Positions 1-64,000 of a DNA stretch of 64,000 nucleotides are shown in pieces (positions within the stretch are counted from its first letter, which is position 1; the number at the start of each line of letters is the position of its first letter). The translations under genes were made by a program, and so were the position numbers. The DNA is from Caldilineaceae bacterium. GTDB taxonomy: Bacteria; Chloroflexota; Anaerolineae; Caldilineales; Caldilineaceae. The DNA lies in NCBI GenBank assembly GCA_958295845.1, contig OY282376.1, positions 2,741,022 to 2,805,021 on the forward strand, given 5' to 3'. The notes beneath the pieces were generated by a model. That model was given only the letters and a program-made list of their open reading frames with translations, was not told where the DNA came from and made no database searches.

Positions 1-823
<823 letters not shown>

Positions 824-2254
824 TTGCCAGTGACTTACAACCCAGTCGGTTTCGACATTGCAACAGGTGCGGTTGCGGCTGTTGCCGCGGCCTTGGAAAA
901 CAGATTTCACTTTCCGGCGGCAAATGCCAAGTTGGGGCGGCAGCTGTCTCTTCTTCGGCTCAGTTCCCATCTTCCCCGTAGTTGGGGCGCCGGTCTGGCT
1001 GTTTGGGCTACCGAGAATCGCCCACACAATCGTTCGCTCTCCTTCAACCTGACAACGGCCGACTTAGCCCAGTGGAATGTAAGCCAGTACGATCGCCTTG
1101 ATCCAGAAAGGCGCTTCGATACTATTGTAATCGGTGTTCCATCCGGCGCTACTGCTCACCTGTGTGCCTGTCTTGGCGCCCCTCTTTTGGCCGACGGTTT
1201 CCCCATCGCGTTTTCCTCACGTGGAAAACCTGACGACATTGCCGGCTATCAGCAGCGAAGTGTTGATCTGCTCACCCCAATCCTGAATCACAATCCTGAT
1301 CTCCTGGCTGTAAGTGTTTTCGATCCAATCCATTCACGGCAGCAGATCAAGAGGAGTGTGAGCATTTATCTCAAGCTGGCAGCGCTGCCGGACCAGTACA
1401 AGAGGTTTATACGGGAACGCCTAATGCCTGGCGGTTCTCTGCTTCTGTTGTCCTGTTCCTCGAAGTGGAGTCAGTACGAGATCGGCGCTAGACACCGATT
1501 GCAGATTGGAGGCTACGGAGGCTTTACCGATCAGGAGTTCATTCGGGGTACGCCTTGGCTGGATGACTGGCTGCATGATGAGGGGGGCTTACAGCGGAGC
1601 GGTTGGCGTCTTTCTCGCCACTGGACCTATCAGCCAGAGGCCCAGTGGGGCTCGATTTCAGGTTTTGCCACGTCGGTGCGTGACCACGCTGGTGATGAGG
1701 GCTTGCCGATTCAGTCCATCTCCTTCTCCTCTATCGATGAGATAAGTCGGATAAGTTTCTATGCTTGGCAATGGCTCTATTATCTCTTGCGAATTCAACC
1801 GGGTGCAGTCTTGATCGAGAGCGGACCGCAGATGAACCCGGTAATTGGACTCAGAAGCCCTGTAATACCTCTATGGATGCCGTCCACCTGCACCAGAAGC
1901 CATCAATTGCTGCAAGGGATTTTGCCAGATTTTCCACCCAGTATCCCCGTTCTCTTTCAGGCGTGGCCTACCGGGAATCTTACGCCGGACGTGATTCCTG
2001 CCAAAATCTGGAACACAACCCTCTCGGGCAGACACGGGCGCTGGCTGGGAGGCGATCCCCTGCGTTTCCCCTCTGACTTTTCCACCATAGCTCAAATGAC
2101 TCCTGCCATAGAGGAGTGGAGTCGTCGCCATGGCCACAATATTCAGCGATTTTTGCAGTGTGATGAGTTGATAGAATTGCAGAATTTGATAGAGAGCGGC
2201 GAGGACCAGTCCGAAGAGCTGATCGCAGAGGGAATTGAGCAGTTGGAGTATTGA
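824..2254 (+). CDS. Conserved-looking protein of unknown function (476 aa)
   Basis: A 476-residue frame with no family I recognise. The TTG start at 824 follows an AAGGGA ribosome-binding site and an in-frame stop lies at 782. No signal peptide or clear membrane segment is seen. Around residues 99-125 there is an alternating hydrophobic stretch (DTIVIGVPSGATAHL), and near 208 a strand-like MPGGSLLLLSCSSK segment that faintly resembles the late beta strand of Rossmann-type methyltransferases, but no SAM-binding glycine motif was found. The C-terminus is acidic and glutamate-rich. The next gene begins four bases after its stop, and a gluconolactonase-like gene follows, so it probably belongs to a small catabolic operon. 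I assign no function. Confidence 0.75.
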   Translation: MPVTYNPVGFDIATGAVAAVAAALENRFHFPAANAKLGRQLSLLRLSSHLPRSWGAGLAVWATENRPHNRSLSFNLTTADLAQWNVSQYDRLDPERRFDTIVIGVPSGATAHLCACLGAPLLADGFPIAFSSRGKPDDIAGYQQRSVDLLTPILNHNPDLLAVSVFDPIHSRQQIKRSVSIYLKLAALPDQYKRFIRERLMPGGSLLLLSCSSKWSQYEIGARHRLQIGGYGGFTDQEFIRGTPWLDDWLHDEGGLQRSGWRLSRHWTYQPEAQWGSISGFATSVRDHAGDEGLPIQSISFSSIDEISRISFYAWQWLYYLLRIQPGAVLIESGPQMNPVIGLRSPVIPLWMPSTCTRSHQLLQGILPDFPPSIPVLFQAWPTGNLTPDVIPAKIWNTTLSGRHGRWLGGDPLRFPSDFSTIAQMTPAIEEWSRRHGHNIQRFLQCDELIELQNLIESGEDQSEELIAEGIEQLEY

Positions 2255-2258
2255 GCGT

Positions 2259-3050
2259 ATGTATCTTTCGTGTTGTGTGTGGGCATTGACCGCAGAACCG
2301 AGTGAAGTCCTCTCAAACATGCGCTCCTTGGGGTTTCACAGGATCGACATCAGACCTGATTTTCTGGAAGATGGGGATGTTCAAGCCCTGAAGGGCACGC
2401 ATCCCTTGGGCGTCTCATCAGTAGCGGCTTCCTTCGGAGTGCCGGAGGATGCCGAGCTCGATGGCTCGGGGGCTATCGCGCGGAAGAGGGGTGTGGCCCA
2501 TGTCGAGCAAGTCGTGAAACAGTGCGCGGCGTTGGGCGGCCATGTAGTCTATTTGGTACCCGGAAAGGACGACAGCCCGGCGACCCTAAGCCGCTACGCA
2601 GATTCACTCGCTCAGGCTGCAGACCAAGCCGCAGTTCACGAAGTAAGACTTTGCATCGAGCACTTTCCTGGGACCGCACTTCCTACCGCCGCAGCCACGC
2701 TGGAGTTCATCAATGCCATCAATCATCCAAACCTGGGGCTGCTCTTCGATATTGGCCATATTCAGATGAGCAATGAAGATCCGGTTGAAGTCATCGAGGC
2801 AGCCGGCGAGCGACTGGACTATGTCCACCTTGATGACAATGACGGGCACGGCGACTTGCACTGGGCGCTGCTCGACGGCGTTCTGACGATAGAGACGCTT
2901 CGAGAAACGTTTGGCGCATTGCAAGAAATCGGATATGCAGGCGGCGTAAGTCTTGAACTTAGCCCACAGCTGGATGACCCCTATCAGGCCCTGAAACGAA
3001 GTCGTCAGATTACAATAGATTGCGGATCCGAATATTCGCTTAATATCTAG
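2259..3050 (+). CDS. Sugar phosphate isomerase/epimerase family protein (xylose isomerase-like TIM barrel)
   Basis: A 263-residue protein of the AP endonuclease 2 / xylose-isomerase-like TIM-barrel superfamily, members of which isomerise or epimerise sugars and inositols using a divalent metal. Metal-ligand regions typical of the fold are visible: CIEHFPG (Glu) near residue 140, LLFDIGHIQ (Asp and His) near 170, YVHLDDNDG near 195 and a final SLELSP (Glu) near 237. The ATG at 2259 is preferred over an in-frame TTG at 2235 because the latter lies inside the preceding gene. A GGAG precedes the ATG by ten bases. It is tightly coupled to the upstream unknown gene and the downstream lactonase. The substrate is not predictable. 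Confidence 0.85.
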   Translation: MYLSCCVWALTAEPSEVLSNMRSLGFHRIDIRPDFLEDGDVQALKGTHPLGVSSVAASFGVPEDAELDGSGAIARKRGVAHVEQVVKQCAALGGHVVYLVPGKDDSPATLSRYADSLAQAADQAAVHEVRLCIEHFPGTALPTAAATLEFINAINHPNLGLLFDIGHIQMSNEDPVEVIEAAGERLDYVHLDDNDGHGDLHWALLDGVLTIETLRETFGALQEIGYAGGVSLELSPQLDDPYQALKRSRQITIDCGSEYSLNI

Positions 3051-3062
3051 AGGGAGGCAGTG

Positions 3063-3950
3063 ATGGGTTGGCATTTCGAAACATTGCTGGAGCCGATCGG
3101 TTTGACAGAAGGGCCGGTGTGGGACGGCAGGTCTCTCCTCTTTACCAATATTCCAAACAGCCGCATTATGCGGTACGACCCGGACAGCGGTGAGGTCAGC
3201 GTTTGGCGGGAAGGCACAAACGGGGCCAATGGCCTCATGTTGGATAAGGACGGTGTACTAAACGCGTGTGAAGGTGGCGGTCGTCGGATGGCTCAGTACC
3301 CGGAAGGTCGGGAAACCATCGAAGTCTGCGCGGAATATGATGGACACCGCCTCAACAGCCCAAACGATCTGGCAATCGACAGCAGTGGCAGGATCTGGTT
3401 TACTGACCCAAGATACGGCGATTTCCGTGACGATATGGAGTTGGATCACGAGTCCGTTTACAGGTTGGATCGGCATGCAGACGGTAACTGGCGCCCAAAG
3501 CGCGTAACTTTCGATACGACTGCCCCGAATGGACTGCTTCTCTCCCCTGATGAGCGTGTGTTATACGTCGCCCAGAGCAAGCACGGGGAGGGCGAATTGA
3601 GGGAGCTACGAGCCTATCCGATCTGTGAAGAAGGACCAGCAGACCACAGGTCCATCGTGGGCACACATGAAGTGCTGCACAATTTCTACCCCCATCGGGG
3701 CGTCGATGGCATGTGCCTGGACAGCGAGGGCAACATTGTTGCCACGGCCGGTTCGGGGATTAGCGGTCCTGGGGGAATGATTTATGTCTTCGCGCCGAAC
3801 GGAAGAGTTCTGGAAACACACCCTTTGCCGTGCGACAGTCCTACCAATTGTACGTTTGGTGGCAGCGATCTGCGTGACCTGTACGTGACGAGTCTTGAAG
3901 GACATCTGTTGCGCGCACGAACTGATCGCAAGGGGTTGGAAACGGGATAG
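3063..3950 (+). CDS. SMP-30/gluconolactonase family protein
   Basis: A six-bladed beta-propeller lactonase of the SMP-30/gluconolactonase/LRE family (295 aa), which hydrolyses aldonolactones using one divalent cation. Visible family motifs are LTEGPVWDG near residue 15 (metal-binding Glu), LNSPNDLAIDSSGRIWFTD near residue 100 (metal-binding Asn and substrate loop), NGLLLSPDE near 158 and GVDGMCLDSEGN near 217 (metal-binding Asp). The ATG at 3063 is chosen because AGGGAGG ends five bases before it; a GTG three bases upstream is also in frame. It follows the TIM-barrel isomerase by 12 bases, which suggests a sugar-acid pathway: isomerase, then lactone hydrolysis. Confidence 0.88.
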   Translation: MGWHFETLLEPIGLTEGPVWDGRSLLFTNIPNSRIMRYDPDSGEVSVWREGTNGANGLMLDKDGVLNACEGGGRRMAQYPEGRETIEVCAEYDGHRLNSPNDLAIDSSGRIWFTDPRYGDFRDDMELDHESVYRLDRHADGNWRPKRVTFDTTAPNGLLLSPDERVLYVAQSKHGEGELRELRAYPICEEGPADHRSIVGTHEVLHNFYPHRGVDGMCLDSEGNIVATAGSGISGPGGMIYVFAPNGRVLETHPLPCDSPTNCTFGGSDLRDLYVTSLEGHLLRARTDRKGLETG

Positions 3951-4219
3951 CTGGGCGGCGCCGAGTTTGCCTGGGGGCAGCCAGATCGGTTACTGCCTTA
4001 CTATGGATTCCATCGGCTTGCTCCCCGGGTCCATTTTGCCCACGTGCTGGGTGGAAAAGTCCTCGCTAGGAAGTTACCTCTTTTCTCTCTTCTTCAGAGA
4101 GCTCGACTAGTTGGTTTCCACGAAAACAGCCCTAATTATTATGTCTCTCTTTTGGACTGTGGTATCATTTCCTTTTTGATGTCTGCCTTAGCCAAGCGAT
4201 AGCGGAAGGGATTTAGCGA

Positions 4220-5080
4220 GTGGCGATAACGCGCACAAGGGTTGCAGATGATACCTGGGTTTTCACCAGTGCGCTGTACGCAGAGGTGAATGCTGGACTG
4301 GTGGTATCCTCTGAAGGGGGCATTCTCATTGATACCCTGCCCTTTCCCTCAGAAACCAAGCAGATAATTGACTTTGCGGAGCAAGTCTGTCCCGCTGGTG
4401 TTCGCTACCTCGTAAATACGATCAGCCACGCGGACCATGTATACGGGTCCTGTCTGTTCCCGGAAGCGGAGCTTATCGCCCACGAAGCCGCTCGCGACTT
4501 GCTCGTTCGCTATGGTCGTAGAGCGCTGGAGGAGGCGAGAGAGCATAATAACGAGTTGATGCGGGTAGAAATCCGTCTGCCAAAAATCATCTTCAACGAA
4601 GGGTCGGTTCTTCGATTGGGAGACAAGACTGTCCACATCATGCATGCGCCAGGACCTGGGCCCGACGTGTGTGTCGTGCACGTGCGCGAAGAAAAGGTGC
4701 TTTTCGCCAGTGACTTGATGATGCCAGTTCCGGTAATTGCTTCACCACTCGCAGATATTGAGAAATTCAAACAGTCGCTTCATAGTTTGCATGAGTTCAA
4801 TTTGGAGACGATTGTTCAAGGACACGGGGATATTCTCTTGCGAGGCGAGGTAACTCCCAGCATTGAAGAGGGCATTCAATACTTGAACGACGTTGAGGCA
4901 CTGGTTGATCGACTCGTCACTGAAGGTGCGGCCAGGAGAGAGCTCCTAAGTCACGATATTGAGGAGTTCGGTCGGTCGCGTATCGCCTTGGGTGGACTTG
5001 TCCAGAATTTTCATCATGCGAACCTGGTTTTCCTCTGGGAGAAGGCAAAGGCTGGGCAGAAGGAACGCCAGCCGGCTTAG
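4220..5080 (+). CDS. Metallo-beta-lactamase-fold protein with degenerate metal site
   Basis: A 286-residue MBL-fold hydrolase. The N-terminal strands, [11 protein letters not shown], the ASDLMMPVP segment and a late QGHGD place it in the glyoxalase II-like superfamily. The metal motif that normally reads THxHxDH appears as TISHADH at residues 67-73, so the first His is Ile. The usual PGH before the third strand pair is APGPGPD, so that His is also absent. Remaining ligands (H70, D72, H73, the ASD aspartate and the late His) could hold at most a partial site. GTG start with GGAAGGG nine bases upstream. It stands alone on the plus strand about 270 bases after the lactonase. A catalytic role is uncertain. 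Confidence 0.82.
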
Positions 5081-5196
5081 TATTCAGAAGCGATCCACGA
5101 CGCTCCGGCTAATACCTCGTGGCTGTTATCCGAAACTTTAGTTCGTGATTCTCTGATCACTAACGGCTGGGCACGCATTCAAGAATCTGGAAGTCT

Positions 5197-5997
5197 GTGT
5201 CAAACTCCGAAGGTCGGAGAGATCACATTCTAGAGCAAGGCATCGAAGAAGTGAGTCGAATGTTGGAACAGCTTGTGAACCAGATTGGAAGACTTGCTCC
5301 CGGGCAGAGACGGATTCTTTTTCGTCAATTGAAAGCCATGGGATTGCTAGAGGCTGAAGTCCTGTTGTCAGATCGGGATCCGTTAGGAATTTCTCTAGCT
5401 GTTCCCATGAAGAACCTCGAAAAAAACAAGAAAAAGGGCGTGAGTGAATCCGAAAGGCCCAGCCCCCCCAGACCTGCCGACCGGCCCCAAGTTCTTGACG
5501 CTGGTTCGGCCGTTAGTGGGCCCGCCACGACTGGTCGGGCGGTGCAACAGGACAATGCCCAACCTGAATCGTCACATGTGTTGGGCAAGGCACCGAAAGA
5601 TCCGATACGAATCGTATTTGATGGAGGCAGCCGCGGCAATCCCGGAAAAGGCTACGGTAGCTTTGCACTGGACTGGCCTGGATACGCAAGGGAGGTGGTT
5701 CAGCTGACATTCGGGGACCAGGCTACCAATAACGAAGCCGAGTACGACACTCTCATTGTGGCCTTGGAAACGGTGCGCGACCGCATGGTTGAACTCCAGA
5801 TCGAGCCAGGGTCGGCCAATCTGAGCATATGGGGAGATTCGCTTCTTGTATGTAACCAGGTGCGGGGAGAGTGGGCGTGCAAAGAGCCTCGGCTTCAAGT
5901 CAGGTTAAGAATTGTAACCGACCTGCTGAACGGTTTTGGCGAAAGTGAACTCAGCCACCACCCTCGCGAAAAGAGTGTAGAAATCCTCGGCCATTAG
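5197..5997 (+). CDS. RNase H-like (RVT_3 type) protein with unusual N-terminal extension
   Basis: The C-terminal half (about 136-266) is an RNase H fold: [16 protein letters not shown] at 141-156 supplies the first Asp, NNEAEY at 178-183 the Glu and WGDSLLV at 212-218 the second Asp. Such proteins cleave the RNA strand of RNA-DNA hybrids. The fourth carboxylate, normally shortly after an HxPRExN motif, is not present: after HHPREKSVE the protein ends at LGH, so the C-terminus looks clipped. Residues 1-70 are helical and 75-130 are a Lys/Pro-rich linker. The GTG start follows GGAAG. Its stop codon overlaps the 3' end of the convergent folD-like gene by four bases. Confidence 0.8.
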
Positions 5998-6860
5998 AGG
6001 TTAGGGGTTGAAACGAGGCGACGGTAAGCGTCAAGCAAATTGCGCATAAGCAACACGTTCGTCATCGGTCCTGTCCCGCCGGGGACGGGTGTTAACATAC
6101 CTGCTGCGGCCTCCACACTACCCTGCTCGCAATCGCCCTTCAGGGAACCATCCATATAAGTCGTACCAAAATCAACGACGACTGCCCCGGGCTTTATCCA
6201 TTCTCCGGTAATCATTTCAGGGCGACCCACTGCTACGCACAGAATGTCCGCTTGCCGGGCAACCTCAGGCAGGTTTTCGGTTCGGCTGTGTGCTATGGTT
6301 ACAGTACAGTGTCGATGCAGCAACAAGAGGGCCATAGGTTTGCCTACAATATCGCTGCGGCCAATCACAACTGCGCTCTTGCCTCTGAAAGCTACATCAG
6401 CTTCCTCCAACAACATGATGGCTCCTGCAGGCGTTGCCGGCACGAAGTGCGGCTGGCGCTGCGCGGCCAGTCTTCCAGCATTCAACGGGTGTACGCCGTC
6501 TACGTCTTTGGCTGGGTTCAGGCGGTCGATGAGCTGCGAATCATCAACGTGATCCGGTAATGGCTCGAGCACCATTATTCCATGAACGGCCTCGTCATCG
6601 CTCAGTTCGGCTAACGCCGCCTGAACATCTCCAGCGCTGCTCTGCTCGTGAAGTTCGACGGGCCGAAAGTTGGCTCCAACCCCCTGGCAGGCGCGACTAA
6701 TTGCGCGCAAGTAGCCTGAAGCGGCTGCATCCCCGCCGACCTGCATGGCCGCCAGAGTCGGCCGTACGCCGGTCGCCGCTGCCAGTTCTGTGAATCTCTC
6801 GGACAGTTCAGTTTGCAACTGTTTGGCCCGTTGCCGGCCTTTCAAGAGCTGTGCGGTCAT
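5994..6860 (-). CDS. folD: FolD-like methylenetetrahydrofolate dehydrogenase lacking the cyclohydrolase lysine
   Basis: A 288-residue FolD homologue that should interconvert methylene-THF and methenyl-THF with NAD(P). Family features include [14 protein letters not shown] (118-131, keeping D121), [10 protein letters not shown] near 141, the nucleotide-binding [14 protein letters not shown] near 165-178 and [11 protein letters not shown] near 258. Two residues used for cyclohydrolase chemistry in E. coli FolD differ. The YxxxK motif reads YLRAI at 50-54, so K54 is Ile, and Q98 of QLPLP is Leu (VLEPLP). The gene starts inside the stop codon of the upstream fchA-like gene (ATGA, 6857-6860), so the two are translationally coupled. 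I infer that the hydrolase step has moved to the neighbour. Confidence 0.88.
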
Positions 6861-7504
6861 ATTTCTACGCCCAGGGTTTCAGTGCACGCAGAACGTGCGG
6901 CGCAATAGCTTTTCTCAGCGGTTTCTCTCAACGCCGCCACGTCTGCCTTCGTTTCGGTCACAAAGGCATCATCATTGAGCCACTTAAGGTTGATATCGAC
7001 GTTTACCAGGGCGCAATTGAGGGCAGCATGGGCCAGGTGGGCAGCGGTTGCCGCATCACTTACGACATTGGGATTGCCTTTCTCGGCGATCGGGGCGGCC
7101 AGTTCCAATAGGTCTGCGCACAGCGCGGCGATCGCAAATGGTACTTCTGCAGCCCCGCGAAGAGCGACCTGCATCGCCTCAGTTCGTGCTGCCTTCTCTT
7201 CCTCGGTGTTACGGGGCATGGAGAAACAGGCGGCGACGGCTCCGAATGCTTCTGCATCCTTGTCTGCAAACGCCAAGAGTTCTGTACGCATCTCCTCCGT
7301 TCGCAACAAGTGACCTCTCATTTCTTCCTCCACAGCCGCGTACCTTTTGCGTCCGACGGTGAAGTTCAAGACCATACTGAGCAGCGCAGCGGCCTGGCTA
7401 CCTGTCAGCGCCGCGGCCGCGCCTCCTCCTGGCGTGGACTCGCCCGAGGCCAGGTCATTCAGGAATGTCTGGATGGTTGTCGCAGCTGTATCCAAATCGG
7501 TCAC
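6857..7504 (-). CDS. fchA: Cyclodeaminase/methenyl-THF cyclohydrolase family protein (FchA-like)
   Basis: A 215-residue all-helical protein of the formiminotransferase-cyclodeaminase C-terminal family. Stand-alone members act as methenyltetrahydrofolate cyclohydrolase (FchA) or formimino-THF cyclodeaminase. The N-terminal signature [19 protein letters not shown] lies at 23-41, and the long helical remainder, with [10 protein letters not shown] near 81-90 and [15 protein letters not shown] near 142-156, fits the family and its usual length. GTG start at 7504 preceded by AGAGAGGA six bases upstream. It overlaps the FolD-like gene by four bases. No histidine-degradation genes are nearby, which favours the cyclohydrolase role. 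Confidence 0.87.
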
Positions 7505-7846
7505 TCAATGTCCTCTCTGTCGGAAGTTCCGGACCCAAGCTCTGTGCACCCGACTGCAAGGGTCCGTCTAGAATGTATTTGGGTGCCAGCGACTCCGCGA
7601 CTTGAGTCGAATCTACAAGCGTGAAGATAGACCTCTATACAAGATTCTCAGAGTAGCAATGGCGCCAATCCAAGCCCGATTATAGCATTCGCCGCGCAAT
7701 TGAACCAGCCAATCGGGAAACTATGTTGGGGCCACAAAGGAGAGGCAATTGCGTGGAAGTGACGGGAGTCCGATGCAACAGTGATTCAATGGGAGCACAG
7801 AAGCATACTCGATCTAGCTCTGTCGTTTCCCTCTAGTCAACATGGG
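7505..7846. other. Gene-free stretch upstream of fchA-folD
   Basis: About 340 bases between the glycosyltransferase stop and the fchA start, both on the minus strand. It should carry the fchA promoter. I could not identify convincing -35/-10 boxes, a terminator hairpin or an RNA gene. Confidence 0.4.
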
Positions 7847-10033
7847 TTATTTCTTGTCAGCGTCCCTAACCGCCACATCTGCCAAGGAAAACTCAGGCTC
7901 CCACACACCCACCTGAACGGTCGGCACCAGATTCTCGACATTGTATACAATTAGCCTGAGATTGTAGTTTCCTGAAGCGATGTCCGGCGGGAGATTGAAC
8001 TGAAACAAGGCATTGGTCCTATCACCTGGTGTCCAACCGCTTGTGGGTTGATGCAGCGGATTCCATAAGAGGGCGTCTTCTTGAAAGACTATCTCTCCTT
8101 CAGCGCCATAAAGTCGAATTGATATTGAGTAATCGATTTCCAAGTCCTGTAAGGTTTCCCAATTCAACGCTATCCAAAAAGGTCTTTCTCTTACAAGGTC
8201 AAGCGGGCTGGAATCTGAGTGCTCCTCCACGCCTTGACCAAGCGCAAACCCGGTGAGTGTAATGCCTCCGTCGTATTGGACAGACAGAGGAGCTAATCGG
8301 TCGAAGAATGTCCAGGGCCGTTCCAAAGAGACATTGGTATAGTTGTCGATCCTAAAGTCGTTGAAGTGTTGGGTATCGATGAACTGAGCGTATTTCCCCA
8401 TCAGAACTGAGACGCGTCCGGTGTCATTGCCGATCCAGCCAATGTGGACGTTGTTGAGTCGTACGACTTTCACTTTCGTCAGATTCTCCATGGCAGCAAG
8501 CGCGGATTCGATCTCTTCTGCCAGGAAATCAAGGTCTGTCGTTTCTCGTGGAAAGTAGAAAACGGGGGCGGGGCCCTTGTAGATATAATCAAGGCTGGGA
8601 TGGTCCAACGAATTAGGGACCAGATATATTTCTCCGTCTTCAGTTGGCAATGAATCGAGAGTTCGAGCAAAATCTGACCAAGGAACTTCGTAGGCGAACT
8701 GGACTCCCCGTTCAAATGCCCAGATTCCGAAAAAGTTGCGGAATGACGTTACGCCCTGAAGTAGTATCGTTGCAGTTAGGATGGCTCCCAGAGCTACAGC
8801 ACTTTCAGTGACTCTGTTCGGGAACATACGTCTCTTAGCAAACTGGAAGGCTTCCCAGAGGCCGAAGGCCAAGACCAGGTAGACTGCTGGTGTGGCTCCA
8901 AGCATTCTAAGCGTGTTTGGGGCGTAATCTACAGCAATGAACGCCGGCAGGAGCAGGAAAGCCCCCCAGAGGAGCAACAGTCTGCAGGCAGGATTCCGCC
9001 ATCGCCACAAAGAGACGCCAACGCCGATCCAGAAGAAAAATGCCTCCCAAGGATTGAGCATTGGCAGGGCGCCAAAATTGTGACGCCAACTTACATCGCC
9101 CTTGAATCCAAAGGCCGCCAGATGCCAGACCACGCTTTCCACGAAGGTTCCGAGCGGGTTTCCCTGATTGACTTCGGGCTGAAGGACTGAGAGGGAGTTA
9201 CTGCGCAGGAAAAAATGTTCAGGATTGAAGGCGAAAAAGATCATAATCGGTGCGGCGACGAGGAGAGCTGCACCCCCAAAATTAATGATCCGGCGACCTT
9301 CCGACCCCAGGTTTCTCGACTCTGCAGACCCAAGCGGGATCAGGAAGCTCAAGCCGAATGCCACGAAAAGAAATGGCGTGAAGCGCGCCGGGATATAAGT
9401 GTACTGGACCAGACCGGCGCACACACCGGCCAAGGTTATCGCCCACCATTTTCGCTCTCTCCAGCCCCACCAGAGCAAGGCAAGGCAAAGAGATAGCAAG
9501 AGGAGCAGGTGATTGGCACGGAAGACCGTGCGCCCCAGCACGGTCTGCCCTATGGAAACGGCCATAAGGCAGGAACCCACGCCCCCAATGAAGATTCCAC
9601 GCCAGGGAGTCTCGCGGCCTATTTCATCTCTGCCAAAAAGCAGGCGGCCTAACCAAAAAACTACGAAGACCGTACCGGCACTGGCTATGGCCGTGGGCAG
9701 GCGTAAAGCCAAGTCTGTTTGGCCCAAAAGGGCTATCGAGAGGGCAATCAGATAGACAACAAGCCCCTCGTGACCGCTAAACTCGGAAGGAAAGAAAACT
9801 GCATGTTCGCCGTCGAGAACGCGGAGAGCGTCGACCCCATTCAAGGCCTCGCTGACCTGGATGCCTGCCGGCAATTCGCCGAGTCTGTAGAGACGAAGCA
9901 TAGCAACAGCCAGCGTCAAGGCCACGATGATAGCGGATGAAATCAGACGGTAGCTGGGCAGTCGTGAACTTTGGGATTTGGCGCTGCGGGCAGACGGCAC
10001 TCCAGGAGGCACGCTTCCGGGCATTGTCCTCAC
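7847..10033 (-). CDS. GT-C family membrane glycosyltransferase (PMT/ArnT-like)
   Basis: A 728-residue integral membrane protein. After a charged, serine-rich N-terminus (1-28), residues 31-48 form the first helix, then an extracytoplasmic loop, then about ten further hydrophobic helices up to roughly residue 430. A soluble beta-rich domain fills 450-728. This is the layout of dolichyl-phosphate-mannose-protein mannosyltransferase / ArnT-like glycosyltransferases that use polyprenyl-phosphate sugars outside the membrane. The first loop normally carries a catalytic Asp before Glu. Here the segment reads GIQVSEALNGVDALRVL (58-73), with Glu62 kept but Ser at 61. The acceptor is unknown. An ATG start at 10033 is used. 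Confidence 0.82.
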   Translation of the reverse strand: MRTMPGSVPPGVPSARSAKSQSSRLPSYRLISSAIIVALTLAVAMLRLYRLGELPAGIQVSEALNGVDALRVLDGEHAVFFPSEFSGHEGLVVYLIALSIALLGQTDLALRLPTAIASAGTVFVVFWLGRLLFGRDEIGRETPWRGIFIGGVGSCLMAVSIGQTVLGRTVFRANHLLLLLSLCLALLWWGWRERKWWAITLAGVCAGLVQYTYIPARFTPFLFVAFGLSFLIPLGSAESRNLGSEGRRIINFGGAALLVAAPIMIFFAFNPEHFFLRSNSLSVLQPEVNQGNPLGTFVESVVWHLAAFGFKGDVSWRHNFGALPMLNPWEAFFFWIGVGVSLWRWRNPACRLLLLWGAFLLLPAFIAVDYAPNTLRMLGATPAVYLVLAFGLWEAFQFAKRRMFPNRVTESAVALGAILTATILLQGVTSFRNFFGIWAFERGVQFAYEVPWSDFARTLDSLPTEDGEIYLVPNSLDHPSLDYIYKGPAPVFYFPRETTDLDFLAEEIESALAAMENLTKVKVVRLNNVHIGWIGNDTGRVSVLMGKYAQFIDTQHFNDFRIDNYTNVSLERPWTFFDRLAPLSVQYDGGITLTGFALGQGVEEHSDSSPLDLVRERPFWIALNWETLQDLEIDYSISIRLYGAEGEIVFQEDALLWNPLHQPTSGWTPGDRTNALFQFNLPPDIASGNYNLRLIVYNVENLVPTVQVGVWEPEFSLADVAVRDADKK

Positions 10034-10358
10034 TCCGAAGTAGAAGCAATTAGACTCTTAGATACTTCTGCCTCGTTCGAATAACCTTGTAAGGGCTGCG
10101 AGGCACGAGGTATTTTCTCATAGAACACGCGGGCATACCAGTGTTTCAAGGGTTGGATCAATTCAGACGTCTTGGCGTAAGGACACACTTTGAGAGCTGC
10201 GCTGTAAACCTCGCCCCTTTGGCCCTATGAGAGATGAAGGTGAGGATTACTTGGCGTCAATTTCAGTCTGCGTCAGCAGCATGCCTAATGCCAGCAGAGG
10301 GACGGATAAAGGCATCTTACCTCCGGGCCGGGCTATGAATAAGAATCACCACATGTCA

Positions 10359-10387
10359 TTGACAGTTCGGGTCTGCTTTAGTAATCT
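10359..10387 (+). promoter_or_regulatory. Candidate sigma70 promoter for the 10505 gene
   Basis: A perfect TTGACA at 10359-10364, a 17-base spacer and TAATCT at 10382-10387, about 118 bases before the start codon. The -10 is weak, so an activator may be needed. Confidence 0.45.
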
Positions 10388-10431
10388 GCCATAGCCTGAA
10401 GCTGACAGGGCGAGGGCTTTGATTCGCATCA

Positions 10432-10448
10432 TCCGCCATTTTGGCGGA
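10432..10448 (+). promoter_or_regulatory. Leader palindrome upstream of the 10505 gene
   Basis: TCCGCCA, a TTT loop and TGGCGGA form a perfect 7-bp stem between the promoter candidate and the start codon. It could be an operator half-site pair or an RNA hairpin; no T-tract follows. Confidence 0.35.
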
Positions 10449-10504
10449 GAGGTCATCGTGCAGCAGTTGCATTTCAACTTTCAATTGCAGGGGGGCGGTT
10501 CACC

Positions 10505-11512
10505 ATGAAGAGCAGTGCACTCATCTGTACGGCCCAGCAGCAGTTCTCGTTACAGGAGTTCGATGTTCCCAGGCTCGCACCTAAAGATCTCTTGGTGCGC
10601 TGTGCGTGGTCCGGAGTCAGCGTGGGGACAGAGTTTGCCGTAATTCGCAATAAGATTAGCTACGGGCCTTACCCGATTTCCACTGGTTACCAAGCCGTGG
10701 GCTACGTGGAGGATACCGGCGCAGCGGTAAGCAAGTTTGCGGTTGGTGACAAGGTATACTACCGACGCAGCTTTCTTCCCATGGCCATCGACGGGCAGTC
10801 GGTTACGATTTGTTCGGGCACCCATTCAACGTATGCCCTCACGTCGGAGGATGCAGAAGTCGAACATCTGCCGGAAGGGGTGGATGAGGCTACCGCGTCA
10901 CTCTTTGTCATGCCTGCGGTGGGCTACAACGCAGTCGATATGGCTGGGGTCCAGATGGGCGACGTCGTGGCCTTTCATGCCGTAGGGCTGATCGGATTGG
11001 GCGCACTGGCCGCGGCGCGATTGCGCGGCGCGGTGACCATTGCTATTGACCTCGATCCTCGACGGCTGGACTTGGCCAGCGAAATGGGGGCAGCACATAC
11101 GATCAACGCGAGCGGGCTGGCTCCAGATGAGCTTGCAGCGCGAGTACAAGAAATCCAGCCAGGCGGCGCCGATGTCGTTTTTGAAGGAAGCGGCGTACCT
11201 TCATGCCTGGACCTGGCGTTTCCACTTGCCCGGCTGCGAGGGAAGTTCGTCTTTCTCGGCCACTACGGTAAAGAGCCGGTCTCATTTAATTATCTCGTGC
11301 CCCATGGTAAACAGCTTACGGCGTTCTTTCCGTGTAACGATGGGCTGGCGCCCTGTCGGGAGGCGGTGCTGCAGAACATCGCAAGCGGCGCCATTCCCTG
11401 GGAGAAGACGATTACGCACCGGGTGGACGCTTCTGAAGCACCGGAGTTGTACGCAAAGACTAACCGGGATGAACTGCCGGAGCTGTACGGGGCGGTGATT
11501 CGCTGGAGCTGA
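10505..11512 (+). CDS. MDR-superfamily zinc-type alcohol dehydrogenase-like protein
   Basis: A 335-residue medium-chain dehydrogenase/reductase. The N-terminal GroES-like domain includes WSGVSVGTE near 36-44, where classical enzymes have the catalytic zinc Cys, so Ser replaces it. GYQAVGYVEDTG follows near 60. The structural four-Cys zinc lobe is absent. The Rossmann domain carries GLIGLGALAAARL near 162-174 and an acidic IDLDPRRLDLA for NAD specificity. The protein is likely to oxidise a polyol or sugar but could work without zinc, as in BchC-like members. The ATG is preceded by GGGGGCGG. It heads a plus-strand run with an epimerase, a dehydratase, a PfpI protein and a HAD protein. Confidence 0.82.
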   Translation: MKSSALICTAQQQFSLQEFDVPRLAPKDLLVRCAWSGVSVGTEFAVIRNKISYGPYPISTGYQAVGYVEDTGAAVSKFAVGDKVYYRRSFLPMAIDGQSVTICSGTHSTYALTSEDAEVEHLPEGVDEATASLFVMPAVGYNAVDMAGVQMGDVVAFHAVGLIGLGALAAARLRGAVTIAIDLDPRRLDLASEMGAAHTINASGLAPDELAARVQEIQPGGADVVFEGSGVPSCLDLAFPLARLRGKFVFLGHYGKEPVSFNYLVPHGKQLTAFFPCNDGLAPCREAVLQNIASGAIPWEKTITHRVDASEAPELYAKTNRDELPELYGAVIRWS

Positions 11513-11778
11513 AATCAGTCTGCACTGTGGTTACCTAGAAATAAGAGGGCGTATGTTTAGGAAGAGGGGCTAGTACCCGAGCGACACCGGTTGGACTTTC
11601 GAGCCGAATCTTCGGAGAATACCTTCGATTCTACCAACCCAGAGAAGACAGGCGTTGCTTCACTGCATCTGCCCACAGCCTCAATCTCCGGTAAGTGATG
11701 TGTTATCTGACCTAGAGCTATTGGAAGCTCAAATCCTTAGCGGCGAGATTGCAGACCAGGAAGGAAGCGTAAACAGAC

Positions 11779-12636
11779 ATGAGCAGGATACTTATTACCG
11801 GGTCGAGTGGTTTTATTGGGAAAGCGCTGGCACGGGAATCCGCCAAAAACACTGATCACGAGCCCATTTGCCTATCTCGCAGTCCCACTGAAGTGCCTGG
11901 CGCGACAGAAATCCGGGGCGACTTTTCGGAACCCACGGAACTGCGAAAGCTGGATCCCTATGAAGGCATCGACGTTCTTGTTCATCTGGCCGCCGTGATT
12001 GGAGGGTGCCCCGAGGAGGACGGGCTGCGCGTCAATGTGGCCGGGACCCATCACTTGTTGCGCTATCTGATTGATAGAGGTTGCCGGAAGTTTGTCCTGG
12101 CCAGTTCCATCGCCGCGGTGGGAATGCAGTCGGTAAAGTTTCGCCCGTTGCAGCTTCCCATGCCGGACGAACACCCCTGCTTGGACCGTGACGGCTACGG
12201 TTTTTCCAAATATATGATGGAGGAGGTCACGCGATACCTGTCCAGGCAGAACGAAGATCTGGACTTTATCAATCTGCGTCTGGCCAGCATCGCCCCCAAT
12301 GACCGAGAACTGTCGCCAGCTGAACCCGGTCCTGTACCTCTATGGGGAATGGGAAGGATCTCAGTCATGTTTCTGAGCGATACGGTGCGCTGTCTGCTTG
12401 CTGCGGTCGAGGCACCTTATAAGCCCGGCGTACGAATCCTCAACGCGGTCGGGGGTCAATCCTGTACAGCGGTTCCCGTTCCTGAACTCATGCGCTCGTG
12501 GTACGGTAGCGAAGCCGACGAGTGGGACCTATCCCATTACGAGCAGCCCGGTCGTGAAAGGGATCCTGTGTACGATATATCGAGAATTCGGGAGGAGCTT
12601 GGTTTTGCGCCGCAGATGCCAATTCTGGGAGATTGA
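11779..12636 (+). CDS. NAD-dependent epimerase/dehydratase (extended SDR)
   Basis: A 285-residue extended short-chain dehydrogenase. The nucleotide-binding motif GSSGFIG is at residues 8-14, DVLVHLAAV near 72-80 matches the DxxxHLAA element, Ser of LASSIAAVG near 108-116 and YGFSK near 140-144 supply the catalytic Ser and YxxxK. Such enzymes epimerise or oxidise sugars or nucleotide sugars. AGGAAGGAAG lies 11 bases before the ATG. The dehydratase gene starts six bases after its stop, so they are probably cotranscribed. A uronate or aldose dehydrogenase role feeding the dehydratase is possible but not shown. Confidence 0.86.
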   Translation: MSRILITGSSGFIGKALARESAKNTDHEPICLSRSPTEVPGATEIRGDFSEPTELRKLDPYEGIDVLVHLAAVIGGCPEEDGLRVNVAGTHHLLRYLIDRGCRKFVLASSIAAVGMQSVKFRPLQLPMPDEHPCLDRDGYGFSKYMMEEVTRYLSRQNEDLDFINLRLASIAPNDRELSPAEPGPVPLWGMGRISVMFLSDTVRCLLAAVEAPYKPGVRILNAVGGQSCTAVPVPELMRSWYGSEADEWDLSHYEQPGRERDPVYDISRIREELGFAPQMPILGD

Positions 12637-12642
12637 CAGGAA

Positions 12643-13731
12643 ATGAAGATTTCACGAGTTCGTTCTGACCATTACCGGATTCCCTTGCCGGTCGTCCTCT
12701 CTGACTCCACCCACGGCGACATTTCTCATTTCGGGCTCATCGTGACACGTATCGAGACCGACGACGGACAGGAAGGGATGGGCTATACCTATTGTGTCGG
12801 TGACATCGGCGGCTCAGCAATACTTGCCCTGATCCGGGATGACCTTGCGCCTAAATTGATTGCCGAAGATGCAAGACGAATTGAACAGCTGTGGGAACAG
12901 ATGTGGTGGCACGTTCACTTTGTGGGGCGGGGAGGGGCGGCCTCATTTGCGTTAGCGGCGCTGGATATTGCCTTGTGGGACTTGCGAGGGAAAGTCAGTG
13001 GGGAGCCCTGGTGGCGGCTCCTGGGGGGCCATGACCCCAAGGTGCCGGTCTACGCCGGGGGTATCGATCTTCAGTTCACGTTGGAGGCATTGCTCGAACA
13101 AGCAGACGGTTTTCAGGCACAGGGATTCCGCGCTATCAAGATGAAGGTTGGTCGCGATCAACTCTCTGAGGATATCGAGCGGGTAGCGGCGATGCGCTGT
13201 CATTTGGGGGCCGATTTTCCTCTGATGGCCGACGCAAACATGCGCTGGCGTGTGGATGAGGCAATCCGAGCGGCCCGCGGCATGGCTCAGTATAATCTGT
13301 ACTGGCTGGAGGAGCCGACTATTCCCGACGACGTTGCAGGGCATGCACGGATTGCACGTGAAGGCGGCCTTCCGATCGCCACGGGAGAGAATTTTCATAC
13401 CGTCTACGAATTTCAGCAGATGATAACCCATGGAGCAATTTCCTTTCCCGAACCAGACGTGGCCACATTGGGCGGCGTGACGCCTTTCCTGAAGGTGGCC
13501 CATCTCGCCGAGACCTGCAACCTACCGGTTACAACCCATGGCGTTCATGACCTGCAAGTGCATCTTCTTGCGGCGATTCCTAACAGCTCTTACCTGGAGG
13601 CGCATGGTTTCGGGCTGGACCGGTTCATCAGGCACCCAATGGAGATAGTAGAAGGTGCGGCCATCGCACCGGAAAGAGCCGGGCACGGTGTCGAATTTGA
13701 CTGGGACGCACTGCAAGAGCACAGTGTTTGA
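12643..13731 (+). CDS. Mandelate racemase/muconate lactonizing enzyme family protein (enolase superfamily)
   Basis: A 362-residue enolase-superfamily enzyme that would abstract the alpha proton of a carboxylate, most likely a sugar-acid dehydratase. The N-terminal capping domain (1-125) is followed by the modified TIM barrel. K166-x-K168 in IKMKVG, D197 in MADAN, E223/E224 in WLEEP and E249 in ATGEN provide the catalytic lysine and Mg ligands, and H299/H302 in THGVHD the opposite-face base. All expected residues are present. It sits between an SDR epimerase and a PfpI protein; together with the upstream MDR enzyme this suggests oxidation and then dehydration of a sugar acid. Confidence 0.9.
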   Translation: MKISRVRSDHYRIPLPVVLSDSTHGDISHFGLIVTRIETDDGQEGMGYTYCVGDIGGSAILALIRDDLAPKLIAEDARRIEQLWEQMWWHVHFVGRGGAASFALAALDIALWDLRGKVSGEPWWRLLGGHDPKVPVYAGGIDLQFTLEALLEQADGFQAQGFRAIKMKVGRDQLSEDIERVAAMRCHLGADFPLMADANMRWRVDEAIRAARGMAQYNLYWLEEPTIPDDVAGHARIAREGGLPIATGENFHTVYEFQQMITHGAISFPEPDVATLGGVTPFLKVAHLAETCNLPVTTHGVHDLQVHLLAAIPNSSYLEAHGFGLDRFIRHPMEIVEGAAIAPERAGHGVEFDWDALQEHSV

Positions 13732-13748
13732 ATGGAGGATACGAAACT

Positions 13749-14366
13749 ATGGAAAAAAGATTGGAGGGAAAGACCGTAGCCATCCTCACTGCCCACGAGT
13801 TTGAGGATATTGAAGTAATGTACACCGTGCTACAGTTGAGCCGGGCCGGCGCAGATGTCGTAGTTGGTACTCTACCGCAGACGGCGCTTGGACACTTTCA
13901 CGGTCGCCCGGCGTGGCCGGAGAAGCCGATTACGGGCAGGTTCGGGCATACGATTCCCTTTGACGTGCTTGCGCTGGGCAATCGGTATTCGGTTGAAAGC
14001 ATTTGGGATATGAAGCCAGAGGTGTTCGACGCGGTCGTCTTTCCAGGGGGACTCGCTCCTGATTTCCTTCGAATTGACGACAAAACCTTGGAATTTGCAG
14101 CTGCGATCCATCGTTCCGGAAAGGTTCTGGCCGCAATCTGTCACGGTCCGCAGGTGCTTATTTCGCTGGACCGACAGAAGGGGACGGACAGCGTTGCCGG
14201 ACGGAACGTCACAGCCTACTGTGCGGTTACAGACGATCTGCTGAACGCAGGGGCGATCTACCACGACGTACCGGCGATTGTCGACGGCAATGTGGTTACG
14301 GGACGGGTACCCGATGACTTGCCTGAATTCTGCGACGCCATCATCGAAGCTTTGTCGTCAACATGA
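13749..14366 (+). CDS. DJ-1/PfpI family protein
   Basis: A 205-residue class I glutamine-amidotransferase-like fold protein of the DJ-1/PfpI group (glyoxalase III, deglycase or protease-like; function varies). The nucleophile elbow is AAICHGPQVL near residues 130-139 with the Cys in place, and EFEDIE near residues 16-21 carries the conserved acidic residue. The ATG at 13749 has GGAGG eight bases upstream, and an in-frame TTG at 13728 would overlap the preceding gene. It follows the dehydratase by 17 bases. In this setting it may detoxify reactive carbonyls formed in sugar-acid breakdown; that is inference. Confidence 0.86.
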   Translation: MEKRLEGKTVAILTAHEFEDIEVMYTVLQLSRAGADVVVGTLPQTALGHFHGRPAWPEKPITGRFGHTIPFDVLALGNRYSVESIWDMKPEVFDAVVFPGGLAPDFLRIDDKTLEFAAAIHRSGKVLAAICHGPQVLISLDRQKGTDSVAGRNVTAYCAVTDDLLNAGAIYHDVPAIVDGNVVTGRVPDDLPEFCDAIIEALSST

Positions 14367-14477
14367 GTCGCGAAGACGCCAACCTTTAGGAGAGGTGGTC
14401 GCTCACCCCGGGGCCGTACGGTAATCTGGAACTGACGAGAAACTGCTGGGCCCACGCAACCTGAAACTGGAGAGATT

Positions 14478-15194
14478 ATGGATTTCTCAGATGTAAAGGC
14501 AATGACTTTCGACGTTTTCGGCACGGTTGTGGACTGGCGGGGGTCAATTATTCGCGAAGGGGAAGATGTCTGGACGGCAAAGGGAGTGGAGGTCGACTGG
14601 CCAGAGTTTGCCGATAGCTGGCGGGGCGGCTATGGACCGTCAATGCAACGTGTTCGAAATGGGGAGCTCCCTTGGATGAACATTGACGCGCTGCACCGAA
14701 TAATTCTGGATGATCTGCTGGCGCAACATAAGGTCTCGGCACTGTCTGAGGCCGATAGGGTAGAGCTGAATAAGGTTTGGCACAGGTTGAATCCCTGGCC
14801 TGACGTTGTATCGGGACTGGAGAGCCTGCGCAAGCGTTTTGTCCTGGCATCACTTTCTAACGGAAATGTAGCGCTGTTAGTAAACATGGCACGGCACGGC
14901 GGTTATTGCTGGGACTGTGTTCTCTCGGCGGAGCTTGCGAGACACTACAAGCCTGACCCGGAAGTCTATCAGACTGCGGCTGCTTTACTCGGGTTGAAGC
15001 CCCGCGAAGTCATGATGGTTGCCGCGCACAACGGAGATTTGAAAGCGTCTAAGGCTGTTGGGTTCAGGACCGCATTTGTTCACCGGCCCAGAGAGTTTGG
15101 ACCTGGCCAGACCACAGATTTGAAACCAGATCCTTCGGTCGACGTTATAGCCAAAGACTTCAACGATCTGGCTGACCAGCTGCAGATCAACTGA
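14478..15194 (+). CDS. HAD superfamily hydrolase, (S)-2-haloacid dehalogenase-like (type II)
   Basis: A 238-residue HAD hydrolase. Motif I is FDVFGTVVDW at 11-20 with nucleophile Asp12. Motif II is LASLSNGN near 129-136, motif III HYKPDPEVY near 157-165 and motif IV VMMVAAHNGDL near 178-188. The AAHxxDL form of motif IV is the hallmark of type II haloacid dehalogenases, which hydrolyse 2-haloacids through an ester intermediate. GAGAG lies just upstream of the ATG. The gene is 111 bases after the PfpI gene and faces the convergent ABC permease. A phosphatase activity remains possible. Confidence 0.86.
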   Translation: MDFSDVKAMTFDVFGTVVDWRGSIIREGEDVWTAKGVEVDWPEFADSWRGGYGPSMQRVRNGELPWMNIDALHRIILDDLLAQHKVSALSEADRVELNKVWHRLNPWPDVVSGLESLRKRFVLASLSNGNVALLVNMARHGGYCWDCVLSAELARHYKPDPEVYQTAAALLGLKPREVMMVAAHNGDLKASKAVGFRTAFVHRPREFGPGQTTDLKPDPSVDVIAKDFNDLADQLQIN

Positions 15195-15268
15195 TCGCCT
15201 GGGCACTCGGCGGTGATTCAATGGGCGAGACGAGAGAGAAGTGGAGACGCTAGAATCGAAGCGATCAG
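15191..15268. repeat. Inverted repeat spanning a convergent gene junction
   Basis: CTGATCGC at 15191-15198 and its exact complement GCGATCAG at 15261-15268 flank a 62-base spacer and include the stop codons of both convergent genes. It could pair in a read-through transcript but lacks a T-tract. Confidence 0.3.
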
Positions 15269-16149
15269 CCCTGCTGATAGCGGGGGTCGATGGCATCGCG
15301 GAGGCCGTCGCCGATGAAGTTGATGCTGAGGACGGTTAAGAGGATCATGACCGCGGGAGGGACCCAGATCCAGGGGCCGTCCTGGAGAACGTCGAGGCTG
15401 CGGGCAGATTCCAGCATGTTTCCCCAACTTGGTGTTGGTAGAGGGATGCCGACACCGAGAAAACTCAATCCGGCTTCAAGTAGAATGGCGCCGTTGACCG
15501 CGAAGGTTATTGAAGCGAGCACGGGCGCAACGACGTTTGGCAGCACATGCGTGACGATTATGCGCCGGTTACCTGCGCCTAACGAGCGCGATGCCAATAC
15601 AAACTGCTGTTCCCTCAGAGAGAGTACCTGCCCACGAACCAAACGGGTGATGCCCGGCCAACTGAATATGCCGATCAGGAAAATGACGCTGGCAATGCTC
15701 TGGCCCAAGTAGATGGCAGCAGTCAGGATGATGACAACGCGAGGGAAGGTCATCACGACGTCGGTAAATCGCATAATGACCTGGTCGGCTTTGCCGCGGT
15801 AGTAGCCGGATATCGATCCAAGAATAACGCCGATGACAGTGGAAATGGAGGCGGCGGCGAACCCGACTGCCAGCGATACGCGGCCTCCGTAGAGCGTACG
15901 ACTCCAGATGTCCCTCCCAACCCTGTCGGTGCCCAAAAAGTGATTAATGCTTGGCGACTGAAACTTGTCCGCCAAGTTAAGATAGGCGAAGTCATAACGG
16001 GTAATCAGTGGGGCTATGACGCTGGCAAGGAGCACGATGGCAAACAAAATCAGACCGGCCAAGGCCAGTGGATGGCGTCGAAACCGCCGCCAAGCTTGTG
16101 CGGTCGGGGACTGGGAGTTGGATTGCCGTCTTCCTACGTCAATAGACAT
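15265..16149 (-). CDS. ABC transporter permease, DppC/OppC type
   Basis: A 294-residue inner-membrane permease of the peptide/opine/nickel ABC family. A hydrophobic helix at about 28-50 is followed by the DppC-typical periplasmic NHFLGTDRVGRDIWSR (about 88-103) and further helices. The cytoplasmic EAA loop, which docks the ATPase, reads ASRSLGAGNRRIIVTHVLPN near 188-207. GVGIPLPTPSWGNML near 247 is also characteristic. It follows the DppB-type permease by 84 bases on the minus strand. No ATPase genes adjoin, so DppD/DppF equivalents must be elsewhere or shared. Confidence 0.92.
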   Translation of the reverse strand: MSIDVGRRQSNSQSPTAQAWRRFRRHPLALAGLILFAIVLLASVIAPLITRYDFAYLNLADKFQSPSINHFLGTDRVGRDIWSRTLYGGRVSLAVGFAAASISTVIGVILGSISGYYRGKADQVIMRFTDVVMTFPRVVIILTAAIYLGQSIASVIFLIGIFSWPGITRLVRGQVLSLREQQFVLASRSLGAGNRRIIVTHVLPNVVAPVLASITFAVNGAILLEAGLSFLGVGIPLPTPSWGNMLESARSLDVLQDGPWIWVPPAVMILLTVLSINFIGDGLRDAIDPRYQQG

Positions 16150-16233
16150 TGAATGATGTGAATGTGGGCTCTTTTGCTAGCGAGTTGATTTCAGTCCGGC
16201 AGACAATTGTCATACCTGATCGGGAACCGCAGA

Positions 16234-17187
16234 CTACTCGTAACGGATTCTGGGGTCGGCGACGGCGTAAGCAAGATCTGTGATCAGATTGGCAGTCAGC
16301 ACGACCAATGCGGTTACTAACATGATTCCCATGACCATTGGATAATCCCTTGCGGCCACGGCGTCGACAAGTAGTGCCCCCATACCTGGCCAACTGTAGA
16401 TGGTTTCCGTAAAGAGTGCACCGGCTACCAGGGTAGGCAGGCTCAAGCCAACGACGGTGACGATAGGGAGGAGAGCGTTGCGAAAGACGTGGCGCCATGT
16501 CACCGCGGGCGGCTTCAACCCTTTTGCTTTGGCTGTGCGGACGTAGTCCTCTCCTCTTACCTCCAGCATGCTGAAGCGAGTGTAGCGCATGAACGTGGCC
16601 AGGTTGAAGATCGCCAGGGTACCAGCCGGCAAAACCAAGTGGTACATTAGGTCGAAGACCGACTCAGGTTTGCCAATGGTACGCATACCTCCTGAAGGAA
16701 ACCAGCCTAGTTTCACCGAAAAGATGTATAAGCCGAAGATGCCGGCAATGAAAGCCGGCATCGATATGCCAACGAAGGAGAGGCCGGTGAATGTGAAATC
16801 CCATAGTGAGTATTGCCGCAATCCAATGAAGATTCCGAGGGTTACGCCAACAGCGATGCCGATGGCCAGGGCCGTTCCCATCAGCAAGAAAGTACGCCTA
16901 AGGCGGACGGCAAGCACTTCGGCTACGTCGTCTCCGTTCTTGAAGCGGAATCCGAGATCGCCTTGCATGACCTGCCCTAGCCATTTGACGTAACGGACGG
17001 GAATTGGGTCGTCGAGACCATAGCGTTCGCGCACGAAGTCCAGGTCTTCCTTCGTGATCCCGATCTCTTCATTGACAAAGAAATCGACCGGATCTCCGGG
17101 CGCCAGATTAATCAACAGGTAGATGACAATCGTGACCAGGAGCAGGACCGGAATATTAACAAGGACGCGGCGCAGGAAGTATTGCAT
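16234..17187 (-). CDS. ABC transporter permease, DppB/OppB type
   Basis: A 317-residue inner-membrane permease. It opens with the typical MQYFLRRVLVNIPVLLLVT helix, then LAPGDPVDFF and the periplasmic RYGLDDPIPVRYVKWLG, all DppB hallmarks. The EAA loop is VRTAKAKGLKPPAVTWRHVF near 212-231. The ATG at 17187 is chosen because the protein then begins at the conserved first helix; a TTG at 17229 would add 14 residues. The gene starts 47 bases beyond a strong hairpin that ends the binding-protein gene, so it may be translated from read-through transcripts at lower level than the binding protein. Confidence 0.9.
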   Translation of the reverse strand: MQYFLRRVLVNIPVLLLVTIVIYLLINLAPGDPVDFFVNEEIGITKEDLDFVRERYGLDDPIPVRYVKWLGQVMQGDLGFRFKNGDDVAEVLAVRLRRTFLLMGTALAIGIAVGVTLGIFIGLRQYSLWDFTFTGLSFVGISMPAFIAGIFGLYIFSVKLGWFPSGGMRTIGKPESVFDLMYHLVLPAGTLAIFNLATFMRYTRFSMLEVRGEDYVRTAKAKGLKPPAVTWRHVFRNALLPIVTVVGLSLPTLVAGALFTETIYSWPGMGALLVDAVAARDYPMVMGIMLVTALVVLTANLITDLAYAVADPRIRYE

Positions 17188-17233
17188 TAAGGTGTGAGGG
17201 GTAGCTGCGACCAGCCAAGGATACTGCAAAAGA

Positions 17234-17271
17234 CGGTGCTGATGGCCTCGTGAGTCAAGCCATCAGCACCG
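17234..17271 (-). terminator. Intercistronic hairpin between binding-protein gene 1 and permease
   Basis: CGGTGCTGATGGC at 17234-17246 pairs perfectly with GCCATCAGCACCG at 17259-17271 (13 bp, 12-base loop), 13 bases past the stop of the binding-protein gene. No U-tract follows, so it may be a partial terminator or an mRNA-stabilising stem that keeps binding-protein levels above permease levels. Confidence 0.65.
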
Positions 17272-17284
17272 CCGTTATTCACGC

Positions 17285-18943
17285 TTATTTCATGTTCCAG
17301 TCCTGGGAGCGGTCAACGTACGGGCCGCCACCGGGTGCTGGGAAGTAGTGGAAGTCTTCGATATCGACTGTGGCGATACCGTAACGGGTTGAGACCCACC
17401 AGTATGCGAAGGTGGCCTCTTCGTTCTGATATTTGCAGAGAGCGGTGCGGGCTGCACGGTAATCATCGGCATTCTGCGCCGCGTCCATGGCAGCGAAAAG
17501 GTCAACGTAAGCGGGATCATCAATGCCCCACTGGTTGTCTTCTACGTACCAGATTGAACTGTAGGATGCCGGTCCACCGCCGGCGCCGCGATAGGCGATG
17601 TTCCACTCGGTGGCGTTGTCATCCACGACCGTGCGCCAGGTCGGCACGTCAAGGAAGGTGGGATTTACGTTGACGCCGACTTCGGCCATGTTGGCCTGCA
17701 TCACGGTGAGGATGTCTTTTGCCAACTGTGAGGTGTAGTAGGTGGGGATGTCAAGGTTGACATCGTCCAACGTGACACCATCAGCGGCGGCTTCGGCCAG
17801 GAGTTCGCGGGCCTTATCGGGATTGTATTCGTAATAGTTGGCGTCTGCGGGCCAGAATGTCGGATAGGGATCCTGGCAAGGTGTGGCTTGCGCGGTGCCG
17901 TTAAACACGTCGCTGATGATCGATGCGCGGTCGATACCATACATGAAGGCCTGGCGGATTCGTTTGTCATTCCACACGTCGTTCAGGAAGTTGTAGTTGA
18001 ACATGTTTGTTACAAACGACGGGCCAGAAAAGATCTGGTAGTCGGCGTTGCCTTCGAAACGGCTCGCCACATCGGCGCTGACGTAGGTGAAGTCGATGTC
18101 ACCGCTCTCCAGTGCCAGGACGGCAGCAGTTTCGTCAACGAAGTAACGGTTGATCAACTGATCCAGCTCGGGCACGCCATCCCAGTAGTATTCGTTGGGC
18201 TGGATTGCCATGAACTGATCTTTTTCGTAGGAATGGAACTTGAACGGGCCGGTGCCGATGGGGCTGGCGAACCACCAGTCGCTGCTGAAAATCTCGGTGG
18301 GTTCGAAGTCGATAGCGTGCTCGGGCAGGGCGTAGAAGCCGCGAACCGAATCGTAGAATCGCGGATTCGGGCTGCTGAGCTCGATTTCAAGCGTCAGGTC
18401 GTCAACAGCGCGAATACCAACGATCTCGTCAGCTTCGCCATCGTTGTATTCGGTCCAGCCTACGATCTGCTGGGGCTGACCGATACCAAAGTGGGTCACG
18501 GCGGCCATGGGCGCAGCAACGAACTCTGCGGTCCATTTCAGGTCAGAGGCGGTGAAATCCTCACCGTCGTGCCATTTGACGCCTTCTCGCAGGTTGAAAG
18601 TCCAAACGGTGGCATCGTCGTTTGGCTCCCAGCTTACCGCCAGGGCGGCTTCACTGGTGTGGTTGGAGAAGGTGGAGTCCATGATGATAAGCGGCGTGAA
18701 CATCTTGACAAACCAGACGTTGCCGGCGCCGTTGTTGTACAGTACGCCCTGCGGATCGCCGCCGGGGCCAACATCGAAGCCGCCGATCAGAACCTGCTCG
18801 ACTTCCATTTCTTCTGAAGCCATTTGGTCTGACGACTCTGCCATGGGCTCTTCTGCAGCCGGCGCGGCAGCCGGTGCGGCACACGCCGCCAGCAGCGCCA
18901 GGGACAGGACGATGATCAAACTGAGAAACTTGCTCTTAGACAT
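17285..18943 (-). CDS. ABC transporter substrate-binding lipoprotein, family 5 (copy 1)
   Basis: A 552-residue extracytoplasmic solute-binding protein of the peptide/opine family (SBP_bac_5). The signal peptide has the lipobox LAAC with Cys21, followed by an A/P-rich linker and an acidic spacer to about residue 50. Family motifs include WTFNLREGVKWHDGEDFTA near 120-138, GTGPFKFHSYEKDQF near 230 and RIRQAFMYGIDRASI near 340. ATG at 18943 has GGAG nine bases upstream; longer in-frame starts are leader sequence. It is colinear and equal in length with the upstream copy. It has its own promoter and ends in a hairpin before the permeases. Confidence 0.93.
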   Translation of the reverse strand: MSKSKFLSLIIVLSLALLAACAAPAAAPAAEEPMAESSDQMASEEMEVEQVLIGGFDVGPGGDPQGVLYNNGAGNVWFVKMFTPLIIMDSTFSNHTSEAALAVSWEPNDDATVWTFNLREGVKWHDGEDFTASDLKWTAEFVAAPMAAVTHFGIGQPQQIVGWTEYNDGEADEIVGIRAVDDLTLEIELSSPNPRFYDSVRGFYALPEHAIDFEPTEIFSSDWWFASPIGTGPFKFHSYEKDQFMAIQPNEYYWDGVPELDQLINRYFVDETAAVLALESGDIDFTYVSADVASRFEGNADYQIFSGPSFVTNMFNYNFLNDVWNDKRIRQAFMYGIDRASIISDVFNGTAQATPCQDPYPTFWPADANYYEYNPDKARELLAEAAADGVTLDDVNLDIPTYYTSQLAKDILTVMQANMAEVGVNVNPTFLDVPTWRTVVDDNATEWNIAYRGAGGGPASYSSIWYVEDNQWGIDDPAYVDLFAAMDAAQNADDYRAARTALCKYQNEEATFAYWWVSTRYGIATVDIEDFHYFPAPGGGPYVDRSQDWNMK

Positions 18944-18983
18944 TTGCAGTCTCCGTAGAATTTGATGAAAGGGTTGAAAATTG

Positions 18984-18999
18984 AGAACCATGCGGTTCT
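18984..18999 (-). promoter_or_regulatory. Leader stem-loop of binding-protein gene 1
   Basis: AGAACC and GGTTCT form a 6-bp stem with a 4-base loop in the 5' leader. Copy 2 has the same stem at the same place with one G-U pair, which suggests the structure, not only the sequence, was retained. Confidence 0.4.
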
Positions 19000-19011
19000 T
19001 GAAGCAGTCGG

Positions 19012-19040
19012 ATAATCGCACGGGGGTCCATTTGTGTCAA
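19012..19040 (-). promoter_or_regulatory. Promoter of binding-protein gene 1
   Basis: On the minus strand a perfect TTGACA (19040-19035), 17 bases and GATTAT (19017-19012). The TTGACA begins exactly 97 bases before the start codon, the same distance as in copy 2. Confidence 0.55.
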
Positions 19041-19486
19041 GTTTCGGGGGCGATGAGAGAGCACAGGAGGGCGTAGGCAATTGGGCTAGCGGACAAAAGA
19101 CCAGGGTGCGGGTTCTGCCGCAAAGGGTTGGCTCCTTATGTGCAGTCATTCTGAGTACCGGCTAGCAGATGGCGTGTCCTGGCCACAGGCTTGCGACCGG
19201 AATGTGTCGAATCCTCGGCAAGCATGGCTATCCTGGTAGTAGAGAAATCGCTGGCTTCGAAACAGGATGAACAAGGCCGAGTTCCCGGTAGGTCGCACGC
19301 GATCCAGTGCCGTTTGGAGGCACCCGGGCCTGTGGCCATCATACCGTCTGAGCTTGAGATGGTCGGGTGCAATAAGTATTCTTTGCGGCCGTGCAGATGA
19401 CGCGACAAAGAGCGCAGAGGGAGGAGGCGAAGGATGACTTGTGCTGCCGAGGAAGGACACCCCACAGACCGACTGGGGGTCTCAAG

Positions 19487-19532
19487 GCGGCATCGCTGAC
19501 GTCTCCGGGCGTCCAGACGTCAGCGATGCCGC
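19487..19532 (-). terminator. Strong hairpin after binding-protein gene 2
   Basis: An 18-bp perfect stem (19487-19504 with 19515-19532) around a 10-base loop, nine bases past the stop codon of copy 2. The stem contains AGACGTCAGCGATGCCGC. No run of T follows, so it may stabilise the 3' end as much as terminate. Confidence 0.7.
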
Positions 19533-19541
19533 GGTAAATGC

Positions 19542-21200
19542 TTATCTCATATTCCAGTCCTGGGAGCGGTCAACGTACGGGCCGCCGCCGGGTGCCGGGA
19601 AGTAGTGGAAGTCTGCAACATTGGCAATGGCGATGCCGTAGCGGGTGGAGACCCACCAGTAACCAAGAGTAGCCTCTTCATTTTGGTACTTACAGAGGGC
19701 AGTGCGGGCGATCCTGTATTCATCGGCTGTCTGGGCTGCGTCCATTGCGGCGAAGATCTCTTCGTAGTTGGGATCTTCGATTCCCCACTGATTGTCAGCT
19801 ACGTAACAGGCAGGATTGAGCGATGCCGGTGCGCCGCCGGAGCCAAGATAGGCGATGTTCCATTCGGATGCGTTGTCCAGCACGACGGTGCGCCAGGTAG
19901 GAACGTCGAGGAAGGTCGGATTGATGTTGACGCCGACCTCGGCCATGTTGGCCTGCATTACTGTCAGAATATCCTTTGCCAACTGCGAAGTGTAATAGGT
20001 GGGGATGTCAAGGCTGACACCGTCAAGCGTTAGCCCGTCTGCTGCGGCTTCAGCAAGGAGGGCCCGGGCCTTGTCGGGGTCGTATTCGTAAAAGTTTGCG
20101 TCTTCCGGCCAGAAGACGGGGCAGGGATCCTGACACGGCGACGCTACGGCTGTACCGTTGAAGACATCGCGCAGGATCGAAGCGCGATCAATGCCATACA
20201 TGAAAGCCTGGCGGATGCGCTTGTCGGCCCATACATCGTTCATGTAGTTGAAGTTGAACATGTTAGTGACGAAGGACGGGCCGGAGAAGATCTGGAAGTC
20301 AGGATTGTCTGCGAAACGGCTGGCCACATCGGCGCTGACGTAGGTGAAGTCTATGTCCCCACTTTCCAGAGCCAGAACGGCTGCGGTCTCGTCAACAAAG
20401 TAGCGGTTGATCAGCTGGTCCTGTTCGGGGACGCCATCCCAGTAGAGCTCGTTAGGCACGAGTGTCATGAACTGGTCTTTTTCAAAGGCGCCGAACTTGA
20501 AGGGGCCGGTGCCAATGGGGTTGGTGAACCACCAGTCGCTGCTGAAGATTTCAGTCGAATCAAAATCTATTGCGTGTTCGGGCAGAGCGTAGAAGCCGCG
20601 CACTGCGTCGTAGAAGCGGGGATTAGAGAGGTTGAGCTCGATTTCGAGTGTCAGGTCGTCAACGACGCGAATGCCTGATATCTCGTCAGCTTCTCCTTCA
20701 TTGTATTCGGTCCAGCTTACGATCTGCTGGGGCTGACCGATGCCAAAGTGGGTCACTGCAGCCATGGGCGCGGCGACGAACTCAGCGGTCCACTTCAGGT
20801 CTGAGGCGGTGAAATCCTCGCCATCGTGCCATTTGACGCCTTCGCGCAGGTTGAATGTCCAGACGGTGGCATCTTCATTGGGCTCCCAGCTCAAAGCAAG
20901 GGCAGCTTCGCTGGTATGGTTGGAGAAGGTAGAGTCCATGATGATGAGAGGCGTGAACATCTTGACGAACCAGACGTTTCCTGCGCCGTTATTGTAAAGC
21001 ACGCCCTGGGGGTCGCCACCGGGGCCGACGTCGAAGCCGCCGATCAGGACCTGCTCGACTTCGGCGTCTTCGGCGGCCATTTGGTCGGACGACTCTGACA
21101 TTGCTTCTTCTGCAGCCGGCGCGGCAGCCGGTGCTGCACAGGCAACCAGAAGGGCCAGAGACAGGACGACAATCAGACTGAGAAACTTGCTCTTAGGCAT
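19542..21200 (-). CDS. ABC transporter substrate-binding lipoprotein, family 5 (copy 2)
   Basis: A 552-residue paralogue of the preceding protein, with the same length, lipobox Cys at position 21 (LVAC), A/P-rich linker and family 5 motifs (WHDGEDFTASDLKWTAEF near 130, GTGPFKFGAFEKDQF near 230, RIRQAFMYGIDRASI near 340). Differences concentrate in surface or ligand-contact stretches, for example TGPFKFHSYE versus TGPFKFGAFE, SNPTFWPADANYY-type versus PVFWPEDANFY segments, and GGGPASYSSIWY versus GGAPASLNPACY. This suggests two specificities feeding one permease. ATG at 21200 with GGAG. It is the promoter-proximal gene of the minus-strand transporter locus. Confidence 0.93.
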   Translation of the reverse strand: MPKSKFLSLIVVLSLALLVACAAPAAAPAAEEAMSESSDQMAAEDAEVEQVLIGGFDVGPGGDPQGVLYNNGAGNVWFVKMFTPLIIMDSTFSNHTSEAALALSWEPNEDATVWTFNLREGVKWHDGEDFTASDLKWTAEFVAAPMAAVTHFGIGQPQQIVSWTEYNEGEADEISGIRVVDDLTLEIELNLSNPRFYDAVRGFYALPEHAIDFDSTEIFSSDWWFTNPIGTGPFKFGAFEKDQFMTLVPNELYWDGVPEQDQLINRYFVDETAAVLALESGDIDFTYVSADVASRFADNPDFQIFSGPSFVTNMFNFNYMNDVWADKRIRQAFMYGIDRASILRDVFNGTAVASPCQDPCPVFWPEDANFYEYDPDKARALLAEAAADGLTLDGVSLDIPTYYTSQLAKDILTVMQANMAEVGVNINPTFLDVPTWRTVVLDNASEWNIAYLGSGGAPASLNPACYVADNQWGIEDPNYEEIFAAMDAAQTADEYRIARTALCKYQNEEATLGYWWVSTRYGIAIANVADFHYFPAPGGGPYVDRSQDWNMR

Positions 21201-21778
21201 ATGCGGTCTCCGTAGGTTTTGGTGAAAGGGTGGAAATGCAAGAACCAAGGGGTCCTGTAAGCAGGGGGATATTTGAAGGCGAGAACAGGAGTGTCAAATC
21301 TGAGGGTAAGTGAGAAAGCGCGCGTCAGGGCGTCTCCGGTAGGCAAGTAGATTGCAGGAGCAGGGTGACCAGGCGACGATGGGGACTACTTCGGAGGCGT
21401 TTCTGGCCGAATTAGTGGATGCAACACTATCTTAGGCTGGGGGCTCGCGAAGACTCGACCTAATTCCTGCTGCAGCAAGGATCTCGCTCATAGAAAGCAA
21501 CCGTGGCCACTGTGCTATACTGCCATTTTGGATGTCAGACGTTGAGTGCCATTGTTTGCCAACATCGCGCGTTCCGGAGTCACAGCTGCAATGTGAAGTG
21601 ACAGAATGGGTTGTCGCAGACAAAAGGTTGCCCCCCTCGGTGCAGTCGACTTTCTATCCACTTATTGTTCCAGGTCAGGTCAAGATCCGCGTTCCACGCT
21701 GTAGGGCTAGTTGGGAGTAGAGTCCCACTACTGTTTCAGGCACCCAATGATGGGAAGGCAGAAAATGGCGGAGGAGAA
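21201..21778. other. Divergent intergenic region upstream of binding-protein gene 2 and the 21779 gene
   Basis: About 580 bases. The left part holds the leader and promoter of the binding-protein gene. The right part should hold the promoter of the plus-strand MDR gene, but no convincing pair of boxes was found; a TATACT at 21516 lacks a good -35. Confidence 0.45.
21269..21297 (-). promoter_or_regulatory. Promoter of binding-protein gene 2
   Basis: Minus-strand TTGACA (21297-21292), 17 bases, AAATAT (21274-21269). The -35 starts 97 bases before the ATG, exactly as for copy 1. A leader stem AGGACC/GGTTCT at 21241-21256 matches that of copy 1. Confidence 0.5.
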
Positions 21779-22780
21779 ATGATGACGACGAATAACTATG
21801 AGGTCCTTTTTGCAAGAAGGGGAGTGGCGGATCTGCGGGAGTGTGAGATGCCTTCGGCGGGGCCTGGTGAGATACTAATCAGGGCGATAGTCTCACTGAT
21901 CAGTCCAGGCACCGAGAGAGCATTTCTCCTGGGTCTTGCGAATACTCCGTCTGCGTATCCGCAGAGGACGGGGTACAGCCACATCGGTGAAGTGGTGGCG
22001 GTCGGGGCGGGCGTTGAGGGCTTCGAGGTGGGGGATCGGGTTGCGTCCCGCTCGAACCACATAATGTACGCCGCTGCGCCAGCTTCCGACTGCCATCATG
22101 TTCCGGACGGGTTGACGAGTGAGCGGGCGGTCTTCTTCCGGCTTTCGTCGATTGCCATGCAGGGTGTACGAAAGGCCCGGATTGAGCTTGGAGAGCCGGT
22201 TGCGGTCATTGGGTGCGGGCCAGTCGGGTTGATTGTGATGCAGTTGGCTCGGTTAAACGGCGGGCTTCCGGTCGTTTCTATTGACAAAGATGCTCGCCGT
22301 CTTGAGTTTGCCGGGGCGCTAGACGTCGACGCCGCGCTGGGGGCGGATGAAGGTGTTGGAGCCGCCCTGCGAAAGGCGTGCGGGGGGAAGGATCCGGCAG
22401 TGGTAATTGAAGCGACGGGTCATCCGGAGGCGATCCCGGCCGCCTTTGATCTGGCACGTTTGGGAGGGCGGGTGGTCTTGCTTGGCAGTACAAGGGGCGA
22501 TACTGAGGCGGTGAACTTTTACCGCGATGTTCACAAGAAAGGACTGACTGTGTTAGGCGCACATGAGAGCGCGCGGCCGCGGCAGGATTCGGCGCCGGGC
22601 TGGTGGACTCATCTTGCGGACGAGGACACTGCTCTCAGGCTTCTAGCCAGGGGTAGGCTGGTGGTTGATCCCCTGAATACCCATCGATTCGCCTGGAAGG
22701 ATGCAGGAACGGCCTACGATTTACTGGCAAGATGGGAACCGGAGATGTTGGGAGCGGTTCTGGACTGGCAGGCCACTTAG
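21779..22780 (+). CDS. MDR-superfamily dehydrogenase
   Basis: A 333-residue medium-chain dehydrogenase. The GroES-like domain contains LISPGTERAFLLG near 38-50 (Ser in the usual catalytic Cys position) and TGYSHIGEVVAVG near 62. The Rossmann domain begins at VAVIGCGPVGLIVMQLAR near 145 with an acidic SIDKDARRLEFA. The four-Cys structural zinc lobe is absent. GGAGG ends just before ATGATG at 21779/21782, which rules out the longer in-frame extension. The downstream membrane protein starts within or just after its end, so they are probably one transcript. Substrate unknown, likely a polyol or sugar derivative. Confidence 0.84.
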   Translation: MMTTNNYEVLFARRGVADLRECEMPSAGPGEILIRAIVSLISPGTERAFLLGLANTPSAYPQRTGYSHIGEVVAVGAGVEGFEVGDRVASRSNHIMYAAAPASDCHHVPDGLTSERAVFFRLSSIAMQGVRKARIELGEPVAVIGCGPVGLIVMQLARLNGGLPVVSIDKDARRLEFAGALDVDAALGADEGVGAALRKACGGKDPAVVIEATGHPEAIPAAFDLARLGGRVVLLGSTRGDTEAVNFYRDVHKKGLTVLGAHESARPRQDSAPGWWTHLADEDTALRLLARGRLVVDPLNTHRFAWKDAGTAYDLLARWEPEMLGAVLDWQAT

Positions 22781-22809
22781 CAGACGCCCCAAACCGGGAA
22801 ATCATACCT

Positions 22810-24168
22810 GTGCCCCAACTTTCCACACAAGGCGTCCTCAAGACATGGTGGCCACTGGCGTTGAGCTGGTTCATGATTACCGTGGAACAGCCGTTACTGG
22901 CTGCGGTTGTGGCGCGAAGTGCTGACCCTAAGGAACAACTGGCGGCATGGGGCTTGGCTTTTTCACTTATTCTCGTACTTTCCGCTCCGTCCATTTCCAT
23001 GCTGGCGGCTTCGACAGCTCTGAGCAGAGACCAAGAGTCCTACAGGCGGGGCCGACAGTACATGATCCGGCTGAGTGTGGGATTGACCGCCGCTCATTTT
23101 CTGCTAGCCTTCACTCCCCTTTTTGATGTTGTTGTATTTGGGCTGATTTCGGCGCCCCCGGAACTTGGGGACCCGGTCCGCAGCGGTGTGCGGATCATGC
23201 TTCCCTTCATTCCGAGTCTGGCGTTAAGGCGTTTTCAGTACGGGGTCCTGATTCGATGTGATCAGACCCGCGCGGTATCGCTCGGGACGGTCCTGCGACT
23301 CGTGCTTGAGGTGGCGCTGGCTGTTGGCCTATTCCTGTTGTCGGGCTGGAACGGCGTCATCGTCGCCAGCGTCACGATTTCGACCGGCGTGGTATTCGAA
23401 GCGGTCTATGCAACACTGCGCGTACGACCGGTCGTTCGGAAGAACCTGCTGTCCAAGATTCCGGGCGCCCCGCCTCTGTCGTGGAACCGATTCTTCCGCT
23501 TCTATCTGCCGCTGGTGCTGACGACATTCATGCAGATTCTATTGCAGCCTCTTGTCAGCGCCAGCCTCAGCCGAATGCCGGATTCAATCGGATCGCTTGC
23601 GCTCTGGCCTGTGCTATTTGGTGTTCTGATAATGACCAACAGCGCAGCCTTTGCATTCGTCGAGTCGGTCATCGTGCTGCTGGATCGACCCGGCTCGATT
23701 GAGGTTCTGCGGCGATTCACGTGGAAACTGGCTTTTGCGCTGGCGGCGGTCCCGCTGGTTATGGCGGTCACTCCCTTTGGTGACTTCTGGTTCTTGCGAA
23801 TCGCCGCGCTGCCGCCAGAATTGTTGCAGCAGGCAAAAGCTGTCCTCTGGCTGATCATTCCGTTGCCGGCGCTGACGGCACTATCGAGCTTGTTCCAGGG
23901 GACGCTGATCAACAGCCAGCGGACGCGGAGCATCACCGAGGCGGACGCGTTTTCGTTAACGACGGTGACCACCCTTTTGATTCTAGGGAGCCTTTGGGCC
24001 GGGAGGCCTTGCCTTGCCGGAGGCGGGAGCGCTCTTCTCTGCGGTGTCTCGGGCGTCTATATCGCGATGGCAGCCTACAACTTCGGTTCGATCGTGCGCA
24101 ACCTCTGGCTTTGGCGGCGTTCGCAGCGGGTTTACCTTTCGATTCGTCTGCGCCACGCGCGGATATAG
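22810..24168 (+). CDS. MOP-superfamily membrane transporter, ANKH-like
   Basis: A roughly 450-residue integral membrane protein with about twelve hydrophobic helices. The opening TWWPLALSWFMITVEQPLLA and a following LAAWGLAFSLILVLSAP resemble the ANKH (progressive ankylosis) branch of the multidrug/oligosaccharidyl-lipid/polysaccharide exporter superfamily, and the two-half layout with a second WWPL-like segment (FRFYLPLVLTTFMQ near 225) fits. GTG at 22810 puts ten residues before the first helix; an ATG at 22732 would overlap the MDR gene by 49 bases and add 26 residues. A flippase or exporter role is likely, substrate unknown. A terminator hairpin overlaps its 3' end. Confidence 0.7.
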   Translation: MPQLSTQGVLKTWWPLALSWFMITVEQPLLAAVVARSADPKEQLAAWGLAFSLILVLSAPSISMLAASTALSRDQESYRRGRQYMIRLSVGLTAAHFLLAFTPLFDVVVFGLISAPPELGDPVRSGVRIMLPFIPSLALRRFQYGVLIRCDQTRAVSLGTVLRLVLEVALAVGLFLLSGWNGVIVASVTISTGVVFEAVYATLRVRPVVRKNLLSKIPGAPPLSWNRFFRFYLPLVLTTFMQILLQPLVSASLSRMPDSIGSLALWPVLFGVLIMTNSAAFAFVESVIVLLDRPGSIEVLRRFTWKLAFALAAVPLVMAVTPFGDFWFLRIAALPPELLQQAKAVLWLIIPLPALTALSSLFQGTLINSQRTRSITEADAFSLTTVTTLLILGSLWAGRPCLAGGGSALLCGVSGVYIAMAAYNFGSIVRNLWLWRRSQRVYLSIRLRHARI

Positions 24169-24171
24169 AAA

Positions 24172-24192
24172 AAGGCGGCCGGCTGCCGCCTT
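24172..24192 (-). terminator. Intrinsic terminator at a convergent junction
   Basis: AAGGCGGC and GCCGCCTT form an 8-bp stem around CGGCT. On the minus strand it is followed by TTTTTCTATAT, a proper U-tract, so it terminates the minus-strand operon ending at 24236. It may also act on the plus-strand transporter gene. Confidence 0.8.
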
Positions 24193-24235
24193 ATGGTGAA
24201 CCAGTAGTAGATGCCCTTGAAGGAGTAGCCGCTTC

Positions 24236-25258
24236 CTAAGCGTCGGTAATTCTTCCTGTCAACCGCAGGAGGGTCTCCTGTACCAGGAGCTCGTGTTCAG
24301 GGGAGCGATCGAGTGGCTGTTGGCCGCGTAGTGTTGCTACGAAGGCAACCAACTCCTCTTCGTAGGTCTGTTGCCGGCTTTGGGTTGGGACCGGGATAAT
24401 CTGGGCTCCGGCCTCGTAGCCTTCTGCGGCCTCTTCCAAGCACAATCGAATGGCGTGTGGGGGTTCGAAGGGATCGAGCAGGATTGCGCTTCCCTTCGTT
24501 CCGTAGACTTCAAAGCGGCGGGCCATCGGTTGGGGCTCCATCGCGGCGATGTCGACGAAGGCCAGTCCATTCTCGAACTCGAGAACTCCGAGCGTGTTGT
24601 CGGAACAGCTCGGACCGTCTACGCCGTCGGTACGGAGAAAACTGGTCGTTCGGGTGGGTCTGCCCATCAGCCATACGATTTGATCGAGCATGTGACCGCC
24701 CAGATCGAAAAATATTCCTCCCTGATGGACTTCAAGCGCTTTGCGGGATTCGGCGGTTACGGTGGTGGACATGTGGGCGCGGGTACAAAATATGTCTCCC
24801 AAGAGGCCGTCATGCACCCAATTGGCAATCTGGCAGAAACCATTCTGGTAACGGAACATGTAGCCCATCTGGATGAGCAGTCCTTTGTCCTGGGCTTTCC
24901 CCATGACACGCTGCCAACCTGGCCAGTCTTCGCCAGCCGGCTTGTCGTACCAGACGTGCAGGTCGGCGTCGACGAGGGCTTCGGTCTGGGGGAGGCTCTC
25001 AGCGTTCTTGCCCTCGGAAGATACAGCGACGATTGAGGTGTCGGAAAGGAGTTCCTCTTCCGAGTCAAACCAGCGTACATTGCTGAATGGGCCGGAGGTT
25101 CCTTCAAGTTGGGCGCGGCGTACCGTGTCAGGCTCGAAGACGCCGACTACCTCCACGTCCGGCGAGTCCTGCATGGCCTGGAGCTTGCCGGCAGCGTGGC
25201 CGTGCTTGGTTCCGTATTGGGCCATTACCAGAGGCGGCGCGTCGGATCCGATGGTCAT
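24236..25258 (-). CDS. GFO/IDH/MocA family oxidoreductase
   Basis: A 340-residue NAD(P)-dependent oxidoreductase of the glucose-fructose oxidoreductase/inositol dehydrogenase family. The first Rossmann strand is atypical (VMAQYGTKHGHAAGK rather than a GxGxxG), but YDKPAG near 106 matches the EKPxA cofactor and catalytic-Lys element, and GGIFFDLGGHMLDQIVWLMG near 190 carries the catalytic Asp/His pair (G..D.G.H..D). The C-terminal sheet domain follows. It is the last gene of a minus-strand run that includes a phytanoyl-dioxygenase-type gene and another GFO/IDH gene. The family oxidises sugars, inositols or their derivatives. Confidence 0.88.
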   Translation of the reverse strand: MTIGSDAPPLVMAQYGTKHGHAAGKLQAMQDSPDVEVVGVFEPDTVRRAQLEGTSGPFSNVRWFDSEEELLSDTSIVAVSSEGKNAESLPQTEALVDADLHVWYDKPAGEDWPGWQRVMGKAQDKGLLIQMGYMFRYQNGFCQIANWVHDGLLGDIFCTRAHMSTTVTAESRKALEVHQGGIFFDLGGHMLDQIVWLMGRPTRTTSFLRTDGVDGPSCSDNTLGVLEFENGLAFVDIAAMEPQPMARRFEVYGTKGSAILLDPFEPPHAIRLCLEEAAEGYEAGAQIIPVPTQSRQQTYEEELVAFVATLRGQQPLDRSPEHELLVQETLLRLTGRITDA

Positions 25259-25326
25259 TTGCTGACCCCTTGTGCTGTGAAGTCAATTGTGGGTACAGAA
25301 TGCATGCGTGCCGCTATGCCTTTGGG

Positions 25327-26295
25327 CTAGGCGCAAACAGGGTTGTCCTTGGTCCAACGGTTGAAGTTACCACCATCCTCAATGGTTGCCATGTAGTCGC
25401 GAGTGTCCCGCCACAGTTTTTCCCAATCTGACGGCTCCTGCAGGACGGTCTCGGGATATTTGCGGCTACGGGCGACGAAGCCAGGGAAGGCCGGTCGGCC
25501 GGTTGGCTGTCCAACAGGGTTGTAGCGCAGGTCGAAGCTCCAGCGGATTGAATCGCTGTTGTTGGAGTAGGAGGCGTGCAGGGTCTGTTTGTGCATCAGG
25601 AGCGCATCGCCCTTTTTCATGACCATGGGCACTGCCTTGCCGTCGAGAAGTTTGCCGGGAACGGAGAGCCCAATGTTGGAGGGACAGTGGTCGATTAGGC
25701 CCCGTTTATGGCTGCCGGGCCAGACACAAAGGCAACCGTTCTCTACGTTCACGTCCATGAGCGAGAACCAGACGGTCAGCATCTGGGTTTCGTCCGCTTC
25801 CGGGCGAACAACGCCGTGGTCCTGGTGGACGGGTGTCTTGCCCAGTTGCACGCGCCCGGTTTCTTCGTTGACCGGCGTGAGGCGTTCCGGGGGTTTGAGG
25901 CGGACATGCTGGACGGGGTTGGAGTAAATCTCCCCACCGAGGATCGACTCGACGGAATCCAGCAGACTTTCGTTTGTCAACATGTGGAAGACGGCAGGGC
26001 CGGCCCAAAACGGCGTGTCCGGCTTCACGTTGCCTTGCGGCAGGGAGAAGTCGAAGTACTGGGCGTGGACTTTACCGCTTTCCTGGTAGATGGAGATCAG
26101 CCTATCGGAGAATGGGAGATCTTCGTACAGGGAGGAGATCTCGCCTGCTTCAAACAGTTCGTGCGCCAAGCTGTCCAGCACACCCCTGTACTCTTCAATA
26201 ACGGGGTCTATATCTTCTTCGGGACTGAAGACGCCTTCGACAATTACGTATCCATATTCGTCAAAATGTGCGAGCTGCTCGGCCGTGAGTTTCAT
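25327..26295 (-). CDS. Phytanoyl-CoA dioxygenase family protein (Fe(II)/2-oxoglutarate oxygenase)
   Basis: A 322-residue PhyH-family non-haem oxygenase. HQDHG near 160 gives the His and Asp ligands of the HxD motif, LLMHKQTLHASYSNNS near 236-251 the distal His, and DSIRWSFDLRYNP the Arg that holds 2-oxoglutarate. CLCVWPGSHKRG is also typical. Bacterial members hydroxylate diverse small molecules, not necessarily phytanoyl-CoA. Two in-frame ATGs exist. The one at 26295 has AGGAGG at ideal distance, whereas 26301 is only two bases from it. The gene sits between two GFO/IDH/MocA genes, which suggests hydroxylation of a sugar-like or methylated substrate in the same pathway. Confidence 0.9.
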   Translation of the reverse strand: MKLTAEQLAHFDEYGYVIVEGVFSPEEDIDPVIEEYRGVLDSLAHELFEAGEISSLYEDLPFSDRLISIYQESGKVHAQYFDFSLPQGNVKPDTPFWAGPAVFHMLTNESLLDSVESILGGEIYSNPVQHVRLKPPERLTPVNEETGRVQLGKTPVHQDHGVVRPEADETQMLTVWFSLMDVNVENGCLCVWPGSHKRGLIDHCPSNIGLSVPGKLLDGKAVPMVMKKGDALLMHKQTLHASYSNNSDSIRWSFDLRYNPVGQPTGRPAFPGFVARSRKYPETVLQEPSDWEKLWRDTRDYMATIEDGGNFNRWTKDNPVCA

Positions 26296-26343
26296 GGTCA
26301 TGCCCTCCTGTTTGCATTCCCATTTACGAGAGACGGATTAGTG

Positions 26344-27468
26344 CTATGTATTCTGCGTGTCGTCGGACATATTATCGTTTCTAAGTCGCGCAGCGCGTAT
26401 ATCGTACTTGCCAGGGCGCTGCGGCGTCAAGTGGCCTGATTCCACCATCAGATCGAGGGGATTGAGGCGTGTTTGGAGGGGCATTTCCACCTTTTCGTGC
26501 ATGCGGGCGGACTCGTACACAGCGTGGATCATCTGAAGGGCCTTGTAACCATGCTCGCCCGCTCCCCTGTGGGCGTCGACATTGCCTTCAACCCAGTCGG
26601 CCAGCTCGTCGGCCTGGGCGGCTGCGCCCTCCTGCCATTCGAAACGGCTGCCCAGCTCCTCGACGGCGTAGAATTTGCCGTCGGGAACATGCTCTTCCCA
26701 GCGACCGCCGCTCTTCGCGTTCAGGATTTGCAGCGATTCGGTGGTGATGCTGATCATGCCGTCGCTGCCGAAGATCTGCGCGCCCTGATAGTAGTTGGGA
26801 ACGAGGTCGCTGAGGATCATTGCGCGGGGCCCGCGGGCGAACTGGAAGACGGCCATGGCGCGGTCTTCGATGCGGGTGGCGCGTTCGTGCTGGTCGGTCT
26901 TGCGTTCGATGTTGCCCATGACCCAAACGCATTCGTCGTCGGACAGAAGGTAGCGGTACATGTCGGCCTGGTGGGAGCTGTAGTTGGGGAGGCCGGCGCC
27001 GCCCATGCTCTGTATGAGGTTAACTTCGCCGATGGCGTTACAGCCTATCAACTCTTTTGCCAACGTGTAGGCGGGGAGAAAGCGGCGCTGGTGGCCGATG
27101 GCGAGTTTCACGTCGTTGCGGCGGCAGGCGATCATCATCTGCTCGGCGGCGCCAACTGTGTCGGCCATCGGTTTTTCGCAGAGAATCGCCTGCGGTTTGA
27201 AGGCGGCGGCGGCAGCGGTCCAGGGAGCGTGCCCTTTGTGCCAGGTACAGATCGACACGACATCAGGGCGCTCTTTTTCCATCATCTCGCGGCCGTCGGT
27301 GTAGTGGGTGGGAGAGATGTCGAACTGGGCGTTCTTTTCGGCCATTGCGTCGGCGCTGAGGTCGGCCAAGGCGACGACATCATAGCGACCGGAGGCCAGG
27401 TAGCCGTGAATGTGATTGGCGGATATTCCGCCTGTGCCTATGACGGCAGCACGCAGCTTGTTGGGCAT
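26344..27468 (-). CDS. GFO/IDH/MocA family oxidoreductase
   Basis: A 374-residue NAD(P)-dependent oxidoreductase. The N-terminal Rossmann motif AAVIGTGGISANH is at 7-19 and CEKPMADT near 97-104 holds the conserved Lys of the EKP motif. The substrate domain has a GLPNYSSHQADMYRYLL segment near 158 with the His/Asp pair. The C-terminal 40 residues are basic and probably disordered. ATG at 27468 begins the conserved MPNKLRAAVIG. It lies between an SDR gene and the dioxygenase gene on the minus strand. Substrate unknown. Confidence 0.89.
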   Translation of the reverse strand: MPNKLRAAVIGTGGISANHIHGYLASGRYDVVALADLSADAMAEKNAQFDISPTHYTDGREMMEKERPDVVSICTWHKGHAPWTAAAAAFKPQAILCEKPMADTVGAAEQMMIACRRNDVKLAIGHQRRFLPAYTLAKELIGCNAIGEVNLIQSMGGAGLPNYSSHQADMYRYLLSDDECVWVMGNIERKTDQHERATRIEDRAMAVFQFARGPRAMILSDLVPNYYQGAQIFGSDGMISITTESLQILNAKSGGRWEEHVPDGKFYAVEELGSRFEWQEGAAAQADELADWVEGNVDAHRGAGEHGYKALQMIHAVYESARMHEKVEMPLQTRLNPLDLMVESGHLTPQRPGKYDIRAARLRNDNMSDDTQNT

Positions 27469-27581
27469 TTTGGTATCAACCCGCTGTGTCGTTTCGGGAC
27501 GGCATTGTCCGTTCTTCGGCGGCCTCTTCTTACGATTACCGTTTTACAGTAGCAGCGATTACGACAGTTAACTCGTTCGAA

Positions 27582-28349
27582 TCAGACCGCGGTGTAGCCG
27601 CCGTCGACGACGAGAATCTGGCCGGTCACCATGCGGGCGGCATCGGAGGCCATGTAGATGATAGCGCCGGCGATTTCATGGGGCTCGGCGATGCGGCCCA
27701 TGGGAATCTTTTCCAGGTTTTTGGCAAAGTCGGGGTTCTTGATGGCCTGTTCCAGGAGCGGCGTGCGGGTGAAGGTCGGTGCGACGGCGTTGACGGTGAT
27801 GTTATGGGGGGCCCATTCCACTGCCAGGGAGCGGGTCATCTGGCCGACGGCGCCTTTGGCTGAGGCGTAGATTGAGCGCAACGGGCCGCCGACCACGCCA
27901 ACCTGCGAGCTGATGGCGATGACGCTGCCTTCGATGCCGGCATCGATCATGCGGCGGGCGCAGGCTGTGGACATGAAGAAGGCGCCCTTGAAATTCACAT
28001 CGGAAATGAAGTCGAATTCGTCTTCGGTGTAATCGAGGGCCGGTTTGGGGCTGTTGTAGCCGGCGTTATTGACGACGGAGTCGATGCGGCCGAATGTGTC
28101 CCAGGTCTGGGCGACGAAGCGGTCGATGCTTTCCAGGTCAGTTACGTCGAGATGCCAGGCTTTGGCTTTGACGCCGTGGGCGCGGCACTGCTCGGCGGTC
28201 TCTTCACTTTCGCTGACCGTGCGGCTGCCGAGGGCCAGGCTGGCACCGTAACGGGCGGCGGTTTCGGCGATGGATTTGCCGATGCCCTTGCCGGCTCCGG
28301 TGACGATCATGACTTTGCCGCTCAGGTCGAAACTAACTTCATCAGACAC
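27582..28349 (-). CDS. SDR family oxidoreductase (classical, FabG-like)
   Basis: A 255-residue classical short-chain dehydrogenase. It shows TGAGKGIGKS at 18-27, DSVVNNAGYNSP near 88-99, the catalytic Ser in VIAISSQVGV near 142-151, YASAKGAVG near 160 (YxxxK) and the C-terminal TGQILVVDGGYTAV. All catalytic residues are present. A role such as gluconate or polyol dehydrogenase is more likely than fatty-acid synthesis because neighbours are sugar-type oxidoreductases and a TIM-barrel isomerase on the same strand. Confidence 0.92.
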   Translation of the reverse strand: MSDEVSFDLSGKVMIVTGAGKGIGKSIAETAARYGASLALGSRTVSESEETAEQCRAHGVKAKAWHLDVTDLESIDRFVAQTWDTFGRIDSVVNNAGYNSPKPALDYTEDEFDFISDVNFKGAFFMSTACARRMIDAGIEGSVIAISSQVGVVGGPLRSIYASAKGAVGQMTRSLAVEWAPHNITVNAVAPTFTRTPLLEQAIKNPDFAKNLEKIPMGRIAEPHEIAGAIIYMASDAARMVTGQILVVDGGYTAV

Positions 28350-28499
28350 ATTTGGCTCCTTGTTCTATTTGGACGCATTGATATTGGTTCATTGATTGCC
28401 CAGGGTGCCGATATGGTGACATGCGGCAACGCTGGCCTTCTAAATCGTAAGTGGCCTTTACCGGCGTGGAAAGTGTGAGGCCGCCAGTTAGACCGCTTT

Positions 28500-29342
28500 T
28501 TATCCTCTCTCGATACCGGCGTCGTTGAATGCCTTTGCCAAGACATCATAGGTCTGGGTGGCGACTTCCAGCGGGTAGTAGGGGGTCCGCCGCTGGACCA
28601 TGTTGCTGATTTCAGCGGTGATGAAGCCGGTGTAGCCGTGACGCTGCATTGATTTCAGGTAGGTGACGTAGTCGAATTCGCCTTCACCGGGGATGAGGAA
28701 TTCGAAGTCGGGCACGGTGCCGCGTTCGTCCTTGACGTGAGTGTGGCTTGCGTGGGGGGCCATCGCAGAGACCGACTCTTCGATACCGATTCCCATGACG
28801 TTGAAGTGGCTGATGTCGAAATTGACACCGACGGCGTCTGAGTCAACACGTCTTATGACCTCTAGCATACGTTGAGGGGTGTCGATGATAGAGCCTACGT
28901 GGGGTTCAATGGCGATTGTGACGCCCTGGCTCTGGCCGTAAGCCGCGGCCTCTTGAATGCGCTCGACGAGGAGGTCAAGTTTGCTCTCCCAGTCCTCTGG
29001 GCTGCCGCCGGCGGTTGTGTCGATAACTGGAGGTCCGTCTGCCGTAGCCCAGTCGAGAGCCAAGTCTATTGTTCGCTTGAGGCGTTCGAGATTGGCGGCG
29101 TGGCTGGCGGCGTCCTCGTCCATGAGGCTGACGTGGCCGGCGATGGCGGGCAAACGGAGATTGTGGTCCTTGAGCAGTTTGGGGATGCGGCTACGTTCGT
29201 TCTTGTCCAGCTTTTCGAGGGCGGTCGAATGGTGGGAGAGGACGGTGAGCTCGACACCGTCGAAACCGAGGCCGGAGAGGTGACGAACGATGGCGTCGAC
29301 GGGAACGGTCGGCATGCCCCACGTGCTGAATCCCAGTTGCAT
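28500..29342 (-). CDS. Sugar phosphate isomerase/epimerase family protein (TIM barrel)
   Basis: A 280-residue xylose-isomerase-like TIM-barrel protein. It opens with LGFSTWGMPTVPV, and VTIAIEPHVGS near 142 carries a metal Glu, VGVNFDISHFNVMG near 171 the Asp/His pair, ASHTHVKDERG near 200 a His and FITAEISNM near 246 the final Glu. This pattern fits 3-keto-sugar/inosose epimerases and isomerases (IolE/IolI-like). It lies in the minus-strand run between an MDR dehydrogenase and the SDR gene, consistent with inositol-like or keto-sugar catabolism. Confidence 0.86.
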   Translation of the reverse strand: MQLGFSTWGMPTVPVDAIVRHLSGLGFDGVELTVLSHHSTALEKLDKNERSRIPKLLKDHNLRLPAIAGHVSLMDEDAASHAANLERLKRTIDLALDWATADGPPVIDTTAGGSPEDWESKLDLLVERIQEAAAYGQSQGVTIAIEPHVGSIIDTPQRMLEVIRRVDSDAVGVNFDISHFNVMGIGIEESVSAMAPHASHTHVKDERGTVPDFEFLIPGEGEFDYVTYLKSMQRHGYTGFITAEISNMVQRRTPYYPLEVATQTYDVLAKAFNDAGIERG

Positions 29343-29516
29343 AATTGTACCTACCTGTCTTTCAGCTGGCTCGCAGGCTGTGAGGCTGCGCGAAATGTGT
29401 TTTGACTGGACGGAAATGTATTTACCGGATCATACGGAATTATCTGGGAATATGCAAACTTTCTCTGATGGGTTCGAACATAGGCCGGTCGAGAAGGTGA
29501 GAGCTAATGAAGCGGG

Positions 29517-30455
29517 TCAATCCAAGGTCACGACGCCCTTAAGATATGTTGTGTCGCCGGACAGAATCTCTTCCATCAGGGAGGGATAACCCCCCAGAGA
29601 TGCCGTATGGGTTACGAGGGGCCGCAGGTCGAAGACGCCGGCGTTGATCAGCTTGATGGCGGGCGGGAATGTGTTGCGGAGCTTTGAGCCTGGGGCAGAG
29701 TTTACGATTGTGAATCCGCCCAAGTGCCACTTGGTGGGGTCGAAATGGGCTGATTGGCCCTTGATCCAGCCGAACAGATTGATGCGACCGCCTGTCTTTA
29801 CGATGTCGGTGGCCAGATCCAACCCCGGCTGGCTGCCGGTTGCATCTACGACGACGTCGATATCGCGGGCTTTCAGGGTTGCGGCGAGGTCGTCCCTGTC
29901 GTGTTGAGAGATGTCGATGGTTTCCTGTGCTCCCTGCTGCCGGGCGAGCGTGAGGCGGTCTTCGACGATGTCGAGGGCGATGAGGTTGCCTACGGGCGAG
30001 TGCAGGAGGCCCTGGAGGAGGAGCTGGCCCATGAAACCGCAGCCGATGAGGGCGACAGTTTCGCCGGCCTTCAGGTTTGTCTGGTCGATGCCGGTTACGG
30101 CGCAGGCGACGGGTTCGACGATCCAGTATTCGTCGTTGAGCGCGGAGTCCGGTATTGGGTAGATGCGTTCGCTGGGGAGATTGCGCACGGTGGAGAATCC
30201 GCCGCCGGCAACTCTGTCGCCTTCTTTGTAGCCGGTGACGCCGGGGCCGATCTTGGAGACATAGCCGACGCCTTCGTGTCCTGGCGGGGCCATCGGGATC
30301 ATTTCGGAGCCGAGCTTGGCGGTCACGATATCCCAGGAACAGATACCGCAGGCGCCGCCGGTCAGTTGGACTTCGCCTTCTGATGGGTCGCCGACTTCGG
30401 TTGTGTAGAGTTCGATGCTGCCGTCGTCATGATAGCGCAGTGTCTTGCTTTCCAT
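29517..30455 (-). CDS. MDR-superfamily zinc-dependent dehydrogenase
   Basis: A 312-residue medium-chain dehydrogenase. GACGICSWD near 33-41 has the catalytic Cys, PPGHEGVGYV near 55-64 the His/Glu pair and EPVACAVTG near 113 the further zinc-site Glu. The Rossmann segment VALIGCGFMGQLLLQGL near 135-151 is followed by an acidic ALDIVEDRL. The structural zinc lobe with four Cys is missing, so the protein is shorter than usual. ATG at 30455 has AAGGAA upstream; an in-frame start at 30554 is leader. It appears to be the first gene of the minus-strand catabolic run down to 24236. Confidence 0.87.
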   Translation of the reverse strand: MESKTLRYHDDGSIELYTTEVGDPSEGEVQLTGGACGICSWDIVTAKLGSEMIPMAPPGHEGVGYVSKIGPGVTGYKEGDRVAGGGFSTVRNLPSERIYPIPDSALNDEYWIVEPVACAVTGIDQTNLKAGETVALIGCGFMGQLLLQGLLHSPVGNLIALDIVEDRLTLARQQGAQETIDISQHDRDDLAATLKARDIDVVVDATGSQPGLDLATDIVKTGGRINLFGWIKGQSAHFDPTKWHLGGFTIVNSAPGSKLRNTFPPAIKLINAGVFDLRPLVTHTASLGGYPSLMEEILSGDTTYLKGVVTLD

Positions 30456-30918
30456 GCTTGTTTCCTTGCTGGCGAATGTGGTGCGGCCGGGCCGTACGGT
30501 TTGCAGTCGGTTTAGTGAGGCAGGGGAAGGCGTCACTCGAGGGCATCTTATCACAGTTTGGGGCAGGTTTGCAGGTGTCTGAATCGGGATGTGCTGGATT
30601 TCCTGGGTCGTGTTTGGCCGAGCAGAGCGTTTGCCGTGAGTCTACGAGAGATCGACGAGAGATTGGGAGGTATTTTTGCGTTTGGGTGCGGGGAAGGGGT
30701 TGGGGGGCCTGGCTGCGGATTGGAGGTCTGTTTGCAGGGGGACTGGCGCGTACAATGTGTGTGTCTGGGGAAAATTGGGGGTAGTTACGGTGGGATCGGG
30801 CGTGGGAAGGGCATGGATGGGGGAGACGTACGGTCTTTGCGGCGAGTGATGGGTAGGGGCGTACGGCCGCTGCCCGGGGGAGCAGCGAAATATTTTATAT
30901 TATTTATTTGATTAAATC
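30456..30918. other. Gene-free stretch with a GTAG-headed GC-rich palindrome remnant
   Basis: About 460 G-rich bases. No convincing gene or promoter. At 30852-30874 a GTAGGGGCGTACGGCCGCTGCCC segment resembles the degenerate first units of the palindrome array near 42.7 kb (shared CGTACGGCC and the 5' GTAG). Confidence 0.4.
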
Positions 30919-31941
30919 CTATTGCCAGTTTATGTGCTTAAGCGGTTTGCCTTGCGGGTCCTTTTGGGCTTCGAGAAAGGCCGCCAGCTCTTCGTGGGCT
31001 GCGGTGGGGTGAAACTTGTTCCGATTTCGGTTGTAGTCGTCGTCTTCCATGAGGCCAATTACCTCATCTGTCATTTCCTTTATCTGGCGCTGTTGCTCTT
31101 CCAGGAAATCTTCGGACAGTTCTTCGGTGTGGACGTAATAGCCGGACCGGGAACTGCCTTTCGCAGGGGGCGGGAGCTGGTGGAGGGCCTGACCGGTCAG
31201 TGGGTCAAGCGGGGGTGGGGAATCGGGCATGGCTGCGGGGTCGCCCTTTATACTGGCCAGAGCCTTATCGGTGGCTTCACGAAACTCTTCCAGGAAAAGC
31301 AGCACTCCAGGGAGATCCCACTGTTTGTAGGCAAATTGCCTGACTTCGTCCTTCTTTGCATGGAAGAGCAGTTGCAGGAATTCGGGGCGGGTGTGGTAGC
31401 CGTAGCGGTGCCGCCCTTTGCCGTTGAGGACCACTTCGGGGGCCTCGTTGGGGTCGGACGGTTCTTCGAAGGCGGCGAAGCCCTGGTCGACGAGGGATTC
31501 GGCGCGGTACTGGTTCTGTTTGGCGACGATGGCGTCGGCGGCTTCGAGGATTTCGAGGTTGGCGTGTGCGCCGACGAACTCTGCTGCCGCGGCCTGTGTT
31601 TCTTCGGTGTGGATGCGTTCCATTTCCTCGTCGGCGCGGCGGTGGAGGTCGACAAGTGTTTTGGCGCTGCGGCAGATGGCGTTGCAGACGGCGGGGGAGA
31701 GTGTACCTTCGGCTACGCGGTTCATGCTGTCTTGGACGAGGTCGATGGCTTGTTTGAGCCTTTCGGGGATGCGTTTGTCGAGGCGGGCGGCGGTGGCGGA
31801 GTTTTTGCCGCCGCGGGAGCGCCATTCGCGGGTGAGGTCGGCGGGCGCATGGGCTATGCAGTAGCCGTCGAATTGGTCGAGGCCGTTTCCCTGGCAGGGG
31901 CTGCCGTCTTTTCTGATTCCTTTGCATGGTGTTTTGGACAT
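30919..31941 (-). CDS. Uncharacterised protein with N-terminal C-X9-C-X11-C-X2-H zinc-knuckle-like motif
   Basis: A 340-residue protein that I cannot place in a named family with certainty. Residues 6-31 hold Cys6, Cys16, Cys28 and His31 in the arrangement CKGIRKDGSPC...GYCIAH, similar to small zinc-binding motifs found at the start of several phage- and plasmid-borne proteins. The middle (50-200) is helical and rich in Glu, Ala and Arg, probably coiled coil, and the C-terminus is charged. ATG at 31941 is preferred, as GAGGTG lies nine bases upstream and the Cys motif follows at once. Repeat arrays flank its 5' side. A DNA-related role is a guess only. Confidence 0.65.
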   Translation of the reverse strand: MSKTPCKGIRKDGSPCQGNGLDQFDGYCIAHAPADLTREWRSRGGKNSATAARLDKRIPERLKQAIDLVQDSMNRVAEGTLSPAVCNAICRSAKTLVDLHRRADEEMERIHTEETQAAAAEFVGAHANLEILEAADAIVAKQNQYRAESLVDQGFAAFEEPSDPNEAPEVVLNGKGRHRYGYHTRPEFLQLLFHAKKDEVRQFAYKQWDLPGVLLFLEEFREATDKALASIKGDPAAMPDSPPPLDPLTGQALHQLPPPAKGSSRSGYYVHTEELSEDFLEEQQRQIKEMTDEVIGLMEDDDYNRNRNKFHPTAAHEELAAFLEAQKDPQGKPLKHINWQ

Positions 31942-32121
31942 GGTTGGTGGCACCTCATATGCGGGTTGTTCTGGTCGTGCGGCCGGGGGGCCGGCGATGG
32001 TGGTGGGTATAAAGTCAGCGCCGGGGTAGAACACCGGTGCTGAACAGGTATTATAACATGGAAATTGGGTGTTTTTTGGGCAATTTTATTGGATTTTGGT
32101 TTTGGGTTGGGAGGGAGGGGA

Positions 32122-32406
32122 GGGCAACGGCGACTTCAACATCTTTTAGCCACGGAGGGCCACGGAGGGGCACGGAGAACGGCAACTGCAACTGCAACTT
32201 CAACACCTTTTGGAACCACGGAGGGCCACGGAGGGGCACGGAGAACGGCAACTGCAACCGAAACTGCAACACCTTTCTTAGCCACTGAGGGGCACGGAGA
32301 ACGGCAACTGCAACTGCAAGTTCAACACCTTTGTCCACGGAGGGCCACGGAGGGCCACGGAGAACTGCAACTTCAAAACCTTAGTCCGGGGAGGGCCACG
32401 GAAGGA
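32122..32406 (+). repeat. Composite CACGGAG/CAACTTC repeat array 1
   Basis: About four imperfect units. Each has CCACGGAGGG, CCACGGAGGGG and CACGGAGAA in a row, then CGGCAACTGCAAC with a variable number of CAACTG/CAACTT hexamers, then CAACACCTTTT. One unit lacks one CACGGAG block. The same family recurs at 37.9, 45.2, 47.5 and 50.7 kb. Confidence 0.9.
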
Positions 32407-32436
32407 TGTAGGGGGAAACTGTTGGCAAGACATCGT

Positions 32437-32530
32437 GCTGGGGAAGAATGAACACGGTGGCTAGCAAGGGCGGGGCGTTGCGGGGGCGCAGCCCCTGCAC
32501 AAGGGAGGGCCGAAGGCCCGGACGCCCAAA
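32437..32530 (+). repeat. Dispersed GC-rich hairpin repeat, copy 1
   Basis: A 94-base segment nearly identical to 49367-49460. It starts GCTGGGGAAGAATGAACACG and contains a GCGGGGGC-GCA-GCCCCTGC hairpin at 32480-32498 (one mismatch). Confidence 0.8.
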
Positions 32531-32630
32531 AGAGCGAGGAAGGGGTGGAGAGGATGGAAGGGAGAGAAGATGGCGCTTGTTTTGGCGAATTGGCTGCAGA
32601 TTGACCGGTTTAGCGAATCGGGTGCCGATG

Positions 32631-32639
32631 TGCTAATAT
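32631..32639 (+). promoter_or_regulatory. Candidate extended -10 promoter for the 32712 gene
   Basis: TGCTAATAT matches the extended -10 form TGnTATAAT at all but two positions, 73 bases before the start codon. No good -35 lies at the right distance. Confidence 0.35.
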
Positions 32640-32711
32640 TTCGCTTGTGGACCCTCGGTGGGCATACCCCATTACAAGGTTAGATTGAACTGAAGAAAAG
32701 GAGAATGCAAG

Positions 32712-34067
32712 ATGAAGGACCAAGTTTCGAACAGTGTATCGCGACGTGGATTTCTGCGTCTATCGGCTCTCGGTGTTGGGGCATCGGCGCTTGCGGCGTG
32801 TATGCCGGTTGCCGGTCCTGCCGGCGGCGACTCCGGCGGAGACGCTGGCATGGCTGAGCCGACGGCGGTGTCGTTCCTGACGCAGGGTGGAAGCGAGACT
32901 TCTTTTCTGCGCTATGAGCCGCTGATCGAGGATTTCCAGGCGGCTAACACCGGGATTACGATTGATCCGATTTGGGAACCGGGCGGCGCGATTGAGATTC
33001 AGACTAAGCTGCTGACGCTGATCGCGGCGGGCGATGCACCGGACTCTTACTGGGCGCACAGTTATACGAACTCGGGGCAGGCGGTGCGGAACATCCAGCT
33101 GGATGTCAATCCTTTCCTCGATGCCGACGACGACATCAGCGGGGATGACTTCCTGCTGGCGGCGTTGAAGGATTTCCAGTATGAGGGCAGGCAGATTGGA
33201 TTCCCGCGCGAGACGACGAGTACGGTGATTATCTACAACGCCGAGCTTTTCGACGCGGCTGGCGCGGCGCGGCCGGCGGACGGCTGGACGTGGGGCGACT
33301 TTGTCGAGGCGGCGGCGGCGATGACCCAGGGTGAAGGCACTGACCGTGTCTTCGGAACGGCGGACTGGCACCGGAATCGCAACACGTGGATAAAGATGTG
33401 GCAGAAGGGCGGCGACGTGCTGAGCGAGGACCGCACGAAGTTCACGATGAACCAGGAGCCGGGTCTGTCGCAGGTTGTCGAGATCCAGGACTGGCATCAG
33501 GAAGGGGGCATTCACGTGCCGGCCACTGTGACGGAGGCGGGCGGATTCAGCACGGGCGACCTGTTCACGACGGGGCGCATCGGCATGTTCCCGCAGTTCT
33601 CAGTGTTCTCGAATGTGATGAGCTCGGAGTTCGAGTGGGATATTGCGCACTTCCCGGTTGATGAGGGTGACACGCGCACCACGCGCGTTGCTTCAGCGGG
33701 ACACAGCCTCTACGGCGGTACTGAGAATCCGGACGAGGCGTGGCAGTGGATGAAGTTCCTCGGCGGTGAGAATGCGTTCCGCCACTGGGTGGAGGCTACA
33801 GGCTTGAACGTACCTTCGCTGAAGGTCGTGGCCGAGAGCCTGCTGGAGACGATGGCAGACGTACTGCCGGCCAGTGCACAGATCATGTTGGACGCGTTCG
33901 AGTACGGCAGGCCGGAGCCGGTCGCGGGCGACTGGATCGGCGTGCATCGTGAAGTGCAGCCGGCGCTGAACTCGATCTACGGTATCGAGAAGGCGGATGC
34001 ACAGGGAACGCTTGATGCTATTGCTGGCCGGGTGGAGGAGCTGGCGGTCTACGTACCGGGTGTTTAG
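32712..34067 (+). CDS. Extracellular solute-binding protein, family 1, with Tat lipoprotein signal
   Basis: A 451-residue carbohydrate-type ABC binding protein. The signal has the twin-arginine motif SRRGFLRL at 10-17 and a lipobox LAAC with Cys30, so export is probably by Tat followed by lipidation. The mature part shows family 1 hallmarks: PLIEDFQAANTGITIDPIWE near 68-87, LLTLIAAGDAPDSYW near 97, TTSTVIIYNAELFDAAGAAR near 170 and a late ENPDEAWQWMKFLGG near 335. AGGAGAATGCAAG precedes the ATG. The two permease genes follow after a hairpin and a short tandem repeat. Sugars or polyols are the usual ligands. Confidence 0.93.
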   Translation: MKDQVSNSVSRRGFLRLSALGVGASALAACMPVAGPAGGDSGGDAGMAEPTAVSFLTQGGSETSFLRYEPLIEDFQAANTGITIDPIWEPGGAIEIQTKLLTLIAAGDAPDSYWAHSYTNSGQAVRNIQLDVNPFLDADDDISGDDFLLAALKDFQYEGRQIGFPRETTSTVIIYNAELFDAAGAARPADGWTWGDFVEAAAAMTQGEGTDRVFGTADWHRNRNTWIKMWQKGGDVLSEDRTKFTMNQEPGLSQVVEIQDWHQEGGIHVPATVTEAGGFSTGDLFTTGRIGMFPQFSVFSNVMSSEFEWDIAHFPVDEGDTRTTRVASAGHSLYGGTENPDEAWQWMKFLGGENAFRHWVEATGLNVPSLKVVAESLLETMADVLPASAQIMLDAFEYGRPEPVAGDWIGVHREVQPALNSIYGIEKADAQGTLDAIAGRVEELAVYVPGV

Positions 34068-34082
34068 GCTTAGCTAAGCATG

Positions 34083-34113
34083 GTGCTGGCAGCTATCCAC
34101 CGGCTGCCAGCAC
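34083..34113 (+). terminator. Intercistronic hairpin after the family 1 binding-protein gene
   Basis: GTGCTGGCAGC and GCTGCCAGCAC form a perfect 11-bp stem with a 9-base loop, 15 bases past the stop codon. No U-tract, and the permease gene lies 53 bases further on, so partial termination or mRNA stabilisation is likely. Confidence 0.65.
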
Positions 34114-34117
34114 TATT

Positions 34118-34165
34118 GATCACTCATCCATCTGATCACTCATCCGTCTGATCACTCATCCATCT
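34118..34165 (+). repeat. Three tandem 16-bp repeats abutting the permease start codon
   Basis: GATCACTCATCCATCT is repeated three times (34118-34133, 34134-34149, 34150-34165; the middle copy has G for A). The permease ATG begins at 34167. The repeats occupy the place of the ribosome-binding site, and no Shine-Dalgarno sequence is visible. Confidence 0.85.
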
Positions 34166-34166
34166 G

Positions 34167-35096
34167 ATGGACAGCCCTGGAATCAACCCAGTCAAAGAGA
34201 AGAAGGGACGCGGCCTGCTCTGGTCTGAAACCAGGGACGGGTTCCTGTTTATCCTGCCGTGGATGTTCGGCTTTCTCATATTTACGGCCGGGCCGATGCT
34301 GGCGTCGCTCTATATTTCTTTGACGCGCTGGGAGATCGTGACGCCTTCGGTTTGGGTGGGCGGGGCGCAGTATGTGAAGTTGTTCAGTGACGACCGCTTC
34401 TGGCTAAGCTTATACAACACAAGTTACTACGTGTTTATCGGTGTGCCGCTGCATTTGTTGATGGCGCTGCTGGCGGCACTGGCGGTGAACATGAACTTGC
34501 GGGGCATTCACTACTTCCGCACGGCCTACTATGTGCCCTCGTTGACGCCGGTGGTGGCCAATTCGATCCTGTGGGTGTGGATATTCCACCCTTCGTGGGG
34601 GCTGGCCAACGCTTTTCTGGAGTGGATCGGTCTGGAGGGGCTGTACTGGCTACAGGACCCGCGGCTGGCGAAGCCGGCGTTGATCATTATGAGCTTCTGG
34701 TCGATTGGGGGCCAGATGGTGATTCTGCTGGCGGGGCTCAAGGGCATCCCGATACCGCTCTACGAGGCGGCGGCGATCGATGGGGCCAACTGGTGGGGCC
34801 GGTTTTGGCGTATCACCTTGCCGTTGTTGACACCGGCACTGTTTTTCAACCTGATCATTGCCATCATCGGCGCGTTTCAGATATTTACGCAGGCGTACAT
34901 CATGACCGAGGGCGGTCCGAACTATTCGACTCTCTTCTACCTACTCTATCTATTCCGCGCCGCATTCGAGAATTTCCGCATGGGCTACGCGTCGGCGATG
35001 GCCTGGGTCCTGTTTATCATTGTCCTCTTATTCACCATCATTCAGTTTATGCTGTCGGACCGGTGGGTCTTCTACGAAGGCGATCTGCGCCGCTAG
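34167..35096 (+). CDS. Carbohydrate ABC transporter permease (MalF/UgpA type)
   Basis: A 309-residue inner-membrane permease with six helices. The first spans about 30-55 (FLFILPWMFGFLIFTAGP). The cytoplasmic EAA loop is YEAAAIDGANWWGRFWRITL near 198-217. The MTEGGPNYSTLFYLLYLF segment before the last helices is typical of the MalF/UgpA family. It pairs with the following MalG-type gene. No ABC ATPase is encoded nearby; such importers often share an MsmX/UgpC-like ATPase encoded elsewhere. The ATG lacks a Shine-Dalgarno and directly follows three tandem repeats. Confidence 0.93.
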   Translation: MDSPGINPVKEKKGRGLLWSETRDGFLFILPWMFGFLIFTAGPMLASLYISLTRWEIVTPSVWVGGAQYVKLFSDDRFWLSLYNTSYYVFIGVPLHLLMALLAALAVNMNLRGIHYFRTAYYVPSLTPVVANSILWVWIFHPSWGLANAFLEWIGLEGLYWLQDPRLAKPALIIMSFWSIGGQMVILLAGLKGIPIPLYEAAAIDGANWWGRFWRITLPLLTPALFFNLIIAIIGAFQIFTQAYIMTEGGPNYSTLFYLLYLFRAAFENFRMGYASAMAWVLFIIVLLFTIIQFMLSDRWVFYEGDLRR

Positions 35097-35117
35097 GGCT
35101 GAATAGACTATATTCGA

Positions 35118-35972
35118 ATGACATCAATTAGCGGCAGATCTGCATTAGAGATCCTGTGGGCCGGAATCTGGTACGTGGTTCTGAGCATCTTCGCTGTGAC
35201 GCTGGCGTTACCCTTGGTCTGGCTGATTTCGACTTCGTTGAAGACGGGAGGGCAGACTTTTCTGATGCCTCCCAAATGGATTCCGGACCCGTTTGTGTGG
35301 AGCAACTACGCGGAGGCTTTCAAGGCTGTTGCCTTTCATGAATATTTTTGGAACACGATTCGCATCGTATTCTTTGCCACGACAGGCACGCTTTTGACGG
35401 CGTCGCTGGCGGCCTATGCGTTTGCCCGGCTACGGTTTCCGTTGCGCGGGCCGCTTTTTCTGCTGGTGCTGTCTACGATCATGCTGCCGTCGATCGTGAC
35501 GCTGATTCCAACCTTTATTGTCTTTCGCACCTTGGGTTGGATCGATACTTTTCTGCCTCTGATCGTGCCGCTGTGGTTTGGCGGGGGGGCGTTCAACATC
35601 TTTCTGTTCCGGCAGTTCTTTATGACGATTCCGCTTGAATTGGACGAGGCGGCCCGCATTGACGGCGCCAGCAATTTTCGGATTTATTGGACCGTGATTC
35701 TGCCTCTTTCCAAGCCGGTACTGGCTACGATCGCGGTCTTTGCCTTCATCCATAATTGGAATGATTTCTTTGAGCCCCTGATCTATCTGCAGAGCCCTGA
35801 GAACTGGACGATGGCGATTGGCTTGCGGGGTTTTCGGGGCCTTTACTCTACCGAGTGGAACCAGATGATGGCGGCGTCGACGGCGATGATTCTGCCGCTG
35901 TTAATTCTGTTTTTCTTTGCTCAACGCTACTTTGTGAGTGGCATACAGATGAGCGGACTGGCGGGAAGATGA
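35118..35972 (+). CDS. Carbohydrate ABC transporter permease (MalG/UgpE type)
   Basis: A 284-residue inner-membrane permease with six helices. The EAA loop reads ELDEAARIDGASNFRIYWTV near 173-192, followed by ILPLSKPVLATIAVFAF. The C-terminal QRYFVSGIQMSGLAGR closing segment is typical of MalG/UgpE proteins, where it contacts the ATPase. It starts 21 bases after the MalF-type gene, and its last four bases (ATGA) contain the start codon of the amidohydrolase gene, so transport and catabolism are translationally coupled. Confidence 0.94.
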   Translation: MTSISGRSALEILWAGIWYVVLSIFAVTLALPLVWLISTSLKTGGQTFLMPPKWIPDPFVWSNYAEAFKAVAFHEYFWNTIRIVFFATTGTLLTASLAAYAFARLRFPLRGPLFLLVLSTIMLPSIVTLIPTFIVFRTLGWIDTFLPLIVPLWFGGGAFNIFLFRQFFMTIPLELDEAARIDGASNFRIYWTVILPLSKPVLATIAVFAFIHNWNDFFEPLIYLQSPENWTMAIGLRGFRGLYSTEWNQMMAASTAMILPLLILFFFAQRYFVSGIQMSGLAGR

Positions 35973-37042
35973 CAACACATAATGGGAACCTGGTGGTCGA
36001 CACGGACATTCATCCGGTCGTGAACGCTGAAAGCGTGCAGGCGCGTCTGCCAGAGCCCTGGCGTACTCGATATGCTGGGGGGAATCGCGGCCCGGGCAAT
36101 TTGGGCTGGTGGAATCCGATGGGCGTGGAGAGGGCGGACGTGCGGCTGGAGAACGGGCAGACGATCCAGAGCGACCCGGGGCTGTTGGAAGAGCACTTCC
36201 TGGACGTGTACGGGATTGATTACGGCGTTCTGCTTCCGGGCGGCATTCTGCATACGGCGCAATCGCCAGAGCCTGACTATGCGGCGGCGGTGATCAGCGC
36301 GGTCAATGACGTCTATGTGGATGAGTGGCTGGCGCAGAGCCCGCGCTTACTTTCATCTTTGGGGGTCTATCCGCATTTGCCGGAGATGGCGGTGGCGGAA
36401 ATACACCGGCTGGGCGGGCATCCGCAGTTTGTGCAGGTGCAGCTGCCGAGTGCGGCGCGCATTCCATGGGGCCAGCGGATTTTTCATCCGATTTACGAGG
36501 CGGCCAGCGAGTACGGGTTGGCGATTGCGATTCATCCCGGTTCGGAGGGGGTGGGGCTGTCGGGTCCTCCGAATGCGGCTGGCTATCCTACGAGCTATTT
36601 CGAGTGGCATACGACTCTGGTGAACAGCTACATTGCCCATGTGACGAGTATGCTGGCGGAGGGTGTGTTCACGAAGTTTCCAAACCTAAAGTTCGTGCTG
36701 GTGGAAGGGGGAATTTCGTGGCTGCCGCCGATACTGTGGCGCCTGGACAAGAATTGGAAGGCGTTGCACTCGACTATTCCGTGGTTGAAGGAACTTCCGA
36801 GCGAAGTCGCGGCAAAACACATCCGCCTGACAACGCAACCGCTGGAGGAGCCGCCGAACACAGAGCATTTCCACGCGATGCTGGAGATGTTTCCGGCTGA
36901 GCAGATGCTGATGTTTTCAAGTGATTTTCCTCATTGGGATGGCGATGCGCCTGATTTTGCGGTGCGGCAGTTCCCTGAGCATATGCGGGCGCGGATCATG
37001 GGCCAGACGGCGGTCGAACTGTACGGATTGGAAGCTGGATAG
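35969..37042 (+). CDS. Amidohydrolase family protein (ACMSD-like)
   Basis: A 357-residue metal-dependent TIM-barrel hydrolase or decarboxylase of the amidohydrolase 2 (ACMSD-like) family. VDTDIHPVV at 10-18 gives the first metal ligands (DxH), AIAIHPGSEG near 187 the barrel His, and LMFSSDFPHWDGD near 316 the final Asp. Start is the ATG overlapping the permease stop; a longer in-frame start lies inside the permease gene. Members hydrolyse or decarboxylate aromatic and ring-cleavage acids. With a crotonase-like enzyme next door and an importer upstream, the locus may take up and degrade a cyclic carboxylate or glycoside; this is inference. Confidence 0.88.
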   Translation: MTTHNGNLVVDTDIHPVVNAESVQARLPEPWRTRYAGGNRGPGNLGWWNPMGVERADVRLENGQTIQSDPGLLEEHFLDVYGIDYGVLLPGGILHTAQSPEPDYAAAVISAVNDVYVDEWLAQSPRLLSSLGVYPHLPEMAVAEIHRLGGHPQFVQVQLPSAARIPWGQRIFHPIYEAASEYGLAIAIHPGSEGVGLSGPPNAAGYPTSYFEWHTTLVNSYIAHVTSMLAEGVFTKFPNLKFVLVEGGISWLPPILWRLDKNWKALHSTIPWLKELPSEVAAKHIRLTTQPLEEPPNTEHFHAMLEMFPAEQMLMFSSDFPHWDGDAPDFAVRQFPEHMRARIMGQTAVELYGLEAG

Positions 37043-37050
37043 GAACAGCC

Positions 37051-37854
37051 TTGCATACGACGATCGGGGCGCTGGCAGCGCGCGCGGAGCATACCCTTCT
37101 GCGAGTGGAAGGCCGGGTCCTGCACGTCATCCTCAACCGTCCCCAGGTACTCAACGCCCTCCATCCCCCAGCCCATTTTGAACTGGCAGAGATATTCGAC
37201 GCTTTTGCGGTAGACGGCGATCTTTGGATCGCTGTCGTACGGGGCGCGGGCGGGCGCAGTTTCTGCGCGGGCACGGATCTGAAGGCGTTGGCCGCGGGAG
37301 GGCGGGACGAGTACCCGCCGAGCGGGTTCGCAGGGCTGACCAGGCGCTTCGACCTGGAAAAGCCGGTGGTGGCGGCGGTGAACGGACTTGCGCTCGGGGG
37401 CGGGCTGGAGATCGCACTGGCCTGTGATCTTATCGTGGCGGCAGAGCATGCCCGGTTCGGGTTTCCGGAGCCGCGGGTGGGGCTGGCGGCGATGGGTGGG
37501 GGCGTGCACCGGCTGGTGCGGCAGCTGCCTGACAAGGTGGCGATGGGACTGCTGTTGACGGGAAGGCAGTTCAGCGCGCAGGAGGGCCTGGCGTACGGGC
37601 TTGTGAATGAGGTTGTGCCGGGTGAGCGCCTGGATCTGGCGGTTGAGGGTTGGGTTGAGGATATGTTGGCGTGCGCGCCGCTGGCTTTGCGGGCGACGAA
37701 GCAGGTGGCACGGCGGAATCTTGATCATGCTGCTTTGGCTGATGCGATTGGGGTGGATTATCCGGCTGTGGGGAGGATGCTGGCGAGTGAGGATGCGGTG
37801 GAGGGGCCGCGGGCTTTTGCTGAGAAGCGGGCGCCGCGATGGCGGGGTCGGTGA
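37051..37854 (+). CDS. Enoyl-CoA hydratase/isomerase family protein (crotonase)
   Basis: A 267-residue crotonase-fold enzyme acting on acyl-CoA thioesters. The oxyanion-hole segments are RSFCAGTDLKAL near 70-81 and NGLALGGGLEIALACDL near 111-127, and the two catalytic Glu positions are filled (GGGLE and FPEPRVG). TTG start at 37051 preceded by AGGAACA. It follows the amidohydrolase by eight bases. The stop codon is directly joined to a composite repeat array: the TGA overlaps the unit's (G)GAAGGGCAAC, so the present C-terminus, rich in Arg (KRAPRWRGR), may have been trimmed or set by the repeat. Confidence 0.9.
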   Translation: MHTTIGALAARAEHTLLRVEGRVLHVILNRPQVLNALHPPAHFELAEIFDAFAVDGDLWIAVVRGAGGRSFCAGTDLKALAAGGRDEYPPSGFAGLTRRFDLEKPVVAAVNGLALGGGLEIALACDLIVAAEHARFGFPEPRVGLAAMGGGVHRLVRQLPDKVAMGLLLTGRQFSAQEGLAYGLVNEVVPGERLDLAVEGWVEDMLACAPLALRATKQVARRNLDHAALADAIGVDYPAVGRMLASEDAVEGPRAFAEKRAPRWRGR

Positions 37855-38166
37855 AGGGCAACGGCGACTTCAACACCTTTTTTAGCCACGGAGGGCCACG
37901 AAGGGGCACGGAGAAGGGCAACTTCAACACCTTTTTTAGCCACGGAGGGCCACAGAGGGGCACGGTAAAGGGCAACTTCAACTTCAACACTTTTTTTAGC
38001 CACGGAGGGCCACGGAGGGGCACGGAGAAGGGCAACTTCAACTTCAACGTCTTTTGTCCACGGAGGGCCACGGAGGGCCACGGAGAACGGCAACTTCAAC
38101 TTCAACGTCTTTTGTCCACGAAGGACCACGAAGGACCACGAAGTACGTCTTTTGTCCACAGAAGGC
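37853..38166 (+). repeat. Composite CACGGAG/CAACTTC repeat array 2
   Basis: Five to six units of the family described at 32.1 kb, beginning inside the stop codon of the crotonase gene. Here the CAACTTC part varies from one to two hexamers and the spacer is TTTTTTAGC or TTTTGT. The final unit has decayed to CCACGAAGGA three times. Confidence 0.9.
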
Positions 38167-38298
38167 AGGGAGACCGGCTTTATTCTGTCCGCGAGGGGCA
38201 TTACTTGGTCTGGACGAGGGTCTGTTGTGGGTGAGGTTGACAGGGCTGTAGGTCGGGAATAGGAGTGAAGGCATTCAGAATAATGTTTGAAAAGACAG

Positions 38299-39111
38299 AT
38301 GGCTAGGGGAAACTTCAGGCGGGCGGCTGTTGTGCTGGCGGATGCTTGGTTGGGCGGATGGGAGGTTGACTTTTCGGCGGATTTGATGCCGGTGGACCGC
38401 AGTGGGGCCTATGCAGTTCAGGACGAGATGGCTGGCCGGGTGGCGAGTGGGTCTTGTCACGCGGTTGTGGGGTGGAAGGTGGGGGCGACCAGTTCTGGTG
38501 TTCAGCGGGCTGAGGGGTATGATGGGCCGATTCCGGGGAGGATTTTTGGGTCTACCGTTTATGGTGACGGGACTGTTGTCGCGGCGGCGCTGTGCCGGCA
38601 GGGGAAGGTTGAGGGGGAGGTTGGGTTTCGATTCAAGGCCGTGCCGGTGAAGGCGGGAGGCGAGTTCAGTAGGGAGGGTCTTGCTGAGATTGTGACGGCG
38701 GTTCCGGCTTTTGATATTACGAGTACGCGGTACACGGCTGGATGCCGGGCGAGGTGGGGCAATAGGCAGAATATGCTGGCCGGGATCGCGGACAATGGGA
38801 ACGGGGGCGCGGTCGTCCTGGGGGCGGAGTGCCGGGACTGGACACTGCTGGACTTGATGCAACTGCGTGTGGCGTTGCGGGTGAACGGTGGGACACCGGC
38901 GCCGAATCTGCTGGGGACTTGGCGCGGGGACCCGCTGGATGCGCTGGCGTGGACGGTGAACCACGTGTATGAAAGAGGTCTTGCTATTGCAGCGGGCGAC
39001 GTCGTTCTGACCGGTTCATTGACGGAGCCCCAGCCTGTGAAACCGGGGGACAAGGTGGAATGCGAGATGCCTGGGCTGGGCAGCCTCAGCTGTCAGGTCA
39101 GCCTTGCGTAG
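38299..39111 (+). CDS. Fumarylacetoacetase-fold hydratase (2-keto-4-pentenoate hydratase-like)
   Basis: A 270-residue protein of the FAH/MhpD-like fold. GWKVGATSSGVQRAEGYDGP near 60 and a later KVEGEVGFRF near 110 supply the substrate Lys and metal-binding Glu residues (ExE), and AIAAGDVVLTGSLTEP with KPGDKVECEMPGLG close the protein as in MhpD/HpaH hydratases. These add water to 2-hydroxypentadienoates in aromatic meta-cleavage. ATG 38299 is used; no good Shine-Dalgarno is visible. Its 3' end overlaps the convergent FkbM-type gene by 19 bases. Confidence 0.82.
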   Translation: MARGNFRRAAVVLADAWLGGWEVDFSADLMPVDRSGAYAVQDEMAGRVASGSCHAVVGWKVGATSSGVQRAEGYDGPIPGRIFGSTVYGDGTVVAAALCRQGKVEGEVGFRFKAVPVKAGGEFSREGLAEIVTAVPAFDITSTRYTAGCRARWGNRQNMLAGIADNGNGGAVVLGAECRDWTLLDLMQLRVALRVNGGTPAPNLLGTWRGDPLDALAWTVNHVYERGLAIAAGDVVLTGSLTEPQPVKPGDKVECEMPGLGSLSCQVSLA

Positions 39112-39845
39112 ATGTCGCCGCTGTCCTCGTTAGGATCCAACGTTTCTATTCTAGAGGTCATTTCAGCGGGCGTGAGCCAGTGGTCTTCGCGTAGTCGCTG
39201 CGATTCGCCGCGGCTCCAGTTGTACTGGTATATGCCGAGGCTTTCCAAGTGGGCGATGCAGGCGGCGGCAGCGGAGCTAACGGCGGGAATGTATTCGAAC
39301 GACAACAGGGGCAGGGGTCTGCTCAAGCCTTGCAGGACGGCCAGTTCGGACCCTTCGACGTCTATTTTGCACAGGTCGGGCAGGCCGAAGCGGTCGATGA
39401 GATTGTCCAACGTTACCTGGGTGGTCGGGACTGAGTCGTCCCAAGTAACGTCGGAGAAGGAAGGAGAGAGGGACACCTGTTGCTGCCATTCGGCATTGGT
39501 GGTAGAGACGGTGGGCGTGCGTCGACTGATGTGCAGTGCGGTTGATCCGGCATGGCTGCCAACTGCTGACGGTATGAGCTTGAAGTTGGGACGGCGGCCG
39601 TAGAGCCGTAGCAGCAGGGCAGCAAAAACCGGTTGCGGTTCGATCGCAATACAGCGTGCGCCCAGTTTGAGGAAGACGCCTACTCGATTGCCAACGTGCG
39701 CGCCGATGTCGAAGACAAGGGCGTCGGGGCCGATGAACTGCGTGTAGAAACGGCGGTCACGGCGGGCGCGGCCGGGCTTGCCGTAGTAGATGAGGAGCGA
39801 GCGGGCGAGGCCCCAGAGGCTCCAGAACTGTGCGGCCGGCGTCAT
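39093..39845 (-). CDS. FkbM family methyltransferase
   Basis: A 250-residue SAM-dependent methyltransferase of the FkbM type. VFDIGAHVGNRVGVFLKLGA near 44-63 is the SAM-binding motif I, CIAIEPQPVF near 66 motif II, and LCKIDVEGSELAVLQGLSRP near 160-179 the FkbM-specific core. Such enzymes O-methylate sugars and polyketides. ATG at 39845 is chosen because 26 upstream in-frame residues are within the intergenic leader and are basic and unstructured. The upstream spermidine-synthase-like gene ends 13 bases before it, so the two minus-strand methyltransferase-fold genes are probably cotranscribed. Confidence 0.88.
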   Translation of the reverse strand: MTPAAQFWSLWGLARSLLIYYGKPGRARRDRRFYTQFIGPDALVFDIGAHVGNRVGVFLKLGARCIAIEPQPVFAALLLRLYGRRPNFKLIPSAVGSHAGSTALHISRRTPTVSTTNAEWQQQVSLSPSFSDVTWDDSVPTTQVTLDNLIDRFGLPDLCKIDVEGSELAVLQGLSRPLPLLSFEYIPAVSSAAAACIAHLESLGIYQYNWSRGESQRLREDHWLTPAEMTSRIETLDPNEDSGDIYARLT

Positions 39846-39858
39846 GTCGTTGCTTTTC

Positions 39859-40773
39859 CTATCTTGCCGCGGTCGAAGAGTCGTCCTGGTCAAAGGACTG
39901 GTGGGAGTCCGGCGCGTGTACAATCTCGAGGCGGTCGGTCCAGGGCAGCAGTGGAAAGAGAAAGTCGTGGCGGCTTTCGAGTTCGATGGTCTCCCGTTGA
40001 ATCTGTCTGGGAAGCCGGGGCTCCTGATCGGTGGCGAAGAAGACGGTCGTGCTACCGCGTCCGGGGCAGGCGTAGACGGTGGAAAAGAGTTTGCGGAGCG
40101 TGCTGGTTACCTCTTCGAAGGCGGGGTCCCTGTTGCCGAGATTTATGGCCAGCAGCCCGTTCTTACTGGTGCGATGGCGGCAAAGGGTCAGAAAGTCCGG
40201 CTCGGTGGCGTGCTCAGGGGAGACACCGTGGTCGCAGAAGACGTCGAGTAGCAACAGATCGTAGGATAATGTGTCCTGATAGAGGAATTCGCGGACGTCT
40301 GACACATGGACGGTAAGCCTTTCGTCGGGTTGGAAGCCGAAGTAGCGCGTTGCGGCGGTCACGACAGGGGCAGAGATTTCAACGCAGACGAAGTTGGCGC
40401 TGGTCAGGTGGTGGTGGAGCGTGGTGGCGAGGCATCCGCCGCCCAGTCCACTGAGGAAGACGGTTTGGGGGGATGGTTGCCAGAGCAGGGCAAGAATCAT
40501 CGCCTGGGTGTAGGAACTCTGGAGACGAAGGGGAAAGCGGAGGTCCATCGCGCTCTGAATCCAGTCGGTGTTGGACGCTTCGGTGTCCAGCATCCAAAGG
40601 ACGAGTCGCTGGCCTTCGCGGGTGACGGCGACGTAGTATTTGCCCCATTCCTCGGCATAGAGGGTCGTCTCGCGGCTGTCAATCCAGAGATCCGCGTTGC
40701 GGTGCAAGCGGTCTTCGTTGGCCTGTTGCCAGATTTCGACGGGTTTGCTTTCGGTAGGGCCGGGAGCGTTCAT
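39859..40773 (-). CDS. Spermidine synthase-like (SAM-fold) protein
   Basis: A 304-residue protein with the spermidine synthase/methyltransferase Rossmann fold. FLSGLGGGCLATTLHHHL near 116-133 is motif I, VCVEISAPVVTAATRYFG near 138-155 motif II, VSDVREFL near 168-175 and YDLLLLDVFCDHG near 181-193 the later motifs. The N-terminal beta domain (30-95) is present. The catalytic Asp of aminopropyltransferases, in D-x-x-DP after motif III, appears only as DVFCD, so true polyamine synthesis is doubtful. The next gene on the strand encodes an FkbM-type methyltransferase. Confidence 0.8.
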   Translation of the reverse strand: MNAPGPTESKPVEIWQQANEDRLHRNADLWIDSRETTLYAEEWGKYYVAVTREGQRLVLWMLDTEASNTDWIQSAMDLRFPLRLQSSYTQAMILALLWQPSPQTVFLSGLGGGCLATTLHHHLTSANFVCVEISAPVVTAATRYFGFQPDERLTVHVSDVREFLYQDTLSYDLLLLDVFCDHGVSPEHATEPDFLTLCRHRTSKNGLLAINLGNRDPAFEEVTSTLRKLFSTVYACPGRGSTTVFFATDQEPRLPRQIQRETIELESRHDFLFPLLPWTDRLEIVHAPDSHQSFDQDDSSTAAR

Positions 40774-40957
40774 GGATTGGCGCGATCGCCATCAGACGGA
40801 CTGAAATTACAGGTAGACGGCGTTTCGAATATGCTTCTCTCGGGGATTTCGCCCGGACATCGGGACGCCGAATTCGAATTCGAAAGTGAAGACGGCGGTT
40901 GTTGATGTTGCTGCTGATTGGGATGTGAACTTCAAGTCAAGCACAGTGAAGGCGAAA

Positions 40958-41911
40958 ATGTCAAGCCTTGTGAGACCGGAAGGGCCAACATTTTATTTTA
41001 TCGGTGTTACGACGGGTCAATCTTCATCGCAGCGTGTTTTTCCGCTGTGGATGGAGGCCTTGGGCCGCGAGGAGGTGACGCTGGCAGGCATCGACATGGA
41101 GATTCATGCGGCGCCTGCGCGTTATCGAGAGGTGGTATCGGCAATCAAGGCGGAGCCAAAGGCACTGGGCGCGCTAGTCACAACGCATAAGATCGACCTG
41201 CTGGCGGCGGCGGGGGACCTGTTTGACGACTTAGGGCCCTTTGCGAGAGCGACGCAGGAGGTGTCGAGCATCGCCAAAGACGGGGGCAAGCTAGTCGGGC
41301 GGGCGACGGACCCGGTTGCGGGCGGGTTGAGCATGGATGCCATTCTTGGCGAGGAATACTTTGGCCGGACAGGCGGGGAAGTGCTGATGCTGGGTGCAGG
41401 CGGGTCTGCGGTGGCATTAGTTCTGCATCTGATGCAGAAGACAGAAGTGACGGACCGTCCAGAGCGCATTGTGGTGGTCAACCGGTCGGCTCCACGGCTG
41501 GCGCGACTGAGGGAGATGGTGGAGCGGACCGGCGTCGAAGGGGGCCGGGAGATTCAGTTTGCGTTCATTCAGAACAATGTGGCGGCGCGCAACGACGAGA
41601 TTATGGCGGAGCTGCCGCCGGGCAGTGTTGTGATCAATGCGACGGGGATGGGGAAGGACACGCCTGGGTCACCATTGACAGACAGTGCTCTTTTTCCGCG
41701 GGATGGTGTTGCCTGGGAGCTGAATTATCGCGGTGAATTGGATTTCATGCGGCAGGCGGAGAGGCAGAAGGGGGACCGCAGTCTTACTGTTGCTGATGGA
41801 TGGGCGTACTTTGTGCATGGTTGGTCGCAGGTGATTTCGCATGTGCTGCATGTGGAGATTGATGGGGGGATGTTTGAGCGGCTGTCGGGGTTGGCGGCGG
41901 GGGTGAGGTGA
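40958..41911 (+). CDS. Shikimate dehydrogenase (AroE)-like oxidoreductase
   Basis: A 317-residue AroE-fold NAD(P)-dependent oxidoreductase. Lys78 in ALVTTHK corresponds to the catalytic Lys and Asp118 in GRATDPVAGG to the catalytic Asp. MLGAGGSAVAL near 144-154 binds the cofactor, and VVINATGMGKDTPGSPL near 230-246 matches the AroE substrate-side loop. The usual Asn of the GxNTD motif is Ala, and the N-terminus lacks the SxS shikimate carboxylate motif, so the substrate is probably quinate-like or unrelated. ATG 40958 has GAAGG upstream; an earlier in-frame start at 40886 is less likely. Confidence 0.8.
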   Translation: MSSLVRPEGPTFYFIGVTTGQSSSQRVFPLWMEALGREEVTLAGIDMEIHAAPARYREVVSAIKAEPKALGALVTTHKIDLLAAAGDLFDDLGPFARATQEVSSIAKDGGKLVGRATDPVAGGLSMDAILGEEYFGRTGGEVLMLGAGGSAVALVLHLMQKTEVTDRPERIVVVNRSAPRLARLREMVERTGVEGGREIQFAFIQNNVAARNDEIMAELPPGSVVINATGMGKDTPGSPLTDSALFPRDGVAWELNYRGELDFMRQAERQKGDRSLTVADGWAYFVHGWSQVISHVLHVEIDGGMFERLSGLAAGVR

Positions 41912-42026
41912 GGCTGAAGTTTCTGGAAGTCAATTGTTAGTTCTCATTTGGCTGCCGAATAGTGTCCAGGCAGTTAGTTACGGCTGCAGGGCATGCACGA
42001 GTGGTGCCCGCAAGAGGATATGAACT

Positions 42027-42611
42027 TTGGCCTACAATCCTGATATTCATCGGCGCAGGTCTATTCGGGCGCGCGGGTACGATTATACGCGTGGTGGCGC
42101 ATATTTCGTCACGACTGTTGTGCAGGGCAGGTTGTGTCTGTTTGGAAGTGTGGTTGACGGAGAGATGGTTTTGAGTGAGGCGGGGAGAATGGTGCGGCGG
42201 ATTTGGGAGGGGTTGGTCGATAGGTTTCCTGTTGTGGAGTTGGATGGGTTTGTAGTGATGCCCAACCATGTTCACGGCGTTATTTTTATCCGGGAACCAT
42301 TGGCAGTTACGGATGCAACGGAGGGAGGAATGGCAAGGGGCGGCCCTATGTTAGGAGAGATTGTCGGGGCGTTCAAGTCTGTGACGACTGTGGAGTATGG
42401 TAACGGTGTTCGGAAGAAGGGTTGGCGGCCGTATGATAGGCGGTTGTGGCAGAGAAATTTTTTTGATCGCGTTGTGAGGAATGCGCGGGAGTTAAGTTTG
42501 ATCAAGGAGTATATTGCGAATAACCCTGTGAATTGGGAGTCTGATGGGGAGCATCCTAGCGGGAGTTTGGGTCGTGCTGGACGTTGGGATAGCCCTTGGG
42601 AGGGGGAATAG
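42027..42611 (+). CDS. REP-associated tyrosine transposase (RAYT, Y1/HUH family)
   Basis: A 194-residue single-strand DNA transposase of the Y1 (IS200-like) HUH superfamily. VVMPNHVHGVIF at 77-88 contains the HUH pair His81/His83. RLWQRNFFDRVVRN at 139-152 and EYIANNPVNW at 161-170 form the RAYT C-terminal signature, with Tyr162 in the place of the catalytic Tyr of the E. coli enzyme. It is full length, with no frameshift. RAYTs are domesticated transposases that bind and process REP palindromes. Directly downstream lies an array of GTAG-headed palindromes (42.66-43.32 kb), its likely substrate. No IS200 left or right ends were found. Confidence 0.93.
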   Translation: MAYNPDIHRRRSIRARGYDYTRGGAYFVTTVVQGRLCLFGSVVDGEMVLSEAGRMVRRIWEGLVDRFPVVELDGFVVMPNHVHGVIFIREPLAVTDATEGGMARGGPMLGEIVGAFKSVTTVEYGNGVRKKGWRPYDRRLWQRNFFDRVVRNARELSLIKEYIANNPVNWESDGEHPSGSLGRAGRWDSPWEGE

Positions 42612-42660
42612 GCGGGAGTCGGTACGTTTCTGTTAGGGAGTGGCATGCGAGGGAAACGGG

Positions 42661-43322
42661 GCAGTCACGAGGGGTGGCCGTACGTGTGGTGAGGGGAACT
42701 GGGCACCCACGAGGGGTGGCCGTACGTGTGGTGGAAGCTGAGAGTTGGGGGGTGGCGGGCACCCACAAGGGGTGCCCCTACGGGTGGTGGAAGCTGAGAG
42801 TCGGGGGGAGGCGGGCACCCACAAGGGGTGCCCCTACGGGTGGTGGAAGCTGAGAGTTGGGGGGTGGCGGGCACCCACAAGGGGTGCCCCTACGGGTGGT
42901 GAGGCTGAGAGTTGGGGGGTGGCGGGCACCCACAAGGGGTGCCCCTACGGGTGGGGAGGCTGAGAGTTGGGGGGTGGCGGGCACCCACAAGGGGTGCCCC
43001 TACGGGTGGGGAGGCTGAGAGTTGGGGGGTGGCGGGCACCCTACGGGTGGTGAGGCTGAGAGTTGGGGGGTGGTGGGCACCCACAAGGGGTGCCCCTACG
43101 GGTGGTGGAAGCTGAGAGTTGGGGGGTGGCGGGCACCCACAAGGGGTGCCCCTACGGGTGGGGAGGCTGAGAGTTGGGGGGAGGCGGGCACCCACAAGGG
43201 GTGCCCCTACGGGTGGGGAGGCTGAGAGTTGGGGGGAGGCGGGCACCCACAAGGGGTGCCCCTACGGGTGGGGAGGCTGAGAGTTGGGGGGTGGTGGGCA
43301 CCCACAAGGGGTGCCCCTACGG
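42661..43322 (-). repeat. Tandem array of REP-like palindromes (about 12 units of 55-56 bp)
   Basis: Each unit contains, on the minus strand, GTAG followed by GGGCACCC-CTTGT-GGGTGCCC, a perfect 8-bp stem with 5-base loop, then a CCRCC-type spacer ending in CTCTCAGC. Palindromes begin on the plus strand at 42701, 42757, 42813, 42869, 42924, 42979, 43034, 43075, 43131, 43186, 43241 and 43296. The unit at 43034 is shortened by about 14 bases and loses one arm. The unit at 42701 and one before it (42661) are degenerate, reading GGCCGTACG. All units have the same orientation. Confidence 0.93.
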
Positions 43323-43333
43323 GTTGCGTTTCT

Positions 43334-45091
43334 TTATCTGCGCCATGGGAAGGCGAAGGTGGGTGTATTTGCGTAGCGGTCGGTTGCGATTTCGACGGTG
43401 GCGCCGCAGCCGGGGGCGATGTTGACTTCGAATGTGTCGTTCTCGATATCGATGCTTTGCCCGTTGATGGTGGCTGATTTGAACTGGTGCTCGGCGTATG
43501 CGCCGCCCTGGACGGTGACGCGGCGGGAGGATACCTGGCTGGTGTTGATGAGGGTTACGGTGACGGCGTCGGCGGTCATTTTTTCTACGAGCGCGGCCAC
43601 GTCAGCGGGGACACCGGCTCTTCGCTGATCCGGGTCGAAGTAGCGCAGGCGGCAGTGGAGGGGGCCGCCGGTGCGGCCTGTGGGCAGGCCTCCGAGCATG
43701 AGCCTGGTGAGGTTTTCGGTGACGGCCGGGTTGATGTGGTTCATGTCGTCGGAGAGGCGGGTGTCGGGGGTGGCAGTGTCGGCGCGCATGACTTCGAGGT
43801 TGTGTCTGAGCTTGTCGAAGTCGGACAGGAGCGCCTGCTCGGGGAAATCGGGGTTGTCGCCTTCGAGATATTGGATCCAGGGGTCGCCGGCGAGGAGGTC
43901 GCGGTGGTCGGGGTTCATTGACCAGAAGTAGACTTCGAGCGCGCCGGACGTGAAGGGCTCGGGCTTGAAGGCGTACCAGTCTTCCTCGCCAAAGTAGTCA
44001 CCATAGGCATCGGGATACATCAGTTGGCCATCGATTTCACGGGCGTTGCTATTGACGTGGTCGATTACCCCGCGCCAGGAATTGGCGTAGCGTTGGTCGC
44101 CGGTCAGTATCATGGCGTTGCCGAAGCCGTGGATGGCGCGGGTGTGGAAGTAGGTGCGGTGGGCGAGCTCGCCGGTCTGGGGAACGGTGACGGTGAAGCC
44201 CCAGCCGTAGACGCCGCCGTACCAGCGGCCGTCACATTCGCTGCCGACGACGTTGTCGAGGCCGACGTTTGTGGGGATGATGCCGCCGTTCTGCTCTGTA
44301 CGCTCGACCCACTGATCTACATAGTCGATGACCCACTGCCGGTACTTGTCTTCGTGACCGAGCATAAAGGCGTTGAGCGGCAGGATGGTGGCGGCCATGT
44401 TGATGGGGTGGTCGCCGACGACGTCGTTGTAGTCTTTGAAGTGGGCCACCATCTCGTCGTAGTTGCGCTCGCCGTGACCGAGGCGGAATCTTCCTTCGAT
44501 TTCGATGGGGTCGCCGGCCCAGTCGAGGCCGGTGGCTTTGCGGAGGAGGGGGCCACGGCTGCCGTTGAACATGCTGCGGATCAGCTTGTGTTCGGGGTCG
44601 TAGTTTTTGGCAATCGGGTCTTCGTCCATGTAGAAACCGGCGAAGCGGCGGCAGCGGCGTTGGAAGTCGGGGTCATCGGGGTCGGAGAGGCCTTGAAGGA
44701 AGAAGGATGAGAAGCCTTCGGCGTTGTGGAACCAGTCGAACATGACGGGGAATTCTTTGAAGTACATGCCGTCGCGGGCCATGGGCACTTCGACTGTTTT
44801 GGCTTCTGTGTATTGCAGGAGGTGGCCTTCCCAGCCGAGTTTGTAGAGGTCGAGGATGTCGTCGTCGGCGCCGAGGGCGTGGAGCATGGTCCAGTTGAGG
44901 ATGTTTTCGGCGGCGTCGTCGGGGCCGTCGTCGCCGCCCCAGCGGGGGACACAGAGGAGGTAGCCGCGGTCGTCGAAGTAGTGGTCGAAGAAGGCGCGGC
45001 AGCCGTCGGCAAGCTCGCGGAGGAGTCTTCTTTGGAGGAGGGACCAGTGGGGCGGGGGCATTGGTGTGTTGATGGTCAGGTTGGTGGTCAT
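43334..45091 (-). CDS. Uncharacterised large protein, probably alpha/alpha-barrel glycosidase-like
   Basis: A 585-residue protein without a signal peptide. The first 400 residues are rich in aromatic and acidic helices (WTMLHALGADDDILDLYKLG, FDWFHNAEGFSSFFLQGLSD, INMAATILPLNAFMLGHEDK) in the manner of (alpha/alpha)6-toroid glycoside hydrolases or lyases. The last 110 residues form a beta-rich domain, ending TFAFPWRR. I recognise no named family and cannot point to catalytic residues. ATG at 45091 with AAGGA upstream. It stands between the REP array and composite repeat array 3. Confidence 0.7.
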   Translation of the reverse strand: MTTNLTINTPMPPPHWSLLQRRLLRELADGCRAFFDHYFDDRGYLLCVPRWGGDDGPDDAAENILNWTMLHALGADDDILDLYKLGWEGHLLQYTEAKTVEVPMARDGMYFKEFPVMFDWFHNAEGFSSFFLQGLSDPDDPDFQRRCRRFAGFYMDEDPIAKNYDPEHKLIRSMFNGSRGPLLRKATGLDWAGDPIEIEGRFRLGHGERNYDEMVAHFKDYNDVVGDHPINMAATILPLNAFMLGHEDKYRQWVIDYVDQWVERTEQNGGIIPTNVGLDNVVGSECDGRWYGGVYGWGFTVTVPQTGELAHRTYFHTRAIHGFGNAMILTGDQRYANSWRGVIDHVNSNAREIDGQLMYPDAYGDYFGEEDWYAFKPEPFTSGALEVYFWSMNPDHRDLLAGDPWIQYLEGDNPDFPEQALLSDFDKLRHNLEVMRADTATPDTRLSDDMNHINPAVTENLTRLMLGGLPTGRTGGPLHCRLRYFDPDQRRAGVPADVAALVEKMTADAVTVTLINTSQVSSRRVTVQGGAYAEHQFKSATINGQSIDIENDTFEVNIAPGCGATVEIATDRYANTPTFAFPWRR

Positions 45092-45179
45092 TTGGGCGGT
45101 CCTTCTGACTGGGATTTTAGGGTTGGTTTGGTTGGAATCTGTTGGAGATTGATCTGCCTAAAGTAAGGGTGAACACCTC

Positions 45180-45455
45180 TTTTTAGCCACGGAGGGCCAC
45201 GGAGGGGCACGGAGAACGGCAACTGCAACTTCAAGACCTTTTGACCACGGAGGGCCACGGAGGGGCACGGAGAACGGCAACGGCAACTTCAACACCTTTT
45301 GACCACGGAGGGCCACGGAGGGGCACGGAGAACGGCAAGGGCAACGGCAACTTCAACACCTTTTGTCCACGGAGGGCCACGGAGGGGCACGGAGAACGGC
45401 AAGGGCAACGGCAACTTCAACACCTTCTGTTCGCGGTGGGCCACGGAGGGGCACT
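45180..45455 (+). repeat. Composite CACGGAG/CAACTTC repeat array 3
   Basis: Four well-conserved units and a decayed fifth, spacing about 60 bases, in the gap between two minus-strand genes. Units differ mainly in the number and type of hexamers after GAACGGCAA (GGGCAACGGCAACTTC versus CTGCAACTTC). Confidence 0.9.
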
Positions 45456-45482
45456 TGGTGACTGCTGGGTGGTTGGGTGGGG

Positions 45483-46718
45483 TCATGGGCTTGATGATTG
45501 GCGGGTCTTTGCTTTCCAGAAGATGGCGAGGGCTGTTGCGGCGGCGAGGGTTCCCTGGACTGAGACTGCGAAGCGGGGGCCGACGGTTTCGGCGAGGGAG
45601 CCGGTTACGAGTTCGCCTGGCAGGCCGACGCCCTGGCTGAGGGCGACGGTGCTCATGGCGCGGCCGCGCATTTCGTTGCTGGAGGATGTCAGCAAAATGA
45701 CGCTGCGCATTGTATAAAAACTGGCCTGGCCTACGCCCGCCAAGAATTGGAGAAGCATCGCGAGACCAAAGAGCGGGGAGAGAGCAAAGAGTACCCAGGC
45801 CACACATTGAAGGAGTGATCCGAAGGCAAATATCGAGTGGAACGACATATGGCGGCGCAAGCGCTGGGTCAGAAAGAGGCCGACGAAGGAGCCGAAGCTG
45901 AAACTCCCGCTTAAGATGCCGAGCCCTATGGCGCCGCGTTCGAATACGTCGCGGGCGAAGACGGGCATCAGGCTCAGCGCGGGAAAGACCAGAGTGTTGA
46001 TGAGCGCGGAGATGACCACGACGGTCATAAGGCGGCTATTGCCGCGCAGGTAAGAGACTCCTCCTCCGATAGATCGCCAGACGCCTTCGCTGGCTACTGG
46101 TGTGGTCTGCGGCACTTGAACACGACCGAGCCAGATCAGCAGTAGCAGATTGAGGCCCGTCAGCGTGGTAAGAGAGCCGAAGCCGGCGGATGCGTCGAAG
46201 TATTCGAGCAGCCAGCCGGCCATGAAAGCACCGGTGCCTAGAAGGACGCTGTGGGTCAAGCTCTCCAACAGCATGGCGTCGGCGGTGAGCCTTCTGCCGA
46301 GAAGGTCGGGCACAAGCGCGGCGCGGGCTGGCGCGTCGACAGTCCAGGCGGCGCCGATAATGAAGGCGGCAGCAGTGATCTGCCAAGCGCTCAGCCGATC
46401 TCCTTCGAAGAGGAGAAGGAGCGAAAGGCAGGCTGCGAAGATGACGACCTGGCTCAGAATCAGGGTGGTTCGTCTTCCTAGGCGGTCGCCGATGAAGCCT
46501 GCGAAGCCGCCGAAGGCGAGCTGGGCGGCGCGGCGCCAGAAGGTGAGCAGAGTCACGGCCAGGGCGGAGTCGGTCATGTCCAGGACAACGACGCCGGCTA
46601 CAACGACCCAGATTGAGTAGGTCTGCCACCAGAGGACACTGCTGAGCAGTAGGTGCCGGTAGGTGGGTTTTGCCAGGGGAGCCAGCAGGCCGGCGCTACC
46701 CTGGTCGGGTTGGGTCAG
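45483..46718 (-). CDS. MFS transporter (exporter-like)
   Basis: A roughly 411-residue major facilitator protein with about twelve helices. GDRLGRRTTLILSQ near 75 is the signature loop between helices 2 and 3 (GxxxDRxGRR), and TVDAPARAALVPDLLGRR near 130 resembles the enterobactin-exporter/MFS_3 group. No ATG, GTG or TTG is available between the downstream helix and a GTG at 46877, which would overlap the upstream ThuA gene by 163 bases. A CTG at 46718 overlaps the ThuA stop (CTGA) and places the start 23 residues before helix 1, so I favour CTG with translational coupling, with low certainty about the start. Confidence 0.82.
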   Translation of the reverse strand: MTQPDQGSAGLLAPLAKPTYRHLLLSSVLWWQTYSIWVVVAGVVVLDMTDSALAVTLLTFWRRAAQLAFGGFAGFIGDRLGRRTTLILSQVVIFAACLSLLLLFEGDRLSAWQITAAAFIIGAAWTVDAPARAALVPDLLGRRLTADAMLLESLTHSVLLGTGAFMAGWLLEYFDASAGFGSLTTLTGLNLLLLIWLGRVQVPQTTPVASEGVWRSIGGGVSYLRGNSRLMTVVVISALINTLVFPALSLMPVFARDVFERGAIGLGILSGSFSFGSFVGLFLTQRLRRHMSFHSIFAFGSLLQCVAWVLFALSPLFGLAMLLQFLAGVGQASFYTMRSVILLTSSSNEMRGRAMSTVALSQGVGLPGELVTGSLAETVGPRFAVSVQGTLAAATALAIFWKAKTRQSSSP

Positions 46719-47371
46719 GCGGCGGCTCCGTTGGCGGCCCAGAGTGTGCCTTGGCGCATCATCCGCTGGACGGCTGGGCGCGTGAAGGTTTCGGATGTGT
46801 GGCCCAGGGTTGTGTAAAAGACGCGACCGTCGCCATAGGGCTTCACCCAGGCCATGGGGTGCGCTTTGTCGGACCACTCCGCGCTGGCCAAGATGTTTAT
46901 GGCAGGGTCCCAGGCGGACATGTAGATTTCGTCCTCGACCTCGAAGTCATCGATGCCCTGCATGACAGGGTGGGAGGCGTCATCAACATTTACGGTGAAG
47001 GTCAGGCCCGGAGGATGCCAGTTGGCGTGTCCGCCGAGAAGGTTGGCGGCTTTGCCGCCGATCCACCAGCCGGTGCCGTGGACGCCGATAAAGCCTTTGC
47101 CGCCGGCAACGAAGCCAAAGAGTCCGGCTTCCTGTTCGGTGGTGAGCTCTGCGTGGTAGGTGGCAGTGCCGTCTTCGTGGCGTTCGGAGCGGGTGAAGCC
47201 GGAGCCGAGGATGCAGGCGTCGAATTCGAGGAGGTTGGAGGAGGTGAAGATGCTTTTGTCGTCGGAGATGGTGACGTTGACGGCGGAGTCTTCGCCGAGG
47301 AAGCCGCCGATGACTTCGGCGCTGGAGGCGAAGCCGTGGTTGGTGCCGGAGATTACGAGGACGTTGGTCAT
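46715..47371 (-). CDS. ThuA-like domain protein
   Basis: A 218-residue ThuA-type (class I glutamine amidotransferase-like fold) protein, a family linked to trehalose and other disaccharide use in rhizobia but biochemically ill-defined. It begins with VLVISGTNHGF, carries GFIGVHGTGWWIGG near 93-106, LLGGHANWHPPG near 111 and SHPVMQGIDDFEVEDEIYMS near 130-149, and ends with VFYTTLGHTSETF. All are ThuA hallmarks. It overlaps the MFS gene at its 3' end. The upstream side carries repeat array 4. Confidence 0.9.
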   Translation of the reverse strand: MTNVLVISGTNHGFASSAEVIGGFLGEDSAVNVTISDDKSIFTSSNLLEFDACILGSGFTRSERHEDGTATYHAELTTEQEAGLFGFVAGGKGFIGVHGTGWWIGGKAANLLGGHANWHPPGLTFTVNVDDASHPVMQGIDDFEVEDEIYMSAWDPAINILASAEWSDKAHPMAWVKPYGDGRVFYTTLGHTSETFTRPAVQRMMRQGTLWAANGAAA

Positions 47372-47474
47372 TGGGTTGCCTTTCTTTTGGCGGGTCGGGC
47401 TGGGTGACTATGGTTGGGGGTTTTGTGATCATAGCATAGGGGGGAGAGAGATTCAATTGTGGTTTGTGGATGGC

Positions 47475-47704
47475 CAGGGGCCACGGAGAAGGGCAACTTC
47501 AACATCTTTTTTGCCACGGAGGGCCACGGAGGGGCACGGAGAACGGCAACTTCAACACCTTTTTAACCACGGAGGGACGCGGAGGTGGACGGAGGACGGC
47601 AACTTCAACACCCTTTTAGCCACGGAGGGCCACAGAGAGGCACGGAGAACGGCAACTTCAACACCTCTCTGACCATGGAGGGCCACTTAGAGGCACGGAG
47701 AACA
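47475..47704 (+). repeat. Composite CACGGAG/CAACTTC repeat array 4
   Basis: Five units, more diverged than in other arrays (for example GGACGCGGAGGTGGACGGAGGACGG), each with only one GGCAACTTCAACACC block. It lies in the gap between the divergent ThuA and GxxExxY genes, which otherwise shows no recognisable gene between 47372 and 47900. Confidence 0.88.
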
Positions 47705-47900
47705 CCATTTTTGGCGACAGAGGGCCGCAGGGAAAGCCTATTTTGGTCCTTTATGGGTTAGAAAGTATACCTTTTCTGGTCTCCATTTGGGATATGGCGA
47801 CGGCATGTTTTTCGTTTGTGTCTGACGCGGTCAAAGCTGGTAGTCTGTTTGAGAAGATTCTTCTACGCCGACCTCTGAAAATGGAGTTGAAAGGACAGTA

Positions 47901-48278
47901 ATGACTGAATTGATTCTTGGAGACGAGACATACGCCGTGATCGGGGCGGCGATTGAGGTGCATCGCGAGCTTGGGCCGGGTTTTCTTGAGAAAGTCTATC
48001 AAGAGGCGATGCAACTCGAGTTAAGCGCTCGTAAGATCCCCTTTGAAGCGGAGATGCAGATCGATGTAAGTTACAAAGGCAGTCTCCTTGCACAGAGATA
48101 TTCTGCTGATCTTGTTTGCTTTGGGAAGATAGTGGTTGAGCTCAAGTCGATAAAGAAGCTCTCAAAAGTAGAAGAAGCCCAGATTCTTAATTATTTGACG
48201 GCGACTGGTTCCAGAGTGGGACTTCTGTTTAACTTTGGGAGTCAAGGAAAGTTAGAGTATAGGAGATTCGTGGTCTAG
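47901..48278 (+). CDS. GxxExxY protein (PD-(D/E)XK nuclease-fold family)
   Basis: A 125-residue protein of the GxxExxY family. The name-giving motif GFLEKVY is at 27-33 (ELGPGFLEKVYQEAM), and SADLVCFGKIVVELKSIKKL near 68-87 gives the Asp and ExK of the PD-(D/E)XK fold. FNFGSQGKLEYRRFV closes it as expected. The function is unknown; the family is scattered and often sits near repeats and mobile DNA. AAGGACAGTA precedes the ATG. Its codons are more A/T-rich than those of the neighbouring genes, suggesting recent acquisition. It is complete. Confidence 0.92.
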   Translation: MTELILGDETYAVIGAAIEVHRELGPGFLEKVYQEAMQLELSARKIPFEAEMQIDVSYKGSLLAQRYSADLVCFGKIVVELKSIKKLSKVEEAQILNYLTATGSRVGLLFNFGSQGKLEYRRFVV

Positions 48279-48390
48279 GGTTCCACAGTCACATTGTTGC
48301 GAGGCTTGCTTTTCTTTGGGACTGACGGCAAGATGCTGAAATGGGAAACTGGTGGTTTTACTGTTGAATGGAATTTCGGGAGGAGGACAG

Positions 48391-49290
48391 ATGTCAATTG
48401 AGACGATGCAGGGGGTGTATCCGATATTGGTGACGCCGTTTGATGAGGACTCGCGGATTGATGAGGAGAGTCTGCGGCGGTTGATTGATTTTAATTTGGA
48501 TGCGGGGGTGCATGGGTTGGGCGTTGCGCTGGGGAGTGAGGTTTATAAGCTGACGGAGGCGGAGCGGGCGTGGATGACGCGGGTGGTGGTGGACCAGGTG
48601 GCGGGTCGGGTTCCGGTTGTTATTAACACTGGGGCTAATGGGACGGACCTAGCTGTGCATTACAGCCGGATGGCGCATGAGAATGGGGCGGATGCCCTGA
48701 TGGTGCTGCCGCCGGCATTTTTTCCAGCGGGGCCGGAGGAGACTGTGGCGTATTACCGCGCCATCTCGGATGCGGTTCCGTTGCCGATTTTCATTCAGGA
48801 TGTAGCGGCTTCGCCGATTTCTGCGGGTCTGTCTCGGCGGCTGGCGGAGGCGTGTGAGTGGGTGCAGTACATCAAGGTTGAGAGTTTCCCGGTTGTTGCG
48901 AAGGTGGCGGCGATGGCGGAGGAAGCTGGGGATGTACTGACGGTTTTTGGTGGCGCGGGAGGCGGGTACTTTATTGAGGAGATGCGCCGCGGGTCTGTGG
49001 GGACGATGCCATTCTGTACGCAGCCGGAGGCGTTTGTGGATATCTGGGACCGGGTGCGGTCGGGTGATGAGGCGGGCGCGTGGGATTCGTTCAACAGGTA
49101 CCTGGTGCCAGTTGCCCGGTTGACAGCGCAGGGCGCCGGCCTTTTTCACGGTGTGCATAAGGAGATTCTGGTTCACCGCGGCGTGATTCGAACGGCTGTG
49201 GTGCGTGCGCCGGCGCCGTCGATGGACTCAGTGACGAGGGACGAGCTGGGCGTGCTATTGGAGGAACTGTATCCGGACGGCGAGGCATGA
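48391..49290 (+). CDS. Dihydrodipicolinate synthase (DapA) family aldolase/dehydratase
   Basis: A 299-residue TIM-barrel protein of the DapA/N-acetylneuraminate lyase family. Lys162 in YIKVES is the Schiff-base lysine, and VTPFDEDSRIDEESLRRLID at 14-33 is the family opening. The Tyr usually found in the YNxP motif is missing: the strand reads LPIFIQDVAAS at 131-141. The GTTGE-like segment is GVALGSEVYKL. It is therefore unlikely to be true DHDPS and is more likely a sugar-acid aldolase or dehydratase. ATG at 48391 follows GGAGGACAG; earlier in-frame starts lack this. A downstream enolase-superfamily dehydratase fits a keto-acid pathway. Confidence 0.88.
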   Translation: MSIETMQGVYPILVTPFDEDSRIDEESLRRLIDFNLDAGVHGLGVALGSEVYKLTEAERAWMTRVVVDQVAGRVPVVINTGANGTDLAVHYSRMAHENGADALMVLPPAFFPAGPEETVAYYRAISDAVPLPIFIQDVAASPISAGLSRRLAEACEWVQYIKVESFPVVAKVAAMAEEAGDVLTVFGGAGGGYFIEEMRRGSVGTMPFCTQPEAFVDIWDRVRSGDEAGAWDSFNRYLVPVARLTAQGAGLFHGVHKEILVHRGVIRTAVVRAPAPSMDSVTRDELGVLLEELYPDGEA

Positions 49291-49366
49291 ACTGCAGGGG
49301 TCAGGGGTTAGGGGTTAGGGGGCAGAGACAGAAAGAGGGGTGGAGACACCTTTCTTTAGTCAATAT

Positions 49367-49460
49367 GCTGGGGAAGAATGAACACGGTGGTTTAGTAAGG
49401 GCGGGGCGTTGCGGGGGCGCAGCCCCCGCACAAGGGAGGGCCGAAGGCACGACCGCCCGG
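49367..49460 (+). repeat. Dispersed GC-rich hairpin repeat, copy 2
   Basis: Nearly identical to 32437-32530 over 94 bases. The hairpin GCGGGGGC-GCA-GCCCCCGC at 49411-49429 is perfect here. It lies in the gap between the DapA-family and enolase-superfamily genes. Confidence 0.8.
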
Positions 49461-49534
49461 AACAGCAGTGGTCGGTGGTTAGTGGTCAGTGTTGTAGTCA
49501 CACAAAACTTTCATTAGGGGGAAGGTGGGATTCG

Positions 49535-50686
49535 ATGAAGATTGTAGACATTCAGGTGGTTCCTTTTCGGGTGGTGAGGGAGCAGTTTCATCAGGGCAGG
49601 TTTTCGTTTCCGCGGGAGGTGACGCAGACGCTGATCAAGGTGATCACGGATGAGGGCGCGGAGGGATACTATTTTGGCGGGCATGGCCATGGGGACGCTG
49701 ATGGGCTGACGCCGGAGGACCGGGCGCAGGTGGAGGGGCGGCTCAAAAATATGGTCTTGGGGGAGGACCCGTATGACCGGGAGCGGTTCTGGCACTGGAT
49801 GTGGGTGGCGAATGTGCCGGAGCATTTGCTGAGCGCCCTGGACTGCGCGCTGTGGGATCTGCAGGCGCGGGCGATGGGGCTGCCGCTCTACAAGCTGCTG
49901 GGCGGATGCCGGGATAAGGTGAAGGCGTATGCGAGCACGTTTCCGAATATGGGGAGCGTGGAAGAGTATGCGGCGCATGCCCTGGCGTGTAAGGAGGAGG
50001 GGTATACGCACTATAAGATACACCCGTATTACTTCTGGAATCCGGAGACGCAGGAGGCGGTGCCGGGGCGGCCTTCGCACATCGCGAAGGACATTGAGGT
50101 GTGTTATGCGGTGCGGGAGGCGGTCGGCGACGATATGGTGCTTAGCTATGATCCCTGGGGCACGTATCGGACGTATGAAGAGGCGTACAAGGTGGGGCGC
50201 GTGCTGGAGGAGCTGAATTACTACTGGTATGAGCATCCGATGAACGAGTACCGGGTGCAGCCGTATATCAAGCTGTGCCGGGAGCTGGACATTCCGATCT
50301 TGTCGCCGGAGATTGCGGCGGGGAGTTTGTATACGCGGGCTGATTGGATTTTGCGGGGCGCTTCGGATATGACGCGAATCGATGTGCTGCGCGGGGGTAT
50401 TACGGGCGTGCGCAAGATGGTGGCGGTAGCGGAGGCGTTCGGCGTGAAGTGCGAGATTCACATGAGCGGGTTCGCGAATCTGCAGATTCTGGGGTCGACG
50501 AGTGAGGATACGTGCGAATATTATGAGCGCGGGCTGCTGGCGCCGGGAATCGACTGCAATACTGCGCCGCCTTATCTTGAGGATATTGGTGACAGGATGG
50601 ACAGCGATGGGTTTGTCCATTTGCCGCAGGAGCCTGGGATGGGGTATCGGATTAACTGGGACTATATTGGGGATAATCTGGTTTGA
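49535..50686 (+). CDS. Enolase-superfamily dehydratase/racemase with KxH motif
   Basis: A 383-residue mandelate racemase/muconate lactonizing enzyme-type protein. In place of the usual KxK, K161-x-H163 (YKIHPYYF) follows the third barrel strand. D206 (SYDPWG), E233 (WYEHP) and E259 (SPEIAAG) are the Mg ligands, and His in CEIHMSGFANLQ near 310 is the opposite base. The N-terminal capping domain contains FGGHGHGDADGL near 47-58, a His-rich active-site lid. ATG at 49535 begins MKIVDIQ, typical for the family. A sugar-acid dehydratase is likely, and the DapA-type enzyme upstream could act on the keto-acid it makes. Confidence 0.9.
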   Translation: MKIVDIQVVPFRVVREQFHQGRFSFPREVTQTLIKVITDEGAEGYYFGGHGHGDADGLTPEDRAQVEGRLKNMVLGEDPYDRERFWHWMWVANVPEHLLSALDCALWDLQARAMGLPLYKLLGGCRDKVKAYASTFPNMGSVEEYAAHALACKEEGYTHYKIHPYYFWNPETQEAVPGRPSHIAKDIEVCYAVREAVGDDMVLSYDPWGTYRTYEEAYKVGRVLEELNYYWYEHPMNEYRVQPYIKLCRELDIPILSPEIAAGSLYTRADWILRGASDMTRIDVLRGGITGVRKMVAVAEAFGVKCEIHMSGFANLQILGSTSEDTCEYYERGLLAPGIDCNTAPPYLEDIGDRMDSDGFVHLPQEPGMGYRINWDYIGDNLV

Positions 50687-50720
50687 GCTGGGGCGTGTTG
50701 GTAGTTGGAGACCAGGAGGG

Positions 50721-50949
50721 AACACCTTTTTTAGCCACGGAGGGCCACGGAGGGGCACGGAGAACGGCAACTTCAACTTCAACACCTTTTGTCCACGGAG
50801 GGCCACGGAGGGGCGCGGAGAACGGCAACTTCAACTTCAACACCTTTTGTCCACGGAGGGCCACGGAGGGCCACGGAGAACGGCAACTTCAACAGCTTTT
50901 GTCCACGGAGGGGCACTGAGGGGCACGGAGAAGGGCAACTTCGACACCT
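50721..50949 (+). repeat. Composite CACGGAG/CAACTTC repeat array 5
   Basis: Four units between convergent genes (enolase-superfamily stop at 50686, MDR stop at 51019). Some units carry CCACGGAGGGCCACGGAGGGGC, others CCACGGAGGGCCACGGAGGGCC, and one or two CAACTTC hexamers. Confidence 0.9.
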
Positions 50950-51018
50950 CTACTTAGGCTGTGGGGGTTGCTGGGCAGGTCGGGGGACCTGCTGGTGGCA
51001 AACTTATGTGGTCCTGAC

Positions 51019-52044
51019 TTAGAAGGCGACGCCGAGTTTGACGTTTTCTTCGGGCGCGGTTGCGATTTTGGGGTAGGCTTCGAGGAGGTCTTCGAAGGGG
51101 ACTACGGGCTGGACTACGGGTTCTGATTTGAGGCTGCCGTCGCAGAGGAGGCGCCAGACGACTGAGAAGAGGCGCGTTTCGTCCCAGTTGGGGTATTCGG
51201 GGTTGGGTTCGCTGCAGGCGCGGGAGAAGACGATGGTGGGGCGGTTGAAGTGGGCTTCTGCGCCGAGGTCGAGACCGGCGGGATAGCTGCCGGGCCAGGC
51301 GCCGGCGACGACGGTGCCGAGGTAGGCGACGCCGCGGAGGGCAGCTTGCAGGGCGGTGTAATGGCCGCTGTAGTCCACACAGACGTCGGCGCCGCGTTTG
51401 TCGGTGGCGAGCTTGATTTCAAAGCCGGCGTCGCAGGCGGTGGGGTCCATGACGATGTCGGCGCCGCACTCCTCGGCCACGTCGCGGCGCAGGGAGATGG
51501 GGTCGACGGCGATGATTGGGTAGGCGCCGGCCAGTTTGGCGAGTTGGACGACGAAGAGGCCGATGGCGCCCATGCCGAAAACGGCGACTGAATCGCCGAT
51601 GCGGATGTGGCCGTCGCGTACGGCGCCGAGGGCGAAGTCGGCGGGGTCGAGGCAGACGGCGGCCTGCCAGGGGACTCCGTCGGGCAGTTTGCGGGCTCTG
51701 TCTACGGGCCAGACGTGCTCCTGGCGGAAGGAGCCGTGGGCGAAGACGGTTTCGCCGAGGCTGAAGTCCTGTACGGATGATCCTTTTTCGATGACTTCGC
51801 CGACGCAGATGTTGCCGAGGCCGTTGGGGTAGGTGACCATCTGGCTTTCCTGGGTGAAGATGTGCAGGTCGCCGTCGTAGTTGCCGCGATGGCCGGCGTA
51901 GCCCTGGAACATGGCCATTTCGGAGCCGTGTTTGGCGGCGCCGAAGCGGCTGCGGACGCGGATCTGGTCGGGGGCGAGGGACGGGCTGTCGTATTGGCGG
52001 AAGGCGACTTGTTCGCGGGCAGGGGCGATAAGTTCGGTGGGCAT
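51019..52044 (-). CDS. MDR-superfamily dehydrogenase
   Basis: A 341-residue medium-chain dehydrogenase/reductase. The GroES-like part contains SRFGAAKHGSEMAMFQGYAG near 30-49, with no catalytic Cys in the usual place. The Rossmann core is VAVFGMGAIGLFVVQLAKLA near 155-174, followed by IAVDPISLRRDVA. No structural zinc lobe. ATG at 52044 is preceded by GGAGGA; an in-frame start at 52116 is leader. It is the only minus-strand gene between 50.7 and 52.2 kb. It resembles the enzymes at 10505 and 21779 in layout, so a role with sugar or polyol substrates is reasonable, not proven. Confidence 0.84.
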   Translation of the reverse strand: MPTELIAPAREQVAFRQYDSPSLAPDQIRVRSRFGAAKHGSEMAMFQGYAGHRGNYDGDLHIFTQESQMVTYPNGLGNICVGEVIEKGSSVQDFSLGETVFAHGSFRQEHVWPVDRARKLPDGVPWQAAVCLDPADFALGAVRDGHIRIGDSVAVFGMGAIGLFVVQLAKLAGAYPIIAVDPISLRRDVAEECGADIVMDPTACDAGFEIKLATDKRGADVCVDYSGHYTALQAALRGVAYLGTVVAGAWPGSYPAGLDLGAEAHFNRPTIVFSRACSEPNPEYPNWDETRLFSVVWRLLCDGSLKSEPVVQPVVPFEDLLEAYPKIATAPEENVKLGVAF

Positions 52045-52210
52045 GGGGTTCCTCCGGAAGGAAAGTGACACAGTCAGGAGCAGATTGTTCCGTTTCTTAA
52101 GTTGGTGATTGTACAACCTTCCTCCTCTGGCGACAATTGTGTTTGCTTAATCCTCTGTGCTATTCTATCCCCGCATTTGACTAGCCAAACCTCCACACAC
52201 TTCGAATATT

Positions 52211-53194
52211 ATGCCACTCTGGTTGACACGAAACGACGTTGAGAGTCTTCTTGACATGCCGGCTGCGATCGAGGCGGTTGGCGAGGCTTTTCGCTTGATC
52301 TATCAAGGGGAGGCTGAGCTGCCGGTGCGGGCGAATATTCCGGTGGCTCGGCACGACGGGAGCCTGATGTCGATGCCGGCGTATCTGGGCGGCGAGATGG
52401 ATGCGCTGGGGGCGAAGCTGATCTCGTTTTACGGGACGAACCCGACGCGGCGGGGTCTGCCGGCGATTCAGGGGAATGTGGTGCTTTTCGACGGCAGGGA
52501 CGGTGCTTTGCTGGCGCTGATGGATGCGGGTTATCTGACGGCGATGCGCACGGGGGCGTCCGGTGGTGTGGCGGCGCGATATCTGGCGAGGGAGGATGCG
52601 CGGACGTTGACGATATTTGGCAGCGGTGTGCAGGCGCCGTACCAGGTAGAGGCGGTGTTGTGTGAGAGGGCTTTGGAGCGGGTCTTTGTTATTTCGCGGA
52701 CGCCGGCGAATGCGGAGGCTCTGGCCGTTGCGCTCCGGGGGAGATTTGATGTTTCGGTCGAGGCCACGACGGACGTTGAAATGGCGGTGGGCGCGGCCGA
52801 TATTGTGGTCACTGCCACCAGCGCGCATGACCCGCTCTTTGATGGGCGTCTGCTGCGTCCGGGGGTCCATGTTACGGGCATCGGTTCACACTTACCTTAT
52901 GCCAGCGAAGTAGATGCTGTCGCAGTTCAGCGGGCCAAAGTCGTTGTCGATCAGATGAGCGCGTGTCTTGAGGAAGCGGGTGACCTGATCGAGCCGATCA
53001 ATGCGGGCTTATATGACGCCAGCCGGATCCATGCCGAGATCGGCGCCATTATTGCGGGGGACAGTCCCGGCCGTGACAGTGCTGACGAAATCACATTCTT
53101 CAAGTCGGTAGGCCTGGCCGCACAGGATGTGGCGGTTGCCAGGGTTGTGTACCAGAGGGCTGTGGATCAGGGCGCCGGGATCAGCTTGGACTGA
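52211..53194 (+). CDS. Ornithine cyclodeaminase/mu-crystallin family protein
   Basis: A 327-residue NAD(P)-dependent enzyme of the ornithine cyclodeaminase, alanine dehydrogenase, ketimine reductase family. LTRNDVESLLDM opens the protein, LGAKLISFYGTNPTRRGLP near 75-93 and DAGYLTAMRTGASGGVAARY near 110-129 are characteristic, GSGVQAPYQ near 140 starts the Rossmann domain, and GIGSHLPYASEVD near 225 contains the family's late Asp. Such enzymes deaminate ornithine to proline or reduce cyclic imines. The ATG at 52211 follows the divergent MDR gene. The double GNAT gene starts 15 bases after its stop. Confidence 0.9.
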   Translation: MPLWLTRNDVESLLDMPAAIEAVGEAFRLIYQGEAELPVRANIPVARHDGSLMSMPAYLGGEMDALGAKLISFYGTNPTRRGLPAIQGNVVLFDGRDGALLALMDAGYLTAMRTGASGGVAARYLAREDARTLTIFGSGVQAPYQVEAVLCERALERVFVISRTPANAEALAVALRGRFDVSVEATTDVEMAVGAADIVVTATSAHDPLFDGRLLRPGVHVTGIGSHLPYASEVDAVAVQRAKVVVDQMSACLEEAGDLIEPINAGLYDASRIHAEIGAIIAGDSPGRDSADEITFFKSVGLAAQDVAVARVVYQRAVDQGAGISLD

Positions 53195-53209
53195 AAACAG
53201 GTCAAACAA

Positions 53210-54277
53210 ATGGCGGAATCACCCACGACGTCAGAGTTTGCATCAGTTGCCTTTGACGTCACGGATCCCCAACACGTTCGGTGGGCAGTTGAGATTTGGA
53301 ACGACGCCACCGGTAACGAAATCCCCATCACTGAAAGATTCCTGAAATACAACTGCACAGAGGATGCCGGCGTCGTCCGAGAGGGACGCGTTGCTTTGGT
53401 GGAAGGACGCCCCGCCGGATTCGTGCTTGGCTGCGCCAGTCCAGGCGTGCCGCCGGTAATGCGCACCGATGTTGTCGGCTGGGTCGAGGCAATTGCCGTT
53501 GCAACGATATACCAGAGGCGCGGGATCGGGAGAGCGCTGTTGCGCTGGGTTGAAGCGTGGCTGGCTGCGCAGAATGGCGGTCGAGACGGGAGGTCTGTGA
53601 CGAGCGGCGAGGGCGGCGGAGAATATGAAACTCTTGCGGGCCCGGTTGGGGGCGGTCGTCTGCGGGTAGGCGGGGGACTACGGCCATTTGTGCCGGGCCC
53701 TTTGGCGGACCGGGCAGCAGAATCGTTTTTCCAGGCATGCGGTTACGAATACGAAAGGGAGCAGTTTTCCTGGGATGTGGCGCGTTCGCTCAGCGACTAC
53801 GAGCCGCCTCCACTGCGTGAAGTGCCGGCGTCGGCGCGGCCTGGGCAGCCGGGCCAGGAAGAACTGCTGTTGGACTTCCTAGCCAAAGAGTTTCCGGAGA
53901 GGTGGCACTGGCAGGCGGAAAGGTTCCTGGAAGAGGGCGGGCGAATCTCCGACTTCATGCTCCTTTGGACGGAAGAAGGGGTGCATGGCTCTTGCCATCT
54001 GACATTTGAGGACTCGGCCAACCCGATAGACCGCTTTTTTCCTTACGATCTGCCGCGTCCTTGGGCACAGCTTGGCTCGATTGGTGTCAGTGCCCGCCTG
54101 CGGGGACAGGGGATGGGATTGTACTTGCTGGATGCGGGCCTGCGGCGGCTGCACAACAGCGGCATTAACGGTTGTGTGATCGACTGGACCACGCTGCTCG
54201 GCTTCTACGCCAAGTGTGGCTTCCGCCCTTATCGGAAATGGGCGCTGCTGTGGCGGAGTTTGGGGAGCGAGGAATAG
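53210..54277 (+). CDS. Tandem GNAT-domain acetyltransferase
   Basis: A 355-residue protein with two GNAT folds, as in mycothiol synthase-like enzymes. The N-terminal domain has the acetyl-CoA loop YQRRGIGRALLRWVEAW near 102-118, and the C-terminal domain ARLRGQGMGLYLLDAGLRRL near 296-315 followed by GFYAKCGFRPYRKWALLWR. Between the halves lies a glycine-rich, low-complexity stretch (about 122-165), unusual for the family, with codons unlike the rest. Which half is active is unclear. It follows the ornithine-cyclodeaminase-type gene by 15 bases and precedes anmK. Confidence 0.85.
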   Translation: MAESPTTSEFASVAFDVTDPQHVRWAVEIWNDATGNEIPITERFLKYNCTEDAGVVREGRVALVEGRPAGFVLGCASPGVPPVMRTDVVGWVEAIAVATIYQRRGIGRALLRWVEAWLAAQNGGRDGRSVTSGEGGGEYETLAGPVGGGRLRVGGGLRPFVPGPLADRAAESFFQACGYEYEREQFSWDVARSLSDYEPPPLREVPASARPGQPGQEELLLDFLAKEFPERWHWQAERFLEEGGRISDFMLLWTEEGVHGSCHLTFEDSANPIDRFFPYDLPRPWAQLGSIGVSARLRGQGMGLYLLDAGLRRLHNSGINGCVIDWTTLLGFYAKCGFRPYRKWALLWRSLGSEE

Positions 54278-54334
54278 TGTGGCGGGCAGGTTCTTGAAAC
54301 ACCTTTTTCGCAAAACAGGTGGACGGGGCCGTCG

Positions 54335-55534
54335 ATGAGAGTCATTGGCCTGATGAGCGGTACTTCTGCGGACGGCATTGACGCGGTGCTGGCGGAGATT
54401 ACTGGTTCTGCCGATGGTCCCGTGATGCGTCAGATCGCTTTTGAGAGTGTTGCGTGGGGCCAGGCGGAGCGGGAGGTCATAGGGCTCTTGATGGCCGGGC
54501 AGGGCGACACGCGTGCTTTGAGCCGTGCGGGGTTTCTGCTTGGCGAGGGGTTCGCCGAAGCGGCGCTGCGCGTAGTCACGCAGAGTGGACTTGGAATCGG
54601 CGAAGTTGATCTGATCGGTTCGCATGGGCAGACGGTCTGGCACGAGGTCGAGGAGGGCGGGGCGGTTCAGTCGACTCTGCAGATTGGTGAGGCGGCGGTT
54701 ATCGCGGAGAGGACCGGGGTCACGACGGTGGCCGATTTTCGCGTAGCCGACGTGGCGGCGGGAGGGCAGGGTGCGCCGCTTATTCCGATTTATGATCAGT
54801 TTTTTCTTCGGCCGGCGGCTGGGTCCGAAGGGTGCCGGGCTGTACAGAACATCGGCGGTATTGGTAATGTGACGTTTCTGCCGGCGGTAGGAGGTTCCCA
54901 GGCGGTTCTGGCTTTCGACACGGGTCCGGGCAATGTGTTGATTGACTGGGCTGCGGCGCGGGCGACGGATGGTGCGCTACAGTTCGACAAGGACGGCGCT
55001 CTGGCGAGACGGGGCAGGTGCAACGACAGCCTGGTTGAACGCTGGCTGGCCCATCCTTATTTTGGGCAAACTCCTCCGAAGTCGACAGGGCGGGAGCTGT
55101 TCAGCCATTCGCTGGCTGAACGGTATCGTCTTGAAGCTGCCGAAGCAGGGCTTTCGGACGAGGACTTTACGGCGACTGTGACGGAGCTGACAGCGGCTTC
55201 GATCGCTGAGAGCTATCGCGCGTTTGCGCCTTCGTCTGTGGCAGAGGTGGTTGTGTGCGGGGGCGGGGCCCGCAATCCGGTGCTGATGGAGAGGTTGCTG
55301 GCACAGGTTTCGAGAAGGTGCGGGCGAAGTATCACGGTCGTGCGGTACGGGGAGCTAGCGGATGTGCCTGGCGACGAGGCGTCGAAGGAGGCGCTTGGCT
55401 TTGCGCTGCTGGCGTGGCTGACAGTTCAAGGTGAAGCGGGCAATGTGCCGGCGAGCACTGGGGCCAGCGGCGAGCGTATTCTGGGCAAAATTGCGCCGGG
55501 TCGGAACTTCCGCCAGGTATTTGGACGGCTCTAG
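54335..55534 (+). CDS. anmK: Anhydro-N-acetylmuramic acid kinase
   Basis: A 399-residue kinase that cleaves the 1,6-anhydro ring of anhydro-MurNAc and phosphorylates it to MurNAc-6-phosphate for cell-wall recycling, in the cytoplasm. GLMSGTSADGIDAVL at 5-19 is the phosphate-binding motif. IGSHGQTVWHE near 91-101 and GGIGNVTFLP with FDTGPGNVLIDW near 173-210 follow the ASKHA-fold order, and VVVCGGGARNPVLMERL near 306-322 is the adenosine motif. Length and motifs match the family. It ends 33 bases before the convergent priA. Confidence 0.95.
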   Translation: MRVIGLMSGTSADGIDAVLAEITGSADGPVMRQIAFESVAWGQAEREVIGLLMAGQGDTRALSRAGFLLGEGFAEAALRVVTQSGLGIGEVDLIGSHGQTVWHEVEEGGAVQSTLQIGEAAVIAERTGVTTVADFRVADVAAGGQGAPLIPIYDQFFLRPAAGSEGCRAVQNIGGIGNVTFLPAVGGSQAVLAFDTGPGNVLIDWAAARATDGALQFDKDGALARRGRCNDSLVERWLAHPYFGQTPPKSTGRELFSHSLAERYRLEAAEAGLSDEDFTATVTELTAASIAESYRAFAPSSVAEVVVCGGGARNPVLMERLLAQVSRRCGRSITVVRYGELADVPGDEASKEALGFALLAWLTVQGEAGNVPASTGASGERILGKIAPGRNFRQVFGRL

Positions 55535-55567
55535 TTTTTCGTAATTTGCCGCACGGCGCGGTGCGCA

Positions 55568-58282
55568 TCACATCATCGAGACCGGGTCGATGTCGATGCG
55601 CCAGCCGAAGGGGATGTCGATTCCTTGCAGGAAGGCGGAGGGATCGGCAGCCCGAATGATGATCTGCCAGCGGTAGTAGCTGCGAGTGCGGGCGTATGGG
55701 GCGGGGGCAGGGCCCAGCAGGTCGACGCCTTCGCCCCAGATACCCATCTCTTCGGCGCGCAGCTGTAGGTTCCTCATCATCCGGTCAGACTGCCCCACGA
55801 CAGTTTCCAGTTTTTTGTGCCAGAATATCAGGCGGGCCAGCCTGCTGACGGGGGGGTAGTTCTGCTCGCGTCGGAATTCCATTTCGCGTTGATAGAAGGC
55901 GTGGTAGTCGTGACCGGCGGCGGCCTGGAGGGCGTAATGTTGGGGCGTGTAGCTCTGAAAGATGACGCGTCCGCCTCTGCGGCTGCGGCCGGCGCGACCG
56001 GCGACCTGTGTCAGGAGCTGGAAGGTTCGTTCCGGGCCGCGGAAGTCGGGCAGATAGAGGCCCACGTCAGCGGCGACGACGCCGACGAGGGTGACGAGCG
56101 GCAGGTCCAGGCCTTTGGCGATCATTTGCGTGCCGATGAGGACGTCTGCCTCGTGGCCGGCGAATCGATCCAGGATTTGTTCGTGGCTGCCTTTGCGCCC
56201 GGTGGTGTCGCGGTCCCAGCGCAGGAGGCGTGCGCGCGGCGCGATCTGGCTGACAAGCTCTTCGATGCGTTGGGTACCGGTGCCGAAGAAGCGGATGCGG
56301 TGGCTGCGGCAGGACGGGCAGTGTTCGGGGATGGGTTGGCGGGCGTTGCAGCGGTGGCAGATGAGCTTTGCGGCGCGTTCGTGGTAGGTGAGGGGCGTTT
56401 CGCAGCGTTCACATTCGGCGACGAAGCCGCAGTCGCGGCACATGACGAATGAGTGAGTGCCGCGGCGGTTGAGGAAGAGAATGGCCTGTTCGCCGGCGTC
56501 GAGAACTGTGTGGAGCTCGGACTGGAGGCTGCGGCTGAAGATGCTGCGATTGCCGGCGCGCAGCTCCTGGCGCATGTCGACGATTTCGACTGGGGGCAGC
56601 TTGGCGTACACGGGCGGGGCAGGCGGGGCGTCGCTTTCGCCAGGATGGGGGTCATCGAGTTCGCCGTGGCCCATTACTCTGTCAGGCATTTCGAGGAGTT
56701 TCAGTCTACCCTGTTGGGCGGCGTGGTAGGCGTCGAGGGATGGGGTGGCTGTCCCGAAGATGAGGGCGCTGCCGGTTGCTGCTGCCAGCTGGATTGCGAT
56801 GGTGCGGGCGTCGTAGAAGACGGTAAAGCTGCCCCACTCGTCGGTGTCCTGTTTGTAGGTGGACTCGTGTTCTTCGTCGACGACGATGAGGCCGAGACGG
56901 GGCAATGGCGAGAAGAGGGCGCTGCGGGCGCCGACGATGACGTCGATGTGGCCGTCGCGAGCCCTGCGCCAGACGTCATAGCGCTGGCTGGTGCTTAAGC
57001 CGGAGTGGATTACGGAGACGCGGTCTGGGAAGCGGCCGGCAAAGCGGGCGACGGTCTGGGGCGTGAGTGCGATTTCCGGGACGAGGACGATGGCCTGGCG
57101 TTTGCGCGAGAGGGTTTCGGCGATCGCGTGGAGGTAGATTTCGGTCTTGCCGCTGCCGGTTGCCCCGTGGAGCAGGAAGCCTTTGTTTCTGATTGGGGCC
57201 TCTGTGAGCCCCTTTTCTTTCTGCTCGGCACTTAACGGTTCTGTAGCAACCGAGGGGAAGCATTCTGAACTGATCTCATTCCAGACGTGCTGCTGCTGGT
57301 CGGTCAATTTCGGTGGGTAGGTCCTGGGGTAGATGCGTCCGCCGAGCGGGTCGCGGTAGCGGATCTTGTGCTCGAGGCGGATCATTCCCGCGTCTCGCAG
57401 CTTTCGGAGCGCGTTCAGGTCGGTGTCTACTTTGGCGTAGAGATCGGTCTTCCACATTGGCGTCTCGGCTTGGGCGAGGGCCTGCAATACAGGCTCCAGT
57501 TTTGACGCGCTTTTCAGGGCCATGATGGCATCTTCGGCAGCTTCCGGCGGCCGCGCCAACTGCACCTCGTCGTCCACTACGCTGACCAACTTTTTTTTCT
57601 GGAGGGCTGAGACGGGGCCCTTAGACGGGAGGTTGCAGGCAGTTCTCAGTTCTTTGAGGGGCCAAGCGCGGGAAGGCTGTGTCAAGAGTGTAGTCAGGAC
57701 CTGGGCCTGCTTGCTCTTGTGGTTGAGGCCGAGGAGGTTCTGGCGGATGGAGTTGGGGTCAATCAGCAGCTCCAGCTGTTCTTCACGCTTGGCACGGACT
57801 TTGGGAGGCTCGCCGCTCTTGCTGAGCAGGCCTGGGGTCAGGAAGAGCTTTACGGCTTCGGAGATTGGGGCGACATAGTAGTCGGCGAGCCAGAAAGCCA
57901 AGTCCAACTGGGCAGGCGTGAGAACGGGTCGGGGCCGGGCGAGTCGGTTGATGGCTTTGGTTTCGACGGGGGATGAGGACGCGGGCCCTACAACGATTCC
58001 CTGAACTTCCTGCGGGCCGAATGGGGCCCATACGAGGTGACCCGTCTCGACTTCGCCCTTCAGATTGGGAGGCAGGTGGTAGTGGAAGGTCTGAAAACGG
58101 GCGGCGCCGCCGGTGCGCTGGTGAACCGATTCCGGTCTTAATTGACGAGGGGAGAGGGTTAATGCTCCATCTCCTTCGGCGCCGTCGAAATCGCTTTCTG
58201 GCGGCGGAACCTCCTCCTGCCTGAAAGAGCGGCGAATTGGGAGAAATATGATTACTTCAACCAGGGACTTTTTGTCTGGCAC
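55568..58282 (-). CDS. priA: Primosomal protein N' (PriA helicase)
   Basis: A 904-residue superfamily 2 helicase that restarts stalled replication forks. After a 55-residue, acidic, non-conserved N-terminus, the 3'-DNA-binding domain begins near FQTFHYHLPPNLKGEVETGH. Walker A is GATGSGKTEIYLH near 375, followed by LVPEIALTPQ, and the DEEH box with STYKQD near 470. The zinc region has paired Cys motifs CRDCGFVAECERC and CHRCNARQPIPEHCPSC near 640-685. Helicase motifs GTQMIAKGLDLPLVTLVGV and QVAGRAGRSRRGG lie near 738 and 785. All essential motifs are present. GTG start at 58282. Confidence 0.95.
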   Translation of the reverse strand: MPDKKSLVEVIIFLPIRRSFRQEEVPPPESDFDGAEGDGALTLSPRQLRPESVHQRTGGAARFQTFHYHLPPNLKGEVETGHLVWAPFGPQEVQGIVVGPASSSPVETKAINRLARPRPVLTPAQLDLAFWLADYYVAPISEAVKLFLTPGLLSKSGEPPKVRAKREEQLELLIDPNSIRQNLLGLNHKSKQAQVLTTLLTQPSRAWPLKELRTACNLPSKGPVSALQKKKLVSVVDDEVQLARPPEAAEDAIMALKSASKLEPVLQALAQAETPMWKTDLYAKVDTDLNALRKLRDAGMIRLEHKIRYRDPLGGRIYPRTYPPKLTDQQQHVWNEISSECFPSVATEPLSAEQKEKGLTEAPIRNKGFLLHGATGSGKTEIYLHAIAETLSRKRQAIVLVPEIALTPQTVARFAGRFPDRVSVIHSGLSTSQRYDVWRRARDGHIDVIVGARSALFSPLPRLGLIVVDEEHESTYKQDTDEWGSFTVFYDARTIAIQLAAATGSALIFGTATPSLDAYHAAQQGRLKLLEMPDRVMGHGELDDPHPGESDAPPAPPVYAKLPPVEIVDMRQELRAGNRSIFSRSLQSELHTVLDAGEQAILFLNRRGTHSFVMCRDCGFVAECERCETPLTYHERAAKLICHRCNARQPIPEHCPSCRSHRIRFFGTGTQRIEELVSQIAPRARLLRWDRDTTGRKGSHEQILDRFAGHEADVLIGTQMIAKGLDLPLVTLVGVVAADVGLYLPDFRGPERTFQLLTQVAGRAGRSRRGGRVIFQSYTPQHYALQAAAGHDYHAFYQREMEFRREQNYPPVSRLARLIFWHKKLETVVGQSDRMMRNLQLRAEEMGIWGEGVDLLGPAPAPYARTRSYYRWQIIIRAADPSAFLQGIDIPFGWRIDIDPVSMM

Positions 58283-58461
58283 GTTGTGATCCTAAGTAAG
58301 AGTGGCTCAAATGTTCGATTTTACCCACGCAAATTGTAACCCAAATTTGACGTGACCGGCAAGGGCGGAGGCTTTCGCCCGGATTGAGATTTGGAGGAAA
58401 CGTTTCGTTTCCCGATGCAAGGGCAACTGGAGAGCGGGGCGGAATTGGGCTTGCCGAGAAA

Positions 58462-59877
58462 CTACCAACGGCGGCGGCGCTGAAAGGTGAGAAGGCGGGT
58501 GAAACGGAAGATTGCGGCGTAGACGTAAACTTGCCAGAGGCCGACAGGAAGGGCCAGGGCAGCGGGCAGGTAGGAGGTTACGGGATGTCCGATTATGGAG
58601 GCGTTCAGGCTGTTGAAGAGGAGGACGAGCAGCGCGTAGGCAATCAGCCCGAGGAGTATCCCCATCAACGGCTGTATCATTGCGCGCAGAATGTACTGAC
58701 GGTCGAAATCCTCATGCACGCGCATTCGCTCGAACAGGAAGGATACGGTGCCCAGGCAGCCGCCTATTCCACCGGCAGCCACTGTCCACAGCAGGGCAAT
58801 GTAGTGGGACGTGTTCCATCCGGTGCTCGAGGCGATCAGTAGGATGATCTCGTCTACTTCGAGCGGATAGAGGTAGAGGGCGGCGCCGAGGCCGCCCAGC
58901 GCAGCCAGCCATAGAATGAGGAGACCGAACGTACGGAGCCCGATGCCGCGAGAGCGGCTGCGGCTGGACCTGGCTCGTTCGATTATCTGCCTGGCCTGTT
59001 GGATGTTGTATTGTGCCCGTTCGATGCGGTGGGGCTGGCCGATGATTATCTCTCTGGCTTCTCGCAACAGGGACAGGGCATGGCCGGTGTTTTCGCGGCG
59101 TGTCTCACGAAACCGGTCGATTGCATCGTAAAGGCCGGCGATTTCTTCCTCGATCAGTTCGGCGTCGGTAGACAGTGATTCGGGCGCAACTTCGAACTTG
59201 AGCCAGTCGGGCGGAGGCGCTACCGTTACAGGATTATCCAAGACTGATTCAGACTGCGGCTGGACGCTCTGAATTGGAAATTGCTGCTCTTGCGGCCCTG
59301 GCTGACCCGCTGGATTTAGGCCGGACTGTGTATGGGTCTGGTCCGCTGCGGCGGGCGGTTCGACTTCTCGGTGAGACTGGCCGGGGCTTCCGGATTGGGG
59401 GGCGGTTGCAGCGTTGGGCGGTGTGTAATGTTGGGTGGAAGGGTGGGATTGAGGGGGAGGCTCGGCGGATTGCGCGGCAGGGTCGGGCGTCCTCGGAGCG
59501 AGATCCTGTGCATCGGGTACGACGCCGTCGTTTGCGCTGTGGCCTGGTTGCGAGGTGGTTTCGGGTTCGATATGGTCTGCTAGGTCCGATTGCGAGGCCG
59601 GCGCCTGCTGATTTCCGGGGGATTCTTCGCGTTGCGGCGCGATGCCATCCGGCGCCTCGCGGGATGGGGAGGTGTCGGCGCCGGAATTTATTTGTTCGAG
59701 GAGAAACTCGGCGCGTTGGCGCAGGGCGGCCAAGTGTGCCGCCGATTCTTCGAGCATTTGCAAGGAAGACAACTCTTCCCGCGCCGAGTCTTTCGGACCT
59801 GGATTCGCCTTGCTTTCTTCGGACGGTTTTTCGTTGCCGGCCGAAGATCGGGAGGCGTTTTCAGATTCGGAATTCAA
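58462..59877 (-). CDS. Membrane protein of unknown function with long disordered N-terminus
   Basis: A 471-residue protein. Residues 1-215 are low-complexity, rich in Ser, Pro, Gln and Glu, and lack hydrophobic segments, with one helical ELSSLQMLEESAAHLAALRQ stretch near 36-55. Residues 235-300 are helical and charged. An Arg/Ser-rich RARSSRSRSRG precedes four or five hydrophobic helices in 315-465 (LRTFGLLILWLAALGGLGAA, HYIALLWTVAAGGIGGCLG, PLMGILLGLIAYALLVLLF). I recognise no family. The C-terminus is basic (RRRRW). TTG start at 59877 lacks a clear ribosome site. It follows priA on the same strand with a 179-base gap. Confidence 0.7.
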   Translation of the reverse strand: MNSESENASRSSAGNEKPSEESKANPGPKDSAREELSSLQMLEESAAHLAALRQRAEFLLEQINSGADTSPSREAPDGIAPQREESPGNQQAPASQSDLADHIEPETTSQPGHSANDGVVPDAQDLAPRTPDPAAQSAEPPPQSHPSTQHYTPPNAATAPQSGSPGQSHREVEPPAAADQTHTQSGLNPAGQPGPQEQQFPIQSVQPQSESVLDNPVTVAPPPDWLKFEVAPESLSTDAELIEEEIAGLYDAIDRFRETRRENTGHALSLLREAREIIIGQPHRIERAQYNIQQARQIIERARSSRSRSRGIGLRTFGLLILWLAALGGLGAALYLYPLEVDEIILLIASSTGWNTSHYIALLWTVAAGGIGGCLGTVSFLFERMRVHEDFDRQYILRAMIQPLMGILLGLIAYALLVLLFNSLNASIIGHPVTSYLPAALALPVGLWQVYVYAAIFRFTRLLTFQRRRRW

Positions 59878-60019
59878 GATAGGCTACAATTCATTTTGCA
59901 ACGCTAAATGCCCGGAGGCGGCACCGGTATGTCGGAAGCTCAGCCACCAGTTCATGCAAAGGCGGCCTTCTAGTACTATATCATACGGCAAAATTTAGCG
60001 AAAAAGGCTACTTTCTGAC

Positions 60020-60160
60020 GTGCATCCCAAAGGCTTGGAGAGAGTGAAGAGGAGAGAGGAGAGAGTAACACCGATTGGTCTGCCGGAGATTGAAACTGGA
60101 ACTAACCGCGGCTGGGTATAAGCAAGAGGCAATTGAATTCACCTCCTTTTTGGGATGCAC
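60020..60160. repeat. 141-bp segment bounded by a 12-bp perfect inverted repeat
   Basis: GTGCATCCCAAA at 60020-60031 and TTTGGGATGCAC at 60149-60160. Inside, TCACCTCCTT at 60139-60148 equals the 3' end of 16S rRNA; on the minus strand it reads as an ideal Shine-Dalgarno followed nine bases later by TTG and a 45-codon frame (59995-60132). MITE, small gene or remnant are all possible. Confidence 0.5.
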
Positions 60161-60608
60161 CGGCTTTCTAGATTTCAGTCGCGCCAGCTGGCGGTACGGT
60201 TGACAAGAGCGAGATGGGACTTTCAATTCCAGGGTTGTTGACTTGGCCTGAACTGGAATTGGTTCACTTTCTGGAAGTCCGTCCATTCGGACTCGGTCCA
60301 GAATCCATTTCATATCGCGAGGTCAGTAGACCTTACATTGGTTTCGTGTCTCTCAGCAAAGGGTCCGGCAAAGTCTAGGGGGGAGCTGCCGCCTGGTCTA
60401 CTCGCAGTCAGGGAGTGAAATACCGGTCTGGTGCAGCTGCTGAGCCGACTCCCAAGTGTGAGGTCAGAGTTTGGGGCACCTCAGTGGTCGGTGCGACAGT
60501 TTTGGATGGGGCCTGATGCCCGACATGAGCTGAGCGAATTGGGGCGGGGGATTCTCCAGGTTGGGGGCGGGTTGGAGAAAACGCGGCGTAACGAAATTGG
60601 CGGAAGAT

Positions 60609-60638
60609 TTGACAGGCACAGCCGATGGCACGTATAAT
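60609..60638 (+). promoter_or_regulatory. Promoter of rpmH-rnpA operon
   Basis: Perfect TTGACA (60609-60614) and TATAAT (60633-60638) boxes with an 18-base spacer, about 47 bases before the rpmH start. It fits the strong constitutive expression expected for a ribosomal protein gene. Confidence 0.85.
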
Positions 60639-60685
60639 TGACTATTGGTAGTTATTACAAATTGTTATTTTGAAGGAGTGAAGAG

Positions 60686-60850
60686 ATGCCCAAACGAACC
60701 TGGCAGCCAAAGGTTCGCAAGCGGTTGCGCACACACGGCTTTCGAAAGCGGATGAGCAAGCCTGGCGGACGCAATGTGTTGAAGCGCCGTCGACTCAAGC
60801 AGCGGACGGAGCTTTCGGTCCAGCTCTCAACTCGTAAAAGAACCTACTAG
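60686..60850 (+). CDS. rpmH: 50S ribosomal protein L34
   Basis: A 54-residue, highly basic protein of the large ribosomal subunit. It begins [19 protein letters not shown] and has [19 protein letters not shown] near 22-40; the family signature is usually KRTxQPxxxRxxRxHGFxxRM, with Thr-Trp here. Length is slightly above the usual 44-47 residues because of a C-terminal extension ([14 protein letters not shown]). AAGGAG lies eight bases before the ATG and a consensus promoter lies upstream. rnpA follows after 172 bases, the near-universal bacterial order. Confidence 0.97.
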
Positions 60851-61022
60851 GAACGCGACCCCCCCAATCGCCGGGTGGCTGGTAGGGCAGAATTTGTGAG
60901 CAGTTGTAGGTGGGAAGGCACGTGCTGGGGGAACTCAACGAGGTGCGAGACTCGATGGCCCTGACAGCCTTACTTGCAGTCAGCGATCAAGGTTTTGCTG
61001 AGTCATTCGGACATTTGGCGGG

Positions 61023-61397
61023 GTGAGACGACGCTTTCGAGTACGGGACAACAGCCGGTTCCAAGAAATACGGCGCAAGGGCAGAACATATAGCAGCTGC
61101 TATGCCGTATTGTGTTTCTTAGAGAATGGCCTTCCCTATAGCCGCTTTGGTTTTTCCGTAAGTCGCCGCATAGGCAATGCGGTAGTGCGGAATCGTGTGA
61201 AGAGGCGAATGCGAGAATCGGTACGACTGCGCATGAACCAGATTCAACCTGGGTGGGATTGCGTCGTTATTGCCCGATCCCCGATTCGGAAGGCAACGTA
61301 CGTTCAGATCGACGGTACCATTACCCGTCTCTTTGGTCGAGCAGCGCTTTTCGACACCGATCAGGCCCGAAACGGCGGCCGGACCCGGGAGGGGTAA
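61023..61397 (+). CDS. rnpA: Ribonuclease P protein component
   Basis: A 124-residue basic protein that assists the RNase P RNA in trimming tRNA 5' leaders. FGFSVSRRIGNAVVRNRVKR near 43-62 includes the RNR signature (NAVVRNRVKRRMRE), and RDNSRFQEIRRKGRTYSS near 8-25 is the usual N-terminal RNA-binding segment. The GTG start at 61023 begins MRRRFRV. No strong ribosome-binding site is visible. It sits between rpmH and yidD, and yidD starts three bases after its stop. Confidence 0.95.
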   Translation: MRRRFRVRDNSRFQEIRRKGRTYSSCYAVLCFLENGLPYSRFGFSVSRRIGNAVVRNRVKRRMRESVRLRMNQIQPGWDCVVIARSPIRKATYVQIDGTITRLFGRAALFDTDQARNGGRTREG

Positions 61398-61400
61398 GTT

Positions 61401-61610
61401 GTGCGCGGTTTCCTGCTGCTTCTGATTCGACTCTATCAGAGAGGGATTTCGCCGCTCTTGGGGAATAATTGCCGGTTCCACCCCTCTTGTTCTCAGTATA
61501 CGTACGAGGCGGTGGAGCGGTACGGGGCGGCTCGGGGGGGCTGGATGGGCTTGCGGCGCGTCTGTCGATGCCATCCATGGAATCCGGGTGGATTTGATCC
61601 TGTTCCTTAG
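61401..61610 (+). CDS. yidD: Membrane protein insertion efficiency factor YidD
   Basis: A 69-residue protein that aids Sec/YidC-dependent insertion of membrane proteins. The conserved core [20 protein letters not shown] followed by [15 protein letters not shown], then [15 protein letters not shown] near 55-69, is diagnostic, with the three Cys in their usual places. GTG start; the gene is three bases downstream of rnpA, which suggests translational coupling. The next gene, yidC, is the functional partner. Confidence 0.96.
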
Positions 61611-61866
61611 CGAGATGCTGCGAGCTCACGGCTATTCGTCGCGTTCTATTGCGAGTTATATTTAGCGAGTGATGAAAGGCAGATTGCCGAACTGCAAGTC
61701 AATTGCAGGCGACACCAATTGGCGGCGGGTTACGGCACGTTGTGGACGATAAGCGGGTGAGACGGCCTGACAACATGCAGTCTTGGCGCGTCAAAGACTG
61801 TGTGAGTCAAGACTTAAACCGGCCCTGCCGGCGCCAGTGTCTGGTGCGGCGATTAGGAGAAAAACT

Positions 61867-62868
61867 GTGAATCGCAGAAGGATTCTCTGGCTGTTGATCC
61901 TGGTATCGGCGGCACTACTACTTGGCGGTTGCGGTGTACCACGTGAAGGCGTGGTGGACTGGAATACGGCAGAGGCAGATGGCTATTGGCAGGTACTGAT
62001 TGTATTTCCCCTGGCAAAGTCTCTAATTTGGCTTAACACAAGTATGGTCAATTGGGACATACCCTACAGTTGGGGATTTGCCATCATTGTCTTCACCGTA
62101 ATCATAAAAATGATTACGTTCCCGTTAACGATGATCCAGATAAAGAGCATGCAGGCTCAGAAGAATATGCAGCCACAGCTGCAGGAGCTACAGAAGAAGT
62201 TCGGGAAGAACAAGGACAAGATGGCGCAAGAGCAGATGAAGCTATATCGCGAGGCGGGTGTGAATCCGCTGAGCGGCTGCTTGCCTATGGTTGTGCAAAT
62301 GCCGGTGCTATTTGGGTTGTATTCGGCTTTGGTGGCGCTAGGCCCCTCCTTGTCGAATGCTCGCTTCTTTTGGATCCCCGATCTTGGTTTTCCAGAGTTC
62401 ACGCGGGGGCTTGCCTGGATTCCCGAGAAGTTCAATGAGGGCGAGTACCTGCTCTTGCTGGCGTACCTGGTGTTACCGGCTTTGCTCATGGTCAGTCAAG
62501 TCTACATGCAGCGCATGACGACGGCGACTACGCCGCCCGGCAGCCAAGGCCAGGCCGGAATGATGAAGCAGATGACGACGATCATGACTTTGATGTTCGG
62601 CTTCTTTACATTGCAGGTGCCGGCAGGATTGTCGTTGTACTGGGTTACAAGTAACCTGTTACAGTTGGGGCAGACGTACATCGCCAACTACCTGGGTGGG
62701 GTGAACAAAGTCATCGCGCCGGTGGCGCCGCAGGCTGTGACTGCTGCGGTAGGCGCGGGAACCGGGGACGGCGGTTCGACGGTGTCCCCGGCAGCAGAAG
62801 CGACAGAAACGCAACAAAAGAGTACGCCACAGCGTCGACGGAAACGGCGTAATCGAAAGAGACGATAA
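61867..62868 (+). CDS. yidC: Membrane protein insertase YidC
   Basis: A 333-residue YidC/Oxa1 insertase of the shorter, Gram-positive-like type without the large periplasmic domain. The signal sequence LILVSAALLLGGC ends in a lipobox Cys, as in Bacillus SpoIIIJ. A first core helix region NWDIPYSWGFAIIVFTVIIK near 62-81 is followed by the cytoplasmic hairpin MQAQKNMQPQLQELQKKFGK near 96-115, NPLSGCLPMVVQMPVLFGLY near 132-151 and two or three more helices. The C-terminus is basic (RRRKRRNRKRR), as expected for ribosome contact. GTG at 61867 has AGGAG upstream; a longer in-frame start is within the spacer. khpB starts two bases after the stop. Confidence 0.95.
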   Translation: MNRRRILWLLILVSAALLLGGCGVPREGVVDWNTAEADGYWQVLIVFPLAKSLIWLNTSMVNWDIPYSWGFAIIVFTVIIKMITFPLTMIQIKSMQAQKNMQPQLQELQKKFGKNKDKMAQEQMKLYREAGVNPLSGCLPMVVQMPVLFGLYSALVALGPSLSNARFFWIPDLGFPEFTRGLAWIPEKFNEGEYLLLLAYLVLPALLMVSQVYMQRMTTATTPPGSQGQAGMMKQMTTIMTLMFGFFTLQVPAGLSLYWVTSNLLQLGQTYIANYLGGVNKVIAPVAPQAVTAAVGAGTGDGGSTVSPAAEATETQQKSTPQRRRKRRNRKRR

Positions 62869-62869
62869 G

Positions 62870-63799
62870 ATGAATGAAGGTCAGAGCTACGAGTACAGGG
62901 CTAAGACCGTAGAGGCCGCTGTCGATGAAGGATTGCGCCAACATGGTGTATCCAGAGATGAGATCGAAATCGAAGTTATCGACGAGGGGAGTCGCGGAAT
63001 CCTTGGAATCGGGGCCTCCGATGCCCACGTTCGTCTGACTCGGAGAGTTGAGGAGCCGTCGCCGGAGGCCCAGCCCGAGGACGAGGGCGATGTTTCAGAA
63101 GAGACTGCGGTCGTTGCTGAGACAGAGGCGGCGTACAAAGGCGATAGCGGCCTTGTCGAGACGCCAGTCGAGGACATTGAACCGGACGAAGAGGACAGTG
63201 CCGAAGAGGACAGCGCCGAAGAGGACAGCGCCGAAGAGGACAGTGCCGAAGAGGACGGTGTCGAAGAGGACAGTGCCCCGGTCGAGTCGGAAGAGGCAGG
63301 TTCGGTTTCTGATGTCGAAGTTGATGAGGACGACGCAGAGCTGGAAGACCTCGCGTTCGATTTGTTGAATCAGATGATGGTTCACCTGGGGGTCGACGCT
63401 GAAATTGAGATTACCTGGCAAGACAATCCAGAGGAAAGCGACAGGGCGCTCTGCCTCAATGTAGTCGGGGAGGACTTAGGGATCCTCATTGGCCGCAACG
63501 GCGAGACACTTTCGAGCATGCAGTATCTAATTCGGCTCATGGTCAACCAAGAGCTGCACCGTTGGAAGAACATCGTTATCGATATAGACGGGTACAAGCA
63601 GAGGCGAGCTGAGCAGCTCAGCCAACTGGCCCACCGTCTGGCTGAGCAGGTCATTACGTCGGGGCGGCCTGCGTCATTGGAGCCGATGCCGGCAAGCGAG
63701 CGCCGTCTCGTCCACATTGCGTTACGCGACCACGAGCAGGTCTACACTTCGAGTACCGGAGAGGACACACGGCGTAAGGTACAGATCTTGCTAAAGTAG
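62870..63799 (+). CDS. khpB: RNA-binding protein KhpB (Jag, SpoIIIJ-associated)
   Basis: A 309-residue RNA-binding protein. The Jag N-terminal domain (5-57) ends with GSRGILGIGASDAHVRL. Residues 95-165 are an acidic linker with six EEDSA-type repeats. The KH domain follows, with GEDLGILIGRNGETLSSMQY near 203-222 holding the GxxG loop (GRNG). The R3H domain near 255-305 has EPMPASERRLVHIALRDHE. The protein binds many mRNAs and affects cell division in other bacteria. The ATG at 62870 follows yidC directly. The acidic insert is far longer than in most homologues. Confidence 0.94.
   Translation: MNEGQSYEYRAKTVEAAVDEGLRQHGVSRDEIEIEVIDEGSRGILGIGASDAHVRLTRRVEEPSPEAQPEDEGDVSEETAVVAETEAAYKGDSGLVETPVEDIEPDEEDSAEEDSAEEDSAEEDSAEEDGVEEDSAPVESEEAGSVSDVEVDEDDAELEDLAFDLLNQMMVHLGVDAEIEITWQDNPEESDRALCLNVVGEDLGILIGRNGETLSSMQYLIRLMVNQELHRWKNIVIDIDGYKQRRAEQLSQLAHRLAEQVITSGRPASLEPMPASERRLVHIALRDHEQVYTSSTGEDTRRKVQILLK
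63188..63277 (+). repeat. Six 15-bp tandem repeats inside khpB
   Basis: GAAGAGGACAGNGCC is repeated six times and encodes EEDSA units (one changed to EEDGV). The 15-base period keeps the frame, so copy number can vary without breaking the gene. Confidence 0.9.
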
Positions 63800-63945
63800 A
63801 TGCGGCCAACCCTGTGCTGGCTCTGTGAGCGGCTGCAATGAGGGACGGATTCACGGGGCCAGATTCTTTGCAGAGAGGCTCGGGGGCGGTCGACCGGCGA
63901 CCGAACGGGCAAGGGGTAAAGTCGTACACAGCTCACGAACAGTCC

Positions 63946-64000
63946 ATGTCGATCGATTTTCTTGCGATAGGAACGGTGACCCGCGACATTTCGATCGCGG
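63946..64000 (+). CDS. PfkB-family carbohydrate kinase, first codons only (cut by window edge)
   Basis: The last 55 bases encode MSIDFLAIGTVTRDISIA from an ATG at 63946. The FLAIGTVTRDI opening matches the N-terminal strand of ribokinase/PfkB-type sugar kinases (typically VxGxxxxD). Nothing more can be read, so substrate and completeness are unknown. It begins about 147 bases after khpB on the same strand. Confidence 0.6.
   Translation, partial: MSIDFLAIGTVTRDISIA

Follow-up and report, generated by a model that had tools for sequence, protein, structure and literature searches.

Does a FolD that has lost its cyclohydrolase residues still carry out both folate steps, or has the second step passed to the separate gene that overlaps it? 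The question is raised by a pair of genes in a Caldilineaceae genome, within the window (the whole 64,000-nucleotide stretch of DNA analysed). The features of the locus are given below, and FolD residues are numbered as in E. coli FolD throughout.

5994-6860, minus strand: folD, 288 aa (P0001), predicted methylene-THF dehydrogenase with the cyclohydrolase residues replaced (A47, I54, L98)
6857-7504, minus strand: fchA-type gene, 215 aa (P0002), GTG start, stand-alone putative methenyl-THF cyclohydrolase of the FTCD_C family
6857-6860, minus strand: ATGA overlap of the fchA stop and folD start, 4 bases, predicted translational coupling
7511-7518, minus strand: ribosome-binding-site-like AGAGAGGA, 6 bases upstream of the fchA GTG, from sequence
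6720-6722, minus strand: folD codon 47, Ala, replaces Ser (human Ser49), from alignment
6699-6701, minus strand: folD codon 54, ATT (Ile), replaces the catalytic Lys, from sequence and alignment
6567-6569, minus strand: folD codon 98, CTC (Leu), replaces Gln, from sequence and alignment

The gene pair and its host genome

P0001 belongs to the FolD family by homology, with the FolD fold and both halves of the protein present at full length (PF00763, 1e-27; PF02882, 2e-59), and its AlphaFold (AF2) model has a mean pLDDT of 85. It aligns over its full length to the solved bifunctional enzymes (FolD/MTHFD1; E. coli 1b0a and human DC301 1a4i) and shares with them the folate-binding Tyr50 and Asp121 and an NAD(P) motif, which reads GRSDIVGKP in P0001, as well as keeping one further loop. 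It differs from them in its coupling to a separate FchA and in having Ala, Ile and Leu in place of Ser47, Lys54 and Gln98, and so lacks the YxxxK motif with Lys54, the Gln98 and the Ser47 by which a bifunctional FolD is recognized. The residues that it retains (Tyr50, Asp121 and GRSxxVGxP) are those expected of a monofunctional methylene-THF dehydrogenase. The original prediction had read Y50, I54, L98, D121 and the NAD(P) site correctly from the letters, as sequence and alignment confirm, but it missed the third loss, Ser47 to Ala47. All of the database models that best match P0001 are labelled 'bifunctional', and as a result metabolic models credit FolD with a reaction that is probably carried out by FchA.

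P0002 is a stand-alone FTCD_C domain (PF04961, 4e-64) whose nearest solved chain is 7vg4, named as a methenyl-THF cyclohydrolase (1e-45), with the cyclodeaminases 1o5h and 1tt9 at 1e-24. FchA is its sole NCBIfam match, at 211 bits against a cut-off of 275, and we consider the FchA family name probable. As originally described, the gene overlaps folD by ATGA; the two are adjacent, on the same strand and kept together in relatives, which is what would be expected of a coupled module. A scan for promoters and terminators at the locus found nothing. On the other side, an RNase H-like gene (5197-5997, plus strand) converges with folD, and the two stop codons overlap at 5994-5997.

Among named relatives, the closest are MAGs of Caldilineaceae and Anaerolineae (Chloroflexota) with 65-83% identity; in all five, fchA and folD overlap, residue 98 is Leu and residue 54 is Ile or Leu. 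Two Caldilineaceae MAGs (81-83% identity) have A47, I54 and L98 together with the identical overlap. Since relatives carry the same changes, a sequencing error at codon 54 or 98 is ruled out. In the two nearest relatives (L259 and L260), conservation extends to the neighbouring glycosyltransferase-like and RNase H genes.

A second canonical FolD elsewhere in the genome would have given the pair a different meaning, as the original prediction acknowledged, and none is found in the host genome, which is a single contig of 5.40 Mb and 98.5% complete; only one FTCD_C/FchA gene is found in it as well. The genome also has one formate-THF ligase (Fhs) and one PurH/AICARFT, and both C1 steps are therefore needed. 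A stand-alone glutamate formiminotransferase-like gene (L370:949-1911, PF02971, 6e-17) is present too.

Loss of Lys54 and the presence of FchA

The original prediction proposed a check of whether loss of residues 54 and 98 co-occurs with an adjacent fchA across the phylum. We examined 199 Chloroflexota FolDs from 187 genomes (156 genera, 72 families), and a stand-alone FchA was present in 118 of the 124 genomes with a Lys54-less FolD. Among the six exceptions, four genomes are 74-89% complete and two (G114 and G057) have a tandem second FolD bearing Lys54. In the 63 genomes with only Lys54 FolDs, FTCD_C was absent from 38, fused to a formiminotransferase in 14, a weak match in 6 and stand-alone in 5, the last three classes being assigned manually by open-frame length and score. 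A genus-level Fisher test gave p = 6e-33, with genera counted as if unrelated by descent.

The same contrast is seen in gene order, where FchA adjoins 94 of 133 Lys54-less FolDs and 0 of 66 Lys54 FolDs, the former count being a slight underestimate, as a divergent FchA directly upstream in G126 and G174 was found by Pfam profile only. This contrast rules out chance adjacency of fchA and folD. The exact 4-base overlap is the commonest spacing, occurring in 50 of 102 adjacent pairs.

A second phylum gave a similar picture. The sample consisted of 90 FolDs from the phylum to which a Fimbriimonadaceae MAG belongs (Armatimonadota according to the record title), and stand-alone FchA accompanied 20 of 22 Lys54-less FolDs compared to 0 of 68 Lys54 FolDs, with the fused FTCD_C form in the genomes of 2 of these 68. 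In both exceptions the contig breaks off immediately upstream of folD, at the place expected for fchA. Position 54 is Gln in 18 of the 22, a naturally occurring equivalent of a Lys-to-Gln mutation. The Gln54 FolDs, mostly with an adjacent FchA, are L440, L445-L448, L450, L451, L453, L454, L457-L462 and L464-L466.

Two further arrangements were seen in Chloroflexota. In G114 (L184) and G057 (L191), small genomes that are 98-99% complete and without FchA, the first folD of the tandem has Ile54 and the second Lys54; this is apparently a second way of splitting both activities, in which the lysine would be supplied by the second copy. Solitary FolD paralogues with Val54 and Leu98 (L064, L161, L177, L190, L194 and L197, and also G156 and L090) occur mostly in genomes that also have a Lys54-less FolD beside FchA, and a look for shared neighbours that would point to a common function found none.

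Descent of the Lys54-less FolDs

FolD trees were built without columns 50, 54, 98 and 121. The Lys54-less FolDs of both phyla form one clade (SH-aLRT 93). The exceptions are the tandem paralogues in G114 and G057, which represent a separate loss of Lys54 as judged from the tree. A single clade means that the loss is old and that its link with FchA comes from joint inheritance and retention, not from many independent events. Many independent losses of Lys54 are unsupported by the tree, and an independent-pairs test had three pairs only, a number too small to reach significance, and was not significant. In the larger tree, one FolD with Lys54 and Glu98 (L198, from G128) has a long branch and groups within the Lys54-less clade, which is possibly a reversal or a tree artefact.

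To see which positions had been freed, parsimony changes were counted for each column from 3 to 282 on the Lys54-less and Lys54 subtrees, whose lengths are 60 and 46. Lys54 FolDs have 40 positions that hardly vary, and the three of these with the greatest freedom in the Lys54-less clade are 47, 54 and 98, with 25, 23 and 23 changes there compared to 0, 0 and 0 in Lys54 FolDs; column 54 defines the two sets and so separates them by definition, which is not true of columns 47 and 98. All 136 Lys54 FolDs compared have Ser47 and Gln98. Within the clade, position 54 is occupied by Ile, Leu, Val, Gln or Ala, Gln98 is retained in 93 of 140 members, and Tyr50, Pro100 and the NAD(P) motif are nearly fixed here too. 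Positions 47, 54 and 98 correspond to human Ser49, Lys56 and Gln100, the proposed cyclohydrolase site (PMC6443876), and a role in positioning the lysine has been ascribed to Gln98 (PMC3338484). It is thus exactly the cyclohydrolase positions that have been freed, an observation as direct as those of sequence, gene content, co-occurrence and overlap. The clade can be viewed as natural mutagenesis of the cyclohydrolase site, in which Ser47 and Gln98 drift as well once Lys54 is lost.

A probable division of labour between FolD and FchA

We infer from these observations both enzyme activities and the way they are divided, and put the probability at about 85% that folD and fchA form a translationally coupled folate C1 module consisting of a dehydrogenase-only FolD and an FchA cyclohydrolase. 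FolD, which keeps its fold, Tyr50, Asp121 and NAD(P) site, would interconvert 5,10-methylene-THF and 5,10-methenyl-THF, and without Ser47, Lys54 and Gln98 its cyclohydrolase activity would be slight or absent. FchA, translated from a message shared with FolD, would interconvert 5,10-methenyl-THF and 10-formyl-THF, and the pair together with Fhs and PurH would cover the supply and use of 10-formyl-THF.

Published mutants agree with the premise of the original prediction that K54 and Q98 are needed for cyclohydrolase activity. E. coli FolD K54N has ~19% of dehydrogenase activity and undetectable cyclohydrolase, Q98H has ~8% and ~1%, respectively, and both changes arose as carolacton resistance (PMC5688156). 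The predicted reduction of FolD to a dehydrogenase, with the hydrolase step handed to FchA, is supported by the K54N data and the co-occurrence, but it is not a local event, the window FolD being a member of one old clade. FchA and a Lys54 FolD coexist in several Firmicutes and others, and both genes are reported in most acetogens (PMC10103890), so the presence of FchA is not in itself enough to bring about loss of Lys54. These distributions would fit a sequence of events in which FchA was there first and made the lysine of FolD dispensable.

The alternative that survives best, though we regard it as improbable, is that P0002 is a formimino-THF cyclodeaminase working with a formiminotransferase in histidine or purine breakdown, while FolD and spontaneous hydrolysis cover the C1 step. 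The formiminotransferase-like gene in the host genome is in its favour, as is the report that methenyl-THF hydrolysis can proceed spontaneously, but E. coli with the K54N change shows very slow growth (PMC5688156). P0002 is also nearer to the cyclohydrolase 7vg4 than to the cyclodeaminases, genomes with the fused formiminotransferase-cyclodeaminase retain a Lys54 FolD (14 Chloroflexota, 2 Armatimonadota), and the link between stand-alone FchA and Lys54 loss in two phyla would be left unexplained. Because the formiminotransferase-like gene is present, FchA may, in addition or instead, act as a cyclodeaminase; the two might also form a formimino-THF route, and P0002 may have a dual role as cyclohydrolase and cyclodeaminase.

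Somewhat less probable still is that FolD remains bifunctional, with another residue or an ordered chain of water substituting for Lys54 and Gln98 and with FchA adding redundant capacity, as it does in many acetogens. For MTHFD2, a simulation study proposed a water relay and argued against Lys88 and Gln132 as the base, leaving the exact role of the lysine open (PMC9173628), and the genomes that hold FchA alongside a Lys54 FolD are compatible with redundancy. Against this, K54N abolishes and Q98H nearly abolishes the cyclohydrolase of E. coli FolD, all three positions of the network drift, with five different residues at 54, and loss of Lys54 goes with retention of FchA while the converse does not hold. 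Very unlikely, finally, is a real split in which Lys54 and Gln98 were first lost for insensitivity to natural FolD inhibitors such as carolacton, with FchA making the loss affordable: the E. coli resistance changes were selected at a cost in cyclohydrolase (PMC5688156) and the window FolD is changed at both positions, but most clade members keep Gln98, the freedom at Ser47 matches that at 54 and 98, which fits plain relaxation, and there is no sign that these bacteria meet such inhibitors.

If FolD and FchA do divide the two steps, bacteria of the clade are predicted to need FchA for normal growth, and clade FolDs should not bind carolacton. A broader proposal, which we offer as speculative and rather doubtful, is that an ancient FolD subfamily of much of Chloroflexota and Armatimonadota ceded its cyclohydrolase to a co-translated FchA, that a FolD-FchA complex would pass methenyl-THF directly, and that these FolDs would by nature resist inhibitors that bind Lys54, such as carolacton.

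Comparison with known split folate modules

Split folate modules are already known from yeast Mtd1, acetogens and the MtdA/Fch system; what is new is a FolD-derived version co-inherited across two phyla. Yeast Mtd1 (1edz; Barlowe and Appling 1990) is reportedly a monofunctional NAD-dependent methylene-THF dehydrogenase, and as a dehydrogenase-only member of the FolD superfamily it resembles the predicted role of P0001, but it is eukaryotic and distant in sequence (E 1e-9), and we know of no coupling of Mtd1 to an FchA. Acetogens have a monofunctional methylene-THF dehydrogenase (Peptostreptococcus productus) and a methenyl-THF cyclohydrolase (Clostridium formicoaceticum), so that, as in the window module, the two steps can sit on two proteins. 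Unlike the window FolD, however, the FolDs examined in those Firmicutes genomes that have FchA retain Lys54 and lie apart from the fchA gene, and no second case of Lys54 loss with FchA was seen there. The likeness to MtdA/Fch of methylotrophs (Methylobacterium) that had been pointed out at the start holds, as that system likewise pairs a separate dehydrogenase with an FTCD_C-family Fch cyclohydrolase, and so does the distinction drawn with it, the dehydrogenase in the window being FolD and not MtdA. A literature search, thin on subscription journals, found no paper on a Lys54-less FolD with FchA in Chloroflexota or Armatimonadota. Among named organisms, Herpetosiphon and a Chloroflexus sp. have FolDs that fall within the clade and are missing the cyclohydrolase residues.

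Follow-up and report, generated by a model that had tools for sequence, protein, structure and literature searches.

A three-unit tandem repeat at a permease start codon of a Caldilineaceae genome is probably a spacer expansion beside a possibly malE-malF-like hairpin

What does a short tandem repeat that ends one base before a start codon do for the gene that follows it, and is the repeat the part of its intergenic gap that matters? The question is raised by a 64-kb stretch of DNA (64,000 nucleotides, hereafter the window) that belongs to a 5.4 Mb single-contig genome (G000), whose closest named relatives are MAGs of the Caldilineaceae, a family of the Chloroflexota. At 32712-35972 the window carries an ABC importer for sugar uptake, made up of an extracellular solute-binding protein (SBP) gene (32712..34067, plus strand; Pfam SBP_bac_8 / SBP_bac_1) with a good Shine-Dalgarno (SD) sequence (predicted pairing with the 16S tail of -8.0 kcal/mol) and, on the same strand, two permease genes (34167..35096 and 35118..35972), both open reading frames with Pfam BPD_transp_1 and both without an SD. 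The gap between SBP and first permease is 99 nt long in G000 and contains a hairpin, three 16-mers and one G, followed by the ATG. The 16-mers lie head to tail on the plus strand at 34118-34165, with unit 1 (34118..34133) and unit 3 (34150..34165) reading GATCACTCATCCATCT and unit 2 (34134..34149) reading GATCACTCATCCGTCT, which has CCGTCT where the other two have CCATCT, the single mismatch being at 34146. Like a tuning repeat, the array is thus built of near-identical units in head-to-tail order, three of them with one mismatch. Its last base is 1 nt 5' of the permease ATG (34167-34169), the base between them being the G at 34166. Tandem Repeats Finder (TRF) reports 3.2 copies with a score of 97, the excess over 3 arising because GAT, from GATG, keeps to the 16-bp period. 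The original prediction of three 16-bp tandem repeats running to one base before the ATG is hence confirmed, with the addition of the unit 2 mismatch that it did not mention.

The unit itself is rare. No further copy was found in the window at up to 3 mismatches, where 0.5 matches were expected by chance, and at up to 2 mismatches the sole other match in the whole genome is one isolated site with 2 mismatches, so the 16-bp unit is not a dispersed element. A literature search of an open library, by title, gave nothing describing the array.

The absence of an SD ahead of the permease, also noted in the original prediction, was borne out by sequence motif and by pairing energy: positions -18 to -4 contain no GGAG, GAGG or AGGA, and these bases are predicted to pair with the 16S tail at +0.6 kcal/mol (+0.4 kcal/mol for the second permease), while the 16S tail of the host is normal and carries CCTCC. 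An in-frame TGA at 34149-34151, 18 nt 5' of the permease ATG, means that no ATG, GTG or TTG start is possible further upstream. The original prediction went on to propose that the repeats replace the ribosome-binding site, and this part is not supported, because none of the 10 orthologues with a short SBP-permease gap has an SD motif, whether or not a repeat is present; a repeat-replaced SD was therefore rejected. We sampled 384 kb of G000 (the window together with sixteen 20-kb stretches) with open reading frames and starts called mechanically, so that the SD fractions are an estimate, and found GGAG, GAGG or AGGA at -18 to -4 in 86 of 209 first-ATG starts, compared with 11, 25, 17, 19 and 31 of 209-210 in five controls at shifted positions. 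The motif is missing at the remaining 123 of the 209 starts, and an SD-less permease is therefore usual in G000. The proportion of SD-bearing genes ranges from 9% to 97% depending on the species, according to figures cited in a passage of PMC5397173, and the permease shares its SD-less start codon with the non-SD bacterial genes treated there, making it an ordinary case in that respect. An in-frame TAG within the permeases of several genus members seemed odd at first sight; in the one case that was read (L114, in G000) it is the end of the protein.

How the array came about is best seen from its relatives, for which we used a genus set of 17 genomes, G000 included. The short arrangement of SBP, hairpin and permease occurs in ten of these (G000 and nine relatives). 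Outside the ten are G004, G008 and G013, which have longer gaps of 202, 256 and 309 nt that were unmatched by DNA search, G002 and G009, where over 2 kb separate the SBP end from the permease, and G010 and G011, which have no close orthologue (best E values of 5.1e-100 and 4.4e-89, as against ≤3.4e-182 in the others). The closest relative examined, G015, with a permease 98% identical to that of G000, has one copy only, GATCACTCATCCATTT, at the corresponding site, where it abuts GATG and is accompanied by a similar hairpin. Its gap measures 67 nt against 99 nt in G000, and the 32-nt difference is exactly two units. The eight further orthologues have gaps of 60-66 nt, where no repeat occurs and a single, diverged spacer stands in for the unit. 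A scan of all 17 genomes for the unit (≤2 mismatches) gave 22 places, and only the three copies in the window are in tandem. Short matching ends flank the unit, GAT on both sides of the single unit in G015 and TGAT in G000. A spacer from a recent duplication, one of two origins offered in the original prediction, is thus supported by the one unit in G015 together with the exact gap difference. Constant copy number among relatives, which had been named as speaking against a tuning role, was not what we found, since the number differs between related genomes as it would for a tuning repeat (three in G000, one in G015, unrepeated in eight). It should be noted that only two genomes share the unit and that these are different species, and a between-species difference in copy number shows divergence, not function.

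We observed the following about the surroundings of the importer. The operon block at 32472-37043 has 92% DNA identity to G015, compared with 71-89% for matched stretches elsewhere in the window. At four-fold sites the identity to G015 is 81-84% in three open reading frames of the block, 47% for the gene that comes next and 61-71% for four opposite-strand genes immediately upstream of the block; a figure of 97% for the open reading frame at 30922-32043 is probably a wrong-strand effect. This pattern suggests that the block is a locally exchanged or mosaic segment, and two other stretches, 40886-41911 and 43334-45091, resemble it in their identity pattern (83-84%). Larger arrays are also present in the window: five, built of CCACGGAGG plus CAACTT or AACTGC/AACGGC units, lie at 32124-32376, 37849-38134, 45179-45454, 47476-47703 and 50721-50942, of which two flank the operon block, one per side, and a 55-bp unit (GGGCACCCACAAGGGGTGCCCCTACGGGTGG...) makes up two adjacent runs at 42701-43324, with some 11 copies in all.

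Judged from the alignment of the orthologues, the element that is conserved in the gap is the hairpin adjoining the array. It lies between SBP and permease at 34080..34116 on the plus strand, is defined by folding and covariation, and has a 15 bp stem with a 12 bp core (34082-34093 / 34103-34114). Across 10 sequences, 99.2% of the 120 pair cells of the core are paired, and 4 of its 12 pairs show compensatory changes on both sides, a number reached by 16 of 500 shuffles. None of 500 shuffles attained the covariation score, which falls off steeply once the partner strand is slid out of register. Further pair types are no more numerous than in shuffles, 494 of 500 of which attain the observed number. 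Two properties of a malE-malF-like element are thereby found, a stable stem-loop between SBP and permease and its conservation through compensatory changes. Covariance models of Rfam gave no match up to E = 1 in 33900-34400, by which a known Rfam element was ruled out as the identity of the hairpin.

Hairpins at this position are not particular to this operon. Of 91 permease matches in G000 we took the best 30, of which two have no long upstream open reading frame, two have a 0-nt gap and one has a 403-nt gap without a control, leaving 25 gaps that were tested against shuffles preserving base composition only. In each of the 24 gaps whose upstream gene is a Pfam-confirmed SBP (L005, the others within L112-L140), the hairpin surpasses every one of 20 shuffles. 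The lone tested gap that fails, L127, follows a sulfatase and not an SBP, and 5 of 20 shuffles are as good. Among ordinary co-directional gaps (74 in total, 70 tested) a strong hairpin is present in 11, two of which, the ones covered by the SBP check, are SBP gaps among the 24. The difference between 24/24 and 11/70 has a Fisher p of ~3e-14, or ~5e-15 without the two shared gaps. The hairpin stretches mostly differ in sequence, with only 2 of 276 pairs sharing a same-strand word of at least 10 bases and a few sharing shorter words such as CTATCCACT.

Could the number of units nevertheless set the strength of permease translation? On this reading the array is a slippage-prone element in which gain or loss of a unit changes the distance from hairpin to start and thereby permease translation, and the difference in copy number between species and the ending of the array at the start codon are both in its favor. 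We folded variants with 0-5 units within the window's own flanks. The hairpin lies 18 nt from the start with one unit and 50 nt with three, and the unpaired fraction averaged over the region from -15 to +15 rises for 1-5 units (0.34, 0.25, 0.41, 0.46 and 0.53), as the reading would have it; the native values are 0.19 in G015 and 0.41 in G000. The predicted energy for opening the same region, however, is 11.0, 13.3, 12.3, 13.1 and 12.7 kcal/mol for 1-5 units and shows no trend, and the ATG is nearly fully paired throughout (0.00-0.05 unpaired). The native G000 value of 12.3 is the highest of the ten genomes, the nine relatives having 9.8-11.5. Without any unit, opening is predicted to cost 22.7 kcal/mol, so that a single unit of spacer is enough, in the model, to get clear of the hairpin; some spacer would be needed, and further units would act without a trend. 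The distance from hairpin to start varies from 3 to 156 nt over the 24 comparable gaps of G000, with a median of 38, and the 50 nt found here is unremarkable for this genome. Unit 2 already carries a substitution, and none of the 17 genus genomes holds other tandem copies of the unit at ≤2 mismatches. The tuning element for permease translation put forward in the original prediction thus finds little support in opening energies without a trend and in the range of distances elsewhere, even with the rising unpaired fraction, and we consider it improbable. We regard as quite improbable the related possibility that the array is a variable-length spacer whose 16-nt slippage steps would, in such a model, alter the permease/SBP ratio within a population.

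Other functions would give the array or the hairpin a role in transcription. If the hairpin were an intrinsic terminator or attenuator, with the array moving the permease away from it, a strong intergenic stem in 10 orthologues would be expected, as is seen, but the 8 bases that follow it, TGATCACT, contain 3 T and no T-run, at most 4 T occur in the next 8 bases after the stem over the 24 listed gaps of G000, and the hairpin is absent from the list produced by a terminator scan; an intrinsic terminator was rejected on these grounds as the hairpin's identity, and the wider reading is very improbable. A leaderless permease message, with transcription beginning at the ATG and the array outside the mRNA, would fit an ATG that has no SD and is almost flush with the array. 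The gene, however, stands within an operon-like row of same-strand genes, the scan shows no -10/-35 candidate at the site, and leaderless genes occur in 4 of 12 Chloroflexi genomes and make up 4.7% of genes on average, at least in the section of PMC3160421 cited here, all of which leaves this a highly improbable account. That each unit, taken with the preceding T, begins with the palindrome TGATCA could point to a direct-repeat operator in which the units are binding sites of a regulator and the permeases are separately controlled. Yet outside G015 the sequence at the unit's position shows little conservation, a consensus scan found no sigma-70-type candidate between hairpin and ATG, and the sole other match to the unit in the genome is isolated, and we hold an operator to be extremely improbable.

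Expansion of a spacer is easier to accept if it has happened elsewhere in the genome. TRF found 54 arrays with a score of at least 50 in the 384 kb of G000, 50 of them with a period of at least 8 and four with a period of 7, compared with 1, 2 and 2 arrays of period ≥8 in three shuffles within 1-kb blocks, which keep base composition only and for which the period-7 arrays were left out of the count. The array at the permease is itself far from chance. Non-coding positions hold 29 of the 54 arrays, 22 of these have a period of at most 30, and of these 22, 8 are no more than 60 bp 5' of a candidate start, taken as any of the first six start codons in a called open reading frame. Five other arrays were traced in the genus. 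One, at 6857-6915 in L160 (20 bp x 3), is 40-41 nt, or about two units, longer than in all 6 aligned relatives. The other four gave no clean whole-unit difference: the L147 array (16 bp x 2.1) is longer by 15 nt than in G010 and by 12 nt than in four others, in a comparison that left out L230 with its span of 1130 nt; the L153 array (7929-7980) aligns poorly, with differences of 35-43 nt; the L150 array (12347-12389) has no continuous match across it in relatives; and the L154 array (1051-1117) likewise gave nothing that could be compared. The last of these lies within 900-1270, part of a dispersed family that has 60 or more matches in G000 and is matched in all 17 genus members. Lineage-specific short spacer expansions look, from these alignments, like a habit of G000, the L160 array being the one clean second case.

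Based on these data, we propose that the array is a lineage-specific expansion, from one unit to three, of an ordinary spacer between hairpin and start codon, arising likely by slippage and likely neutral for translation, and that the hairpin is the working part of the gap and acts in a malE-malF-like manner; we consider this account probable as a whole. Replication slippage between the short end matches (GAT in G015, TGAT in G000) would have duplicated the single unit, and slippage is the most likely cause of the expansion, as neutrality is most likely for the array, whose function is most likely none beyond spacing. The direction, from one to three and not from three to one, is suggested by the similar gap lengths of the eight more distant orthologues. 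We further propose that the hairpin protects the SBP message at its 3' end, which would leave SBP in excess over the permeases, and that it may act in mRNA decay like the malE-malF hairpin. That the SBP gene has a strong SD and the two permeases have none would fit such an excess of binding protein, as far as anatomy allows us to infer it. A repeat that catches the eye next to a start codon can thus turn out to be the ordinary expansion of a spacer, and the more useful object is the adjoining hairpin.

Variable-number or phase-variable repeats in 5' regions are short tandem units upstream of a start codon whose copy number varies between genomes. The array resembles them in that it consists of short tandem units directly 5' of the start codon and differs in copy number between genomes, but it departs from them in that only one of the ten genomes with the short gap has more than one unit and in that no clear effect on expression is predicted. 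The hairpin resembles that of the malEFG operon, which encodes the maltose ABC importer of Escherichia coli and in which an intercistronic hairpin between malE and malF stabilises the malE mRNA; four further ABC systems likewise have their SBP part stabilised, as described in the portion of PMC5927463 drawn on here. As in malE-malF, the hairpin in the window stands between an SBP gene and the first permease gene, with the SBP upstream; unlike there, the host is one of the Chloroflexota, and the likeness is in anatomy only, no relation in sequence being claimed. If the hairpins of G000 do protect SBP messages, a control like that of malE-malF would operate in two dozen operons or more, and in a bacterium only distantly related to E. 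coli.

Follow-up and report, generated by a model that had tools for sequence, protein, structure and literature searches.

How did a run of GTAG hairpins come to lie directly behind a RAYT gene, and did the encoded protein build it? The locus lies in the window, the 64,000-nucleotide stretch of Caldilineaceae bacterium DNA that was analyzed (contig OY282376.1, positions 2,741,022 to 2,805,021). We suggest, with a probability of roughly 82%, that it is a REPtron, a RAYT accompanied by its own GTAG hairpins directly downstream, and that the array is secondary, having arisen by local duplication. Its features are collected in Table 1.

Table 1. Features of the locus and the origin marker, in window positions; on the minus strand each unit starts at its higher coordinate.
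Feature	Position	Strand	Remarks
RAYT / TnpA-REP gene (Y1 HUH transposase)	42027..42611	+	194 aa, TTG start, HVH 81-83, Tyr162, W141-Q142...R151 guide-binding motif
Unit 13	42659..42683	-	decayed REP, foot GTAC, 20/25 matches
Unit 12	42701..42725	-	decayed REP, foot GTAC, 22/25 matches
Tandem array	42726..43320	-	25-bp REP + 30-31-bp C-rich spacer, head to tail
Unit 11	42757..42781	-	intact REP, variant spacer end
Unit 10	42813..42837	-	intact REP
Unit 9	42869..42893	-	intact REP
Unit 8	42924..42948	-	intact REP
Unit 7	42979..43003	-	intact REP
Unit 6	43004..43044	-	41 bp, REP minus 14 bp between GGG runs (GTAGGG-TGCCC)
Unit 5	43075..43099	-	intact REP
Unit 4	43131..43155	-	intact REP
Unit 3	43186..43210	-	intact REP
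Unit 2	43241..43265	-	intact REP
Unit 1	43296..43320	-	intact REP, most distant from gene
yidC and jag	61783..63799	+	origin marker orienting replichores

The array consists of 13 units, all on the same strand, running from 43320 down to 42659. The initial annotation had described about twelve units of 55-56 bp in a single orientation, each with GTAG and a perfect 8-bp stem; the orientation stands, as does the spacing in the intact part, but the count is 13 and the perfect stem is confined to ten units, one other carrying a 14-bp deletion and two being decayed. The ten intact units share an identical 25-mer, GTAG-GGGCACCC-CTTGT-GGGTGCCC, in which GTAG is joined to the 8-bp stem with its GGGC/GCCC base of three G-C pairs. 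The decay toward the gene that had been called graded is seen in the two gene-proximal units, but the 25-mer is uniform across the intact ones. The truncated unit at 43044, read earlier as a possible failed product, is explained by ordinary slippage because its deletion lies between the GGG repeats that flank the hairpin. The exact 25-mer occurs ten times in the window array and four times elsewhere in 5.4 Mb, with none in a reversed control; the array is not a product of chance. Folded as DNA, its hairpin adopts the structure as drawn, at -10.3 kcal/mol (z = -3.7). An Rfam search of the locus gave no match, nor did a PADLOC search. Duplication of a larger block within the array (a 262-bp tandem-repeat row) was considered and rejected, as the unit types could not be convincingly aligned.

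A search for copies beyond the array, proposed with the initial annotation, found solitary copies across the genome: a loosened pattern recovered 117 exact REP-family hairpins genome-wide, and none in a reversed control. An AGG stem dominates the dispersed REPs; the array's own ACC stem is a minority type, seen otherwise only in a few solitary copies. We dissected eight further clusters of 3-14 direct copies each, all far from the sole RAYT and each with its own 42-46 bp spacer, common within the cluster and mostly not between clusters. Neither the window array nor these eight clusters contained inverted REP pairs (BIME or REPIN order), all being direct. Solitary REPs lack the array spacer, and T directly follows the REP in 35 of 38 of them. 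TnpA-REP proteins that have been studied cleave at C|T (PMC8266576), and the T border of solitary REPs fits a putative processed border; the window array has no C|T border, its GCCC being followed by G or A. With ORFs called crudely, most sampled REPs lie in the gaps between long ones. By similarly crude calls, roughly half of the 20 solitary REPs sampled (L199-L218) sit between divergent genes and almost none between convergent ones, a preference unlike that of repeats in Pseudomonas (PMC2718517). Around many AGG REPs lies a larger GC-rich element, GGGCCTTCGGCCCTCCCTTGTGC...CCCCGCAACGCCCCGCCC, which is dispersed too and is seen upstream of AGG REPs (L179-L196).

Arrays appear to grow by local tandem duplication, because their spacers are locus-specific and several of them lie far from the RAYT. 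By homology, the RAYT would bind single-stranded GTAG hairpins, cut nearby at C|T and rejoin strands, and this activity would have scattered short REPs (about 25 bp) between genes. A REP together with about 30 bp of local flank would have been duplicated head to tail via slippage or unequal exchange, perhaps begun at hairpin-stalled or RAYT-nicked forks. The same head-to-tail growth, with different spacers, is found at other REP loci. Two earlier proposals find no support here. The locus had been seen as a self-contained REP-generating module, but similar arrays with their own spacers lie far from the RAYT, and the dominant dispersed stem is AGG, not ACC; a special amplification route had been invoked for the direct array, but the eight distant clusters are direct as well, and tandem REP arrays have already been described (PMC3116915, PMC3733652). 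Because the dominant AGG stem differs from the array's ACC, the bulk of the copies may have been spread by a RAYT other than the one in the window.

The nearest competitor to local duplication is that the RAYT itself builds the array, by rolling copies or strand transfer, and that the array is an active source of dispersed REPs. The array does adjoin the gene; four same-genus relatives carry AGG-stem REPs 3' of their RAYT, on the strand opposite to the gene, and in relative G014 six REPs follow one another head to tail 3' of the RAYT, spaced 82 and 85 bp. We nevertheless regard construction by the RAYT as quite improbable in view of the direct clusters at eight other loci far from it, the absence of the array spacer from solitary REPs, and the other stem in most dispersed copies.

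The association of RAYT and GTAG hairpin, as claimed initially, holds in relatives. Neither of the two sequence-level outcomes that would have counted against the initial annotation, a palindrome without further genomic copies and a lack of pairing in related genomes, is seen. Of 37 related RAYT genes, drawn from many phyla, 29 have within 1 kb a perfect 8-bp stem with GTAG at its foot; the next-ranking tetranucleotides at such a foot are register shifts of GTAG, and unrelated ones reach at most four loci. REPs are also commoner in genomes with a RAYT than in genomes without (one-sided p = 0.02), a weak difference, as drafts break at arrays; the complete same-genus genome G004 has REPs, with no RAYT detected. 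The hairpin itself leaves a signature in stem variation: among 25 distinct genus copies, collected by a pattern that leaves three stem pairs free, those three pairs covary (92% paired): both sides change in 20 cells, where shuffles give 8.9, and the covariation is 0.254, where shuffles give 0.100. An ordinary minisatellite, placed beside a transposase gene by coincidence, would agree with the abundance of tandem repeats in the window and with a slippage length change that accounts for the truncated unit, but it has very little probability left: the dispersed copies, in which the 25-mer stands alone without the spacer, and the pairing at 29 of 37 loci already refute it for the most part, with the covarying stems a further point against it.

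Judged by its sequence and predicted structure, the window protein is a RAYT / TnpA-REP. The ORF encodes a complete Y1/HUH protein, as first described; it begins at a TTG, its N-terminal MAYNPDIH is common to the protein and its relatives, and both His and the catalytic Tyr are invariant in 18 aligned sequences. NCBIfam REP_Tyr_transpos matches residues 20-168 with E 4.7e-14, its score of 52.5 bits being below the curated cut-off of 80 bits, and the match to transpos_IS200 is far weaker (E 0.0039); Pfam Y1_Tnp scores 25.4 bits, above its cut-off of 23. We compared an AlphaFold model (pLDDT 83.6, pTM 0.80) with the PDB using Foldseek. The lowest-rmsd match among Y1 transposases is 4er8, a TnpA-REP in complex with a REP hairpin (rmsd 2.4, TMq 0.55), which beats every IS200 transposase by both rmsd and TMq; other Y1 matches have an rmsd of 7-14. 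In E. coli TnpA-REP, W94, Q95 and R104 contact the GTAG guide (PMC6006769); W141, Q142 and R151 of the window protein align with these residues of 4er8 and are conserved. The 5.40-Mb one-contig genome has one RAYT copy, and the genes neighboring the RAYT vary between genomes of the same genus. That the locus is a decayed IS200/IS605 element with multiplied end hairpins is hardly credible: the Y1 fold is common to both, and the best Foldseek E-values, several slightly lower than that of 4er8, belong to IS200/IS605 transposases, but the family scores and rmsd values favor TnpA-REP, the gene is single-copy, the hairpins have 8-bp stems with a GTAG foot, and the flanking genes are metabolic or unassigned, with no tnpB recognized by Pfam or NCBIfam.

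From sequence comparison, the window RAYT probably belongs to subclass 2.4 (RAYT group 4), to which in-frame REP insertions between HuH and Tyr are reported to be unique (PMC6006769). Hairpins of the GTAGGGGC type are inserted in frame between HUH and Tyr in 7 of 9 examined relatives (in-frame GTAG hairpins in L028, L031, L032, L033, L051, L054 and L063); the assignment is no more than probable because the window gene itself has no such insertion. Subclass 2.4 REPtrons resemble the window locus in their Y1 HUH protein, in GTAG hairpins with a GGG/CCC stem base near the gene, and in the in-frame hairpins of the window gene's relatives (PMC6006769); they differ in that here we find long single-orientation tandem arrays, a strong genome-wide strand polarity, and no REP inside the gene. 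The GTAG REP superfamily, including clustered GTAG-23 elements, likewise has the GTAG tag, a perfect short stem, and tandem clusters with flank, and singletons in other species have been reiterated in tandem together with flanking DNA (PMC3733652). In P. fluorescens SBW25, evenly spaced direct REP arrays run forward near 2 Mb and in reverse near 4 Mb (PMC3116915), similar to the arrays here in even spacing and in an orientation that flips between parts of the chromosome; most SBW25 REPs, however, form inverted pairs (REPINs), whereas in our host genome solitary REPs are polarized as well. The pairing of RAYT and REP is of a known kind, and an array like this one is ordinary among REPs; what is unexpected here, and deserves follow-up, is the strand polarity.

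With arrays collapsed, GTAG lies on the C-rich strand of each replichore at 59 of 62 REP loci. The plus strand carries 29 of 30 loci between 0.1 and 2.7 Mb, and the minus strand 30 of 32 loci beyond; where GC skew was sampled, most values fall below zero in the first arc and above zero in the second. Locally, the REP strand follows from the sign of the skew over 6 kb in 19 of 20 sampled neighborhoods, the twentieth having a skew near zero, and among those 19 is an exception to the arc rule that sits in a segment of locally inverted skew. In a second complete genome of the genus (G015), skew was usable in 28 cases, and 24 of them agree. The third, G004 (loci L156-L175), which has no GC skew and no detected RAYT, carries many decayed REPs on both strands throughout. 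Gene-strand bias was rejected as a cause, being far too weak, with plus-strand coding fractions of 0.41-0.51; a KOPS-like polar motif was also rejected, since the stem gives both strands the G-rich word.

Which strand this is at the replication fork depends on the origin. An abrupt skew switch lies at 2.727 Mb, a little to the left of the window; yidC, jag and parAB lie together at 2.803-2.808 Mb, parA-parB just past the window (2,806,055-2,807,900; 2,806,897). This gene group is the usual neighborhood of the origin, and with the origin there the leading strand of this chromosome would be G-rich, as leading strands usually are. We place the origin at 2.72-2.81 Mb with considerable confidence. 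Other markers speak against this: dnaA, at 5.20 Mb, and the two rRNA operons, at 4.76 and 5.22 Mb, are far from that interval, in the direction of the other skew switch. A search for dif gave no convincing site, and one for DnaA-box clusters found none; parS-like sites were rejected as an origin marker, as the hits at 0.35 Mb have metabolic genes around them and no recognized parA or parB. With the window at the probable origin, the strand that carries GTAG would be the leading-strand template, provided that the markers locate the origin correctly.

The polarity need not stem from the RAYT, because another repeat family is polarized too: CACGGAG tandem repeats have their G-rich side on the G-rich strand in 9 of 9 clusters (1 Mb sampled). 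The dispersed GC-rich element is also polarized (32/35). Insertion bias, orientation-dependent loss, or selection on skewed repeats may each have produced the polarity. We give about even odds to a cause that works genome-wide, with strand-skewed repeats subject to selection or repair, in place of RAYT chemistry; the CACGGAG arrays and the GC-rich element share the polarity, and the related genome without GC skew shows none. Set against a genome-wide cause, REP classes other than AGG, mostly without the GC-rich flank, are polarized in 8 of 9 cases (small numbers), and the REP's own GTAG strand is not C-rich. More doubtful, and in our view rather unlikely, is a coupling to replication, in which REPs would spread as forks pass, the GTAG strand being built into the nascent lagging strand (the RAYT might, for instance, join REP single strands to the 3' ends of Okazaki fragments), or would persist only in the orientation that the RAYT cannot excise from the lagging-strand template. 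If true, such coupling would be the mirror image of IS200/IS605 transposition, and it would also force arrays to be head to tail. IS200/IS605 elements (IS608, ISDra2) have the same fold, the same predicted single-strand chemistry, and an orientation that follows replication, but their transposed strand is the lagging-strand template (PMC5371812), whereas the GTAG strand here is apparently the leading-strand template, given a partly uncertain origin.

The mechanism of REP spread is still unproven. This complete chromosome combines a single RAYT, solitary REPs whose T border is conserved, and a strong tie of REPs to one replication strand, with a polarity that is repeated in a second genome and absent from a related genome without RAYT or skew. 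Comparisons built on it could address whether REPs are disseminated in a fork-coupled way, and to which strand they are coupled.

The window holds other repeats as well. Five tandem arrays of the CCACGGAGGG type, the kind of repeat polarized in 9 of 9 sampled clusters, share one orientation (window 32124-32376, 37849-38134, 45179-45454, 47476-47703 and 50721-50942). The 16-bp repeat TGATCACTCATCCATC is present in 3.2 copies at window 34117-34168, and a 15-bp tandem repeat of 6 copies lies inside jag (window 63187-63277).
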